Shown here: one piece after another, positions 1 to 64,000 of the stretch
Position numbering within the stretch: position 1 is the stretch's first letter
Layout: each line of letters starts with the position of its first letter
The notes under the pieces: generated by a model
The model's input: the letters and a program-made list of their open reading frames with translations, nothing else
What the model was told of the DNA's origin: nothing
The model's database searches: none
Assembly (NCBI GenBank): GCA_029959195.1
Contig: CP114123.1
Span: 310,001-374,000, forward strand
Length of the DNA: 64,000 nt
Direction: 5' to 3'
Source: Dictyophora rubrovolvata
Lineage: Eukaryota; Basidiomycota; Agaricomycetes; Phallales; Phallaceae
Position numbers and translations under genes: made by a program

Positions 1-888
1 CGATACCCCACGGAATTTGAGAGTACCACTGATTTATTTCATCCGTGTACTCTTTCAGATAATGTTTACGAGTAGATATTGACCAACGCTCGACTTTTAT
101 GGGTAGTTCCGACATGGTACAAGATTTTTGAAGCGCATCAAGATCTTCACGACGTTCAAAGACCAAACGAATGGTATTCCATGTGAAAGGTGCGATATGT
201 TTGTGAAACGGGGACAAATGCGTGATTTTCTTTTCAAGGCGTTGTTTGTCTGGGGGAGATGGCTTGCTCGAGAGTGTAGATTCGATGGCACCAGCTGGTG
301 CTTCCTGTGCCGCACATTCTCGCAAAGGAGGTGGGTAATGAAGTTTCAGAATAAGCCCGATGCCATCTCTCTCCGGCACGTATACACTTCGGATAGATGA
401 CGCGAAGATTAAGACGGTTCGAATTGTATCCTGGCAAATGCTTTGAGCAAGAAGTTGTTTATTATCCTCCTTCAGAACCAATTGATATTGATTGAAAATG
501 GTTTCACGAGCGGCCGAATATTCCAGATAGTAAGTGTTATCGTGGCATCGATGCAGGAATTGGATATCTCGGAGTGGAACTGCTGAGCGTTACGATTAAT
601 ATTCACAACCATGACCACCGGATGTAAGTTTGACGCACTAAATTCTTCATCCGACTTAGGAGGTTGCGTTTGCATTGCAGCGAAAGATGGGAGTCGCAGA
701 GCAGCGTAGAGCGCGATATTTCAACGTGGCGCCTCAAGTTCAATTTGCGACACAGGATCAAGAAGCTTTTCTACAGCCTCGTGTATCCGATAACTGAGTC
801 CAGAAGCACTGCGGTTGAACCTTCACGTCTCATATCCTCGGAAATAGACTTCAAGGTTTTCAAAATCGATCGAGCTGCAGACATTTAG
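1..888 (-). CDS. RNA-dependent RNA polymerase (QDE-1/RDR type), N-terminal part, cut by window edge
   Basis: Cellular RdRPs make double-stranded RNA for RNA silencing. On the minus strand one frame is open from about 590 to the left edge. It contains FLHRCHDNTYYLEYSAARE, then FTWNTIRLVFERREDLDAL, then INQWYSQIPWGI at the edge. This order resembles the N-terminal region of fungal RdRPs, where an 'IRLV' strand precedes a W...AFQ.EAL segment; the catalytic DbDGD part lies outside the window. An intron of about 57 bp (donor GTGCGT near 637, acceptor CAG near 581) joins an upstream exon (ALYAALRLPSFAAMQ) in frame. Just upstream of that exon the same frame meets a TGA (721-723). A candidate first ATG is at 884-882 but in another frame, so the 5' end is unresolved: another intron or a broken copy. 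Assignment is by remembered family pattern. Confidence 0.6.
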
Positions 889-1463
889 TAGAGTCGCAGT
901 TGAAACGTTTTTCTGGTTGTTTCTGGTTGTTTCTGCATTGAAATGAAATCGTGCGAACATTTGCATGTCAAGGTAAAAGCTTAACTTCAAATTTAGAAGT
1001 GGGTGGTGGCAGCTCGTGCATTCTGGAATTCGGCACGATGTGCGCTACAATTTGAGTCGGAGTAAGAAATAACTTCGTGCCGAGCCTTTCGCTTCTCAGG
1101 GCTAGCACTTCTCTTACTCAAACAGCTTCAAATTTAACGTCAAAATCCTAGTGTAAAACTATTTTCACGAAGTGTGGATCATTAGCTTGTAAAAAAGCAA
1201 GTGTTGGAAAGACGCATAATTGGTGTTCATACCGTCATGGAGCTAGACGCGGCGACGCCCAAACATTTTTTCGCGTACAATCGTACTAGTAGTAGTACTA
1301 CGTCGCTGAAAAGTCTTTTGCGCTGTTTAATATCAACTAATGAGATTCATGGTAACAATCATAACGCTTTCCGTATGACAATCTGAGACATTCTGTTACA
1401 AAGGTTTACAAGCTTTTTACAGTGGCATATTGTATGCTAGCACCTTCGGTAAGGACATACTAG
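889..1463. other. Intergenic stretch
   Basis: I see no gene here. It holds a short direct repeat (TTTCTGGTTG twice, near 910-935) and a small symmetric run around 1285-1303. It separates the RdRP 5' end from the 3' end of the methyltransferase gene. Confidence 0.6.
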
Positions 1464-2431
1464 TTAAACTAAAGAACACTTGATAAAACGACCTGTTTGG
1501 TGGCCCAACAGACTGTCTTCATCTTCTTCAGCTTGGCTCCATAAGCCTACTTGAGGATCTTCACCTTCATGTCCGGCCAGCGCCGGTTTCCAATACGGAA
1601 CGTTGAGGATGTATAGATCAGTAGGCCTATTCAGATTACAACCATCGAAAAACACCTTACGAAATAGAGCAGCACTAGTTCAGCGAGATAATCAGAACGA
1701 GCGCGGCCAACACCCACCTTCCAAAGAGGAGTCCAAAACCACTGCCAAAATCTGACATCGCGTCGCTTGCTGGCGATATGCTCGAGAAACAAAAACTCGC
1801 CGCCAGGTTTAAGCAGCTTATGGACTAGATTTCTAATAGTTTGTTCCGGATTAGGAACAGAACAGAGTGTGAGAACAGAGATGATGGTATCAACGGTCCC
1901 AAGTCCGTCCAAAGCGCCTGCGATGGTCTTGTAGTCTTCGGCGCCGCATGAAAGAATGAGCAGTGAGCCGTCTTCCTCAGAATATCCCGCTTTCAAAGCA
2001 ACACCCTTTATATGAGGGTGCCATAATGCGTTGGGCTCTACAGCCACATAGCGAGTTACGGCGTCCTTGGACAGATATTCGATAGTTGATCCAAGGCCTC
2101 ATGAAACGTTAGTATGGCGCCATTGGAGACATATAGTAGCGGTACCTGCTCCCAGGTCAAGCACAACGCCTCTAGCATTAGGAGTTATAAGTCTCTCTTT
2201 TATATCACGGCTTCCCTCATTGGCGCCATGACCGAACGTCGTCCAGATGTGATAGAAGATTATCTGGGACAATGCCCGTGGCTTGAAGAGGAGACTAGGG
2301 GAAGACAGTACAGCCTTGATAGTGGGCTTTAAAGTAATTATGAAACAAAGCCGTAGAGGAATAAGTATACTAAAAGCTTCTGAAAGTTTCATGTTGTTTA
2401 CCAAGTATTGAGTGAGGGAAAGGAGCGTCAA
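1464..2431 (-). CDS. METTL7-like SAM-dependent methyltransferase
   Basis: Class I S-adenosylmethionine methyltransferase of the METTL7/thiol-methyltransferase-like group; the substrate is unknown. Exon 1 (2431-2146) gives an N-terminal hydrophobic stretch and motif I VLDLGAG. Intron 2145-2098 (48 bp) joins LDLGAG to LGSTIEYLSKDAV in frame. Exon 2 carries the acidic post-I VAVEPN, the TLCSVPNPEQTI segment and LLKPGGEFLFLEHI. Intron 1717-1656 (62 bp, GTGGGT...AAG) then joins PLWK to VFFDGCNLNRPTDL, restoring the W..LF.GC.L.R.T tail typical of the family. All junctions keep frame and no break was seen. The N-terminal hydrophobic segment suggests membrane association, as in METTL7 proteins (inference). 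The start is the first ATG of the open exon. Confidence 0.8.
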
Positions 2432-2804
2432 ATGGGGAAATCGGACAAGAAGAGTTTAAGTAGGCTGAATTGGGCGCTGAGAAAATTCCGAAGATATGCT
2501 TGCAAATGAAACTACGTTTCTAACTCTGGCTGAGGTCGCACATTGTCACATATTCAAACCGTTGGGTGGACCGGAGCTCCTGAGAAATCGCAATTGAATT
2601 GTAATAATTATCGGCCTGATTTTTTCTCCATCGCTCAATATAAGACATCGGTGAAAAAAAATGCAGAATTCGAGAGCTTTAGCTCAAAACTCACCGCGTT
2701 GGCTGAGGGCTCTCGTGGCTGAGCTCGCCAATGACTTGGCGCGAGCGCGGAGCTTTAATTGCTGCCGCCCTTCCAAGTATATTTTTATCTTTGTTATCCA
2801 ATTG

Positions 2805-3766
2805 GTGTTTCTAGTCGATATATTCGACTCGGCAAACCGATCGCAGATTCGGTAAGGCACGGGCCTAATTGGGACGGCGGACCCCAGTAACAGGATATGT
2901 TATGTATATAGCGTAATTTTCAGATCAATAATATAGTATCTTCGAGAAACAAACATGATTGGGATGGGGTTTGAATTCGAAGAAAAATGAAGGTCTCGGG
3001 TCACGCGGTCAGGTGCGAGGTTCCAAAAAAAAAAGATAGACAGAATCGAACCATCGCATTGCGGCAAAACAAAAGCAAGCATACTAGCCGTTCAGGCACG
3101 GAGCTCCATATGAAACCTTTCAAAATAATATATTTTGAATATATTTTGAAACGACTTCCCAAGGACATGAGAGTACATATCTTTAGTCGTTTTATTGTTC
3201 ATATCGTTCATGTTAAAATTAAAATGTGAAAAACTGGGTATGGTTCACTAATGTTTTGAAAGAATTTGAGACCAGTTTTGAGACCAGTTCGCATGTTCAG
3301 TCTATTGGAATGCGGTACACAGAGTTCAATTGATTTTTCTAAGGGTTTGTTTTGGTAAAAAAATGTGTATCTTGTGCAGTTAGCTATTTAATTGAATACG
3401 CGTATTTGGTTTATCAACGCTTCTTCACGGCCTAGGTCTATTATTTATTCTTCAGTGTTTGACAGCCTAGGCGAGTTATTGGGACTGTGCGTGGGTTCGA
3501 CTCCTTCTCTATGTCTATTTTTTTCGCACCAACAGGCAGTCCACTACCATTATCTTTTTGTTCACACCCGAGAAACTCATATCCAGGCTTTCTTATTTTG
3601 TTTGACGCTCTATTTTCAGAACATGCTCTATTATTAAAATGTATCTACACGAGACGAGAGAATACAGTCTTTTTACCAGTAAATTTAAGCGTTGGTGTCC
3701 GGGGGTGCTCCCGATAGCCGTAAAGCGCTCATAGATCCATCAGTCGGATATATCGACTGATCACAG
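2805..3766. mobile_element. hAT-like non-autonomous DNA element (962 bp) with 8-bp target duplication
   Basis: The insertion is bounded by the direct repeat TCCAATTG (2797-2804 and 3767-3774). The empty site is approximated in the second repeat copy near 8230, which has a single TTAATTG. The ends are inverted relative to each other: the left begins GTGTTTCTAGTCGATATAT and the reversed right begins CTGTGATCAGTCGATATAT, sharing AGTCGATATATYCGACT, itself nearly palindromic. An 8-bp duplication is characteristic of the hAT superfamily. No transposase is encoded inside. The interior holds two stretches that look like RNA polymerase III promoter pieces (near 3030-3110 and 3480-3530). Confidence 0.7.
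3030..3110 (-). other. tRNA-like (pol III B-box) remnant inside the hAT-like element
   Basis: On the minus strand a sequence reading TGCCTGAACGGCTAGTATGC is followed about 30 bases later by GATGGTTCGATTCTGTC, close to a tRNA B-box, and then by a run of ten T. This resembles the head of a tRNA-derived SINE or a decayed tRNA gene. The cloverleaf stems do not pair convincingly, so it is not called as a working tRNA. Confidence 0.35.
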
Positions 3767-4046
3767 TCCAATTGTAATCACTGCGCAAGTCGTCTGAGCC
3801 TTACATTTTCAGCAGCAATCTGACTTGCGAAAAGAAACCCATCTGAAACTATTTAACTTCGTTTTCATGTAATTTCATTTTTGGAATTTTCAAGCTAGCT
3901 TTACCAGGCATTCCAAAGTCCCGACCAATTTATATCTAAAAGCAAAGAACATCTTCCATTTCAACTAAAGGTATTTATCTACACGGGGAAAGTACAAAGT
4001 CACGAAAGGATTATTTAAAGTATTATGCCAATATAACATGCATACG

Positions 4047-4418
4047 CGCACCGTACCAGTATTATAGGAAATACGGGCCAAAGTGCCGTATAGTCCATGC
4101 ACTTTTGAAAATGAACTTTTTTTGATGTCATAGAAACCTTAAAAGTCTTTGGCATATTAGGCGACGGCTGGCAGCACCCTACCGCTGCAACGCTGCGAAT
4201 TCGAAGTTCGCCATGCACCAAATTTTGATAAGATAAAGATAAATTCATCGTGATATACATAATTAGAAAATTGTCTTCTAGAATGTTCGGCTAATCCGAT
4301 TTTTGAGATGTCACTCCAATGCCGGATGACAAGAGCTTCGTTAATGTGTGAAATTATTCAATGAAGATTCATAGGAAATTGGTATTAACAAGATCCAAAC
4401 CCATGTATGATGCGTCCG
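4047..4418. other. Intergenic stretch
   Basis: No gene seen. It lies between the end of dispersed-repeat copy 1 and the stop of the adenylate-forming enzyme gene and would contain that gene's 3' end. Confidence 0.5.
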
Positions 4419-6314
4419 TTATACAGCTGGAATCGGTCCGAATAACTCGCTCAACCGCTGCGAAAATATCTGCTCAGAAACCTTTCTGCGAATGTTCCCT
4501 TTCTAAAAAAAATAAAATCAATATTAAACTATACCCAGAAAATTCTCAAAGCTAATACTCACCTGCGTCCGAGGTAAAGATCCCTTTGGAACAACAATTA
4601 TATGATCCCGTGTCACGCGTTCATGTGTGTAGACATTAACATTATATGTCAATAAGTGGTGCTCAATTAACGATATGAACTGCTCTTCATCGTAATTGTC
4701 TATCTCCGGCTCCACGAGAAGGGCAGGAGAGGGACGTTGAGCACCAATTACTACGCATGCATGTACAACATCACCGCAATTCTTGCGAACGTGGTTTTCG
4801 ATGCTTCTATATAACCCTCAGAATATGTGAGAAAGGTTCAGAGATTAAGTCATACATTGTATCGCATATCCTCGAATTCTCCATTTTGATTAAGTCGTCC
4901 AAACGACCTTTATATCGATAACACCCTTTGCGAACTTCTTCAAATATATCACCTGTGTGGAAGTGACCATCGATATTCGACCGAGCAATTGGATGAGGAC
5001 AATCGGCCGAGTTCGACAGAACAACCAATTCCTTGAAATTATGGACTTTATCTGTGTTCAAAGTTGCTTCGATATCCCTACCCGTATGCGAAAAGGACTG
5101 AAATTCATGGTGAAGGTCATCGAGACCTAAAGGGACGGGATGTGTTGAATTTTCCTTCAGCCCAACCAGGACGACGCCGCACTCAGTTGAACCAAATAAA
5201 TTCTGTGGTAAAACTAGGATACTAGTTTGCTATGAAGATACTACGTGCTCACCACAAGAGGTATTTTATTCGTGGTTGCCCATTCCACCTCGTCCTCGGG
5301 TAAAGCCGAGCCTATGACAGGAATCTCATCCATAGACTTTAACGCGTTTAGAAGGATCATATCCTTTTTGGAGTTCTTTAAATGCATTTGGATAAGTGGC
5401 GCGAATTGACCAAACACTGTCAGGTGACATTCTTGATACATTCGAAGTAACATTGAAGAATTGAAGTTCGGCTTGAGTAGAATAAGTGTACCAGCGGACG
5501 CAACGACCATAAAAAATTCTATAAAAACGAAAGAATTGGGGAACAATTCAATCCTTTGCATCAACACGCCTCACCAACAATTTGTGCGCAATGGCAAAAG
5601 GAACCAATTTGAGAAGTTATGAGCGAAGCATTTCCTCGGCTCATATCCAAGACATGTTTCCTTTTCCTCACAATGGTTTCGAAAATGCGGAAGTAGTACT
5701 GGACTAATTTGCATCTACCTCCGGACGATCCGCTTGTGTTCAACATCAAGACAGTTTGCTCGGGAGATATCTCAGTCGGAATCGGGGGAAGGAAATTCTG
5801 GTTGATTTTATCTGGGTAATCATTCATGTCTTTGATGGTGAATAATTCGCAGAATTTGAATTTGGAGAAATCATTTTTGAGGAGGGAAGGGTCCAAGAAC
5901 AGTGCACGGGCATTTGATTCGTTTAGGAGATCTAAAATAATGCCGTTTGATGTGTTTGAGAGTTCGATATTGAGAAGGTGAGGGACACAACCAGCCCTCA
6001 TTATGGCGAAAATATGGACAACGTCCGAATAAGTATATCCCAAGGCCCTATGAGGAGTTAATTTGAAACTAAATCGTAATAAGGAGCGTTGGACTTAACC
6101 ACATCCCAACGACAGACTCTTTCGGCCAAAATTTTTGGCACAGAGTATGGGAAGCGACGCGTTCAACATCAGCAAAGAATTGAGCATAAGTAATGTCTTC
6201 CCAAACACCATTGGCTGACGTGGGGAGCTTGAATAAGACTGAGTCTGGGTTCTTAGCGGAAACTTGGTGTATCAGTTCAATAGGCGCGAGCTTAGGTAGG
6301 TCGATGATGCACAT
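4419..6314 (-). CDS. Stand-alone adenylate-forming enzyme (NRPS-like A domain), with one apparent frame shift
   Basis: AMP-binding (ANL) enzymes activate carboxylic acids as acyl-adenylates. The exons read LAPIELIHQVSAKNPDSV, then VVGMWALGYTYSDVVHI (junction restored over an intron near 6098-6046), core A3-like LNTSGSSGGRCKLV, core A5 NLFGSTECG, HTGDIFEEV, YRYKGRLDDLIKMENS and the A10-like VPKGSLPRTQKGN. Introns near 5260-5205, 4840-4805 and 4563-4505 all restore frame. The protein ends at a stop at 4421-4419 directly after the A domain. The thiolation and reductase domains of aminoadipate-reductase-like fungal NRPS-like proteins are absent. Between GSFCHCAQIVGEA and QRIELFPNSFVF (about 5565) the frame changes by one base without a plausible intron, so the copy may be inactive or the base miscalled. 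The usual Pro of TGxPK is replaced (GGRCK). Confidence 0.75.
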
Positions 6315-6665
6315 GGCGTCGACTGATTTCAGAGACAGATGTCTGCAACGATGATCGTTTCCTTTATAAGTCTTTTCCCCAAGAATTCCTTTTCCTTCTA
6401 TCCTGTCAAATTGTTTAGGCCTTTAAAACTGAGATGACTTACGCCTTGAACTATTCTGATCCTGAATGTCTGTTGCGCATTGGAAAACAATTCTATTAGT
6501 GTGTACGCAGGGCGGTTGTATAAAATATGGAGCTAGTAGCCAGCAAGAAATGGCACCATTAATGGAATCTATGAATTATTGTCATAGCCTCCGCTGGGAC
6601 CACTAGTGCCAAAAACGCAATGAAATCAGTACTAAGATGATGCCAAATTGGCGGCAATTCAGTAC
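6315..6665. other. Intergenic stretch upstream of the adenylate-forming gene
   Basis: No gene recognised. It contains the presumed promoter of the adenylate-forming gene, which is read leftward from 6314. Confidence 0.4.
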
Positions 6666-7310
6666 TCAATATCGTTCCATTAAGGGCGCCATTCCTCGCT
6701 GTGCGTTAAACGACCATTCTTCCTGCTGAATGATAATACTCTCCAAGATAGCCCAATTATGAACGAGAGAATGAATAAACTTGACAGCGCATTCTACGCC
6801 AAAAGCTGCTTCTCTGACGAAGTTCTTGGCCACATTGCCCTATAGGTTATAATCGGAAGTCAGAGAACCCGGAAAGACTTCGCCGCATCGGGTGCCTGGA
6901 TCAAATGTAGGGGAAATTTTAAAAGCAGGAAATATGAATTGGGCCGAAACTCTGGAAGCAATGGATGCGAAGAACGCCCGCTTATTGAAGACAACTGCGG
7001 TTGTAACATTTATCAGGGGATACATCGAGCGCGATTCGTGAAGTCTGTGTTAGATTAAAGATTTCATTAACTTTGGAGAGTCCATTGAATTTTGTGTTCC
7101 GTGATATCGCACATCATGACGACCGCACAGCATCGTATTATAATATAGCTATAGTCATGTGCACCAGGGTCTTCTTTAGGAACTATGGTTTTTAGAAGTC
7201 ATAGTAATTCAGATATTGACTTTAGTTCGGGAGTGGGCTGCGGAAGGAATCTCTTCAAATCTGACATTACACCCGAGATAATCGTATCAAACATTCTGTT
7301 AAATTGCCAT
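6666..7310 (-). pseudogene. Unrecognised gene remnant
   Basis: On the minus strand three stretches read like real protein. RMFDTIISGVMSDLKRF is followed by LPQPTPELKSISELL (about 7300-7205). VNVTTAVVFNKRAFF-like text continues to FDPGTRCGEVFPGSLTSDYNL (7025-6843). After one in-frame TAG, GNVAKNFVREAAFGVE leads into VHNWAILESIIIQQEEWSF, ending at a stop near 6668-6666. The composition is that of a folded protein and the last two pieces share a frame, so this is probably a decayed or incompletely understood host gene. I do not recognise the family. An intron in place of the TAG is possible but has no clear GT-AG pair. Confidence 0.35.
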
Positions 7311-8044
7311 GAGCTATATAAGATGATTGGAAGCGTAGTGTTCTTACCTTAATGTGCCTTTACTAGAGTAAGAAGCATCAGTGTTCTAGCAAGAATTAAA
7401 AATTCAACGTGTTTGAAACCAGCATTATCTGGATAACGGCTTTCATGAGTGTTAACAATTAATGTGTCTAAACAACCATTTCAGGTTGGGGGCGGTTTGG
7501 ACGGATCGCCGCACCAATGAACCCACAACTGCGCTACGCAACCTTCGATCTAATAGCCAGTTCGAACCTAAATATACTGTACCAAAGGAAAGATGCCGGT
7601 GATCATATGAGGTACGAAATGTGATAACGCGTCGTTGTCGCATCATTCCGAAAAAAAGGAGACTTCACAGGCGGGGATGTCGAAGCAGACATCGTTCCAA
7701 TAATTCATATCTGGCGCTCATCTTGGAATTATGATCTTAAAACTTATGTGTATAAGATAATGCAAGGCCTTACCGTTGGCTTCTCTGTCTACCTACATAC
7801 CTGGACATGGGACTCCGCTTGGTTTTATTCTTGGGATCTTACTCTGGTCAAGAAGGGGTTGATAGTAATTTGGAAGAAGGGGGGGAATATAAAAGAAAAT
7901 GAATGTCTAGATTCTTTGACTGAATACTTGCACAAACATGTGAACTGTCTTATTCTATAACAGTTTGTCAGTAAAGAAAACGGCAGTCATCTGCAACTCA
8001 CATTCTAAGATTTGAATTAATCATCCTTTGGTCTAAGCGTGCCT
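7311..8044. other. Intergenic stretch
   Basis: No gene seen. A single B-box-like AGTTCGAACC occurs near 7560 without a matching A-box or terminator, so it is not called as a tRNA. Confidence 0.4.
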
Positions 8045-8517
8045 CCAGGATTTTCCTCCGTCGCTTTATATAACACATCGGTGAAAAAATAATGCAGATT
8101 TCGAGAGCTTTGGCTTGAAACTTATCGTGTTGGCTCGTGGCCGAGCCCGCCAATATCGCCAACGACTTGGCGCGACTGCGGAGTTTCAATCGTTGCCATC
8201 TATCTTCAAGTATAATTTGTTTTTTTGACAATTTTTTGTTAATTGTTATCACTTCGCCAGTCATCTGAGCCTTACACTTTCGGCAGAAATCTGACTTGCG
8301 AAACACAGCATTTGAACTAGTTAACTTCTTTTTTCGCGCTAATTAGCTTCAGTGTATTTTGACAAGACATTGCACGAAAGTCCCGACCAATTTTATATAT
8401 GATAACAAAGAACATCTTCCGTATCAATTAGAGGTATTATTATCTACATGGAGAAAGTCACGAGAGGATGATTTGAAGTATTATGTCCATAAAGCCATGC
8501 ATACGCGCATCGTTACT
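8045..8517 (+). repeat. Dispersed repeat, copy 2, uninterrupted
   Basis: Direct-orientation counterpart of 2620-2796 plus 3775-4046, lacking the 962-bp insertion. It therefore serves as the empty-site comparison for the hAT-like element. It lies just beyond the 3' end of the kinase gene. No coding potential seen. Confidence 0.8.
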
Positions 8518-8788
8518 CCATGAGCGTATGACAAGCGAAAATCCATATGTAAAATAAAACGATAAAAATGAAAATGAAAGGACGGTATAAGAGTAAAGAG
8601 CGCAGATGAAGACAGGATTGAGAGAAAATGGAGATGAAACATCGTCATTATGGTACTACAAAGCCGAAGCGTATATGAGCGGGGGGGAACATGAAAGTAG
8701 CGTGTAAAGCGGATGGGTATCAGAGGCGTATAAATAACAAACGAAAGCGTTAATATATAGAAAAAAGTTCATTTTCTTTCTTAGTCCA

Positions 8789-11700
8789 TTACTCCTCTTC
8801 TCCTTCGTCTTCTTCCTGTATCGCCTGTTTGAAAGCGGGCTCTGCACGTCCAGGAAGCTGCCGACGAGTCGATCGGGTCTCTTCAGTAGCTGGTAATGGA
8901 GCGGACGTCATCGCAGGAGAATGACTAGCCTTTTGTTGACGACCAGTCGTATTCCTAGTATTTGAATTACGTTTGCCTTGTGATCGCCCCTTGCCTCGAG
9001 AAGATTGGCCAAGCTCCGGTCGGTGATAAGTTTCCAGAACAGCTGAACTTGAAGGCGATACGGCAACGTTATTATTGTTACTGTTACTATTAGCCATCAA
9101 AGATAAAGCTGCAGATTGACCTAGTCCGCCCACAAATGGCCAATCGTCGTCTTCATCTATCCAGTCATCATCGTCCAGACTGAGTGATGGACGTCCCGAG
9201 AATACATCACGAACGCTAGCTCGAGGATCATCAGTGAAAAGAACCTCGAACAAAGGCGCTTCAGTTGATCGTGATTTCCACCCAGGCGGCTCAGGACCCC
9301 ACGCTTTCCTCCAGCTAGATCTCCCAAGCGTGGGCTGCTGGAATGGTGTTGTCTTCTTATGCGCAACCAGCACTGTCGTGGTATACGATCGACGTGGTGT
9401 TTCATCAGAGTCTTGACGCGACTGAGGACGGAAAGGCGATCCTCTTCCATTGGCTTCGGCTTCACTTCCTTCATGATACGAGCCAGGACGAGAGGAAGGA
9501 GCGGAATGAAGTGAAGACGCAATTGAATTAGATCTCACGTGGGGATGGACGGTAACGACTTGACGAATTACCCTTGTCGATGAACCAGAACCAGCTCGAC
9601 GGTGATACCTTTGAAGTGGTGAATCGGTCCGCCTCAGGCTGCGCCTACCAGATCCTGTGGAACTGCCAGACGGAGAACCCGATCGCCGCATGGTTGGTAA
9701 GCCAGGCGTTGTAACCTTGAAGCTTCGAATCGAAGAAGGGCGAGATGGGCAATCACCACGCTCTGAAGTAGGCGTACGTGTGCCAAAAGAACGGCGTCTA
9801 GGAGTAAAAGGGTCTTCCGGTACAGGTTGAAACTCCAACGACAATCTACGATTCGAAGTAACGGACGACCTACGCGAGTTAACGCTACTAGATCTTCGTG
9901 AAGAAGCAGAGGGTCGCTTGCTATGACCACCACGTCTTGCCGTCGAGCCAGCCCCATTATGTCGTTTACTTCGACCACGCACGGAACTCGTCGATGAAGC
10001 AGGTGGCGCAACCGCCAATGATAAATGCTGGCCATGAGACAATTTCTGCTGCTGATTATTATTATTATCGGAACCTTTACGTTTTCCTTTACGATCTTCG
10101 TGAAACCACATCCGGAATGCGTGCAAAATGCTAGCCCGCGCACGCTGTTTACCACTATTACCGGAACCAACAGAGCCGGTTTGAGCAGGTACTTCTGCCT
10201 CTTTTGGAGAACCAGAAGGTGCTGATGCGTTTATTGCTGACGTGGATGGAGCCATAATCCATGGCGAGGAAGGAGCTGAGGGCAGACTCCCTAATGCTGA
10301 TGCTTCAACTAAAGGAGCGGGCGTGGTATCTTTGCTTGGTTTCAAAGGCGGAGACTTGGTCAACTTGTTCAAGGCCCTTGTTTCGTCAGAGCCTGAATGG
10401 GGACGACGCTCTTTCTCTTTCTCTTTCTCTTTCTCCTCCCTCTCCTTGTCCTTGTCCTTCTCTTTCTCTTTCTCCTTCTCTTTCTCTTTCTCCTTCTCTT
10501 TCTCCCTCTCCTTCTCCTTCTCCCTCTCCTTGTCCTTCTCTTTCTCCTTCTCAGCTTCTTCTTTACGAAACTTCTCATCAGACTTCTTCCTCACCAAACC
10601 AGCAGCTTCTAAAGCCGTTGTCGCGCGTTGCATAATACTGACACTCGCTGAACGAGGCTTGGTACCACGTCCCTTCGAAGAAGCCGGAGAAGAAGCAGGA
10701 GAGGCTCGTTGGCTTGGATTAGGAGACATAGTCGGAGGAGAAAGAAGAGTCGGAGAAGTGATTGGGGGTGGTGTTTTGGGACGGTCTGTTTGAGGGAGTG
10801 TTGGCGTAGGCGGGACAACGTCCAAGTCAGGTGTAGACGATTTGTGAATGACTTGAGTACTCTCTTGAGGTATCTCGGGTATTTTCTCTACCGCGGAATC
10901 TGATGACTCAGACAGGTTAATCGAGTTTCTAATACCCGGGGCAGATAAAAGCCCATCATCCTTAGCTCGATTGTCACCTTTCTTAGCAGCCTCGTCCATC
11001 GCGCGTCGTTCCGCTTTCCGACGTAACATCCACCACAGAGCACCAGAGCTATCGCAAGCATCCGTTAAAACGGAATGCACCATTTGACCAGTGTCGAAAC
11101 CGAGTGCACTCAAGTTGTTCAAAAGCTCGCGTTCCAAAGGGGTTGAGAAGACGATCCCTGCAGGTTTGGTCAGCAAGTTGATAAAATCTTGTGGAGGATG
11201 AGGATTGGAGAAGCAGGTGACTGTAGGGGAAGGTACGGAGAGAGTAGATGATCCTGAACGACGCTTCGTACGAGCTGGAGTTCGACTCGGAAGGAGAGGT
11301 GTTTTGCTACCGGAGGGACTTTGTGAACTCGAGCCTCCTGGTTCGTCAGGAGTCAAACTCGGAGATGCTTCAGGATTAGACTTTGACGGTGTCTTGACGA
11401 CAGAAACCGATGTATCAATAGCGTCAAGGCGAGGTAAGTCCGCTTCCAGCTTTCTAATCGTATTTTGGCTTATACCGGAATGTCGAGCCGCCGTGTCTGC
11501 TGCTGTTTCGTCTGGAGTAGTTGGCGTTGAGTTGGAGATTTCGGAGAATGCAGAGTGGAACGTCGCTGAGGTGGCATCGGAAAGATTGGAAGCAGAGGCG
11601 GGAGGATGGGGACCTGGTTCAGCTGGTTCAACAGTATGGGGTTTTTCTCCCGGTTCATCTTCTTTAGGCTTGACAATCGGACGAGAGAACCAAGGATGTG

Positions 11701-12783
11701 TGAAGATTTGGCGCATATCGAGTCGCTTGGAAGGATCTTTTTGTAGTATTTTATTTACGAGATCTCGAGCCTCTATAAAAGCATGTGAGGAAAACGGCTC
11801 CGGGCAAAGAACGAAACTTTACCGTTGGACAGCCACTCGGGATCGTCATATTCTCCTTTTATGATTTTTTCTTTTTGAATTAGTTCATTATCATCGTCAA
11901 ATGGTAAAGTCCCAGTGAGAAGCGTATATAGGATGACACCCAATGACCAGATGTCAACCTCTGGTAGAGAGACAGAAATCAGCCATCTAGCCAGCAGAAC
12001 TATAGAGCAGAGAACGAACCTTGTCCCAGATATTTTTGACACAAAAGCATCTCGGGTGCTGCATATCTGCAAGAGACGTCAAAATGACGGTATGGTGAAC
12101 CCTCAATGCAAAAAATAAGGCTCTTACCCAGTCGTACCGCACCACGTTTCTAAGAGGACCCCACGTTGATACTCTCGAGTGAAACCAAAATCACTCAATT
12201 TGACTCTACATCGCTCGTCGAGAAGAACGTTTTCCAATTTCAAATCGCGGTGGACAACGCCTTTGTCATGTATATAACCGATGGCTAAGCAGAGCTGACC
12301 AAATATAACACGAGTTTCATCTTCAGAGAGACGTCCCTTTTCAACCAGATAGTCGTATAGTTCTCCACCTGAACAGAGTTCGGTTACTAGCCAGATATGA
12401 TTCTCAGTTGCGATGACTTCGTAGAGCTGGGTAACGTGTGGGTGATGTAGCCTACGATGATGATGAATTTCTCGAGTTAAATGAGCAGACATTATCTTGG
12501 GAATTTGTTTGATTGCTACTCGGGTTCCGGTGAGTCGATGTGTTCCCATCCGAACGGTACCAAAGGATCCTTGGGGGAAGGAAATGATCAACAAACGCAA
12601 TCAGCGGGGAGGAAGTGGAGCAAGTCTACTACCTTCACCAATAAGTTTGCCCAAGGTATAATTTCCAACAACTTTAATCTTTTGTGAAGACAATTCTTTG
12701 CCGAGTTCATTATAGGCATTAGCCAATTGTGCTTTTTGGTTGGTAGTGAGCGACGTCGAATACTTGTGACCGTGAGCAGCCAT
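8789..12783 (-). CDS. KIN4-like Ser/Thr protein kinase (CAMKL) with a long disordered tail
   Basis: Protein kinase of about 1253 aa in five exons (12783-12633, 12569-12128, 12066-12020, 11960-11823, 11772-8789); the summed length is an exact multiple of three. Glycine loop GEGSFGTV near residue 49, VAIK lysine near 71, HRDLKLEN near 157, DFG near 177, activation segment TWCGTTGYAAPE, and HPWFSRP closing the domain near 300. In the family, Kin4-type kinases act in spindle-position and cell-cycle control. The C-terminal roughly 950 residues are Ser/Pro/Thr-rich, Arg-rich or acidic and predicted disordered. One stretch (about 10410-10555) codes for a nearly uninterrupted Lys/Glu/Arg/Asp run, probably a single charged helix. 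The tail ends in an acidic EEDEGEEE. The KIN4 label rests on remembered similarity of the catalytic domain in basidiomycetes. Confidence 0.85.
10410..10555. repeat. Hexamer-like purine/pyrimidine microsatellite inside the kinase gene
   Basis: The plus strand is almost entirely C and T (CTCTTTCTC and CTTCTC units). On the coding strand it gives alternating Lys-Glu with Arg and Asp. Length variation would change the charged helix without shifting frame while the units stay six bases long. Confidence 0.75.
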
Positions 12784-14190
12784 TTTGGAGCGTTTCTTCT
12801 TTCACATAAAAGTACAGAATTAAAATTGCCTGGTGATGAAGAATCATTTGAACGAATTGAATAACGAATAGTAATAAAAAAACCAGGGAGCGTACGTAAG
12901 GAACGTAAAGTCGACCTGAACGGTTTCGAGCAGAGAACTTGTTACTTGTGGGTGGAAGTTTTCAAACTCCGCTAATGATGATCTTGATCCTCAGCTGCTG
13001 ACACGTCTCTGCTGATTTACTGTTGACCAGACTGACAGATACCTTTATAACAACATCAGTTTCTGCCGTAAGTGCAATATTAATAAATGGTTTATGAATT
13101 ACTGAAGCTTTATTTCTCATTACACATCAATTCAGGCGCCTTATCGATAGATGATCTTTGCAATTTTTGCAGATTTTTACTATTGTTTGGATCCTTTCCC
13201 TTCAATAGAAAGAAAACTGGGCTCGGGTCTGCCGGTAGAACCGAATAGAACGATCCGATATTGGTCTGTTTCTTCTACTACCTTGACCGGTGCGAGAGAT
13301 CAATGCTTCAAGGATCGCGTACCCAATCATCGCTAATGCTATGCGAAAAAGGAAACTCAACAACTCGAAATCTAGATGACTTGAATTAGTCTATAATATG
13401 CCTGGCCCATAATTAAAGTCGGCCGACCACCCAATTGGATTTATTGGCACTGCTTCAGGGACCGGACTGCGCATTCCTGTGCTACATAGTAGGAGGAGCG
13501 GCACATCGGAAGGTAGATTATACAATTAATTTCTCCGATTTACTTGGTATGTATCATGCTTTCGAAATTTTAGCTCTTTCACTTACGATAGCTATTGGCA
13601 GGTTCAACTCTGAAATTTTATTGGTTTCACGGCTAGTCACACGTGACTACGCGTCGCGTCGCGTATGCTGTTACACAGCCACACCTTTATTATCTCTCAC
13701 CAAATGATTCGGATGCTTTCAATGGAGGGTTACAAAAAAGGAACCGTCTGCTAGATCTCCTTTTGACAACCCTACAAAGAAAAAAAAACGTTCATTTCAT
13801 ACCAAGAGTAAAAGTGATTGAAACCTGGGTCCACGTGCATATCGAAGAAACCTGGTTCTATGGATTCATTCGTCGTTATCAAAGACTATTATGAATTCGG
13901 AGCCGGTGATGAGTTTTTTTTTACAGTTTCAATGTTTGTTATCAGTAATATCTGTCACGCAATTAAAGAGAATTCATCGCTTGGAAAAGTTTTTACACAA
14001 GTCGCGCAGCATACAACATCTGCGTATATAAAATGTAATTGCATCCCACGCAAACCACATGCGTTTTCATTCATTGATATAAAATTTCAGTATTACGAGC
14101 TACGGAATATACGTACATATATATAATGCGAGCATAAGTTACTTAATGTGATCTATGTGAATAATGCAAAATCATTAACAAGGTCCCCTA
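12784..14190. other. Intergenic stretch between kinase and CPSF30 gene
   Basis: About 1.4 kb without a gene I can support. The part next to 12783 should hold the kinase promoter and that next to 14190 the CPSF30 3' end. Near 13630-13645 there is a short imperfect palindrome containing an E-box (CACGTG-like) core. Confidence 0.45.
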
Positions 14191-15346
14191 TCAATCGTCG
14201 TCAAATCGACGCTGTGACGTACGATCCAAACCACCCCTATTACCAGGTACGTTTCGATTGGGACAGTGGTTTGCATAATGACCGTCTTATTATATGTGTG
14301 AAGAAAGTAAGAATTTGTTATTGTCGGATTTGAGGGCCGTGGACTTACTTTTACCACATTTAAAGCATACAACTTCATCCAAATTACGTCTAATTACAGG
14401 AGCTGTACCAGCAGCAGCAGTTTGATTGGGTACACCAGATGGGAATGGTCGTTCGTATTCGCCATGTCTTCCGAATCCCGGGGGTGGGGGGCCTAGCTCG
14501 CGATGTGACGAGACTGAAGGAGCGGTGTAGTCCGATATGTTAGGGAGACCTGGTTTTGGACTGAAAAAGAAAAAAAAAAACAGTTAAAAAAAAGCCAGGG
14601 AAAGAGACGTAGAAGGAAACAGTACTTACTGTCCACGTGGACAATCGGAGCCCATTGGGCATAACCCAGTGAGATAAAGCTGACATGCCACACGCCTTAC
14701 GTGCTTTCTCGGACAAGTGGGGCCTAAATAAATGAAACATGTTTCGTATGAGCGCAATGTGGAGATATATGAGTGGGAGATTTGAAGATGGAAGCTGACC
14801 TAATTTGCAGAAGCCACGCTTGTAGTCTGGGCATTCTATTTTCCGTTCCTTCGGATGGGCGTACAGACACTCGTCACCAGCAGAACAGTAGCCATACTTG
14901 GCATACCACCAGCACTCTGGCATTCTCCTTAGATTGTATTCATGTAAGAATTCACAGGCGTCGGATTTTTTACAGAGACCACGAAGCCAGTGCTTGCAGA
15001 CTGTTGCGAGACGCTCACCGGGACGTGGGTGAGACACATCCTTTGAGCGAAAATTCAAGGGTGAAGGAGACGTGTGGCGGAGAGGACAATGGATAGGACC
15101 TAGGGGACAACCAGCAGGAGTGAGTGCCAATCTACAGATTTGCTCGTCTGAAAAAAAAAACAAAAACAAAAAAAAAGGGTGTCAATAATGAAATATTAAG
15201 GGCACTAGTTACCGACCTCTGTCTAATTTCAGTCCAAGATCATTCTTGATATAGGACTCTGCCGGGAGGGGAACTTGGTGGAAATGGGGTTTGACGATGT
15301 CCTGCAATGGACCGGGGGCAGTGAGTGGGTTGGCGGTTGCGGCCAT
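14191..15346 (-). CDS. YTH1: CPSF30/Yth1 homologue, mRNA 3'-end processing zinc-finger protein
   Basis: Subunit of the cleavage and polyadenylation factor that contacts the AAUAAA region of pre-mRNA. Five exons (15346-15217, 15147-14800, 14723-14630, 14560-14349, 14285-14191) sum to 879 nt, giving 292 aa with every junction in frame. The start is MAATANPLTAPGPLQDIV. Five CCCH fingers follow: CRLALTPAGC...H, CKHWLRGLCKKSDACEFLH, CWWYAKYGYCSAGDECLYAH, CPDYKRGFCKLGPTCPRKH and CQLYLTGLCPMGSDCPRGH. A linker then leads to a C-terminal zinc knuckle CFKCGKNGHYANHC, which is assembled only across the last intron. The knuckle is also present in animal CPSF30 and absent from budding-yeast Yth1. The gene is head-to-head with the RING gene at 15552. 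Confidence 0.93.
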
Positions 15347-15551
15347 GGGCAGTCTGGGATCAGCTTATGTCAGCCAAGTGTCTTGTACGCAGTTACTGAG
15401 TTGACCGGAATGTTCTCGTTGGTGCGAGACTCGCGTGACCGAGGATTACTGTCACGGTCACTCCCCTTAAGATCGTCATATTATTGTTTAGTCAGACATC
15501 ACTCCCTCTCCACTCACACACTATAACACCAGTCATCCTCACTTCTTCAAC
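15347..15551. promoter_or_regulatory. Shared divergent promoter region (205 bp)
   Basis: The start codons of the CPSF30 gene (minus) and the RING-finger gene (plus) are only 205 bp apart. Both promoters and 5' UTRs must fit here or overlap the coding sequences. Boxes could not be assigned with confidence. Confidence 0.6.
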
Positions 15552-18317
15552 ATGGACCACGACGAGGACCATCCCATGAATAACCCCGACGCCAATAACA
15601 ACGACCAACAACGACCAAATCCACCTTCCGGCCCTGCTGGTGACGACAACAACCGCCACAATACTACGACAACACACACTGAATCATTTGTCTTCACGGG
15701 CACCGCACCCGCTTTCCTCGCAACCATGCAGAACATTGTTAACCGCATCATTATGCGCGATCAACAACCGGAACAGCGACGCAGCGCTTCCGCCGCTCCA
15801 TCATCATCATCACAATCTGCAGGCGGCGACGACGACATCGATATACGTCCCCGGGGTGATGTTGCCAGCAACGATGGCGCTCGTACGACCACCTCGACAA
15901 CCTTGCAGTCTCAAATTGACGCCACCGCGCCTGGTTCGACCACAACAACAGCACCCTCTTCCGTTGAATCCGAACAGCCCGCTACAAGCTCGACGTCTGC
16001 GACAGGTGATGATGCTGCGTCTGCCCAACCATCTGCTTCTCCAATTCCCGATTCCCTTCCTATCCCCCCAACTACCAACCCCTCGGGACGCCCCATTCGC
16101 CCGCTTCCTCGGCCACATTCACACGTTCACGCCCATACACCGTTTGGTGTGATCGATCTGTTTGCTTTCAACGTCAATATGACTGTTGGAGGAGCAACGT
16201 CTCCTCAGCCAGAGTTGCAACCGCGACCGCAGTCTCAGCCCCAATCCCAGGGCCAACCGCAACCACAGCCTCATCTTCATCCGCACCAACACCAGCACCA
16301 GCATCCGCATCCGCATCCGCAATCACAACCACAAGCACCCCATACGCCGCTTACGGCAACCTTCACGTTCAACTTGGGACCAGAGGCATTCGCGGGTTTC
16401 GAAGCCATGTTTCTCAATCATTTTCAAAAAGAACGAGAACCCGATATGGAACGAGCAAAGACTCTTTTGAGAGGGATGCAAACAGTTTCACAAGGTCTTG
16501 TCCGTCGTTTGGAACGCGCGGGCGGTGTTCCAGGCGGTCAAGGCTCAGAGGATCAGTCGTCCGGCTGTGCCGTTTGCTGGGGACCTCTTTTGGAAGGTGT
16601 TGAACCTGGAGAATGGGACTCGGCGGCGCAGAAAGAGGCGAAAGAAAAACACGCCGCCGAGGCGCGTGATGATGATAGTCCCAATGCGAAAGAACAGCCT
16701 GAAGAAGAAGAATTTCGAGGACGCATCGTTGCTCTTCCATGCGCACACGTGTACCATGCCGAATGTCTACTGCCATGGTTTTCTCGTAATACGACTTGTC
16801 CAACTTGTCGATTCGATATAGATCCGGATTCTTTGACGTGGAATCCCCAACCTCCTCCAGCTCAACCGGAAACAGATCCTCCGGAGGATATACCAGGTCC
16901 TGACGGGTTACCATTCAATATCGCTCATGATGAGGGGTACCGTCTTAACGCGGCCGAAGCTGAACGTTTGAATGGTGTATTTGCTTCTCTTCTTAGAGGA
17001 TTTGTTGGTGAAGGTGCAGCTCAACAAGCCCAGCAGCAGCAACAGCAGCAAGCCCGGCAGAGGCAAGAAGAGAACCAACGAGATAACTTGGGAGATCAAC
17101 AGTCTTCAGCTCAGCCACACGTTCAAGCTGAAGCAGCATCTAGCCAACCCTCTGCTGCAAGGTCGTCGTCGTCGTCATCAGCACCATCAGTCCCATCAGT
17201 CCCCCCATTACCGCCCACTGCCGCGCAGCTTAGAGCAGCTGCTATACCAACCTCCACCAATCCGCCGCAGACACATGGACTACCACCGCAGAGGTTACAT
17301 CCCTTACCAGGTCTATTCCGACTTCCCCCCATGCCTCTTTTCTTATTCCCTACTCGACCCTCTGGTGCTAATGCTACTCCGCCACAAGGTCAGACTCATA
17401 CTCAGACTCAGACTCAGCCCTTGCATCAACCTCAGCCCCAGCAAGCTGCACAGGGAAGGACAGATCAAGATGCTCCATCGGATTTGCAGTCGGAAACGTC
17501 GCAGAGGGCGCCGACTCCAGCTCCGGCCCCAGTGCAACAGACTCAACCGTCTCAACAACCACAGCAGCAGTCACAGCAACCACACCCACGGGTTCCCCTT
17601 TTCTTCAACTTTCCGCATGTTTACACGGGTTTCCATGGATTTCCCGGTGCGGGTGCGGGTGCAAATGCAGGTGCGGGTGCTGCTCGACCAGGACAAGAAC
17701 AACAACAGCCGCATCCACCCAGCGCTGACGCTAATACCACCGCCGATCCAACTCCAGCTCCAACTGCTACCGCGACCCCGAACCCGACCACGACCACGAC
17801 TGCGCATGTTTTTACACACTTTCCTCCTCCCCATTTTTTCCCTCCGTTCGGCGGAGAACGTATGCGTCATCCCGGTGCACCTCGTACTGAACGTGAACGT
17901 GAACGTCGACAGTGGGTAGCTCCCGAACCGGTAGGTCGGACGCTCCGTCAACGCGTTGAAGCAAAAGAGCAAGAGCTCGGATTACGATGCGATGATGTTA
18001 TTTGTCTTTTCGCGCCGACGGATGAAGAACCTGTTCCTTCTGAGATGATGAATGAGAGCTCGAAGGATATGTTGAAGACGCGGGTGCAGCCTCATGGGGC
18101 TTATGATACGCGAGGACGGTTGTGCGAGCACAAGTTTCATCCCGCGTGTCTTGTTGCTAGTGCGCGTGTTGCTGGGGTGGATGATGAGGAGATGGATATG
18201 GAGAATGAAGATGATGAAAGCGAGATTGAGTTGGCGTGTCCTGTTTGTAGAGCTGATGGAACGCTTAGCCATAAGGAGTGGCAGGAGGGTGTTAAGTCGT
18301 TGCAAGAAACTTTGTAA
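15552..18317 (+). CDS. RING-H2 E3 ubiquitin-ligase-like protein with a second, C-terminal RING-like motif
   Basis: Intronless gene, 921 aa. The N-terminal third is low complexity (Asn, Ser, Pro, Gln, His). A RING-H2 lies at about residues 339-410: CAVC, a long acidic insert, then CAHVYHAECLLPWF and CPTC, fitting C-x2-C...C-x-H-x2-H-x2-C...C-x2-C. A long Gln/Pro/Ser-rich middle follows. A second cysteine cluster occupies about 808-910: CDDVIC, CEHKFHPACLVASA and, after an acidic insert, CPVCRADG. It resembles a degenerate RING with enlarged loops. RING proteins recruit E2 enzymes; the substrate here is unknown. The unusual loop between the first and second cysteine pairs of RING 1 (about 45 residues) is notable. 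It shares its promoter region with CPSF30. Confidence 0.8.
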   Translation: MDHDEDHPMNNPDANNNDQQRPNPPSGPAGDDNNRHNTTTTHTESFVFTGTAPAFLATMQNIVNRIIMRDQQPEQRRSASAAPSSSSQSAGGDDDIDIRPRGDVASNDGARTTTSTTLQSQIDATAPGSTTTTAPSSVESEQPATSSTSATGDDAASAQPSASPIPDSLPIPPTTNPSGRPIRPLPRPHSHVHAHTPFGVIDLFAFNVNMTVGGATSPQPELQPRPQSQPQSQGQPQPQPHLHPHQHQHQHPHPHPQSQPQAPHTPLTATFTFNLGPEAFAGFEAMFLNHFQKEREPDMERAKTLLRGMQTVSQGLVRRLERAGGVPGGQGSEDQSSGCAVCWGPLLEGVEPGEWDSAAQKEAKEKHAAEARDDDSPNAKEQPEEEEFRGRIVALPCAHVYHAECLLPWFSRNTTCPTCRFDIDPDSLTWNPQPPPAQPETDPPEDIPGPDGLPFNIAHDEGYRLNAAEAERLNGVFASLLRGFVGEGAAQQAQQQQQQQARQRQEENQRDNLGDQQSSAQPHVQAEAASSQPSAARSSSSSSAPSVPSVPPLPPTAAQLRAAAIPTSTNPPQTHGLPPQRLHPLPGLFRLPPMPLFLFPTRPSGANATPPQGQTHTQTQTQPLHQPQPQQAAQGRTDQDAPSDLQSETSQRAPTPAPAPVQQTQPSQQPQQQSQQPHPRVPLFFNFPHVYTGFHGFPGAGAGANAGAGAARPGQEQQQPHPPSADANTTADPTPAPTATATPNPTTTTTAHVFTHFPPPHFFPPFGGERMRHPGAPRTERERERRQWVAPEPVGRTLRQRVEAKEQELGLRCDDVICLFAPTDEEPVPSEMMNESSKDMLKTRVQPHGAYDTRGRLCEHKFHPACLVASARVAGVDDEEMDMENEDDESEIELACPVCRADGTLSHKEWQEGVKSLQETL

Positions 18318-18996
18318 AACCGTTTTTCAAAGACATGGTGGTGAGTTGTTAAGTTTGTCCAGTTGTCGGAAATCTATCATTGTGCTGATTTTCTGTTATA
18401 GCTTTTCGACGTTCTTTCTTTCTTTTCTTTTCTTCTTATTAGTTTTCCGTCATACTTGTGTAATGTGTAACGGCCACGTTGTTCGAAGACTTTTTTTTTT
18501 ACCTGTGTTCAAATGTTTTCAGTCTTTTATCTTCCGTCTTCTGTTTCTGGGTATCACAATTTTCAAACTCTTGTTCGCTGTTGCATTCTCACTTTCATAT
18601 CCCCCCCCCCCCACGAATTAATGTACTATGACTAATTTCTCAAAAAAGAAATACCCATACGTTTTCAAGGGACATTTTCATAATTACGATCAGCGGCTTG
18701 TTATATATTTTCCTCTTCAACTTCTCGCATTGCAGTCAATCAACCACTCATTGTTTTTTCTTGCTATAACATCTCCGCATAGTAGTGCAATATAGAACTT
18801 GAATAGTGATTCATAGATTGGTACGACAGGTCTCCTTTAATTAACTCTTCAATTTTCTTTGTTGTATATATTATCAACATTACATACTTAGGTCGTGCAG
18901 TAACGGAAATTTAGGGTTTAAGTAATTTTGTCAATACATGTGATTCGAGTCTCCATTACATAATAAGCATGGCGCTTGAGTCAAATTCTGCCTGGC
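18318..18996. other. Intergenic stretch between RING gene and SEN54
   Basis: Contains pyrimidine-rich tracts and a C run near 18600-18612. No gene is supported. It should hold the RING gene terminator and the SEN54 promoter. Confidence 0.5.
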
Positions 18997-20659
18997 ATGG
19001 ACGACAACATCGCTCAACCCAATTCTATTCCAACCGTCCTCAACGCACAGGAAAACGATCCCGAGTTGTCCGAAGATGAGGAGGGAATGCCTGATTGGAC
19101 CAAGTTGAAGTACAATGCATTTATTATATCCCTTGAAGGTATTTTTAATCTTTTACTTTTCAAGAACTTTTGCCTCGTCTTTGTCCAAGCCCGTTCTTCC
19201 GAAACGTGGCGATAAAGAATTTGAACCAGCACAGGGTGGACCGAGTAACTTGCAGACTTATAATTTGAATCGGTCTAGAGATGCAATGTTCGGCGCTTTA
19301 GAAGCTGAGCGGGCCATATCGAAGTACGCTCAACTCTTATTCGCGGGTATCATCTTGTCCGATTAACAATCGCTACACAGTAAATCTATAAGTCACGCTC
19401 TCTGGTATCCGGAGATATCGCGTGCAGCAATGATTCAAATACGAGGGGTATTATTCAATGGCATTGGACATTCCGTTCCACGTCCTGTCTGGTCGGATGA
19501 TGGCGTCTCAAAGCTACGAAAAAGGACCGAACTATTACCAGAAGAAGCCTTGTATCTTATCGAGCGTGGAAGTTTATTCTGTTGGAGATATAAATCTGGG
19601 ATAGATGGAATTCTAAAACGGGAAGAAAATATCAACACTCAAGAAGAGCATTTTCGCATGTATGGCGTTCCCATGACTGTACAACAGGCTTATGCCGAAA
19701 TGATTGGAAAAGATGAATTGACGCTTGAAAAATACAATGTGGGTTTTGGCACGCCACTGAATCTTCATTTGATTTTATTTGAATTGCAGGTTTATGCACA
19801 CTTAAAACGACTAGGGTTCAATGTTCTGCGCACCCATCCGCCGAACGACCATTACCCTACACCTCCACCATTAGTTCATCCCGATCTACCCCTTTTCGAT
19901 CGATTCAAGACTTTCTTCACTAATCTATGGAAACGGTTGTTTCAACGAATTAACTGGTGGAAACCCGTCAGAGTAGGGTTTCTTCTCGGTTGTGCCAAAA
20001 ATTATCGTTAGTCTCTTTGCAGTCCAAACCAATTCACATTTCCAATAATCTTCATTTAGCATCGCTTTATAAAGCCTTACGTTTCATACCGTCCGGTCAC
20101 AAAGCTACCCTTTATCCACCTTCACAGTCCTCCACATCATCCCCCTATAAGCTATTTTATAACGTGTATAAACCTGTCACGCCGTTCCGTAAAACAGCTC
20201 CTCCCGCTTGTGACTTCTCCCTGGTTGTCATAGAGTAAGTTAGTTTCTTCAACGAATGGATGGTACGACGTTCATTGACGTTCACTCAGTGCGAGAACGA
20301 CCCCACTACCAACTCTACGTGAGTTAACGAACTTATGGGATCAACTTCCTGAAACAGGACCCCCACTTCCTCGTCAAAAGAATAGAGGAAAAGCGACAAA
20401 ACCTAATCCAGAGACGAAAGCAGCTCCTGGACCGCTTTCTCCCGTGCCCTCGTCATCTTCATCATTGACTCGCTTGTTTTCGTGGCTAGGATTGGTGAAA
20501 CCTTCACCTCAGAATTCTCTCGTCTTACAGAGACCTCCGCATCTCTTTGCAGTTTTGAAGAACGGGAAGAAAACAGTCGTAATTGCCGCTGTGGATTGTG
20601 GTGTGATTAGTTTTTATCGGTTTAGTTCTGGAGCGTTTGAGGAAATACCTCTTTTATAA
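18997..20659 (+). CDS. SEN54: tRNA-splicing endonuclease subunit Sen54
   Basis: Structural subunit of the Sen2/Sen34/Sen15/Sen54 endonuclease that excises tRNA introns. Six exons (18997-19109, 19165-19323, 19381-19738, 19790-19972, 20023-20234, 20290-20659) sum to 1395 nt, 464 aa, all junctions in frame. The N-terminal acidic DPELSEDEEGMPDWTKL leads to KPVLPKRGDKEFEP. The Sen54 N-domain SISHALWYP...LPEEALYLIERGSLFCW is at about residues 105-160, then QQAYAEMIG and VYAHLKRLGFNV. The C-terminal part has LRFIPSGHK, PYKLFYNVYKPVTPFRK and a final LFAVLKNGKKTVVIAAVD strand pair. The first intron uses a GTACAA donor at 19110, chosen because only this gives the expected frame. Confidence 0.9.
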
Positions 20660-21328
20660 GTTGTGTCCGTCAAAGTAGAATGTGCGAGTGTACTAATAAC
20701 TGAATGTTGTCAATAAAGCGCGACATAAAACCGCCTTGTTCGGATCCGGAACCAATTACATTTAGAAAGTCTTGGAGCCTGAATGAACTGTGCCACACCC
20801 ATTGCTGTCTTTGTTGTCAAAAAAAGCTTTTATTTTTCAAGAGCCCGTGCATCGCTAACTTGAATAGTAGGTACCAACGCTTATAACGTCCACTTGTTCC
20901 AAACCACACTTTGGCCTTATTAGTACCCCATACGACAGCGAAATAAGACTCAATAAAGTACGCTTAGCAAACTAGCTGTATTGTCCGTGTAGTCCCCTCA
21001 TATCACAATTAATGTTGATGCACTATTAATCTCAGGTCGCATGAGGCTCGGGGACATCTTCAGAGGCCTCAGGCTATCCTTCAAGCTGGAGTCATGGACA
21101 TGTTTTTCAATGCCGACAGGTTTAATCAAACCAGGCAAATCACACGTAGCAGTATTAAGAGTTTACGCGAGACAGGGATTTGCCGCTGAAGGCGGCTAGT
21201 CTTACATATAATAGTCCGACGCTGCTGAAACCAAACCGAAACTCCAACATTGAACATCAGGAGCATCAAGATTCCTAAATATTCTTATCTCTTCACTTTA
21301 TCATTTCAAATTTTTTATAACAAGATCC
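20660..21328. other. Intergenic stretch
   Basis: No gene supported. It lies between the SEN54 stop and the BTB gene remnant. Confidence 0.45.
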
Positions 21329-22409
21329 ATGATGGTTCAAGAAGAAGAAAATCCAGAAGTAATTCAGGCTGAAAGCACAGTTTTACTCGACGTTCCTCCC
21401 TACTGGCATTGCTTTGGTGACGTTATTCTACAAGTCAAGAACAATGGGATAGAATATCGATTTTGTGTCCATCAACACATTATTTCCTTTCAGTCCTGTC
21501 CGGAAAGACATGTTTAATACGGGAAAAGAATTTGAACAGCGTTCAGTGCCGGACAGCCTGAGGTTGCCAGTTGTGCCATTGGAGGATCCGTTGAAGGACG
21601 TTTGTGCTTTGATTTGGGCATTCTATTACGGCCTGTGCTCGCAGAAAAAGTTCTGTTGAATTCACTCGATATTATTGACAGAGATGACTTTTACAAAAGT
21701 ACTGTTCTAAAAGAGACTCTTGGACCGTCGACGTTTGCGAGACGACTGATCTGGAAATCACTCTTGGGCTATTGCGGATATCTCACAAGTATCAGGCCGA
21801 CAAGATACATAAATCTGTAGTCAAGTTAATTCTAGAGAGCTGGTCACTTAATTTCCAAGAGTATTTCGAAAATGATCAAGAGGAGCGACAGAGGATAGCG
21901 AGCAGCATTGAGGTGATCAAGGCAGCAAGAGCAACAAATTGCGCCGTACTGCTTCCAACAGCTTTTTATGAGCTCGCTACAGTTCCGATGGAACGACGGA
22001 CGGTAGATGGGGCCAACAAGCTTTGCCTTCTTTCATCCGAAGACCTCACCTGTCTCTTTCTCGGCAAAAGTCGAATATATCTGCGCTTCAAAGTTTTCCT
22101 TGAAAGACGGTTGGAGGAATACCGAAATGGGTTCGGAGATACATGCTGCTGCAATCGCCGCCAAATCTTGCTCAGCAAGCCGAGCTTGGCTCCAGGTTTT
22201 TAGACGGCACACCCAATTTCGAAAAACCGTTCGCATTGAGATCACTGGCTGATCTCGGTGTCAAAAGCTGCATAACCTGTGGAGGTTGGATTTTCGGGTT
22301 ATTGAGAGGCTTAGAAGAAGAGATTTGGAAGAACCTACCCGTTGAATTTAATTTACCTGATGTGGATGTTGAGTACAGGATGCCTCGAAAATGTAGGACG
22401 TTTCTATGA
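21329..22409 (+). pseudogene. BTB/POZ-domain protein of an agaric family, frame-broken
   Basis: The reading order is that of a fungal BTB protein: CFGDVILQVKNNGIEYR, VHQHIISF, then in another frame SPVRKDMFNTGKEFEQRS, LRLPVVPLEDPLKDVCALIW, AFYYGPVLAEK, later SHKYQADKIHKSVVKLIL, CAVLLPTAFYELATVP, LSSEDLTCLFLGKSR, and finally CITCGGWIFGLLRGLEEE with IWKNLPVEFNLPDVD. BTB domains mediate protein dimerisation and often recruit Cullin-3. The frame changes at least three times, and at the first change (near 21492) removing an intron would delete the core BTB strand, so breaks are more likely than splicing. One or two of the later changes could still be introns. Such BTB proteins form large lineage-specific families in mushrooms. 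Confidence 0.6.
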
Positions 22410-23130
22410 TTATTCATTATTGAAACGGAAAAAGTTTCATTTAAAAGCGAAGGACCATTGATTTGGATATTTACGCGATACTCGCAATGATAACACAGAT
22501 GATATTGATATGGAGGAGATTTGCTAATAAAGGGCTATGTTTGAGAATAATGTTTAATATTATACGTATTTATCGTTTGACAGAACTGGAGTTTAGTGCA
22601 CTCTTGATCTTCAATCTCTATAGAATATGCGATAAATTCGCCAGAGCCATTGAGAGATCTACAAACCCGCATATTATGTACTGTGGATGACGAACATTAC
22701 CGTTACCAAGACCGCGACCACCGTTACCGTTCAAGCTTCAACAGGTAAACACAAGAAACGCATGACCACGGCCGTCGGACTTTTGCACTGTATTTTGACT
22801 GTAATCCATACATGACAGAAGCCCCGTCCTGGGGCCAGATCCAACTGTCCCGGCTTGGGATTTGGAGCCAGCGTAGGCCGGCCAAAGCCGCTTGGCTTCA
22901 GGGCCAGAAAATCATCAACTTAGTTGGCTCAGCCTGGCTGAGTGACGCAGCAGAGTTACATAATCGATTAGTGAGCGCTTGAGTCCGGAGTCTGCCGATT
23001 GGCTGACAAGAAATCAGCGACCCACCACGTCACGTCGTCTCGCCAAGTGGACCGATGCCATTGAATCCCACCTTGTGCCTTGTGATTCCTTGGATTTTGA
23101 ACGCAAACGCTTTTTCGTACTCTCCTGGGC
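22410..23130. other. Intergenic stretch upstream of the sphingosine kinase gene
   Basis: No gene supported. A short region near 22690-22735 has a tandem CGTTACC/ACCGTTAC pattern. Confidence 0.4.
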
Positions 23131-25118
23131 GATGCAGTCTGATCTTGCTGCTCCGAAGCTCACCATTGTGAGCACAGCGACTAAAGCTACGTTATCACTG
23201 TGCTGCGCTACGTCTACTCTCAGTATATACAATGCGGGTGAGTTTTTTTTTTATTGGTGGAAAGAGGTCTTACCGTCTCTGGGTTCCATAGGAAAACTGA
23301 AAGTCAGGGTATCTTTTGAAAGGGTGCTATGGTGTACAATCACTTCAGATGATGTCTTATCTCTTTCACTGCTTCGATCTCACCGCCGCAAACTGGTGCT
23401 TCTCTCTGTTTCGGGTACCTTCGATGCGGTGGTTCGACAAGAAGCTGAAAGATTCTCAACATTCATTATGGACAAGGCTTACGAAGGTATCAAGCTTTTG
23501 TCTTTTTTCTTTGAATCCGGACATGTCAGCCAACTTGATTTGTTTCAGACCTCGAGCGACAGCGCAAGTTCAAAGTGCTTATAAATCCAAAGGGTGGCCC
23601 GGTAAGCAAATGTCATGTCAGCGACAAATCACGACCCGGTTTTTTTATGTTTTCCATCAAAAGGGAAGGGCTCTTCAGATATTTCACAACAAGGCCAAGC
23701 AAATCTTCGAGGCCGCTCATTGTTCCGTTGACATAGCTGGTATGAGGGCGGAACCTTGACATAATTAAATCGTATTTTGACTGTCAGCGTAGTGACCAGC
23801 TACAGTCGACATGGTTATGATATTGTTAAGGAAATGTCGTTGGATTATGACGCTATTGCTGTCTTGTCAGGAGACGGTTTAATCCATGAAGTCTACAACG
23901 GACTTGCAGATCATGAAAATTCGGACCAGGCACTTGACCTGCCAATTATTCAGATTCCTACTGGCTCTGCGAACGGTTTCAGTATGGCATTACTTGGGAC
24001 TCAGGTAAATATCATTGAATCGTCTTTTAACATCTCAGATAATGACATCGTTCCGTAGGAAGGACTGGACGTTGGTGCTGCTGTTTTGAATGCCATCAAA
24101 GGTACCTAAAATCTGGAAAACATCGAGCTCTTGTGCTGAAATAAATATTGTATCCTAGGCAAAAAGATGAAAATCGACCTATGCTCCATTCGACAAAACG
24201 ACAAACAATTTATCTCGTTTTTATCTCAGACCGTGGGTTTAATGGCGGATCTTGATTTGGGAACGGAACATCTAAGATGGATGGGCGACACTCGGTTTGT
24301 AATAGGATACATTTGGGAAGGTTTGTTTACTACTTTCTTAATTGCGTCCTTTTTTTGTATTATTGACTCACGTTCCACGGTTAGTTATCCAGAATAAGGG
24401 ATGCGGTATCAAGCTGGAAATTAAGACATCCGTCCGAGATAAAGGGGAAATGGTCAAGTCATATAAGTCTCGGGCTGAGTCCCCAGTTTCATCCGTTGAT
24501 ACCGAAGAGACATGGATAACTATCGATGAACCTGTGGGATATATGTAGTACGTATTTATACGCACGTCAATCGTCCCTCTCTTCTCAAAGATCCTAAAGC
24601 GCGGGAAAGATACCTCGCGTCTCCAGGTAGGGAGATATTCTGTTCTCTTGCGAAACACGTCATCTGATAGGATAACCAGGGATCTGATGCAATTTCCGTT
24701 AGCGGTATGTGATGATGGATTCATCGATGTCGTTCTACAAGAACGAGTAAGCAAATCATTCATATCCTATAATCCCGAAGACCAAGTTTGAAATCAACGA
24801 CTATTAGATTCCTCGATTACTATGGCTAAAAAGCATGGATAAAGCGGATCAAGGAAAACACTACTGGATGCCCACTGTGCGCTAAATTTCGTTCAGAGAA
24901 AAATTTGTCATGTCATTGATGTATATTTAAATGTATCACAGCAACACTATTATAAGGCTAAAGCGTACCGCTTAACGCCGCATGCCTCAGAAGGACATTG
25001 TTCTATTGATGGGGAACGGTTTCCATATGCTCCCTTCGAAGTTGAGGTTCTTCCGCGCATGGGTACGACTCTGGGTAGAGGATCTTGGGCTACGGTCCAA
25101 TTTTACGAAAAACAATAG
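23131..25118 (+). CDS. Sphingosine (long-chain base) kinase, DAGK-domain family
   Basis: Lipid kinase that phosphorylates sphingoid bases, balancing ceramide against sphingosine-1-phosphate. From ATG 23131, MQSDLAAPKLTIVSTATKA leads into VLWCTITSDDVLSLSLL and AERFSTFIMDKAYE. The catalytic domain then reads RKFKVLINPKGGPGRALQIF, VLSGDGLIHEVYNGL (nucleotide loop), LPIIQIPTGSANGFS, EGLDVGAAVLNAIKGKK, QTVGLMADLDLGTE, later DLMQFPLAVCDDGFIDVV and the C-terminal CSIDGERFPYAPFEVEV. At least eight short introns restore frame, for example 23238-23291, the one ending before DLERQRK, and a GTGCGC...CACAG intron before QHYYKAKAYRLTP. The junction around 24540-24680, between DEPVGY and DLMQFP, is unresolved: the straightforward reading meets a TAG. 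The call is therefore a probable intact gene with one uncertain segment. Confidence 0.82.
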
Positions 25119-25627
25119 ATGCGCTGCTATATTTATTCATTTATAGTCTTCTTGATATCCCCGTTTTTTTTTTTTGATTAGGAGCTATTTAATCGTTCGT
25201 ATATCCAAAAGAGTGTCTTGTTTACATGCTATAACACATTTCAATTGGGATTTTATGAGACAGAAGGGGGAAACGTTTCATTGAAAACACCTCAACTGAG
25301 CTAAAACCGCTAGGCACAAGAATTTGTTCCTCTTCCTATTGGGAAATTCGGCTCCTGTCATGTGGGCGCCTTCGACCAGAGCTGAGAACATTGGCAGCGC
25401 TCACTTGCCACAAAACCAACCTTCTTCTAGCTTTCCACTAAACTTCAATCTTCCCAACAGTCAATGTCCATTTTCTCTCTTCATTCAGTTTATATCCCAT
25501 GGTTTGGGTCTTGTCCCTTTCGACTCATTGGTACGTTCTTCTCGTTAACTTATGATCCTTTTTATATCTAAGTCTTCCATGCCATGCTCTACACAAAAGG
25601 TGATTTATGTCTAGGAGCCTCAGGACC
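25119..25627. other. Intergenic stretch, possibly with an upstream exon of the next gene
   Basis: An open stretch at 25324-25545 ends at a plausible GTACGT donor, but no acceptor downstream joins it in the right frame to the membrane-protein exon. It is therefore not included in that gene. Confidence 0.35.
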
Positions 25628-26507
25628 ATGGCTACTCTACAGAATGGCTTCCGAAGGGACTCAAGGCATGTCGACACTGAGTCATTTGAACTCGAGATTC
25701 ATTCTAAAGCCTACTACCCGCTTGAAACAGACATCTCAATTGAGACGCAAATTCTCCGACTCCTAACATTCTCCACTCGTTATCTAGATTTGTTTTTGGG
25801 TCCTCAATACAACACGGTTACGGATGGGGTCATTTTCTCTTCCAGCTTGCTTGCGGTCTCCGCGTTGATCTATAGTAAAATTCAATCTGGGTGAGAACTG
25901 GACCTATGAACTGTATTTCAGAAGCTGCCACTCATTGACAACTCTTTAAAATCAGGTTTCATGGAAAAAAGACGGCAGCTTGCGCCCTTAAAATCGTTGT
26001 CCAATGCATTGTGCCCTTGCTCATGGCAATTTACACTAGCTACTCGTCCACTTTTATCGGAATAGCATGGACCTTCTCTCAGTACCTCGGTGTTGCTTCT
26101 GATTGTCATCAATTCCAAATGAATATTACGTCTGGTAATGCGGACTGGAAAACAATCGTCTACCTTGTTCTTATCAGCAGTTATCGTCTCTTCTACATTC
26201 CTCATTGGATACTTAGGTTTGATATCAGTTTACCTCACCTCAAAGCGACTTTTTAAATTAATTAATTCTCCATACACGTAGATACTTGGAGGTGGGACTT
26301 CTGGATCCTATTGGGACGCTTTCTGGCATCTTTACACTGGAGTTCCACCTTATTTGCTTCGCGTGTCTTGCAACGTCTTTAGCTAGAAAGAAGCTCCGCG
26401 ATCAGAATCAGGGGTCGGCTGATGAGAAAGGTTATGGATCAGTAGCAAAAGAGAAAACTGAGTACGCAAATCTGATATTTCCGAACTCACCGTACAGTTC
26501 ATACTAA
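25628..26507 (+). CDS. Predicted multi-pass membrane protein of unknown function
   Basis: Three exons (25628-25890, 25956-26216, 26282-26507) sum to 750 nt, 249 aa, with both introns in frame. After a polar N-terminus, IETQILRLLTFSTRYLDLFL and VIFSSSLLAVSALIY form hydrophobic segments. KIVVQCIVPLLMAIYTSY, TIVYLVLISSYRLFYI and the last-exon GIFTLEFHLICFACLATSLA add more, so four or five membrane spans are likely. The C-terminal tail is charged (RKKLRDQNQGSADEK). I do not recognise the family. The start may lie further upstream. Confidence 0.55.
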
Positions 26508-27019
26508 CGATAATCGTAGATTGAAGTAACTGATATCGCGTCCCCTTTATCATCCGACTTTCGCTTTTATATGGAAAGTTCTGGGTCATAAGTCTCCGTT
26601 TTTGAAATATTTTTGACGCGTTTAGAAATTGTTAGAAATACATTCTAAGAAAATTGTTTGTCATATTTCCTGGGAACCAGTGTGTGTCACTACATGAAGA
26701 ACTCGATCATTACGATAAGAACCGCAAATGTAAGAACTACATATATTGAGAAAATCAACCAAAACGTCAAAAAGTGCGAGGCGAAATTGAAAACTGTTCC
26801 GTTGTTTTGCTGTTGTTTCCAAATTCGTGCGATAAGAATCTTATGGCTCTACCTATCTTACTGGTCACTGTGTAAGGGACACACGATACTACTATTCAAA
26901 CTTTTCAGATTTTACGGTGACCGGCGGCAGGAATCAGGATCACAATAACTCCCATCCTTGTTAATATACTGATGACCAAAAGAATGGTTACTATGCTATA
27001 TCATATAAAATTGAAACGA
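26508..27019. other. Intergenic stretch
   Basis: AT-rich, nothing recognised. Confidence 0.4.
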
Positions 27020-27570
27020 CTAACCAGTTATCCACCATGGAACTGGAGAGTGTAGGTGGTCCGAATGCAGGTCAAACACCTTCGACATTCGACTAAAAAT
27101 CTTTTCTCCATAAGGAGAGACTCTGAAAAGCACGCAGACATTCCCTTCCAACTTTTTTTGAGAAGGCTTCAATATATATAGTACAACATCCCAGTCTAAA
27201 TCGAGTCGGCCGCTTTGGGTTCGGGCAGTGCACGGTCCCCAGACTTGACCTAGAAAGAAGTAGCGAGACTTGTAGAAATGATCCATAAAACTAAGAAAGG
27301 CTTGATTACGTTTGGCCACAAATTCACTACCAATGGCGAGACTCAACCATTTCAAGAACTGCAGTCAGAGTTTCGGCGAGATCAGCAAACAGCCTTAAGA
27401 CATGACTAATCTTCATATGTGTTGTATGAGTTTCAGGACGAGTTTGAAGTCGCCTCAAGCTTGCCCGTCGAACTCGGCTAAAAAAGCTTTTGAAACCCGT
27501 CTCCGCGCACGCTAAATACAATTCATCTCGAATAGCTGCAGTTAGAGGAACCTCGTGCTTCGTAGTTTTC
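27020..27570 (-). pseudogene. Unrecognised coding-like stretch in two frames
   Basis: Minus strand: KTTKHEVPLTAAIRDELYLA, ETGFKSFFSRVRRASL and HVLRLFADLAETLTAVLEMV, then in another frame KWLSLAIGSEFVAKRNQAFL, SFMDHFYKSRYFFLGQVWG and FRVSPYGEKIFSRMSKVFD, to a stop at 27022-27020. The composition looks protein-like over about 180 residues with one frame change near 27345. The family is not recognised and no initiator fits well; it may be a remnant. Confidence 0.25.
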
Positions 27571-30500
27571 CAATCCGAATAATATGTTCACCAGAGACCA
27601 TGTTCAGCAAATCCTAAGTCTCAATGTGCTTCAATAGCCTAGCTCCCCATATAGGTTCGGCACAAGCCGAAGGGTCTTGCGGAGCTCGAGTCGGAGTGTG
27701 AAGGAGATCGGCCAACCTGCTGTGCCGAATGAAACTCAGTCGGTCACCGTGACTGCGCTTTCGCATTTCCTACCACACCACCTATTGACGAAAATTCCAC
27801 CTTTCAGCTATCGTTTGGGTTTTAAGACTTTGCCGAAGCTAGTGTCTATCGCTTGTTTGTCGTGCACATTGAATCCCGGAGCTCGCTGGGTCAGTTAAAA
27901 CTGGCACAGTTGAGGGCCTCGAGGCAGATTTTACCTTGGTTAACGGTCGGTCTGAGGCTTGGCTTGGCGTAGATGGGGTGCATTGGTCGAGACGTTTTTT
28001 TTACTAAGCCGGTGTTTTGCTATCGGACTAGGCGTGAGGGCATCACTGGTCCGTCGACGGGTGGGCCTTGCGGTAGGCCATTCATTATTTTTCTGATGCT
28101 TTTTTTTCTGATTAAGCATGCTTGATTCGTGAGTTCCTTCGAGCTTCCGTGATTCTGATCTTCCAACCTGAATTGGGTGTTAAATATAATGCAGCATTAA
28201 TCATGGCAATGCCCTACATCTCATTCTCACTACTGAATTTGCATGGTTGGCTGGCATTGTAAGTGTCTGTTGTACGAGTCAAGAATGAAAAAATCACACA
28301 TGATTATCATTACTAAATACCAAACCCTGAACCCTTCAAACATAGACTTCGCTACGTTTAGGCCTAGACTTAAATTTTCTTTAGAAACAGACACCATCAA
28401 TCGGGCTTTAAAGTAATCAGTGAAACGAAATGTTGCCTGGCTGGTGAATGATTCTTCCTGTGCCGTAATTTGGAGAGGTACTTGGCTGTTGTAACTCTGA
28501 TTTGAAGTACACCCTCTACACCCCGTATGGATGCACGTTCTTCCTTATCTATCGCTCGACTACTTATCTTTGATCATCATTCAGATATATACATATATGT
28601 TTGCGGAAGATATCATAGCTGAACCAACATTCCTTCATGATCAAGTCAGACGGAAACCCTAAAAATGGGATAAGCTAGTATCTGTGTTCCTAAATTTGGC
28701 AGTTATAATTTCGGTTGAGTCGTACATCAAAGCGAGGCTAAGCGCTTACGAAAGTTTTTTCTTGTGTATATATGTGAGCTTCGTCCGGCTACTCGGACAT
28801 AAACACTCAAGTGGAATATCCAGTGTCGTTATGAACAGTAAATGACCCAGACCTGGGCTGGCGGGAAAAGGTGAGGCTGGAAATCTAAATATCAGAACAG
28901 CTCTATTGGTGCCCTCTTTATGTTCGCTTGCTGCCTCGGCTACAACTGCTGAAATCTTTTTGATATAGCAGTCTGCCAAGCTGATTCATTTTGAACCCAG
29001 ATATAGACGTTGTGGGAAATTGTTTATTGAATTTGCAGTAGTGGTCATTATTGGCTTGGATTACCAATAATAGAGCACGGTTCTACTAGACTCGTCAACT
29101 CTTGAGATTTTGGATTGGTGGTAGATAGTATCAGACTCCGGGAGTCTAATCATCAAATCGAATCTGGCTCTTTGCTTCTTTGGTAAAGTATAGTCCATTT
29201 CTAGTAATTTTTCTTGAGAAACTAGCGGAGGACCTTTTGGGAGGACTGATGGACTGCGGTGTGCTCTCAGAATTCATCAACGAAACGACAGAATTCCGAC
29301 ACTAGGCAACGTTTTAAGGGCACCGGGTTGAACCATTTTTTTCATATCATTCAAAATCATCTTCTTGTTTCAAAAAACTAATGTCGTATGATTCGTAATT
29401 TCAAATTCGCAGCTGAGTACATATTACCCCTGGCACACGAGCAAGGACCTCGAGAATCTACATAAGATGTAATACTATTTCCTTACTAAGTAAATATTGC
29501 CATATATACGCCATTTTTGATGTTCCTTTGAAGTCCTTGAGCTAAAAAAGTTATCTTCCAGGTTACCCGCGCGAATTGGAATTTCCCCGCTCCATTGAAC
29601 TCGGGAAGAAGTAACCGTACGCATTCGTCGATGTGTTATCGAGCTCTTTAAACGACCCTGAGAAGATAAACGTCGCTCGGGATGCAGATTAGGGTTAATC
29701 TGTGGAGCAGGCGTCTTCAAGCTCAGGACCATGAATTACCCCTGTCCCTTTCTTGGCATTATATACATTGTGGTCTTAGTGTCTACATTCAACAGCTAGG
29801 TGTCACCTCCTGTTGATACATATCTCCAGGGTCAAGGGGTCTCATTTTCACGTGCCTACAGCCTGGGTGGCTGTTGTAACCTCCAGCCGTGAACTCTGTT
29901 TTAAATTCAAATCGTATCGATGCGCTAGACGGATAGTTATTTTTTCTTTCCCGATAATGCCACCCATTACGTCAACGACTTGTGGGACTTTGGGTTACTA
30001 TGTGTGTAGAGAATGAGTTCCGAAAAGCACAGTTAGTGATGACCAAACTGAAACCAGGTGAAGTGCAACGTGTATAGCCTCTATTCGTGTAAAGGAAGGG
30101 ATGCTGGTCCGTTACGCAACGTTAGAACCAAGATAGGGTTGCTTCTGAGGTTGGTTCTCAGGTCTGTGATATAGCAGTTGTTGATAGGCTTATTAAGCCT
30201 CGGGCCGATTTGCCCTTTTTATTCAATTATACTATGTGCAGCATCCCAGTCAAGGCTGTCTCGAGGAGCCTTCAATGGGAAGATGACGCCTTTCGGCCTT
30301 TTGCGAAATGAACTATGATTTTGGCTCTGGTATTGACCGAAGTACGTAGATGTACTTGACACAAAAATGAGACCAAAATATTTGGAAATCCCATATCTGG
30401 ATATATCACTTGCTATCCAAGATTGAGTTCTTCAGTTCTATTCTGAGAACTTCCGTGAATTGGCGTCCCACGGCAGCCACGTTTTTGATATTGAAGCTTG

Positions 30501-32072
30501 GACCCGCTATGAATTTGGGGTTCAATGAAAGATATATTTAGTAGCGTATAGGATTCGATACGTTTGTGCGTTTATGAAGAATGTATTGAACGAAAGCGAT
30601 ATATAATTACTCGAAACTCGTTTGTTAATTATCGAACTTAAAAAATTTCAAAGCAATTACTATTAATTTATTTATATAGATCAGAATTGAAAGTAAAATT
30701 ACCAACAACTCTCTTCTTCTCATTTCTCCATTCGTTCAAGTTCAGAAGACCCGGGGATATGTTGGATGAGAGATGTGACCGCATTTCCTGTCCGTACTTA
30801 TACTCACGAAAGATAACTGTTTTATGTACTTTTCACTGGCGGTCGCGCCCGCTAAAATATGGTATCAGAAGGCGGGCAAAGAGTCGTACTGATTCTATTT
30901 ATCATGAGACTGGCAACCTGTTATTATAATTCCAACAAATCAATAGTAAAAGATGTAGTTTCTCATGAATGAGTAGTTAGTCTCTTCTTGATTGTAATAC
31001 ATGGTTCTCGATACGCCACTTGAAGAAATTAGCAGACTTCCGTTTAAAAGGACTTACTCTGAAGCTGACGGCGACCTCCGCCTGATCGCAAAATTAGCTT
31101 CGGAGGGAGAAAGAAATATCATTTGGCTTCAGATCTTATGGGCCTGTCTCACTCATCCTCATATCGCCCAGATGCAAACCAGCGCTCTGGACAAATTTTG
31201 CCTGCTAGATGCTATATGGACCCGGTTGACGTGCTGCTCTCCAGGAACAAAAGGAAGGTGTTGATGCATTTTTGAGCCTATCAGCGCTACAGGAACTTCT
31301 TCCAGCAGTGATTACTAAACCCACGATTGATCTCGATAAGAGTACTGACCCACAAAGGTGAAAGGATTCCCCATAGTACACGTGCATTTGAATGAGATGA
31401 GGTGTCTATCAGACGGCTATAGCCGTTGAATTAACGGGCCAGGAAGTAAGGTGAGATATATGTCTGTGCGAATTCTCAAGCCAAATATGACTAAGGTATT
31501 CACAGCACTTATAGAACGGGATGTGGCGAGGTTTTTTTTTGCAATATTATAACCTCTGTCGCTTGTACATACATGTAACATGTTAGACAGTCACGAAATG
31601 CTATGCGATGATTTCGCGGCTATTCACGGACTTTACGCTGGGAACTGTATATTTCCGGGATCAGCCTGAAGGCAACTTTGCTTATAGTTATTATGGTGTT
31701 ATAATGAGGGAATAGTTTTAACTAGTAATATCTTACCAAATACCACCAAAATGATGACCCAATAATGACTTCGACGTGACATGCGTGACAGGAATCGGAG
31801 GTAATTGGTTGAGCCATTTTCGTCCCTAGCCTCTGTCCCACAATTAAGTCCAAGCTTAATTTGGGACCTGTTTTTATTTATTTATTTTACAGTACAATTT
31901 GCCAGTTTTATTTCGTTTTGGATACCCCCGAGGGGTGCTGATGGGTTTAAAAGCTACACGGCGACATATTCTTTCACTCCCCACCCAGGTTCGTGAGCTC
32001 CACAGCGACTTGTTTTTTGTCTAAACCGTGGCGATTGTTCATCGCTACATAGCTTTATCATCAACCACAGCC
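27571..32072. other. Gene-poor stretch of about 4.5 kb
   Basis: I find no gene I can defend here. One modest open stretch at 31001-31264 (MVLDTPLEEISRLPFKRTYS...) continues in a shifted frame as EGVDAFLSLSALQELLPAV up to about 31361. It could be a remnant of an unrecognised gene. The remainder is AT-rich without evident repeats. Confidence 0.4.
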
Positions 32073-35000
32073 ATGTCCTCTTTCTCTAACGCTGTCATCC
32101 GGGTCGCACGAGGGAGTGTCGGATGGTTCTCCAAAAGAGCTGTAGACGAACAAGGTGGCTTGCTCGACGGACAAGACCCCGCCACCTACAATCCTTCCGA
32201 CCCTCTTCGCATTTGGATCATTCAAGTCGGTAAGACATCTTTTGATGTTCAGCTGTCCTTTTTTTTCTTTGTCTAGCTCTAACTAAACTTTTCCCTAAGG
32301 CGTAATCTTAATGATGTCCCAGCTTCTGTCGCTATCTCTTCGGAAAATGCACCAACCGCGAGTCATTGCTGAAGTCCTTGGTGGCATTCTTTTGGGGCCC
32401 ACTGCTTTTGGAAGGATCCCGGGCTTCACAGAACATATTTTCCCGTCGCAATCAATGCCGTACTTGTCGCTAGCTGCCGACATTGGTCTCGTTCTGTTTT
32501 TATTCATCGTGGGACTTGAAATCGATGCTCAAGTCATCAAACGTAATGTTAAACAATCCGTTACTATTGCTTTAGGCGGTATGATTTTTCCTTTCGCCCT
32601 GGGTTCGGCCTACTCTAGAGCCTTATACAAGGAGTTCATCAACCCCAATATCAAGTTCACCGATTTCCTCCTCTTCGTCGGGGTCGCGTTCTCAATCACA
32701 GCCTTTCCTGTCTTATGTCGGATATTAACTGGTATGATTGCTTGGACCTTTCCGTTTTGAAAACCTAACGCCGAATCTACCTTATACAGAACTGAAATTA
32801 TTTGACACAACAGTTGGTGTAGTGGTGCTTAGCGCTGGTGTTGGAAACGATATTGTAGGCTGGATATTACTAGCTCTAAGTATTGCATTAGTCAACGCAT
32901 CTTCCGGCCTGACCGCTCTCTGGATCCTGCTGGCTTGCGTTGGATGGGCCGCGTTTCTTCTTCTTGTAGTGCGGAGACCCGTATTGTGGCTTGCTCATCG
33001 TACTGGCTCAATTGAAAATGGCCCAACAACGTTCTTCATGACTGTAGGGAAGGTGTTTTAAAATTTGTTCTTGAACTGACCCGCTTTTTACAGGTGGTAA
33101 TGCTGCTGGTGTTCGCTTCGGCCTTTTTCACGGACGTGATAGGTGTGTTCTAAATTTAATCTATCCCATATATAGTCGCATATTAATATCTATTCTGCGT
33201 TGCTTCCAGGCGTACAAGCTATATTTGGTATGTGACTTCTCGTTGGGGTGTTTAACATGTTGAGTTGTGATTGATCTGTAGGTGGTTTCTTGGCTGGCCT
33301 TATCATTCCGAGGGAAGGAGGTCTTGCCATTGCTCTAACCGAGAAGTTGGAGGATATGGTCTCAATTATTTTCTTGCCCATTGTGCGTCCATTTGCCTCC
33401 AGTAATAATTTCTATCTAAATCACGCAGTATTTCACACTCTCCGGATTGTCGACCAACCTCGGGTTACTCAATAATGGCATAACATGGGCTTACACCATC
33501 GGAATTATTGCGTTAGGTAACCTATTTCTTCGGTATAGCTCATGGTATCTCAGGTTCATTTACCAATCAATAGCTTATATTGGAAAATTTGGCGGATGTG
33601 CTATAGCCGCCCGAACCTTGGGTTACCAATGGAGAGAGGCAGCAACCATTGGCACACTTATGAGTTGCAAGGGGTAATTATACACATATTTGCTTCCATT
33701 TGAAAGTTCATTCAAAATACTATTCTTTAGTCTCGTGGAACTTATTGTCCTCAATGTTGGCTTGTCAGCCGGTATATTGGACACTGTAAGTCTTAATTTT
33801 AATTATATACGTTTTCACCTTCATATTCAATCGGTACTTCCGCCTTTCCACTAGCGTGTCTTTTCTATGTTTGTTCTAGAAGCTCTGGTTCTTACATTTA
33901 TGACAACTCCGGTTGTTGTGAAAATCTATCCTCCCAAATACAGAAAACGCGCAGTCGCCTTCGGTTCCAACTTTGACGGCGTCGAAAATGGTTCCGCGGA
34001 AGACAAACCAGAAGATTCCTCGAAATCGAAGTCCTCTCTTTCAGATGAATTTTATTGGAAAACACGTTTCACAGTCGTACTGGACAAGATGGAGCATCTT
34101 CCCGGCATTATGACTGTTACACAACTTTTCCGACCCGTACTCCGTGATTCGGAAGATCTCAAGTACACAAATACATCTACCGCTCCACCTTCCAGTTCGA
34201 GTTATCGACCTCCTATTATACCCACCATCGATGCCTTCAGACTCATCGAATTATCGGATCGGACTAGTGCCGTGATGAAATCAAGTGTGGCGGACTCGCT
34301 CATCCACACCGACCCTCTATTAAACGTTTTCCGCGCTTTTGGTGAATTGAATAATTTCCCCGTTTCAAGCTCATTATCGATCGTTCCTTGGACTGGATTG
34401 GGCCAAAGCGTTGCAGAACATGCGCGTGATATCTCGTCACAACTTGTGCTTGTCCCATGGTTACCTCCTTCCGTGCCCGTGATTCACCATCACACCGATC
34501 ACCAACAGCACCCCGGTAATACTACTTTTACTACAAACACAAACACTAGCTCCACGAATGCAGCTTCAACTCCCACTGCCTCGAGCTCAAATTCCCAGAA
34601 CCCCTTCGATACGATTTTTAATTTCGGGATAACGGAACAATCTGCTTCAGCTTTACATGCGCAATTCGTGCGGTCTATATTCTCTCGGTCAAAGGTTGAT
34701 GTGGCTCTGTATGTTGATCGTGGAAGCGTTGGACCGGGACATCATCGTAGACAACGTATTTTCATGCCATTCTTTGGTGGGCCTGACGACCGATTGGCGT
34801 TGGCGTTGGTTGTACAGTTGTGCTCAAATCCCTGGATAACAGCTAAAGTTACAAGGGTTAAGAAGTCATCCAGTGATATTCCGAGCGAGACTGCATCCTC
34901 CATTACAGTTCCCGAACCAGCTTATCACGAGAAAGAAAAGAGCTCAGAGCTTGGGTTATTCGCTGAACATACCCTTACCGTAAGTTTTATTCATTCTAAA

Positions 35001-35498
35001 TTGTGCACATATTGTTTAAAGAAATTACCTTCGTTTTAATAGCTTCCTGGCGTGGCTGACACCGTTTACGCCAACGCAACGACGCAGACACGCCTCCAAT
35101 CAGAAACAGCAGACAACGTTGCTTGGCAGACTTACGCGACTCCCCAAAACGATTCCTCCCCTAATCAATCACCAGAAACTCGTTATGCCCTTTCACGTAT
35201 TCAATTCACAGAACTCGAAACACCTGCACCTCTGCATGATTTACTGCGGTTATCAGAGGTTGAGATTTCAAATGCAGTAGAAGCGTCCAGTGCTCGCTCA
35301 TTTATAATCATGGGTCGCGGAAGAAAGTTAGCTGCTGGATTGCATTCTAAGGAATTGAATAAAATATTGGAAGGAAAGGGCGTTATCGGAAACGAAGTGA
35401 AGAAGACCATGGGAGATGTTGCGACTGCTGTCATCGCTTCCGGTATCCCGGCTGGTTTGCTCGTCGTCCAGTCTGCGACGGGTGGTGTTGATGAATAA
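32073..35498 (+). CDS. KHA1: KHA1-type K+/H+ antiporter (CPA2 family)
   Basis: Monovalent cation:proton antiporter of endomembranes in yeast, used in K+ and pH homeostasis. About 950 aa in eleven exons; ten short introns restore frame. Transmembrane core: MSQLLSLSLRKMHQPRVIAE, EVLGGILLGPTAFG, IGLVLFLFIVGLEID, VGVAFSITAFPVLCRIL, VVLSAGVGNDIVGWILLALS (the acidic ion-binding region), VVMLLVFASAFFTDVIG, GGFLAGLIIPREGG, YFTLSGLSTNLGLL, CKGLVELIVLNVGL and FMTTPVVVKIYPPKYR. These match the exchanger domain in order. The C-terminal roughly 520 residues are soluble. They contain IDAFRLIELSDRTSAVMKSS and LNVFRAFGELNNF, typical of KHA1 tails, separated by a Thr/Asn/Ser-rich insert, and end with FIIMGRGRKLAAG, like a nucleotide-binding-fold strand. 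The initiator is the first ATG in the open 5' exon. Confidence 0.9.
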
Positions 35499-36080
35499 TT
35501 ATCCTGCATTTGTATTTTCTCATCATCACTGAGCACCTTTTCTGTTACGCTGAAGATTTCTTTACGTTCTGGACGGTCACGTCTGTCGCACGAATATATG
35601 TATTACGCACCGCTTTGTTCATACGTGTAGGTTTCTGAGAAGCCTTTGCATTGCTTTAATGTACTTTAAATGATTTCCAATTAAACCATATCTCATACCA
35701 TAACGAGGAATTAGGTATGCAGGTTGAGCGATGAAAGTGACAGAACACGGAGGATTTACGGCTAATGATCGGGGCGGGAACTTCGTTGGTGAAAGCATGA
35801 CTCAATGAGAATTCAAAAAAAAACCGAGAATTGATGTCCTTGGAGTACAGGAATTCGCGTAGAACAGCACGAACGATCGATGTAGCCATCAAATTGCTTT
35901 GAAAATGACGAGCATGCATTATACGGCATTCGCCGAGAAAACAAGGGATCAAAATCTGACAGGAGCGTGCAGGACTGTGAATATATCTTGTCGATATAAA
36001 CGCAAAACAGAACCGGAGATTGATGTTGTATTATTTTTGAAGCCATGTAGTCATAATCTCCTGATACCCTTTGAAACATA
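35499..36080. other. Intergenic stretch between convergent genes
   Basis: The KHA1-like gene (plus) and the glycosidase-like gene (minus) converge here, so both terminators should be in this stretch. No gene is supported. Confidence 0.5.
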
Positions 36081-37566
36081 CTAATGGGGTTGTGATTTAC
36101 TCCACGCGTTATAGGCCTCGATCATCATGATGCCGAATGCCTGTGCTTCCGTCGATAATATTCCGGTCTGTGACCATGATAAAGGATCGACGACAGGTGA
36201 TAACACTCCTAAATTATCAACTCCCTTAAGCACCGCAGTGAGAATTTTAGAAGCAGTATCTGTGTAGTTTTTGCCGAATACAGCTGGATTGATCACGGCT
36301 GAGCGAAATGCTACGCTCGCCAATGCCGATGAAGCTGACGCGTCTGAAAAATTTGGTCCTCCTTGGATGTAGTCAGGAACGAGATTATCTGAATTCTGAA
36401 AACAATTGATGTGGCTTTAGTCCGTAAAAAAAGGCTTTTGTTTTTTTTTATCTCGTCTTACCAGAGCCGCGAACGTTCCATCTAGGATTTCTTTTATCCA
36501 TAATGTGAGGTTTTCAACTTGGGTTTTGAATTGAGATGCGTGTGAAGATTTTAAAAGTATTTGCTGTACATGAAGCATTCCAAGTGCAGCCCAACCGTTG
36601 CCTAATATGAAAATGAATCAGAGGGGGCGTGGCGCTACCATGTGAATAGTAAATAGACCTGAAGCCCACAGCCCTTCGTCTTCGTATGTTCCATTGTCAT
36701 TTCTGATATGGGCCCACAGAGGTCCAGTAGGACCGGGATGAATTAGCGCGTTCCGATATAGATTGCATTGAATATAGCCTTCATTTAATAGCGACACATT
36801 TGACGAGACAGCACCATAGGCGGCTATGAACGGAAAACCCATGTAAACTCCATCCGCCCTGTAGTATACGATAATCAGAAAAATACTACTGGACAGTCTC
36901 TCCATCATACCAGTATTGTTCACTATCTATACGATGGGAGATTGCGCCGGTGGATGTACGTGGAGCTTCGTTCAAAACCTATGTATTGAGAACAAAACTT
37001 AGGCTGACAGGTATTACAACGATGGAAAAAAGAGCGATTACGAAGTTGAGTTCGGCATCTGCGGCGTGCTGCCAATAAGCTTGTCGGGAAGGATCAGTAT
37101 ATATACCTGAAGGAATGAGCTTGAAGATGAGAGTTTCAAGGCTGACTAAACGAGTATGATCGCGCACCCATTAGAACAGAATAACCCGCCGAAGCGCCAT
37201 CGAGAGCAGCACCATCCAACCCATCATTAATCACTTGACTGAGTCGTCCATCTGGCGCCTGCCTCACAGCTGCGCTAAGTGCAAGCCTAAGAGTGTTAGC
37301 AGGAAAGCCCTGGTTTTTGAAAGGCGTAGGAGCAAAGACGGAATATTGAGGATTATCCTTCTCTATAATTGCATTGGCAGCTGTTCCTTGTTCCCAGCTG
37401 GGCAAAGACATGATCGATAACGAGTTTTGTCCAGCATGAAAAGGATTATCCACCTTGTCCGAATGGAAGAGAGCATAGCACTTGTTATGTCATCTTCGAT
37501 ACTATTTTGCGCAAACCCACTGACGGAGTACAGGGCGAATATCGACAGAAGCTTGGTGCTGAGCAT
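36081..37566 (-). CDS. Secreted six-hairpin glycosidase-like protein (GH105/GH88-like fold), with one apparent frame shift
   Basis: The N-terminus MLSTKLLSIFALYSVSGFAQ is a signal peptide, then NSIEDDITSAMLSSI. In a shifted frame it continues DKVDNPFHAGQNSLSIMSLP, SWEQGTAANAIIEKDNPQYS, RLALSAAVRQAPDGRLSQV and LDGAALDGASAGYSVLM. Later exons give DGVYMGFPFIAAYGAVSSN, HPGPTGPLWAHIR, DEGLWASGNGWAA-like text, VPDYIQGGPNFSDASASSAL and DNLGVLSPVVDPLSWSQTG with STEAQAFGIMMIEAYNAW. This pattern is that of fungal (alpha/alpha)6 hydrolases annotated near unsaturated-uronyl hydrolases. The substrate is unknown. The one-base frame change near 37445, with no fitting intron, may mark an inactive copy or a sequence error; the rest reads intact across several short introns. 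Confidence 0.7.
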
Positions 37567-40012
37567 TCGGATGAGGGAATGGCACTCGCGGACAGAATTT
37601 TCTACCATTCGCAGCTTTTTATACATACATGCGAAGCAAGGCACCGTTATGGTCTTCGATACACGGAAGTCCAGCCTCCCACTCCGTTAGGCTGAAACTG
37701 GTCAGTGGTGATTCGGTTGAATGCCATCAGCCTTAAGAATGGTCATGCAACAACATCAGCAGACCCTATCGGGAAAACCTTGACGGCGACGTATGTATCG
37801 CCTAATCTAATTCAAAAGCGACGAAGCGCGTCCAAAACTGGAGCTATCATGACGAAGGAATCGGAAACATCAACAACGCTAGCGTGCTTGATTACTAGAA
37901 AATGATTTTGACATGACAGCAATTTAAAATTTGAACGGCTCTTACATGAAATAGCTAGTTCCACATGGATATGTCGCCAAGTGATCCCTGTAGAAGCTTT
38001 TCTGTGGTCACGAGGCACACCGGCGTGTTCAGTCACCAACCTGATAGAGCTACACATGTAGCGATACTCCCTGAGATGAATTCGAGGATGATTGTCATTA
38101 TACAACACTGAAAGTACATAGTAAAAAAAATCTGATCGCAAAAGTACAAGTCATGTAAACCTACCGTCATAAATCTTTTACCTCGTTTAATCCTTAAACC
38201 GTTTGCATAAGTAATTAATATTGCAATGATATTGATTCGTTTAGAAAAGGAGGCTTGACGGAGTTGGATCCAGAGGTTGTTTTAGTATGTAGCGTGGCAG
38301 GGATGACTATTGCTGCTTGCATTGGGAGGACGGCGGATGCCGGACATTATTTGTTGCTATTTGTTTACGTAAACTGGATTACATCAGAACCGTTCATGGC
38401 CGACGACGACTAGTCACTACGGCACTTCCATGAACGTCTTTCTTCTTTTTTCATCCTTTTATCAAAACGCTCGCCTGAATACTGCAATAGTTAAACAGAG
38501 CCGAGTAGAAAACTTAAACTTGGGGTTGCCGTATAGGCCAGGACTCGGCCATCGCAAGGATGAATACAGCTCCGTATAGTATGTATCATCCTACTCGATA
38601 TCTCTATAAACAAGGTATACTTAAAGTCGATCAATCCTTTTGTCGGATAAAGAGCCGTCGATTACTCGACGTGCAATCTGTGCAAGTCCTAGCAGTGCCT
38701 CGACAACCGGAGAAACAGTACACAGCACATCTTTTGTGGTGAAGAGAAACCTCAACAATGGATCAGCTTGACCCTGCACCGTGCTATTGTACTTATAGCT
38801 GTTGCTGCGTTGCCTGGCTAGTACACGGCCTCATAACCTCCGGGCATTTCACCGCCTTTCCTGAGAGGCTAGTTATGACCGCGCTCCCACATCCAGAAAA
38901 TCTGCTTCTTAAGAGTCATCAATGTGACTTTTTCTAACAAGGATGGATGGCACAATCCGACATCCCGTTGAAATAGTGTCTTCTCAATATTTATATAGTA
39001 TGTTTGATAGCTTGCTGCAACAGTCTGCTTGACTAATCCTTGTAAGTATCCCTCATTGAAGTCAATTTTGCCAGAACAGACGGTTTCAATTATTGTTGTT
39101 ACCAGTAGGTCTGATAGAAGCTTGCATCCTTGATTTCATGCGCGTTGTCTGCACAATTGTTTCAAGATGTGATTGAAAACCTCGCCGAACTAAATAAAGC
39201 ATATCAAAGTCAATTAAAGGTTTGAACTGTCGGGAGTGATTGGGACGACTTAAGTGAGAATCAGAAGTCCTAAAGCGATGCCCTTCGTTGGCAAACTTGT
39301 CACGGTTGGCAAAACTTCTTATGACAGTCAAGATATCATTGGTCTACTCATTTGCGGCCTTCTTTACAGACCCTGTGGTTTTCCATGGTTCTATCTTCGA
39401 TGTCTCCGGCCCTCTATATTGATCCCGGGAAGTTACCGGCACCGGAAGACATTACTTCAACCTGAGCCAAATTAAGAGTAAATGTGCCGCATACGTGTAG
39501 TAAGCCGGTAAGGTTTCTATTTCCCTATTATAAAAGTTCTCAACTCCCTGGCCGTACAAAGAACCGTTCAGCGCGTGTAAATCGTTTCAGAAGCACATAG
39601 ATACATATTTGGGAAGTCCTACATAGAGTTCATTGGTTACTGAGACCTATTCTCAGAATTCTCGCGTACTACTGACAATTAATTGTGCTTCTGTGGCGAT
39701 ATTTTGACAGATGCTGTGACTCGGGCTGATACCCGCCCGCGTTGGCTCAATGGCCGTACGCCTCCGTACGCCTCTGTGCACCTCAGGGCCATTGACACGC
39801 TAGTACCTCGCCATGGGAAAATGGCCCCCAAGCGCCTGCAAAACGATTTTAGGACAGGGGAGGTATAACCTAGTATTTATTTGTCTAACACCTCTTCTTT
39901 TCTCCTCCCTCCCATCCCAGGCTGGGAAACGACATCCACGGCATCCTACTATATAAATTATCCCTTTATTGACCTTCCTTTCCTCTATTTTCTCCCTCCG
40001 TGTTAGTTGCAG
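37567..40012. other. Gene-poor stretch of about 2.4 kb
   Basis: No gene supported. Open frames are short and have no protein-like composition. The last 100 bp should contain the promoter of the membrane-protein gene at 40013; an ACTATATAAATTA element near 39950 may be its TATA box. Confidence 0.45.
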
Positions 40013-41582
40013 ATGATTGTCGTCCTTCTACCGTTGTTCTTCGGGTTTCTCGGCTACGAGGTGCAGGCTCAGTCGACGATTTCTCAGATACCCAGCCCAA
40101 ACTGTACAGTGGCATCTCAGAGTTGGGTGAGATATTCCATACCTTCTGTTCTTTGCGACGATGATTGCTGATCCCTTTGATAGACAACGAACAACGAAGG
40201 ACAGAGCCCGTGTCAAGGTACCTTCGTGAGCTTCTTCAACTCTTAGGCCATATCTCTCAGTTTCATGTAGTTGCGACGGCGCTGATCAATGCATGCTCAA
40301 TACAACGTCAGTTTTTTTGCCGTTCATGATAGTTTTGGGTGTCATATCGATCTACCTCATCTAGCTCCAATTGATCTACCGTCATTAACTTCCTCGCAAA
40401 ATTCTTATAATCCCCCGGCTGGCAATTCCGTCAACGCTTGCACTTGTAGTAGTGTAACATACTCAATGATCTCTGCTTGCGGGGTGTGCCAAGGAAGTTT
40501 ACCTGGAGCGTAAGACTGGTTCCTAAGAAATGATAAAACAAACGTACTGAAAAACTACCGCGCAGCTGGTCGGGACAGGGCACTCGTTCCTGGATTGCAA
40601 ACTGCCCGGCAAATATAACATCATTAACATTGTAAGTTTTATCATATTTATACACAAGCATCGTATAATCTGATTTATTCCGCCTAAGCTTCCCACAACC
40701 AGTCCCGTCAGGATTTTTTATCCCCCCTTGGGCTTTCCTAGACGTATCTGCCAATGTACGGTTCCCTATGAGCTCCAAATTCGTACATTTACTAAAAATG
40801 AAACTTCTGGATAGAGTGGCTTTTTTGAACCAGCTACGGCCCAGCAATTGGCCGAACAACATCAGCCCGATGTCACAACTGGAGTGGACCCAATCACCTC
40901 AACAACAACTACCGCCCCGAGCAGCGCATCCTCCGGCGGTGCATCCTTGTCGTCCTCAGGGTCGTCGTCAACGCCAAATCAGACATCACCGCCCGTCCAA
41001 GGTCACAAGAAAACCAGTGGCGGTGTTATTGCCGGCGCCGTAGTCGGAAGCCTCATAGGAGCAGCCTGTATAGCGCTTGTCGCGTTCTTCTATATCCGTT
41101 ATCGCAATGAAAGGAAACCTCGAAGACATTACGAAGGAAATTACGAGAAAAAAGAGGAGATAAATGAGCCTAGTTTATTCAACGGATCCAACGGACAATT
41201 GGCTACAGGGCTACCCGTTGTCAATTACCCTCCGCTGAAGTTATACGTATGTGTGCAATGCTGATGTGTTGTCAGTTCATTTTCATCAACAAGCTGATTC
41301 TTCTTATCACAGGATCCTGAAGATCCGTCCACCTTCCCGACCGAGCCCTTGTCTGCCTTGGTTGTACCCACGAGCCCGTCGGCGGTCAGCTCTTTCACAC
41401 ATTCAAGGAACGATTCCGAGGAGACGGCGGTATCCCGGATTCGACCTACCCACTCGAGACAATCATCTTCCGACACGATTTCTATTCAATCTTCTACCTT
41501 GACTGGAACTGGAGCTGTGGGAAGAAATCTTAGCACTAACAACGATCCAAGCGGTATTATCTACCGGACAATTCCTGAGTAA
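40013..41582 (+). CDS. Cysteine-containing single-pass membrane protein (type I), function unknown
   Basis: Signal peptide MIVVLLPLFFGFLGYEVQAQ, then an ectodomain with paired cysteines: SPNCTVASQSWTTNN, SPCQ, NACSIQ, NACTCSSVTYSMISACGVCQ, GTRSWIANCPANIT and VPSGFFIPPWAFLDVSAN. A Ser/Thr-rich stalk follows, then one membrane span GVIAGAVVGSLIGAACIALV with a basic stop-transfer (RYRNERKPRRH). The cytoplasmic tail is Ser/Thr-rich. Six or so short introns restore frame; the one before QLAEQHQPD uses the acceptor GGCCCAG because that keeps phase. Proteins of this layout (CTC..V.Y....AC..CQ, then W and NC, then IP.WA) are common in agarics without a known role. A receptor or wall-sensor role would be speculation. 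Confidence 0.75.
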
Positions 41583-43104
41583 TAGTACTTACAAATGTGA
41601 TGCATTAAGTGCCTCTACGAAAGATCCCGTATGTTTATGTTTATTAACACTTGCCACCGTGTATGTACGTCCAACTTCGTGATGTATCTCTGATTGTCTT
41701 TTTCTTGAAAGTCAAATGCGAGCGCCCCAGCTTGTAGGTTAGCTAAGCGTTGAAACATTATAGTCTTTTTAAAAATAAAATCAGGCTGACAACGAACTGT
41801 ATATGTATGTATAAACGTTGCCGCTTCAAGGCGACACGCCCTTTCAAAATCGGGCGCTTCTTTCGAAATGATAGGCTATATAAGCAGCCCAACGCGGCCC
41901 CAATCCTCAGAAGTCTTTTTTTACAACTCTCTCAGCCTCAGCTGTTTGTTTCCCGTTTTGCCCCCTGTTGGAATCCGCAGGTATGCTTTGATTTTATAAC
42001 CCACGCAGTATATTGGCATTCAATATACGCATAGGTCTTCGAAATGGTGGCAGACCTGTGGTGACAATGGACATCGAGCTGTAATACCAGTTTTCATTAA
42101 TATAAGTGTTTCAACCTCCCTTTTTCCTGCATGCATGTCCTACTTGTCTGCCCTCGCGCGCGTGCATCCAATCCTGATATCGGTTGACCTCCACATGCTG
42201 GTTGCGGTGTTTCTAGTCTTTTCCATGACTTTAATCGAACATCGTCTGGAGTGTTTTCTAGCTGTGGAAGATCTTCTAAATCTAGTTTAGGTCTCTTCCT
42301 TCCCATGGGATAATCGATTCATCGTAGACATATAGTACAGCCTATGCCAAGGCTTATATGATTCTGTCATCATTGGATGGGTTATAAATGGAGACACATT
42401 TGTTGGTTCATCTAGTGTCGAACTGAGCTGAAAACATTGGTACGGACATTCAATGATATGTGTTTTTGACAACTAGATAATGCAGATTCTTGTAACAAAT
42501 GAATGTGTGGACCAGTATACAGCAAAACTTTATCGGTTCACTAAGTCATAATTCCGACCAATATTCATAGGATGTCGGGAATATATCGGCTTCCAAGCTG
42601 AAATGGAACTTATACAGTGGCCAGTTGGGAGGGGCTTCGGAGAAGTCCGAATCTGCAACAAACTTTGACCAGTCCGAGAAGTTATGTTGCACGACTCTTT
42701 GAAAGTTTCGGTTTAAGAAGATAATGCAAACAGGTTAATTGACTATGACCGTAACGGGATCAAGCGAAAATAAAATATATCCGTCGGTACGCCATCAAAA
42801 ATGGTCAAGATAAAGAACTAGTTGATATGGTTTTTGGTTTTTGAAATCTCTTATAAGGACGTCGAACTAGGCGTGATTGTTTATTCAAAGTCATCTTGAA
42901 CGATTGCTCAATGTATGTCAAATACTTATACAACCTCTTTACAAAACATGTACCGAGTTACTTGTTCAGGTCATATGAAAGCCGCTTGACGGAAGGCAAT
43001 GTTCAACCACCAATTACTAATTAACAATTGCTTTCACAAGGACGTGGCAGAATTCACTAACCCTCGGGGATCTAATGGGGTGGGGGAGTTCCATTTAAAC
43101 TACC
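41583..43104. other. Intergenic stretch of about 1.5 kb
   Basis: Two short minus-strand open stretches (42472-42287 and 42306-42097) were inspected and are not convincing. No gene is supported. Confidence 0.4.
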
Positions 43105-43279
43105 ATGTTCTTCCCAACTTATTTTGCTAAGATTATCACTGTTCTTCTTGCATTTACTTTAGTCAATGTTGCTTCCGCTAACGTCGAGTATGAACTGTTC
43201 TCGTTCCTGTTACTTATTATGCACCGCTGACTGTATTTTCGAAAGTGAGTCTGACATGACTGTTAGCCCCAGGGAGTAA
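43105..43279 (+). CDS. Possible small secreted protein, two exons
   Basis: ATG 43105 opens MFFPTYFAKIITVLLAFTLV, a strong signal-peptide-like stretch followed by NVASANV. A GTATGA donor and an AAAG acceptor about 65 bp later would join it in frame to DESDMTVSPRE and a stop at 43277-43279, giving roughly 38 residues. The mature part would be tiny. It could equally be the first exon of a longer gene, since a second donor (GTAAGT) overlaps the stop. Family unknown. Confidence 0.3.
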
Positions 43280-44018
43280 GTCTGTTGGAATATGTGAAGT
43301 CTTCGTGATGTAGACTACACAAGCTTTCAAAATAGACAAAGACGTTCAATAAACAGAGTGTATGAAAGTCTCGTTAATTGAAAACTGCTGGAACTAGATA
43401 CAAAAACACTCGCTTTATATATCTTTTGAGACCCAATGATTAAGTAATAAAGAAAAGAAAGACGAAGAAAGGAATGGAAAGTTAAGTAAGGGGAATTGGA
43501 TAAGAATGATTAACTAATAAGGGGAGGGCCGAGGCTCTTGTAGGAGTCGATTCCCTTACAGAATAGCGGGGTTTGCAGTGCACTAAGTCCGAACTTTCTT
43601 TTAGAAGTAATTGCAAAGGAGGGCCCTCCGTCTGTCACGTTCTCCGACGCCGGGGTCGAGCCATTTTCTCGCTGGGTGCGCAATTTTATGATCAAAAGTG
43701 TTTGCTGCCTATGATAAACAATCTCTGTCATTTCTGGTCCGATAATTTAAATCTTGTGGGTGATGGAAGCACAGTGTGGTTGGATATTTAAACGAAGGAA
43801 AGATATTGTTGCATGTTGTTAGTGCGTGTAACATGATAGAACAAATCCCGAACTTAAAAACTGTTGATGTTGGGATTTTGAACATGAGTTTGGTCTGACG
43901 TGAAGGACTTTGGAATCAGTTTATACGGATAGAATAGTGACGCTTTCTTCAGTGTTTGATATTTCGTCTCCCAACGTTCCCTTCATATATTAGAGGATAC
44001 GAAACGAAACAATATTCC
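43280..44018. other. Intergenic stretch with a piece of repeated sequence
   Basis: No gene supported. The segment about 43820-43905 (TGATAGAACAAATCCCGAAC, then CTTAAAAACT) resembles 47420-47505 in the tandem-duplication zone, so part of it belongs to a repeat shared with that region. Confidence 0.45.
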
Positions 44019-45417
44019 TTACGTCGGTCTCGTTGTTATTCTATCTATCCAGCTGAGACATGCCTCATGCCAGCCTTCTTTGATCCCATCCGGCTCATTG
44101 TGCAACTCATGATACCCACCCTGAACGTTAATCAGAGGCGACCTAATATAACTTGAATAATACTTCATCGCTCACAGGAAATGATTTATATGTCTTATCG
44201 GTGGCGTCCACTTTATCAAAGAACATGCTTGAGCCCACAGGACACGTAACCTTCACCCAGTTTTAGTGGATCCCCGTGTGAAAATGATATGACATGCCTG
44301 ATCAGAATCACCATGAAGAATCAAAAGCTAGCACGTGTCAAAAACCTGAGCTGTAAATTGAAGATACTTATGGTCTCGACGTACTGGAAGGTCCTTTGGC
44401 CAGTTCTTGTACCCTTCACGCTCAAGTTCGTCCCCCTGGTAAATATTTAATAATTAACTTGACCTCAAGATAGACGTTTTACATCATCAAGCAAATCCGT
44501 CAAATTCTGCGCAGTTCCCTGCGGGATAATCAATGGATCATCAAGCCACGCCTGAGCTTCCATTGAGTTTCTAGTCAACATCTGTGTTTCGACTTGCGAG
44601 GTAAGTATGTAATAAATGATATGTACACAAAATTTTTACCTCTGGCTTTGTCCCTGTTTGAATGACTAAGTTAGGCATTAAAGGCCGTACGTTGCGTACA
44701 ATCCACCGGACGATCTTGGGCGCCCGAGGTACGGATTTCCAGACGTGGGGTGCATGAGCGATGATTCCAGCAATGAGCCTAACGGACGACTGAGCAGGTG
44801 GTTCTGATTTCCTGGTTACGAAAGAGAGCACTCTTCCGCCTCCCTACAAGGACCCATTAGCCTTCAGCATCGATTAACGACAATATTACTTACCATCGAA
44901 AATCCCATTAAAAACAGAGGGATTCCGGGAAACCGTTGCGCTAATTCGTGGACAAAGAACTCAGTATCCCGCACTTGTGCAGACCCGTTGGTTCGTCCGA
45001 ACGCTGCACCTTTGGCTTTCATTTCTGGATCTGAACATGTTTTTCCATGTCCGCGTTGATCAAAGACAAAAACATGTATTCCACGGGCTGCCCAAGGCCG
45101 GAAAACATCGATATATCTTCCACCTGAGTACCTTTGTAAGAAATCCATGCGAATTCAATACATGAGACTGACTTACCGTGCTCCATTAGGCCGTGCAAAA
45201 ACAACACGACAGCTCTTGGTTGGCCGTTGGGACCAAATTCTCTAGTGTAGAATTTGTCCCCACCCGCACCGTCCTTCCAACCTTCTTTTTCAACCACGCC
45301 CTGAGAGACGTCGTCTGTCTCTGCCATTGTTGGTAAGTAGGCGATGGTGGATGTATTATACCTATTACGACCTTGTCGAAGAGGCCAGCGGCGAAGTACT
45401 GAAGCCTGGCAAATCAC
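44019..45417 (-). CDS. Monoglyceride-lipase-like serine hydrolase
   Basis: Alpha/beta hydrolase that in this family cleaves monoacylglycerols. Reading from MAETDDVSQGVVEKEGW (ATG 45327; an upstream in-frame ATG at 45417 would add 30 residues): AVVLFLHGLMEHGGRYIDVF, RGIHVFVFDQRGHGKT, IPLFLMGFSMGG (nucleophile elbow; GFSMG where most family members have GHSMG), IIAHAPHVWKSVPRAPKIV, YKNWPKDLPLLILHGDSDQV (catalytic Asp) and GGYHELHNEPDG (catalytic His), stop at 44021-44019. The triad is complete. Introns are short and in frame. The one after HGDSDQ appears to use a GC donor (GCATGT) with acceptor GTGAAG before VTCPVGSSMFFDK. A decayed inverted copy of part of this gene lies at 51.86-52.15 kb. Confidence 0.82.
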
Positions 45418-45450
45418 AAAACGGCCATTGAAAGCCGGTCAGCGTTTAGT

Positions 45451-45459
45451 CGGAGTCCG
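45451..45459. promoter_or_regulatory. CGG-N3-CCG element, unit A
   Basis: CGGAGTCCG is an inverted pair of CGG triplets three bases apart, a layout bound by some Zn2Cys6 fungal regulators. It lies just upstream of the lipase start and is conserved at the equivalent place in unit B. Function is inferred only from motif form and conservation. Confidence 0.35.
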
Positions 45460-46161
45460 AACATCATCGATTTGCTGAATTTTTCCTTTGTCTGCTATTC
45501 CGATAGCTATAAAACAAAGCAATCCTGATGTCTCTTTTTTCTGGACCTTGAAAGCACTTCCATCTCGAAAATTATCTTCTTCGTTCACCTTGTACATCTC
45601 AATTTCCATCGTCTATGTGGGATACTCGTAACATCTGGAGAACCTTGTGAACTCCATTTACAGCTTGTTTACAATGGAGAAGTTCACGTCGGGGAAGTCT
45701 TGAATAGCTTTAGATCGGATTAATAGATCGTGGCACGTTTCTGACGTTTCTTATTCAAAAGCTATCTCTAAAATAAACGACATGGGTTTGCTATTGGTGA
45801 CTACAAAAGATAGCAGCTAAACAAGCGAGCTAGACAAAGGCTAGTAGTAAGCCATTGGACGACAATTCTTTGTGGGGTAGCTTGGTATTTTTATTGACTA
45901 TATTTAGATGATGGTACACATGCTTGTTCAATTGGTCATACAAAGCAATAGAGAGAGAAAGAAACGGAGACAGTGAAATGGAGGAGCATCATGTGAGTCG
46001 ACCAGCACCACCCTTTGTAGTCCATCCTTAGTTGCATCAACAGCGTGGATCCATAAATGACGTTCATCATCATGCTTGGAAAAGGATTCGTCCAGACATG
46101 TAGATGCAGGAGATGTCAACGGAGGTTTGTCTTCGCTCACGGGGACAGGAGCACGCAATGG

Positions 46162-47030
46162 TCATGTTGGAGGATCGGGTTTGGCAAGGGGCGCTGTAAG
46201 GAGATTATGTAGATGAGCCAATATGTATTGGCGTCCCTTCCGAAGCACCTCATCAGGTAAGATCCAGCCCGAATCTATTGTGTCACCTTCGAGCTCATCT
46301 ATCTCTTCCTCAAGCTCGCGGTGTTCCTGAAAAGAGTTAAAGGTGAGTCATACGGGAATGGGATTAAATACGAACATTTTCGTATTGCTCTTCGCCATCG
46401 CCATCGCAGGAGTCTTTGAGGACTGTAAATCCTTGAACAATGGTGACAGAATGGTTTTCGAAGTGACTGCCTGGTGGGGCGATTGGACATGCTTCGTCGT
46501 CTACGAGGCCTTCTGGATTTTCTTCCACAAGAGCCCCACCCTCTCGCCTCTGCCTTATCCTCCTGTGCTTCACCCAGGTATAAAGTCGTCTTTCGTAACT
46601 AAATTCCAATATTTTTTTCAGTATCAGCTTTCAAATCCACAACGATCACGTACTGTTCAAACCAAATTTGGGCCAAGTTCTCCTTGTCTTTGGGACTGCG
46701 CGTGATATTTTGAAGCCTCTTCTCTGTCAAAATTAGGGCCCATTCGGATCTTAATTGACGTTTAGGGTACTGTGTGGTTTCGAAACACTTTTCGAGAAAG
46801 TCTATTTCCCACTGAACCCATTTTTTGGCTGGGTTTCTTATGTGCCCACTGCGTGTAGTGTACTTTTGTTCAGGAAGGCACTCCTCGTTTTCTTTTGTTT
46901 CGACATCGTTCATTTTGGATTCCAGTTTAGAATCTTCGACGCTGCTCAACGGTAGGGCTGAAGATGACGTGCCACTATTGACAGCGGTGGGGTGTCTAAC
47001 TGGAATTCGGATTTTTAAGCCACTGCTCAT
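46162..47030 (-). CDS. Homeodomain-like protein A (tandem paralogue)
   Basis: Three exons (47030-46654, 46598-46376, 46326-46162) sum to 765 nt, 254 aa, in frame. After a Ser-rich N-terminus, KKWVQWEIDFLEKCFETTQY resembles homeodomain helix 1 and LRSEWALILTEKRL helix 2. After an insert (RSPKDKENLAQIWFEH), YERRLYTWVKHRRIRQRRE resembles the recognition helix (consensus V.WFQNRR.K), but the WF is changed to WV and N to H. The helix-3 segment is built across the first intron. The C-terminus is acidic and ends at TGA 46164-46162, about 50 residues earlier than in paralogue B. A DNA-binding role is inferred. The alternative is one of the agaric-specific families with a WF(R/K)N motif. Confidence 0.6.
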
Positions 47031-47615
47031 TTTCGAAATTTATGGTGCTTTATAATTGGGACGAAGGATAGGGGTGATAAGATTGGAATTTAGAGGTGTG
47101 TGTGGGAGTGGGTCCAACAGCAAGAGAGTTAAACGTTAAACGATCTGGAGCTTGAAGAAAGACATCCAGCCTTAAGGACTCTTTATAATGTCTGCCCGTA
47201 AGCCCGACGTCGTTGATCCGTGTCCAAGGGCATGCTTATACATGAGTTATGTATACGCAAATGGACGTCTTGTCCAGTCGTCCCCGTCCTGGTCTATGAT
47301 CGAATCAATTGCTTCACTTGTCCAAGGCATATCTTCAAAACTAACATAGTTTAAATGATTGATATTTGAACGAGAGAAGATTTAAATATATTCTTGTGTT
47401 GTGCCAGTGTTAGAGTGTGTAAATGATAGAACGAATCTTGAACTTAAAAACTCAGCGTTAATGTTGAGATTAAGTTGAGATTGAATATGAATTTTTCTGA
47501 CGGGATTTCGGTGCTAACGAAGACTTCTAATTTGTCTATATAGTAGTATAAATGCGATTTGCGAATAGAACACGGTTATATGATGTTTTCGCCGTAAATG
47601 GCGGCCGCGTTTGGT

Positions 47616-47624
47616 CGGAGTCCG
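47616..47624. promoter_or_regulatory. CGG-N3-CCG element, unit B
   Basis: CGGAGTCCG, 2165 bp from the unit A copy, followed in both units by GAAYATCAT and then by a TATA-like GCTATAAAAC. Confidence 0.35.
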
Positions 47625-48176
47625 AATATCATATACTTGCCGAACTTTTCTTTGTTTGCTAGGCTGCCGAATCCGATAGCTATAAAACGAAGTGATCCTG
47701 ATACTATCCGTTTTTTATAAACTCTTCCCAACTCCAAATTATTTCAAAAGTCTTCCTTACATTGTTGATCTTAACTCGTGGCTTCATCATCTTCAGTTCC
47801 CATCGTCGATGACTACGGTGGGATAGCAACATTCAATTTATCATAGTCTTGTGAAGGCCTCAAGCATTTGAATTACGCCAGATTGGGATAATAGAGTAGT
47901 ACGTTTCCCGTTTACGTTGTTCCTTTGAAAGCTTTCATTCTAATACCAATGACATAGGGTCTCTTATGACTCTGAAGATAGTTTCTAAACAAGCGAGCTA
48001 GACAAAGGCAAACCATTGGAATTGGATGACAATGTCTTCTATGAGATAACTTGTAATTTTTATTGACTATATCTCAGATGATCATACAAATACTCGTTGA
48101 ACAAGACATACAAAGCCAGAGAGAGAAAGAAACAGAGATAGTACAATGGAGAAGGAATCATGTGAGTCGTCCTACG

Positions 48177-49205
48177 CTACCCTTTACGGCCCATCTTTAG
48201 TTGCATCAACAGCATGGCTCCATAAATGACGTCGTCGTCGTACTTTGCAAGAAACTCGTTCTGACCCGTGGATGCAGGAAATGTCAATGGAGCTTGAGGT
48301 CGGCTTTCGTTCACAGGTTCATCCCGACATGCTGAGGTAGTCGTGGGTAGAGGACTTTGTAAGGACGCAAGATGGGCCAAAATGTCTAGTCGGTTTCCGG
48401 TTTTTAACACCTCATCATCAAGCGAGTAGGTTTGTTGAGGGTTATCGTTTTCACGCCTGTCAGATACAGACTGACCCTCCTCGCTTTCCGGCGAGTCATC
48501 ACGGAATTCCTGGAAAGAGTTGAAGGTGAGTTATACAGGACAGTGAGACTAAATACGAACCTCTTCATCGTCCTCTTCGTGATAGCGATGGTTTTTGGTG
48601 GCCGTGGATTTCTGAATACCGGTGACAGAATGGTTCTGAACTTTAGTTCGAGGCATTGCAACTCGACTTTCTTCGTCGTCTTCGAGGCCATCTGGATTTT
48701 CTTCCACAAGAGCATCACCCTCTCGCCTTAGCTTCGCCTTCCTGTTCTTGAACCAGTTAAAAAGTCGTCTTTTGTAACTAAATTTCAACGTTTTTTCTCA
48801 ATATTAGCATCCTAAATTGACGACGATCACGTACTGTGCAAGCCAAACTTGGGCCAAATTCTCCTTGTCTTCGGAACTGGGCTTAATATTCCGAAGCCGC
48901 TTCTCTGTCAAAATTAAGGACCATTTAGACCTTAATGAATGGCCTGGGCATCGTGTTGTTTCCCAGCACTTCTCGAGAAAGTCTATCTCCCATTGGATCC
49001 ATCTTTCAGGTGGGTTTCTTTTGTTCCCACTGCGTGCAGTGAACTTTCTTTCAGGAAGGTACTCCGTGTTTCTTTCCACATTCATTTCGGATTGAGATTT
49101 AGACTTTTTGATGCTGCTCGACGGTTGGATCATTGAAGATGACGCGCCGCTATTGACCAAGGTGGAACGTCTAGTAGGAATTCGAATCTTTAAGCCACTG
49201 CTCAT
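48177..49205 (-). CDS. Homeodomain-like protein B (tandem paralogue)
   Basis: Three exons (49205-48835, 48777-48561, 48509-48177) sum to 921 nt, 306 aa, in frame, with the same intron positions as paralogue A. The N-terminus MSSGLKIRIPTRR matches A. ERWIQWEIDFLEKCWETTRC, LRSKWSLILTEKRL, the insert KPSSEDKENLAQVWLAH and YKRRLFNWFKNRKAKLRRE follow. Here the helix-3-like segment keeps WFKNRKAK, close to the homeodomain consensus, so B looks the more conserved of the pair. A longer C-terminus follows (EVLKTGNRLDILAHLASLQS to LMQLKMGRKG). The start was chosen by alignment with A; an in-frame ATG at 49301 would add 32 residues. Function unknown. Confidence 0.65.
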
Positions 49206-49640
49206 TATGAATTTTTTGAATGGGGACGAAGTGCAAGGGCGTGAGTTCAAGTTGTATTGAGGGGTTGGAACAAAAGGGGGATTGGTAGAACCCAAAAGCA
49301 AGTGATATGGAGCTTAAAGAGAAAGATCCCCAGCCTTCAGGGCTCTTTATACTGTCTGCCCGAGGCTTGACGTCGTTGGTCTGTGTCCTAGGACACACTT
49401 ACTTACGAGTTTACCGCAAATGGACATCTTGTCCCAGCTGTCCTCGTCCTGGTGCTATAGTCAATTGCGTTACTTGTACATCCTCAAAAGCAACACGGCC
49501 TGAACCAATTCCTTATTGTACAAATCTTATCAGATTAGAGCTCAACAATCTTGTAACACAAACTGATAGTTTTGCATAGTATTATTACCTAACAACTGCG
49601 AGATCATGAGTCTGAATTGGAATATGTATAAGATATCCCC

Positions 49641-51210
49641 TTAGACAAGGTTTACTGTCGATGCGGGACGAATTGGCATTCCGGCCTAGACCAAATGAGA
49701 AGTATTGGCAAACCATCATGAAAACGTTCAATTGAGATTTTCTTTACCTTGGTATAGATCTTTTCGACCCATTCCAACTGTGTGATAGGCTCGTTCGTAC
49801 TGGGCCAAAAACTAGGCTCGCGCCCGCGGACTTTTTCAACAAATGCTTCTAACTGATATCGATAACTAAAAGTCTCAAATAAAGCATGAACCCTCCTTTG
49901 TTTTGAAAAATCAACTCACCTGCTCCACCACAGCTCTCCAGGCTTATCGCCCTCCACAGGTTTATAGACCTTCTCAATTCTAGTTTTTCCCTTTTTGGGC
50001 ACGATTGTAATCGTATGCCAAACGTGTGGCAAAGCGAAGTTTGTTAAATTAATTTCTCCGCCTTCAAGTGTAAGGTAAACACCGAATTGCAGTTTTCGAG
50101 GGAATAGCCCAAACGGTCCAAATCCCGGCATTGCAAAATCAGCGTAAGTTTCGCCCGAGATCGAATCGGGAAAGGAAAAGACAGTATACATAGCTTGGTC
50201 TACCCTTTCGGGATCTAGGGTGTGACCTGTTGCCGTGGCTTGAACAACCTCAAGAGGATCGTTATCTGTGTAGAATCTTAATGCAGAAAGAGGGTAGACT
50301 GCATGATACTTCGTATTAACCTTTTTTCAAAATAGTGGAGACTCGAGATTCTTACTTCCCATGTCCATGGTCACACCACCCCCCAGGCCATAGTTGTAAC
50401 GGATATCATCTTTAAGGAAAACGAACTGGGATAATAACGATGGCAGCGCAAAGTCGGATCTGATACTGGTAATCTTGCCGAATTCTCCGCTGCCCACAAG
50501 TTGTTTGACACGTTGAGCAGAGGGGTGAAAGCTGCATGGGATACTTCGAAAAGAAAACAACCAAAGAAGAGAGAAGCGAACATACAACCAATGGATCCCT
50601 TCGAGCAATATGAGATTCTTCTGCGCAGCTAGCTTATTTAACTCTTTTGCTTCGGTGGATACGTTTGCCATGGTCTTTTCGCAAAGGACGTGTTTTCCCG
50701 CCTCTAATGCACGCTTTGTCCATCCATAATGGAGACTATTTGGAAGCTATGACACATCGGCAGCTGCTACAAAGGCAAAGCATAGACACGCACCGCGTTA
50801 TAAATAACATCGATACCTTCATCGGCAATGAGGTCTATTGTAGCCTTAGGTAATTCATCATGTAATGATTGCGATTTACAAACGCACTGTCGTAGGAATC
50901 CTTTCCACTATAAACTTTGGGAATATTGTGCTTTTTGGCGTACTTTTTTGCTTTCACGTCGTCTCTAGAGGCTAAAGCGACAACCACGACATCAGGATGA
51001 CTGAGAGCTGGAATAAGCAGTGCAGCTGGTGCAATGCGAGCTGCTCCGAGGATTCCAAATCGCAGAGCCGTTGGAAACTTTTCAGCTTGAGGTGGATTGT
51101 TCGTCTAGTTCAAAGGGTTACTATTCGCTTCCGACGCCAGCGAAGTTGAAAGATTTCTTTACCAACCGCGTACGACCAATAAAATCAACGATAACCATAG
51201 TGAACGATGA
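49641..51210 (-). CDS. Gfo/Idh/MocA-family oxidoreductase (dihydrodiol-dehydrogenase-like)
   Basis: NAD(P)-dependent sugar or diol dehydrogenase family. NPPQAEKFPTALRFGILGAA carries the Rossmann motif (G-I-L-G-A-A), then SHPDVVVVALASRD, KKYAKKHNIPKVYSG, DEGIDVIYNA joined across an intron to LPNSLHYGWTKRALEAGKHV and LCEKTMANVSTEAKEL. The canonical EKP is EKT here. ILLEGIH, SGEFGKITSIRSDFALP, DDIRYNYGLGGGVTMDMG, ALRFYTDNDPLEV-like text and GDKPGELWWSRYRYQLEAFV follow, with final exon KAGMPIRPASTVNLV and a stop at 49643-49641. The N-terminal exon is uncertain: an ATG near 51205 opens MVIVDFIGRTRL but meets a stop before the Rossmann fold unless a very short intron is used. The junction near 50335 is also imprecise. 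Confidence 0.75.
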
Positions 51211-51859
51211 GCTAGTTCGATACAAGCCCGTGTGCTACGAGAACGGTGTTAATCGACCGCAAGCTGTGTGTCGGCAAAGTTTGGCCGTGTTTGCTTACAC
51301 TATGTAATTGTAGACTCCGAATAGTCCGGCCGAGCTTGCGCCGAAAGTTAAACTTCAACATCGCCAAAACATCGCTTCCTCATTCGTTGTGGATATTTTG
51401 GCTAAAGGTGCCTAATGTTGATTTTAAACTTTTCTCCCAATAGGCCTTGTGATCTACGCTTAAGGCATAACTGCACGCCAACAAGTATGACCCCCTACTT
51501 TCGAGAACGTATTCTCGTGCATCATACATACGTCGACATGGACTGTCATCTCGGCGATGAAGACGAAGAAGCGCTTCATACCGACCGGGTTTTGACGTGC
51601 ATGTTTTCGTTATTTGGCGGAATATTTTCCGGTAACGGGGACTGTCAAAGGTGTTAGGCCCAAGGGCCATTGTATTGGTGCGTTGTACCCATCCATTGTC
51701 TTGGCTACACCCTAAGACTCGGTGTATGTTCTGACCGCTAGACCTTCGACAGTATCTTGAACATGTCATTTGTGGCATGTTCTGCTTTTGATTGATGCAG
51801 GTTCGCAAAGTCATACTAATTGTTATAAATGAACAACGGGATTGCTATTTTGAAATTTC
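51211..51859. other. Intergenic stretch with an unrecognised open stretch
   Basis: A minus-strand open stretch at 51814-51380 has no recognisable domain and its composition is not persuasive. Nothing else is supported. Confidence 0.35.
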
Positions 51860-52145
51860 ACCCAAGAATGGCGCAACGACTTCCCGGAATATTTCTGAAA
51901 TTAAATTTTCTTGGTCTGCACCTGCGCTGTCCGTTTGCGTTGAAGATTGTCGTAGGGAAGCGGACTAAGTTTTCTGGTTGTGACGAACAAGCACCACATT
52001 CTCAACCGTCATCATCGGTATCATTACTCGTTAGCCTCACGTTCAGCAATCCTACCACGGCGTCCAAAATCATTCGACGATTGATACGCAATGTAAGACC
52101 CCCAGTCCCTGATTAAAAAAACAGGAACAAATCCTGAAGGTGAGT
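51860..52145 (+). pseudogene. Decayed inverted copy of the monoglyceride-lipase-like gene
   Basis: Plus-strand text here matches the minus-strand lipase gene at 44.6-44.95 kb. MAQRLPGIFLKLNF corresponds to LAQRFPGIPLFLMGF. Further on, the stretch from about 51990 to 52140 follows the lipase's SSVRLIAGIIAHAPHVWKSV and VRNVRPLMPNLVIQTGTKPE at the nucleotide level, with stops and frame changes. The upstream and downstream parts of the gene were not found, so this is a fragment. Confidence 0.65.
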
Positions 52146-52719
52146 TTCTGTGTACATATTCACCAGTCACCAGTCACTACTTACCCTTTCATAAACGAAT
52201 CATAGACATTGTTTAGAAGCTCGACAACAGCAGTATTTTCCGAAGTTTATCCCTGACTCAACACCGTTCTAGGAAGAGCTCACTTAATGTTATACCCCCG
52301 TTTGTATGAGGAAATTAAACAAAGAAAATTTACGGGGACAAGTCATGAGATAGAGCCTCTTGAGGATCACATGCCATGTTATGCTTTGGAGATGATGGCA
52401 ATATATGTACATGTGGCAGGTGGTAGACATCTTCATTCCCCGATGCACAAATTCATTGCTGTACATTCTCGCAATAGCAGCTGGAGCTGTTGACCTATCA
52501 GCACACATTACATTTCAACACTTAATCAATGATCAGTAGAGTCGGGCCCCAGGAACAGCACTCAGGCTGAAGTACCGAAGTGCTCACAATTGAGTCTGTA
52601 TGCAAAGTTAGTCCGGAACTGTGTTCCAACTAAATCATCTCACTTCAGTGTAGGCTTCCAAAAAGGCCATTAACAATCATACATGTGTATCTTCCACTTG
52701 TTTTTTGTGACTATGTATT
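52146..52719. other. Intergenic stretch
   Basis: No gene supported. It ends with ATGTATT (52713-52719), the left copy of the target duplication of the foldback element. Confidence 0.4.
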
Positions 52720-52871
52720 CTCAGTAAAAACAGGAATTGAAAATTTGTCAGCGGAAGTGGGAATTTGTCAGCGGAACTCAACTGAGCTGTTTTTTTTATG
52801 CAAGTTTGATAGAGTTTTGAGTAATAATGCATTAATGATGAGTCAGTGCTTGCGAAAATTTGATAATAAAT

Positions 52872-52950
52872 GAACAAAAAAAGGCATCCCCAAGAGAGTC
52901 GAACTAGGAACATGCCAGCAAAGTGGAATTAAGACAAACCATTGAGCTAT
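52872..52950 (-). other. tRNA-like (pol III promoter) segment, left arm
   Basis: On the minus strand TAGCTCAATGGTT fits a tRNA A-box and AGTTCGACTCTC a B-box; GGGGATGCC and a T7 run follow as a possible pol III terminator. Acceptor stems do not pair well, so this is a tRNA-derived or tRNA-mimicking segment rather than a tRNA gene. Confidence 0.45.
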
Positions 52951-53081
52951 AACATCTAATTGAGAAGCTTTCAACTGAAATATATATGATAGAATTGGGC
53001 TGGTGTTGATCTACAGACTTCCTATCTCACATATCAAACATTAAATAATGAATTAATGGAATTTCAAGTTGAGCATTGTAA

Positions 53082-53153
53082 CTCAATGGTTTGTCTTCTG
53101 CTTTGCTGGCATGTTGCTAGTTCGACTCTCTTGGGGATGCCTTTTTTTGTTCA
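53082..53153 (+). other. tRNA-like (pol III promoter) segment, right arm
   Basis: Mirror image of the left-arm segment: TAACTCAATGGTT as A-box, AGTTCGACTCTC as B-box, then GGGGATGCC and T7. The two arms would be transcribed outward from the centre. Confidence 0.45.
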
Positions 53154-53300
53154 TTTATTATCAAATTTTCACAAGCGCCAACTCATCATTAATGCATTAT
53201 TACTCAAAACTCCATCAAATGTAAAAAAAACAGCTCAGTTGAGTTCTGCTGACAAATTCCCACTTCCGCTGACAAATTTTCAATTCCTGTTTTTACTGAG

Positions 53301-54074
53301 ATGTATTGATTACCCTCCTCTTCGCCTCAGATACAATTTAGACATCCGATTTGTAAGTACTAAAGAGTTTCACAGGATCATGACTTACTCTATTACAATT
53401 GAAGAATACAGTCACCAGCTGAGATATCAGAGTCCCAGCAAGGGTAAAAATCTTTGATCGTGTTCATTGTAATCGTTGCATCCTCAAGATGCTATCTCAA
53501 CCAATGCCTCATCTAAAATGAAAGTTCTGGTTCGCGAAGATATGATGAGAATTACCGAAACACCAAAGTTGCTGGGGAAACTCAACTTACTGTGGAAATT
53601 ACTAGTGGGTGACTAGTGACTCATAATAAGTAATAAGCACTTCAGTGTCCACCAAATCTCGGTGAGTTCAAATTGGTGACTGCCTATGAAAAGCAGTGAC
53701 ACTATTTATTAAAAGGCACAAGTTTCTTCTGATATATTTCATGTCAGCTATACAGGTACACTGAGAAGTTGAACTTGAACCCTTTCGTTGCTATCACTCA
53801 TGAATGATCAAATTCTTTCAAGACTTATCAACCTGTGGACTGTATCCCATTGTGTAATGTTTCATTACAGATATTGTAGCCCAGCTCTTACAGGTTCACA
53901 AGGTAACAGTGGAAAACTGTATATTCACAGGTAAATGGTAAGAAAGGCTACTGGCACCTTTACCACCTAGTGGTATTTACATGGTGTACAGCACCTACAT
54001 ACTATTACATAATCATACTACCTAGCGCACATGCTAAGTTGCGCGTTGTAGTATAATGGACTTATGCCTAAGTC
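53301..54074. other. Intergenic stretch
   Basis: No gene supported; AT-rich sequence between two mobile-element-like structures. Confidence 0.4.
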
Positions 54075-54427
54075 TGTCAGGGTATGCTAGTGTCATCCCC
54101 TTATTTTCCTACATTTATCTTCGGTTCTGGTCTATTTTATTTATTTCCATATTTCTTGTATTCTATCCCATCTCTTGCATTTCCCTCTCCTTCCGTATTC
54201 CCATTTTCCCTTCAACGGGCGCTGAGCGCCCGTTCTCATCAGAGCCATGGCCTAGGCCCCAGCTAAAAGTCCAGGACCGGCACGTATCTGTGCCCAGTCT
54301 ACAAACTGAAGGCCACGTGTGGCCTTCGCTGTTTTTCATAGTATATAGTTAGTAGCCTTAGAGGAGGGATCCCTAAGTTTGTTCTCTTAGGATCCCCTCC
54401 CTCTAGTCTGAGTGAGTAGCCCTGACA
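54075..54427. mobile_element. Possible solo LTR, hairpin-rich (353 bp)
   Basis: It begins TGTCAGGGTA and ends TAGCCCTGACA, so it has the TG...CA form and short inverted ends of an LTR. It contains three strong hairpins: CGGGCGCTGAGCGCCCG (near 54218), GAAGGCCACGTGTGGCCTTC (near 54308), and GGAGGGATCCCTAAG paired with CTTAGGATCCCCTCC (near 54363-54402). No flanking target duplication was found and no internal LTR-element sequence lies beside it, so the family and age are unknown. Confidence 0.4.
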
Positions 54428-54960
54428 GAGCTTAGTTGCACAGACACTTACTTTTTTAACAACTTTTATTCCAGTAAGTTGAGTATATTGCTATCTACAA
54501 GCTCGGATTGCTTTCATTTTTCAATGACTTGAAGGTAGGAAGGTAACATACTATCCCAGTGCTCATTGGAAACAATATAAAGTTAAGGAATTAAGGACTT
54601 GTAACATATTGGCCAATGCAACAAACTTCTTCATACTTCTGTCATATATTGGTACTCAAGGTCTGTGCTAATACATTTTGTCAAATTTGTCCCGGGCACA
54701 TTCACATAATCATTATCTCAGATTTATTGGTTGCTCGAGCATATGTTTTATGTGGAGGAGGCAAAATCCCTGCCATGGCTTTAGCTTTTGGTTTTCCTCA
54801 GGCTTGATACTTCAGGTGTATCATAAGAGACTCGAATTTTCGAATTATATGTGGCTGAAATTACCCTACTTTAAATTCTCATTTAGAGAAGATAGCATTC
54901 CCTGGATGTCTTACAAGGTCGGATTCGATCTTATTTCTTGTTTCCTATGTCGCAAAATCT
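54428..54960. other. Intergenic stretch left of the Plavaka element
   Basis: No gene supported. The exact left end of the Plavaka element was not fixed and could begin within the last part of this stretch. Confidence 0.4.
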
Positions 54961-55271
54961 GAGAGTGCCAGATCAGGCAAGGGTCCAATCTGACCGAGCC
55001 TGAGGGTCTTGATGGCGACTGACCGACTGGAGTGAAAACCTGCTGGCCACTGATGGACCCCAGTCAAACCTTGCCGATGACTGATAGACTGAGTGAAGTC
55101 CAGCTGGCAACTGAGGGACTCCAGTCAAACCTTGCCAGCAACTGATGGACAATTCCTACGGGTGATGACGGAAAGAATCTCTTTAAGGCTGAGGGACGGG
55201 AACCTTCATTTGAAACTTAGGAAACTGTTTATTAATTTAGCTGAATATACATAAAGATCCATGTTAGAAAA

Positions 55272-58200
55272 TTATATATCTGTTTGGTGCAGCTGTTGGT
55301 TGAGAAAAAATCGCAAAAACGCATCTGAGTCAACCATGTCATTGAGATAAAATAACATTCCGGTCTTCTCAAATGTCGGGATCATATGGCAGGCCCAAAT
55401 GAGATATTTCACGAAGACGAACTCAGCTTTTTTTGACTCTTTAAAAACCTGGCAACCCTCCCAAATCGTTTTTGCTTTCCATGTAGATGGCTCCAAGTGT
55501 GTTACCAATGCAATGTCATGGCAATTCCTACTGCGACTTTTGAATGTAAATAAAGCATGGATTCGACCAAATGATATAGGTGCGGTGTTGATCACTACAC
55601 AATCATATTGGGGTTGGCCGAAAAATTCTCGATTACACCGAAGGATGTCTTGGTGCTCCTGCCAGTTCTCTAAAGAGCAATACTGAAGATACAAACATTG
55701 ATATGGTTTGAGCTATTGACAGAATGTTATCAGTATGCCCTCTCCGAGCCGAAAAAAACATGCCTTCAACAAGTGGGATGGCCGTTCTATGTCAGGTAAA
55801 AATTCGGCCAAAAACTCCCTCAGTCACATTTCAAAGTGATTGAAAGGGTGGTTCCCAAGCTCGTTTGACTCCCACTCCTCTGCAGACACTGTAGCTAATG
55901 GGGACCCTAGTCTCCAATAGCCATGTTCCGCCACTACTGGTGGTAGTTTGTCTCTGTCATTTTCAGCCTCTTCCTCGGCAGCCATCTGTTTTGCCTTGTC
56001 ATGTTCACTCACAGCGAGTGTTATACGTGCTATCGCTTCTTGATTCTCGTCGATTCAGATCATCTGGCATCATTAAATGAATGTTTGGTATAATTTGACA
56101 TGGGAAGCGGTTCCATACCTGTAAGTCCGTATTCCGGAAATTTGTCTGATTGTAAACTTGCTGGACTTCCTGCTGAAAGCCTTCGCCTGGCCGTGTAGTG
56201 TAGTTATCTGTGGATCCCTTCATTTGCAAATCAAAGGAAAGATGAATCAGGGAATGGTGCTTGAGATACGCATAATTTTTGCCATAAAGTTGGGTCAATT
56301 TCTGATGTGCATTTAATTGACAGGAGATGGCATAGACATTATTCAACACTTACTGCACAGTATTTTTCATACTTAGGGAGACACTCCTTCAAATACACTA
56401 TATGTTCTTCAGAGACCGGGCGGAGGACAGCAATACTACGGATAATGGCCAAGGTGCGAAAACAATGTACCACTGGCGATTTTGCAGGAAGTATATTCAC
56501 TATGCAAAAGACAATAGACTAAACATAATTAGTGGCTGATATTGTATAATAATTAGAGAACATGTACCTTTAATATATCGCGATAGCTGTTGCTGTCCGC
56601 AAAATCTACGCCAGTGACATTATTGAAATGTTTGAGTGTGGGCCATCTCGGGATCTCCCGCATGCTGAGGATGTTGAGTTTAACATGTTTGCATTTGCAA
56701 AATGGGGGCCGGCAACTTACTTGAGAGAGAGCTGTTTGTTTTCTTGTGTATTTAAGATATGATCTGTCAGCAAGACCCATTGGTGTTTTCCCCATTCGCC
56801 AGAGTCCATTGCGTGCAACATATCATAGGAGTATGCAAAGTATGGATCAGAATGTGCAATACTCCAAAAAGCATTCTAAATATATATTTACATGAATGTA
56901 ATTGAAAAGAGTACAAATAAATACCTTAATCAGATGTAACCCTGAGTCTCGTAGCAGCTTTTCAGCTGCCATTGCTGGCAAGGTCAAAGCTTCTTCAAAT
57001 ACTGCTTTCATGTTGTCCTGAGTGCGAAGTGTCAGTAACGTGGTTAGATCAGTAAGAGAGTGGTGATAGGCTAAGCAATGTGGACACGGATGGTTGGCTT
57101 GGGTGCCCCAAGTGCCACATATACAGCATCCCTCTTCCATATCAACAGCTTGAATAAATATTCCTGTGTGTAAAACTCGTGTCAGTTCATCCCCACATAT
57201 CACAGCCTCTCCATGATGGGAGCACCGGCGAATCGTGCGGAAGATGACACGGTGTATTTTGTGGTAAACTTCTCTTTTGAACCTGGCCAACTCCACAGAG
57301 GTCAGAGAATCATCTTCTTCTTCAGCTGAAATGTTGGGTTCTCCCACCTAGAAAGATATCAAATTCATTGGGTTCTGCAAACAGCCCAATTGTCACTTAC
57401 TATAGGCATGTAACCGATCAGGATTCCTCCACCATTCCCAGAGCCGTTTCGGATTGGGCTTGGGAGGAAGCCAGGCTGCAAAATGATGGGATGTTTGGTC
57501 ACTGTCTTAGCGACACTACTTTTGTCCAGCCACAAGTGCAATGGAAGAAAACAGTGTGGTATGTCATCCTCTTTGGGCAGCAAGTCCTACATGCATCCTG
57601 AATGAGTGTTATTAAAACCAACCATGAACACTTATTTACCTGTATTTCCCACTAGCGTTCACCTGTGTTAAGTTCATCATATATTCTGGTTATACGACTA
57701 CCAGAATAGAGCCACTTTTGCTCCGGATATCAAGTGATTGACTCTGCCAGCGTTGGATCAGCAACAATGTCCAAAATACATTGCCACGGATCACGATATT
57801 GAAATGTGAAGGTATAATCCTTCCCCTTGAAGTTATGAACGACTTTTTCTTCCTGGAACTTTCACGTTTTCCATCAGGATTGAAAACATGCATAGCAAAT
57901 ATGTACTTACTTGCACACCAAATTTCCGGGCTGCTGACAATGATGACTGATAATCTTTGTAATTTTTGATGGTCAAGTCTGTCGTATGTGCCCACTGACC
58001 ATTGAATCCCTCTAAAACCGTTTCAATGGTTTCTCGGTCGAGGGCTTTGGAAACGGCAAGCCGAGAAAACTCGAAATCTGCGTGTGTGCGAAATGGGGCC
58101 CAAGGTTGGCTATCGGGTATACCAACAGTGGGCCGGGTTTGAGACAGTTGGGGTGATGATTGGTGGTCCAAGGCAATGTCAAATGGACTTCGCTCGCTGT

Positions 58201-58615
58201 GTGGATGTGGAATGACCCATATGAACTCTTGTGGGCCATGACTGCCCTCTGGAATGGGATGGTTGTCTCCTGGATCTTCTTCTTCAGATTCCAAATCATC
58301 GGAATCTGACCACACATTCAGAGGGTTGATAAATAAGAGATTAGTGTATGAAATACCTTCAAGGGGGCCAGGAGTGGGTTCAGGGGTAGGAACTGGCATG
58401 TGGGATATATCGCGATTCAAATATGTCATGGAATGGTTGGGGATATTTGGTTGGGTTTGGTATTGAGGCACCAGTTGGTGCCCATCTATGTTCTGACATT
58501 GACAGCTTTGTATGTGTCTGTCAATACGACATTTGTTCACAACCGAATGACACAAGGCACACCACGCTTCGTCATTTTGCAATCGGGGGCGGCGGTGTTT
58601 ATCAGTTGGCATCAA
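55272..58615 (-). pseudogene. Plavaka transposase, multi-exon, at least one in-frame stop
   Basis: Cut-and-paste transposase of the Plavaka family. MMPTDKHRRPRLQNDEAW and CALCHSVVNKCRIDRHIQSC form an N-terminal zinc-finger-like start. QPWAPFRTHADFEFSRLAV follows, then an intron and FQEEKVVHNFKGKDYTF with RDPWQCILDIVADPTLAES, where a TGA replaces the Trp before YPEQK. Next come HCFLPLHLWLDKSSVAKTV, IILQPGFLPSPIRNGSGNGG, FKREVYHKIHRVIFRTIRR, CCICGTWGTQANHPCPHC (zinc-binding cluster), REIPRWPTLKHFNNVTGVDF, NYAYLKHHSLIHLSFDLQ, TTRPGEGFQQEVQQVY, EHGYWRLGSP, YLQYCSLENWQEHQDILRC and MLFYLNDMVDSDAFLRFF near the C-terminus. The order agrees with intact family members. Introns of about 50 bp separate the pieces. 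Confidence 0.8.
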
Positions 58616-59134
58616 GGGAGATATAAGGATGAATGTGCTTCAGTTTGAGCCTGTCAATGTGGGTTAGGAATGATATTGACACAAGACATGAACATTGAAC
58701 TTTGAGTATGAGAGGTGGGCCGGTAAGCACCAAACACTAATTATGTAAACGTTACTTCATGTCAAATACCTTAGCCATGAGCTAAGTCAAGTGTCGTTCG
58801 TGTTCATATTTGTCAACTGCAGCTGCTTACCTATTCAACCCTCGATCACAGGTCTACAGTGGATCTAAACCTCTTGGAGCTCCATCTTAGCTTGAGATCT
58901 GTGCCTCTACCCACAAACTAGTCGGTTACTCACCATTCAACGCCACCGGAAACTGACCAGTCTCCATCTTTAAAGGCTCAATCATACAAGAAAATTTTCC
59001 AATGATAACACTCTGTTGTCATGACATCTTATGTCATGACAAAACACAGTACTTATACTCACCTCTACACCACATTCTGGATATTTTCGACACCTGCTAT
59101 CTATCCACAATCCAGTGTTCACCAGCCGCTCACA

Positions 59135-60943
59135 ATGTCCACACCAGAATCTGACAGCTCTTCTGAAGAATCAGATCCTATGTCTGATGTATCATTGGAA
59201 ACATACAAACGTGTAAGTCTAAGTTTACTTAACTACTCACACATATCCAATGTATCGTTTCAGATGCTCAGGAAGAAAGAAGCTAGGATCAATCAATTAG
59301 TGATCCAGCTAGCAAGTAAAGAGAAGCAAATCGCAGCAGTGAATAACATTCGACCCTCAACTAATATGCAATCGAGCACTGGTGGGGCCAGCTGGACGAG
59401 AAAGGCAAAACATATATACATCCTTGATCCTGCTCTCCGCACAGCCATCCAAGCCCTTTCCCGAGAAATGACCTACATGAATTTCTTCTGGATTCACCCA
59501 TCTGATGAAAAAATTTTTAATATTGAAAAGGACCTGTTGTACAGCCCCCAAAGCCGATACAAGTCAGAGGAAATGCAGCAGCAGGGGTTACTGCATGACT
59601 TACTGGCAGGAATGCCTGAAAAATGCTATGGTGCAATGGGTACTGAGACATTCACGAAGTAGGTAAGTCGCAAATTGCATGTGATACATCTGTTAAATAT
59701 GTGTCTTTCAGTTTTTGCACAAGATGATGCAGCAAAGGTCGAATGCGTGCAGTCGACTGCACCAAGCTGGCCCATTGATTTTGGGCTGTTCCCACGACGT
59801 GTTCAACGACCCAGAGTGCCGTTATGAAGTCTTTAAGACATTGATTGGTTTTCATGGGAAGAAGGACGGGAAGGACGTGTATCAGGCTATGGCCCCCATA
59901 TTATATTCTGATGACCCAAACCAGGCAGACAAAAGATGGACAGTTTTCCGTCATCCTATTTTAATGAAGGTAAGTACTAGGTCATTGCTGTGGTAAACGC
60001 TTCAGAGCTTACATCAAATACAGACATATTCCGCATTGGTAAGAGGCACCAGCTCTATCAAAGCCCTCCCAGAAGGACAAGTGACCAAGAAGGAGATGCA
60101 TACGACTCTGGAGTCTCAGTGGCACCTTGGACAAATTACCACTGGGGCGATTGCTATGGCAGCAATACTCATATGTCAATTTCACTCTCAAATATAACGA
60201 ACCTGATTAAATATCACCAGGCTCGCTTCATTGCATTGGCAGATGATACACTACTCCCGCATGGTTCAGAAACTGGGATCAACTATCAAAAAGACTATGA
60301 GAGTTACTTCGAATACATTCACACTGGCTTGCACAGTAACAGGGCTTCCACCATCAATCTGTTCAAGACATGGAACGATGTATTCTATCCAAGTACCATA
60401 CATCACACGATCGACTCCACATCCTCTGAACTCTATGACGAGACCTTTGCTGCAGCCATGAGAGACCTGTGGGATGAGGAAGGTGATCCTGTCGAGTGTG
60501 ACCCCAATCGTGCTCCAGAGACTCCAATGGAACCCCAACCAGCTAACCATACAGTGGATGCGCCAACGGATGCACCAATGGAACCCCAACCAGACAACCG
60601 TGCAGCGGATGCGCCAACGGGACCTGAACCAGCAACCCATGTACTAGCCACACCAACTGAACACGAACCAGCAAACAGAATCCCTGCTGCTGATGGTGCT
60701 GAGGATGAAGGTACTTGTCCCACACCATCAGATAGAACTCAACAGCCAAACCCTGTGCTAACACGCATTGCATCACACAACACCCCTAATCGTTTTGCAT
60801 CACACAACGCCCTTAATCATTTTGCCTCCCATCCGGCTCAATTCGCATCCCCTAATATGCCCACAGAATCTCCATTCCCGAATGTATCCCCTCATTTGGC
60901 AAGGTCCGCTCCCGGTCCCAATGCGGAATGTGGACTTTCTGCA
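59135..60943 (+). pseudogene. Plavaka accessory ORF (coiled-coil protein with repeat-rich tail), partly broken
   Basis: MSTPESDSSSEESDPMSDVS, then across an intron MLRKKEARINQLVIQLASKE, a coiled coil. Next come MTYMNFFWIHPSDEKIFNIE and LLHDLLAGMPEKCYGAM, a TAG just before a GTAAGT donor (about 59660), FLHKMMQQRSNACSRLHQAG, FKTLIGFHGKKDGKDVYQAM, ITTGAIAMAAILICQFHSQ, and after a frame change ARFIALADDTLLPHGSETG with INYQKDYESYFEYIHTGL. This resembles the second gene that accompanies agaric transposons, whose biochemical role is unknown. The tail holds Pro/Ala-rich repeats (PMEPQPDNRAADAPTGPEP and similar) and a run of ASHN..N.FASHN units. Two apparent breaks. Confidence 0.6.
60520..60860 (+). 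repeat. Short tandem repeats within the accessory ORF
   Basis: Two kinds of in-frame unit: about 45-48 bp units coding MEPQP.N...DAPT and, further on, about 27-30 bp units coding SHN..NRFA/NHFA. All keep the reading frame. Confidence 0.6.
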
Positions 60944-61304
60944 TGACCTATGGTATCCGTCGTTGATTACTTTCAAACCATTAAGCTAACAGGTGCTGAA
61001 TTCACACAGCGCGATATATTTGGCACTGTACCCTCATCTCCTTTGACAGAAATCAGCAACGTGGCACATTCTCCATGTCAAGAATTCTGTGTCAGTCAGC
61101 ACCAAGCCCTGAGGACCAAAAGAACCAAAGTCAGCAAAAAGCGCAAGGTTGTTCAAAGCGACAATGACCATGACGAAAACCACCCTCCGGAGCCTAGCCA
61201 AAAAGTTTGCCACAGTGTCCGGGTCAGGAAAAGCTGAGTCTTTTGGAAATGAGACAATATATTCACACATAGTTATTAAATGGCAATGACAAGTAAAGTC
61301 TTAA

Positions 61305-61928
61305 TTAGAACTTTTCTAATACATCCGCCACTCTATTGAAACCATTTGTGCAAACCTGAAACAACCCACGCAACTCGACCACAGTTGCCCATTGCTTCAT
61401 CCTAATGACATCGGTAACAGCCTTTGAAGCCTGCAACACCTCGAGGATTGCTTTCTGTGAAGCCTGCATATCCTCCATAATGCTCCTGACTGCCCAAATC
61501 TCTTTAATCAAGTCTCCAAGTTCCGCATTGCCTCGATTATCTGAATCTTTGGATTCCCGCACTGGAGGAAACTCTGAGTCGGCCGACGGAGAACGTTTTC
61601 GCTTCAGCTGAGGCTAGGGGAGATCAGGAAACAAAAATGACCATAGTATACCCAATTACTTACAGTCGGAAGACGGGGAAGCTTGTCCATCTCCTGCTGA
61701 TCATATTCCGGGTCAGGTTCTGTTTCTGACCCATCATCATAAGGTCCAGCAGTCGACTTGCTTTGCTTTGGCTCAGGCTAGAGGGGATCACAAATGTTTA
61801 ATTTTGGAAATTAAGAGATATATGTGATCACTCACAGACGGCAGTGTCAGAAGCTTCTCCAGCAAGAGCTTCTCATATTCTGAGTCAGGTTCAGTTTCTG
61901 ACCCAGAAAACACATATTTGCGGGACAT
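61305..61928 (-). CDS. Plavaka accessory small protein with a duplicated exon
   Basis: Three exons (61928-61836, 61777-61664, 61613-61305) sum to 516 nt, 171 aa, all in phase 0. Exon 1 encodes MSRKYVFSGSETEPDSEYEK and LLLEKLLTLPS; exon 2 encodes PEPKQSKSTAGPYDD and GSETEPDPEYDQQEMDKLPR. The shared GSETEPD.EY...KL..LP and the similar intron sequences show that an exon with its intron was duplicated (period about 165 bp). Exon 3 gives a basic KRKRSPS patch, a possible nuclear signal, and a helical C-terminus (IKEIWAVRSIMEDMQASQKA). No known domain. It reads intact. Confidence 0.6.
61613..61928. repeat. Exon-plus-intron tandem duplication
   Basis: On the plus strand GGCTAGGGGAGATCA near 61612 and GGCTAGAGGGGATCA near 61776 start the two copies. 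Each runs through an acceptor, an intron and an exon containing GGGTCAGGTTCTGTTTCTGA or GAGTCAGGTTCAGTTTCTGA. Confidence 0.7.
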
Positions 61929-62721
61929 GAAGACAAGAAAGTGAGAAGAACAAATGGCCAACCATGGCTGGATTGGTTTCCATCACCACAATGTTGCATT
62001 CCAGTGGTGCAGGGATAACTCCAGAAGCGACAAAATTATGTAAGTTATTTTGCATCATATATAAGACCATGGGGACCAACTCACGGCCTCACATTTCTTT
62101 CCCCCCTTTCCACCACCTGCATCATATAGAACGCTAAAGTAAGTGTCCGAGTCTTGAATGTGACACCATGCTCACTCATATTTAGACGACATACTGCCAG
62201 CAACGTTTATAAAGTAAGCATTTTACGATGAATATGTCTTGTTGACCCAGCACACTCACTTGTTTTTGTAAGATTAGGTCCCGCCGGCATTATATTATCA
62301 GAATGAAGTAAGTGTTTTGCAACGAACTTATTTATTGGTTGGGTGCGACTCTGAAAAATTCCTCTCACAGATAACTGTGCAATAAGAAGTTATGTACATC
62401 TGGAATATATATTAAATATGATGAATAAAAAATTGCTACCTTGTTTTTACGGCTTAAGGGCACTTAAAATGACTGAATCAATAGCAGTATTTAAATCTGC
62501 CTAATCAACCTGAGTCCACCAGATTTACAGCATACGTGCCAGATTTGCAAAGTGCGTCCAGATCCTCACACACCTCCCAGATCACGCCAAATTTGCCTGA
62601 CTATCCCAAAGTTACCTGATCATGGTTGATCGTCTTGGACCTCCCTGACCTGACCGGCGTCGGGGCTACCTGATCAGGCTGGCCTCCTTCCGGATCTAAG
62701 TCTTCGGCCTGATCAGCCCAA

Positions 62722-62771
62722 TCAGGCTCGGTCAGGAAAACCCCCGAATACCCCTTCCTGACCGAGCCTGA
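62722..62771. repeat. Sub-terminal inverted repeat (hairpin) of the Plavaka element
   Basis: TCAGGCTCGGTCAGGAA and TTCCTGACCGAGCCTGA face each other across a spacer of about 16 bases (ACCCCCGAATACCCC-like), forming a potential stem of 17 bp. Confidence 0.75.
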
Positions 62772-62790
62772 AGGCCTGATCAGACGCGTG

Positions 62791-63258
62791 ATATGTGCAC
62801 AACAGGAGCGAACAGGAAGGAAAGGGAACCAAAGGATGAGTGTGAGTCAAGGAAAATAGTGTAGGATAGGAATTGTAAATGTAGAGAAAAAAAAAAATAA
62901 AGCTTATTTGCTCGAATTCAGACTGAGGGAAAAGCTGCGATACAAAACTGAGGAATTCGATGATATTTTTGGTCTTAAAACCGCGGATTTTATATACATG
63001 AGTAACTCAGTGTCTGAGTGAAAAACGGAACACTTGTGATCTAAATGTGAACAAAACGAGGTAAAACCATGTGGAAAAATGAATACATGGTCTGGGGATT
63101 GGAATTTAAGAGAAAGGAAAAGGGTTTCGCCGAGTGATTAAAATGTAAAATAGGGAGAAAACATGAAAATGGAATGTGAAACCAAGAAAAAAAACATGAC
63201 ACGGCCTTTATAATTGTCTTAGGGAACACAATGTCGGCGCATATAAGAGGGACGGGCT
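62791..63258. other. Intergenic stretch right of the Plavaka element
   Basis: Purine-rich, AT-rich sequence. No gene supported. Confidence 0.4.
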
Positions 63259-63399
63259 GTGCGAGTATTGGTTATTCCGGCTCGGGTAGTACTAAGCCCG
63301 AAGCGTCAATTTCTACGGTTTCTCCTTGTACGGCGTTTTCGCGCGCAACACGCGGATCCGGCACTGTTGGATTTTGCGACATATGCATTAAGAAATGAC

Positions 63400-64000
63400 T
63401 TACTTCTCAACTTTAGTTTCTCTGGTATGCCTTGTCCATTCGTTAAATTGGTTCCCAAAAAAATGAAAACTAATACATGTGTTAGCTGAAGCTGCCCGGG
63501 TTTTACTCAGCAATAACATCTGTCTTATTCTCACTGACCTCCTTATATTCAGCATTTGTATGTGGAAGGTTTGGGGAACATGGAAATTGAAACGTGAGGT
63601 GGGGATTCAAAGTGAGCATAGTCTTGCTTCCGTACTTATTAGCCAAAGTAAGTTTTGTCATATAATATCGATGAATCTCTGGACAAGTTTTGAAAGTGAA
63701 TATCAGGTGTCTTAAGATGGTGGTAAGCACTCAATTTCGTGCCGTGATAATTTCTCAAGCTATGGGTATTCAAGCTTTGTCATTGTGCTTTGCACCACAG
63801 GTGCAGTCTTAGAGGTGAGTTTGGTATAGCAAATTTAGTTTGTATTTCCAAGCTACAGCTGTCATTCTCTCCCCAGTCTCTAATTGCAGATGTAATTGTC
63901 TTTTATTGTCAATTGTTGTCACCTCATTTGGTTTAGTCTTCAGCCTTTTTTCTAGTCTTATCGTAAGGATTTACTGTTTTCGAAAATAAGTATGCAAGAC
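63400..64000 (+). CDS. Possible fragment of a fungal multi-pass membrane protein (DUF6533/6534-like), cut by window edge
   Basis: An exon reading LLSNNICLILTDLLIFSICM then WKVWGTWKLKREVGIQSEHS and LASVLISQ (about 63500-63645) is followed by a GTAAGT donor. A hydrophobic span ending in a W-x-T-x-G segment and a following L..L.LRD-like region is typical of these agaric membrane-protein families, whose function is unknown. Flanking exons were not resolved and the gene would continue past the edge. Low certainty. Confidence 0.3.

Follow-up and report, generated by a model that had tools for sequence, protein, structure and literature searches.

Homeodomains bind DNA by placing helix 3 in the major groove, where N51 contacts an adenine and K50 reads bases 3′ of the core; inserts in loop 2 are already known in HNF1 and Prospero. 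Among the described systems closest to the two fungal genes analysed here (A and B) and their relatives are homeodomains of the HNF class: HNF1A/LF-B1 and FLJ21616 (PDB 2cuf), the latter presumably HMBOX1. The HNF class carries a long loop-2 insert, as does the family here (23 residues); HNF1 and the family do not align end to end, and the likeness of the inserts is one of position and length that does not imply homology. The HNF class also has an upstream HNF (POU-like) domain, whereas none was found in A or B: about 60 residues alone precede the domain, and no Pfam HNF or POU-like domain matched whole A or whole B at E ≤ 10. Membership of this class was therefore rejected despite the insert. 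Position 50 differs too, being K in the family (E in one copy, L012) and A in HNF1A, according to PMC4901127.

The PRD-like K50 proteins OTX2 and PITX2 are among the best PDB matches and, like the family, combine K50 with a WFKNR(R/K)AK helix 3, but they are animal proteins with a canonical loop 2, whereas the family is fungal and has the insert. Moreover, the PRD-like class has R at position 5 (PMC4901127), while six of seven family members have P or A (L015 has R). Membership of the TALE class was rejected: its three extra loop-1 residues are absent, and the spacing of helices 1 and 2 is canonical (hhalign). Mushroom mating-type HD1/HD2 proteins are homeodomain regulators, as we propose for the family. 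The same genome contains an HD1-like gene at C3:2114243 (L027), which we take to be mating-type HD1; it differs from the family in location, in helix 3 and in having no part in the loop-2 insert, and since the family loci lie away from it, membership of the mating-type group was also rejected.

We conclude, with a probability of about 0.82, that A and B belong to a fungal family of sequence-specific DNA-binding regulators, built on a homeodomain with a 23-residue and probably helical insert in loop 2. Both are minus-strand, three-exon genes set in a 2.17-kb tandem repeat within the window (the whole 64,000-nucleotide stretch of Dictyophora rubrovolvata DNA that was analysed):

45442..49480, no strand: tandem pair of duplicated units, ~2.17 kb each (repeats and BLAST)
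45442-47324: unit with A (5′ flank, gene, 3′ flank)
47607-49480: unit with B (5′ flank, gene, 3′ flank)
46162..47030, minus: gene A, exons 47030-46654, 46598-46376, 46326-46162; 254 aa
48177..49205, minus: gene B, exons 49205-48835, 48777-48561, 48509-48177; 306 aa
46599..46653, minus: A intron 1, 55 nt
48778..48834, minus: B intron 1, 57 nt, within the codon at homeodomain (HD) position 40
46011..46161, minus: remnant of the C-terminus that A has lost (E 3e-9 in a tblastn of B against the window)
43570..47293, no strand: block spanning gene A plus an alpha/beta-hydrolase gene (its 5′ part at least), 90.6% identical to C7:438,897-442,603 (L032)
about 44.5-45.3 kb, minus: alpha/beta-hydrolase gene (approximate extent)

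Fifteen direct-repeat families pair in register at a spacing of 2163-2185 bases between 45442 and 49411 (one has an extra third copy, 60%, at 49531). BLAST of unit against unit returns pieces of 72.8% and 74.4% identity and extends the alignment to 49480, bearing out the tandem homeodomain-like pair reported by a first-pass annotation. The gene models derive from the sequence and from what the copies conserve. Other features described there recur in them: the common N-terminus (MSSGLKIRIP), the W.QWEIDFLEKC...LRS.W segment, two intron positions in common (introns of 55/57 and 49/51 nt, bounded by GT...AG; GT-AG introns are kept among family copies), a helix 3 that reads WFKNRKAK in B and WVKHRRIR in A, and an A C-terminus truncated relative to B. 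The relic downstream of A matches C-terminal residues of B past the A stop, with a frame break inside. Because intron 1 interrupts the codon directly before helix 3, an unspliced reading gains ~18-19 spurious residues; retention of this intron in A or B would bring a stop before helix 3, and thus a predicted protein without it.

A homeodomain is the most likely identity of the domain. Pfam PF00046 (Homeodomain; curated cut-off 22.9 bits) was run on the domain alone in the seven members with open reading frames: the 88-aa B domain scores 25.1 bits and L009 24.0, both above the cut-off, with L012 and L014 (22.3), L015 (16.7), A (14.0) and L011 (11.2) below it. Whole B reaches 19.8, also below, and whole A 8.9 bits (E 1.8). 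Five of the seven (B, L009, L012, L014, L015) have E < 0.01; the weak matches of A (E 0.046) and L011 (E 0.34) are rivalled by unrelated families, Phage_lysozyme2 (0.036) and XendoU (0.15) respectively. As Pfam already recognizes two of seven members, and as the source genome is the one fungal genome searched, the earlier suggestion of an undescribed regulator family is not established. An exon-by-exon PF00046 search of the genome gave 12 matches, only one of them at any of the ten family loci (L014 exon 2, 14.9 bits); intron 1 divides the domain between exons.

Profile comparison gives a stronger signal. A profile of the seven members (A2), aligned by hhalign with six typed homeodomains, matched across helices 1-3 (probability 96.1%, E 3.5e-9, 54 columns). 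With 30 column-shuffled profiles the homeodomain probability never exceeded 1.5%, and dN/dS is low (0.14-0.25 in every one of the six pairings of B, L009, L012 and L014), which together place the domain signal beyond chance. A Myb-like fold was rejected, two Myb repeats giving a probability of 0.1%. In an hmmsearch of A2 on PDB sequences (best E 2.9e-5) all four sequences at E ≤ 0.001 are homeodomains; in the five alignments shown, helices 1-2 and helix 3 pair as two pieces, each insignificant singly and significant only in sum. 2cuf was matched in one stretch (profile 7-83), but not significantly (E 1.7).

At individual positions, the homeodomain residues P26, L38 and W48 are kept in all six members compared, F20 in five, and L16 and N51 in four. 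Two positions speak against the homeodomain reading: HD 40, which is H in all six, and HD 5, with its P or A in six of seven. The L16/F20/W48/F49/N51 signature reads L, W, W, F, N in B; L, F, W, F, N in L009; M, F, W, F, N in L012; I, F, W, F, N in L014; and L, F, W, V, H in A and L011. The B kind thus carries the signature with like-for-like swaps, while A and L011 depart from it at F49 and N51. The domain features, several of whose coordinates (B homeodomain, inserts, helix cores) were worked out by hand on the exon model, are:

48720..49007, minus: B homeodomain (most likely), HD positions 6-59, interrupted by intron 1 (48778-48834)
48840..48908, minus: B loop-2 insert, 23 residues, B residues 100-122 (hhalign)
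46659..46727, minus: A loop-2 insert, 23 residues, A residues 102-124
48729..48758, minus: B recognition-helix core NWFKNRKAKL, with K50 and N51
46550..46579, minus: A recognition-helix core TWVKHRRIRQ, with N51 to H and F49 to V

The insert before the recognition helix, put at roughly 16 residues by the first-pass annotation, is present but longer: hhalign opens just one gap, of 23 residues, between HD 38 and HD 39, and the insert of L015 is longer still by six residues. Given the HNF1 and Prospero precedents, it is a variation on something known. B and the majority-type copies would most likely bind DNA as ordinary homeodomains do, through N51 and K50 contacts, and the insert might pack against helices 2 and 3 or provide a surface for interactions. 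Partners may be recruited through an acidic middle (DDSPESEEGQS) and a C-terminal segment, KYDDDVI.GA.LLM.LK.G, common to B, L009 and L012. If the proposal is right, the family could reveal the effect of a loop-2 insert outside the HNF class.

The family comprises at least ten loci in the 28.2-Mb source genome, the fungal genome searched: seven open and three broken, spread over four contigs (C7, C1, C6, C3:369 kb and C3:2892 kb). Homeobox genes in fungi usually number fewer than a dozen (PMC4901127), which would make ten or more loci of one divergent type, seven of them open, an unusual expansion for a 28-Mb genome. For the mushroom Volvariella volvacea, VvHox1-8 are listed in PMC11508405. 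Among the papers listed, titles and abstract openings named no expanded or atypical homeodomain family for mushrooms or basidiomycetes, and the matches listed for homeodomains missing Asn51 included none for that term.

The first-pass annotation read the A/B difference as divergence of DNA recognition after duplication. Helix 3 has indeed diverged in sequence (N47 to T, F49 to V, N51 to H, K53 to R, A54 to I and L56 to Q), but the change extends beyond the A/B pair, since L011 (C7:439 kb) has the same recognition helix and truncation as A. B groups most closely with L009 and L010 (ultrafast bootstrap support is 93 for this trio and 97 for the L009-L010 pair), so the change falls on the stem of A and L011. 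A branch test on six of the ten loci (A, B, L009, L011, L012 and L014, leaving aside L015 and the three broken copies) assigns 13 domain changes to this stem, 3 to the B branch and 4 to that of L009; as the stem is longer (0.21; the B branch measures 0.12 and that of L009 0.08-0.09), the excess is partly time. Six of the 13 fall within ten helix-3 residues, a concentration with p 0.0005 for residues 69-78, which is optimistic because these were picked after sight of the sequences, and p 0.03 for the whole helix (63-81). Across the seven of ten loci on which dN/dS was computed, A-B gives 0.50.

One account of these data, possible and deserving real weight though short of even odds, is that A-type copies are decaying duplicates that have lost constraint on helix 3 and the C-terminus, leaving B-like copies as the working regulators. 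A and L011 share the stop that removes the C-terminus, relics remain downstream, both lack N51, and three of the family's ten loci have broken down already; outside the domain, A-L011 dN/dS is 0.71, the rates not differing significantly (p 0.59), and the whole-protein test gives p 0.08. Yet both reading frames are still open, the helix-3 changes spare W48 and leave the positive charge largely intact, and the domain has undergone one nonsynonymous and three synonymous changes since A and L011 split (Fisher p 0.025, on very few events). Our proposal for the family would instead have the A-type retain its N-terminus and helix 1-2 region while, with helix 3 remodelled and the C-terminal segment lost, it came to recognize another target sequence or to act as a competitor or partner without an effector end. 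A fuller version is more speculative and, taken whole, rather unlikely: mushroom homeodomains of one lineage, with a fourth helix in loop 2, would have spread by segmental duplication, and the A/L011 branch would have lost the near-universal N51, rebuilt helix 3 in a burst and then regained constraint, making it a natural switch of DNA specificity or a dominant competitor. If so, this branch could be used to test how a homeodomain without N51 retains or alters its DNA code.

It is highly improbable that the likeness is limited to helix 3, the remainder being an unrelated helical fold. The Pfam alignment of B begins inside the insert and spans HD 21-57, a rival register, and A2 aligned with typed HNF1 homeodomains pairs helix 3 alone (hhalign, 58%). 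A fold model of a B read-through (intron 1 kept in, two stops read as glycine), from a prediction that also took in exon pieces of other copies, is helical but weak (pLDDT 63), with four helices in a chain holding 19 intron-coded residues; Foldseek returned no significant match for it (best E 1.1, a bromodomain) and no homeodomain among the best 50 of 142, and by itself the model weighs neither for nor against a homeodomain. Against a likeness of helix 3 alone, the profile-profile alignment covers all three helices, and helices 1-2 fall in canonical register, each time weakly, in the five PDB alignments. Pfam spans include them, also weakly, in A (HD 11-35), L011 (11-37), L015 (1-34), L009 (11-57) and L012 (13-56). 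Helices 1-2 alone align (19.5%) with three homeodomains of the same genome that break off before helix 3 or inside it.

A mobile-element origin, with the copies as its cargo or remains and no regulatory role in the host, is highly improbable: the scatter of ten copies over four contigs, three of the copies being broken, and a Plavaka transposase domain at 56850-57347 would fit, but Pfam finds neither a transposase nor a recombinase family in A or B, and flank length and neighbours vary as in segmental duplication. Ten pattern matches on viral contigs included no relative. L011 sits in the C7:438,897-442,603 copy of the 3.8-kb block, 82 kb away, so that A and L011 share the alpha/beta-hydrolase neighbour, and the flank shared by B and L013 holds a GFO/IDH/MocA oxidoreductase gene.

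The two genes A (window 46162-47030) and B (48177-49205) occupy two duplicated units of ∼2.17 kb each, which span window positions 45442-49480 with one minus-strand gene per unit. The duplication is seen as 15 direct-repeat families, all in register, and in BLAST pieces that match between the units at 72.8% and 74.4%; once two short introns at conserved sites are spliced out, A encodes 254 and B 306 amino acids. The features listed for the pair in the first-pass annotation are present.

Three protein queries, each a different family member (B, L015 and L014), were run against the 28.24-Mb genome (11 contigs). All three returned the same ten loci and none beyond them, a number to be read as a lower bound (the window is C7:310001-374000):

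A, window, C7, minus strand
B, window, C7, minus strand
L009, C7:411 kb
L010, C7:428 kb
L011, C7:439 kb
L012, C1:2657 kb
L013, C6:720 kb
L014, C3:2892 kb
L015, C3:369 kb
L016, C1:2830 kb

Seven of the ten have open spliced frames (that of L012 from a later start codon), with both introns at like positions; in L010, L013 and L016, stops or frame changes interrupt the coding sequence. In all six pairings of B, L009, L012 and L014 dN/dS is 0.14-0.25 (dS 0.6 to 2.7). The family proteins are under constraint, which is weakest in the A branch (dN/dS 0.50 for A-B, 0.35 for A-L009).

Sequence comparisons argue that B and its kind belong to the homeodomain superfamily. Scored on the domain alone, against a Pfam Homeodomain cut-off of 22.9 bits, B reached 25.1 bits (E 1.6e-5), L009 24.0, L012 and L014 22.3 each, L015 16.7 (E 0.0064), A 14.0 (E 0.046) and L011 11.2 (E 0.34), the last two being no better than matches to unrelated families (Phage_lysozyme2 0.036, XendoU 0.15); whole proteins gave 19.8 for B and 8.9 for A. 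The family profile matched 51 PDB sequences at E≤10, three of them ribosomal protein L17; homeodomains make up all four with E≤0.001, namely OTX2 (2.9e-5), paired mesoderm homeobox 2, Paired and Pax6. The five alignments displayed consist of two matching pieces, helices 1-2 and helix 3, each insignificant alone. Profile-profile comparison with six homeodomain sequences gave a probability of 96.1% and aligned the whole domain with a single 23-residue gap in loop 2, between helices 2 and 3; column-shuffled control profiles (n = 30) gave ≤1.5% and two Myb repeats 0.1%. The insert proposed before the recognition helix is present, its earlier stated length requiring correction.

In the register of this alignment, P26, L38 and W48 (homeodomain numbering) are conserved in all six members compared, F20 (W in B), Y25 and A35 each in five, and L16, R31, F49 and N51 each in four. 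The same six depart from the homeodomain pattern at positions 34 (W) and 40 (H), and R at position 5 occurs only in L015. Four results count against the homeodomain reading: HNF1 sequences align over helix 3 only; three truncated homeodomains of the same genome align over helices 1-2 only, with a probability of 19.5%; the Pfam stretch in B begins inside the insert; and an exon-by-exon genome-wide search with PF00046 gave 12 matches, including just one of the ten family loci (L014, 14.9 bits).

Given the loop-2 insert, the B kind is a homeodomain variant; it falls in none of the TALE, HNF or mating-type classes. In open-access text, among the part of the matches listed, no family of this kind was found named. 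The insert begins where helix 2 ends (TEKRL), stops immediately short of helix 3 and contains a tryptophan (profile 59) invariant in seven of seven members. A weak model of read-through B (pLDDT 63) has helices at 8-24, 30-47, 52-72 and 79-108, intron-coded residues lying within the last two; if it holds, there would be an extra helix inside the insert. Foldseek with this model gave a best E of 1.1, which is not significant.

Intron 1 (48778-48834 in B, 46599-46653 in A) directly precedes the recognition helix and splits the codon at position 40. Its retention would end either protein before helix 3, and so, we infer, its splicing could act as a switch.

By analogy with the superfamily, the A/B family is predicted to bind DNA and regulate: B and its kin would be K50-type homeodomain regulators, and the A-type branch one in which recognition helix and effector end are both altered. 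A shares its helix 3 (TWVKHRRIRQ) and early stop with L011, and a 3.8-kb block of 90.6% identity contains both genes and extends into an alpha/beta-hydrolase gene. The two form one clade (support 100); B groups with L009 and L010 (93), L009 with L010 (97), and the placement of L013 is poorly supported (62). In a comparison of six of the ten loci, the A/L011 stem carries 13 changes in the domain, B 3 and L009 4, but this stem is also ∼2× as long. Of the 13, six lie in the ten residues at the core of helix 3 (p 0.0005, post hoc; over the whole helix, p 0.03). Since the A/L011 split the domain has accumulated three synonymous differences and one nonsynonymous (p 0.025); outside it constraint is not clear (dN/dS 0.71, p 0.59). 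These small counts fit either a retained new specificity or a slowly decaying truncated copy.

Other genes and domains recorded were:

window ∼49.6-50.7 kb, minus strand, GFO/IDH/MocA-type oxidoreductase gene adjoining B
window 56850-57347, minus strand, Plavaka transposase domain (PF18759, E 2.7e-12)
C3:2112743-2115850, homeodomain gene L027 (match at C3:2114243, WFTNARRR)

The last we take to be an HD1-like mating-type gene; further homeodomain matches lie near it at C3:2109478 and C3:2066935. The B unit and oxidoreductase gene together match C6:718,321-721,633, around the broken L013, at 72.5%. C7:404000-454000 is a dense segmental-duplication array, its stretches as long as 3.3 kb and ∼65-87% identical, holding three family copies and other repeated stretches; window segments 51.3-51.7, 54.5-54.9 and 63.5-64.0 kb recur within it.
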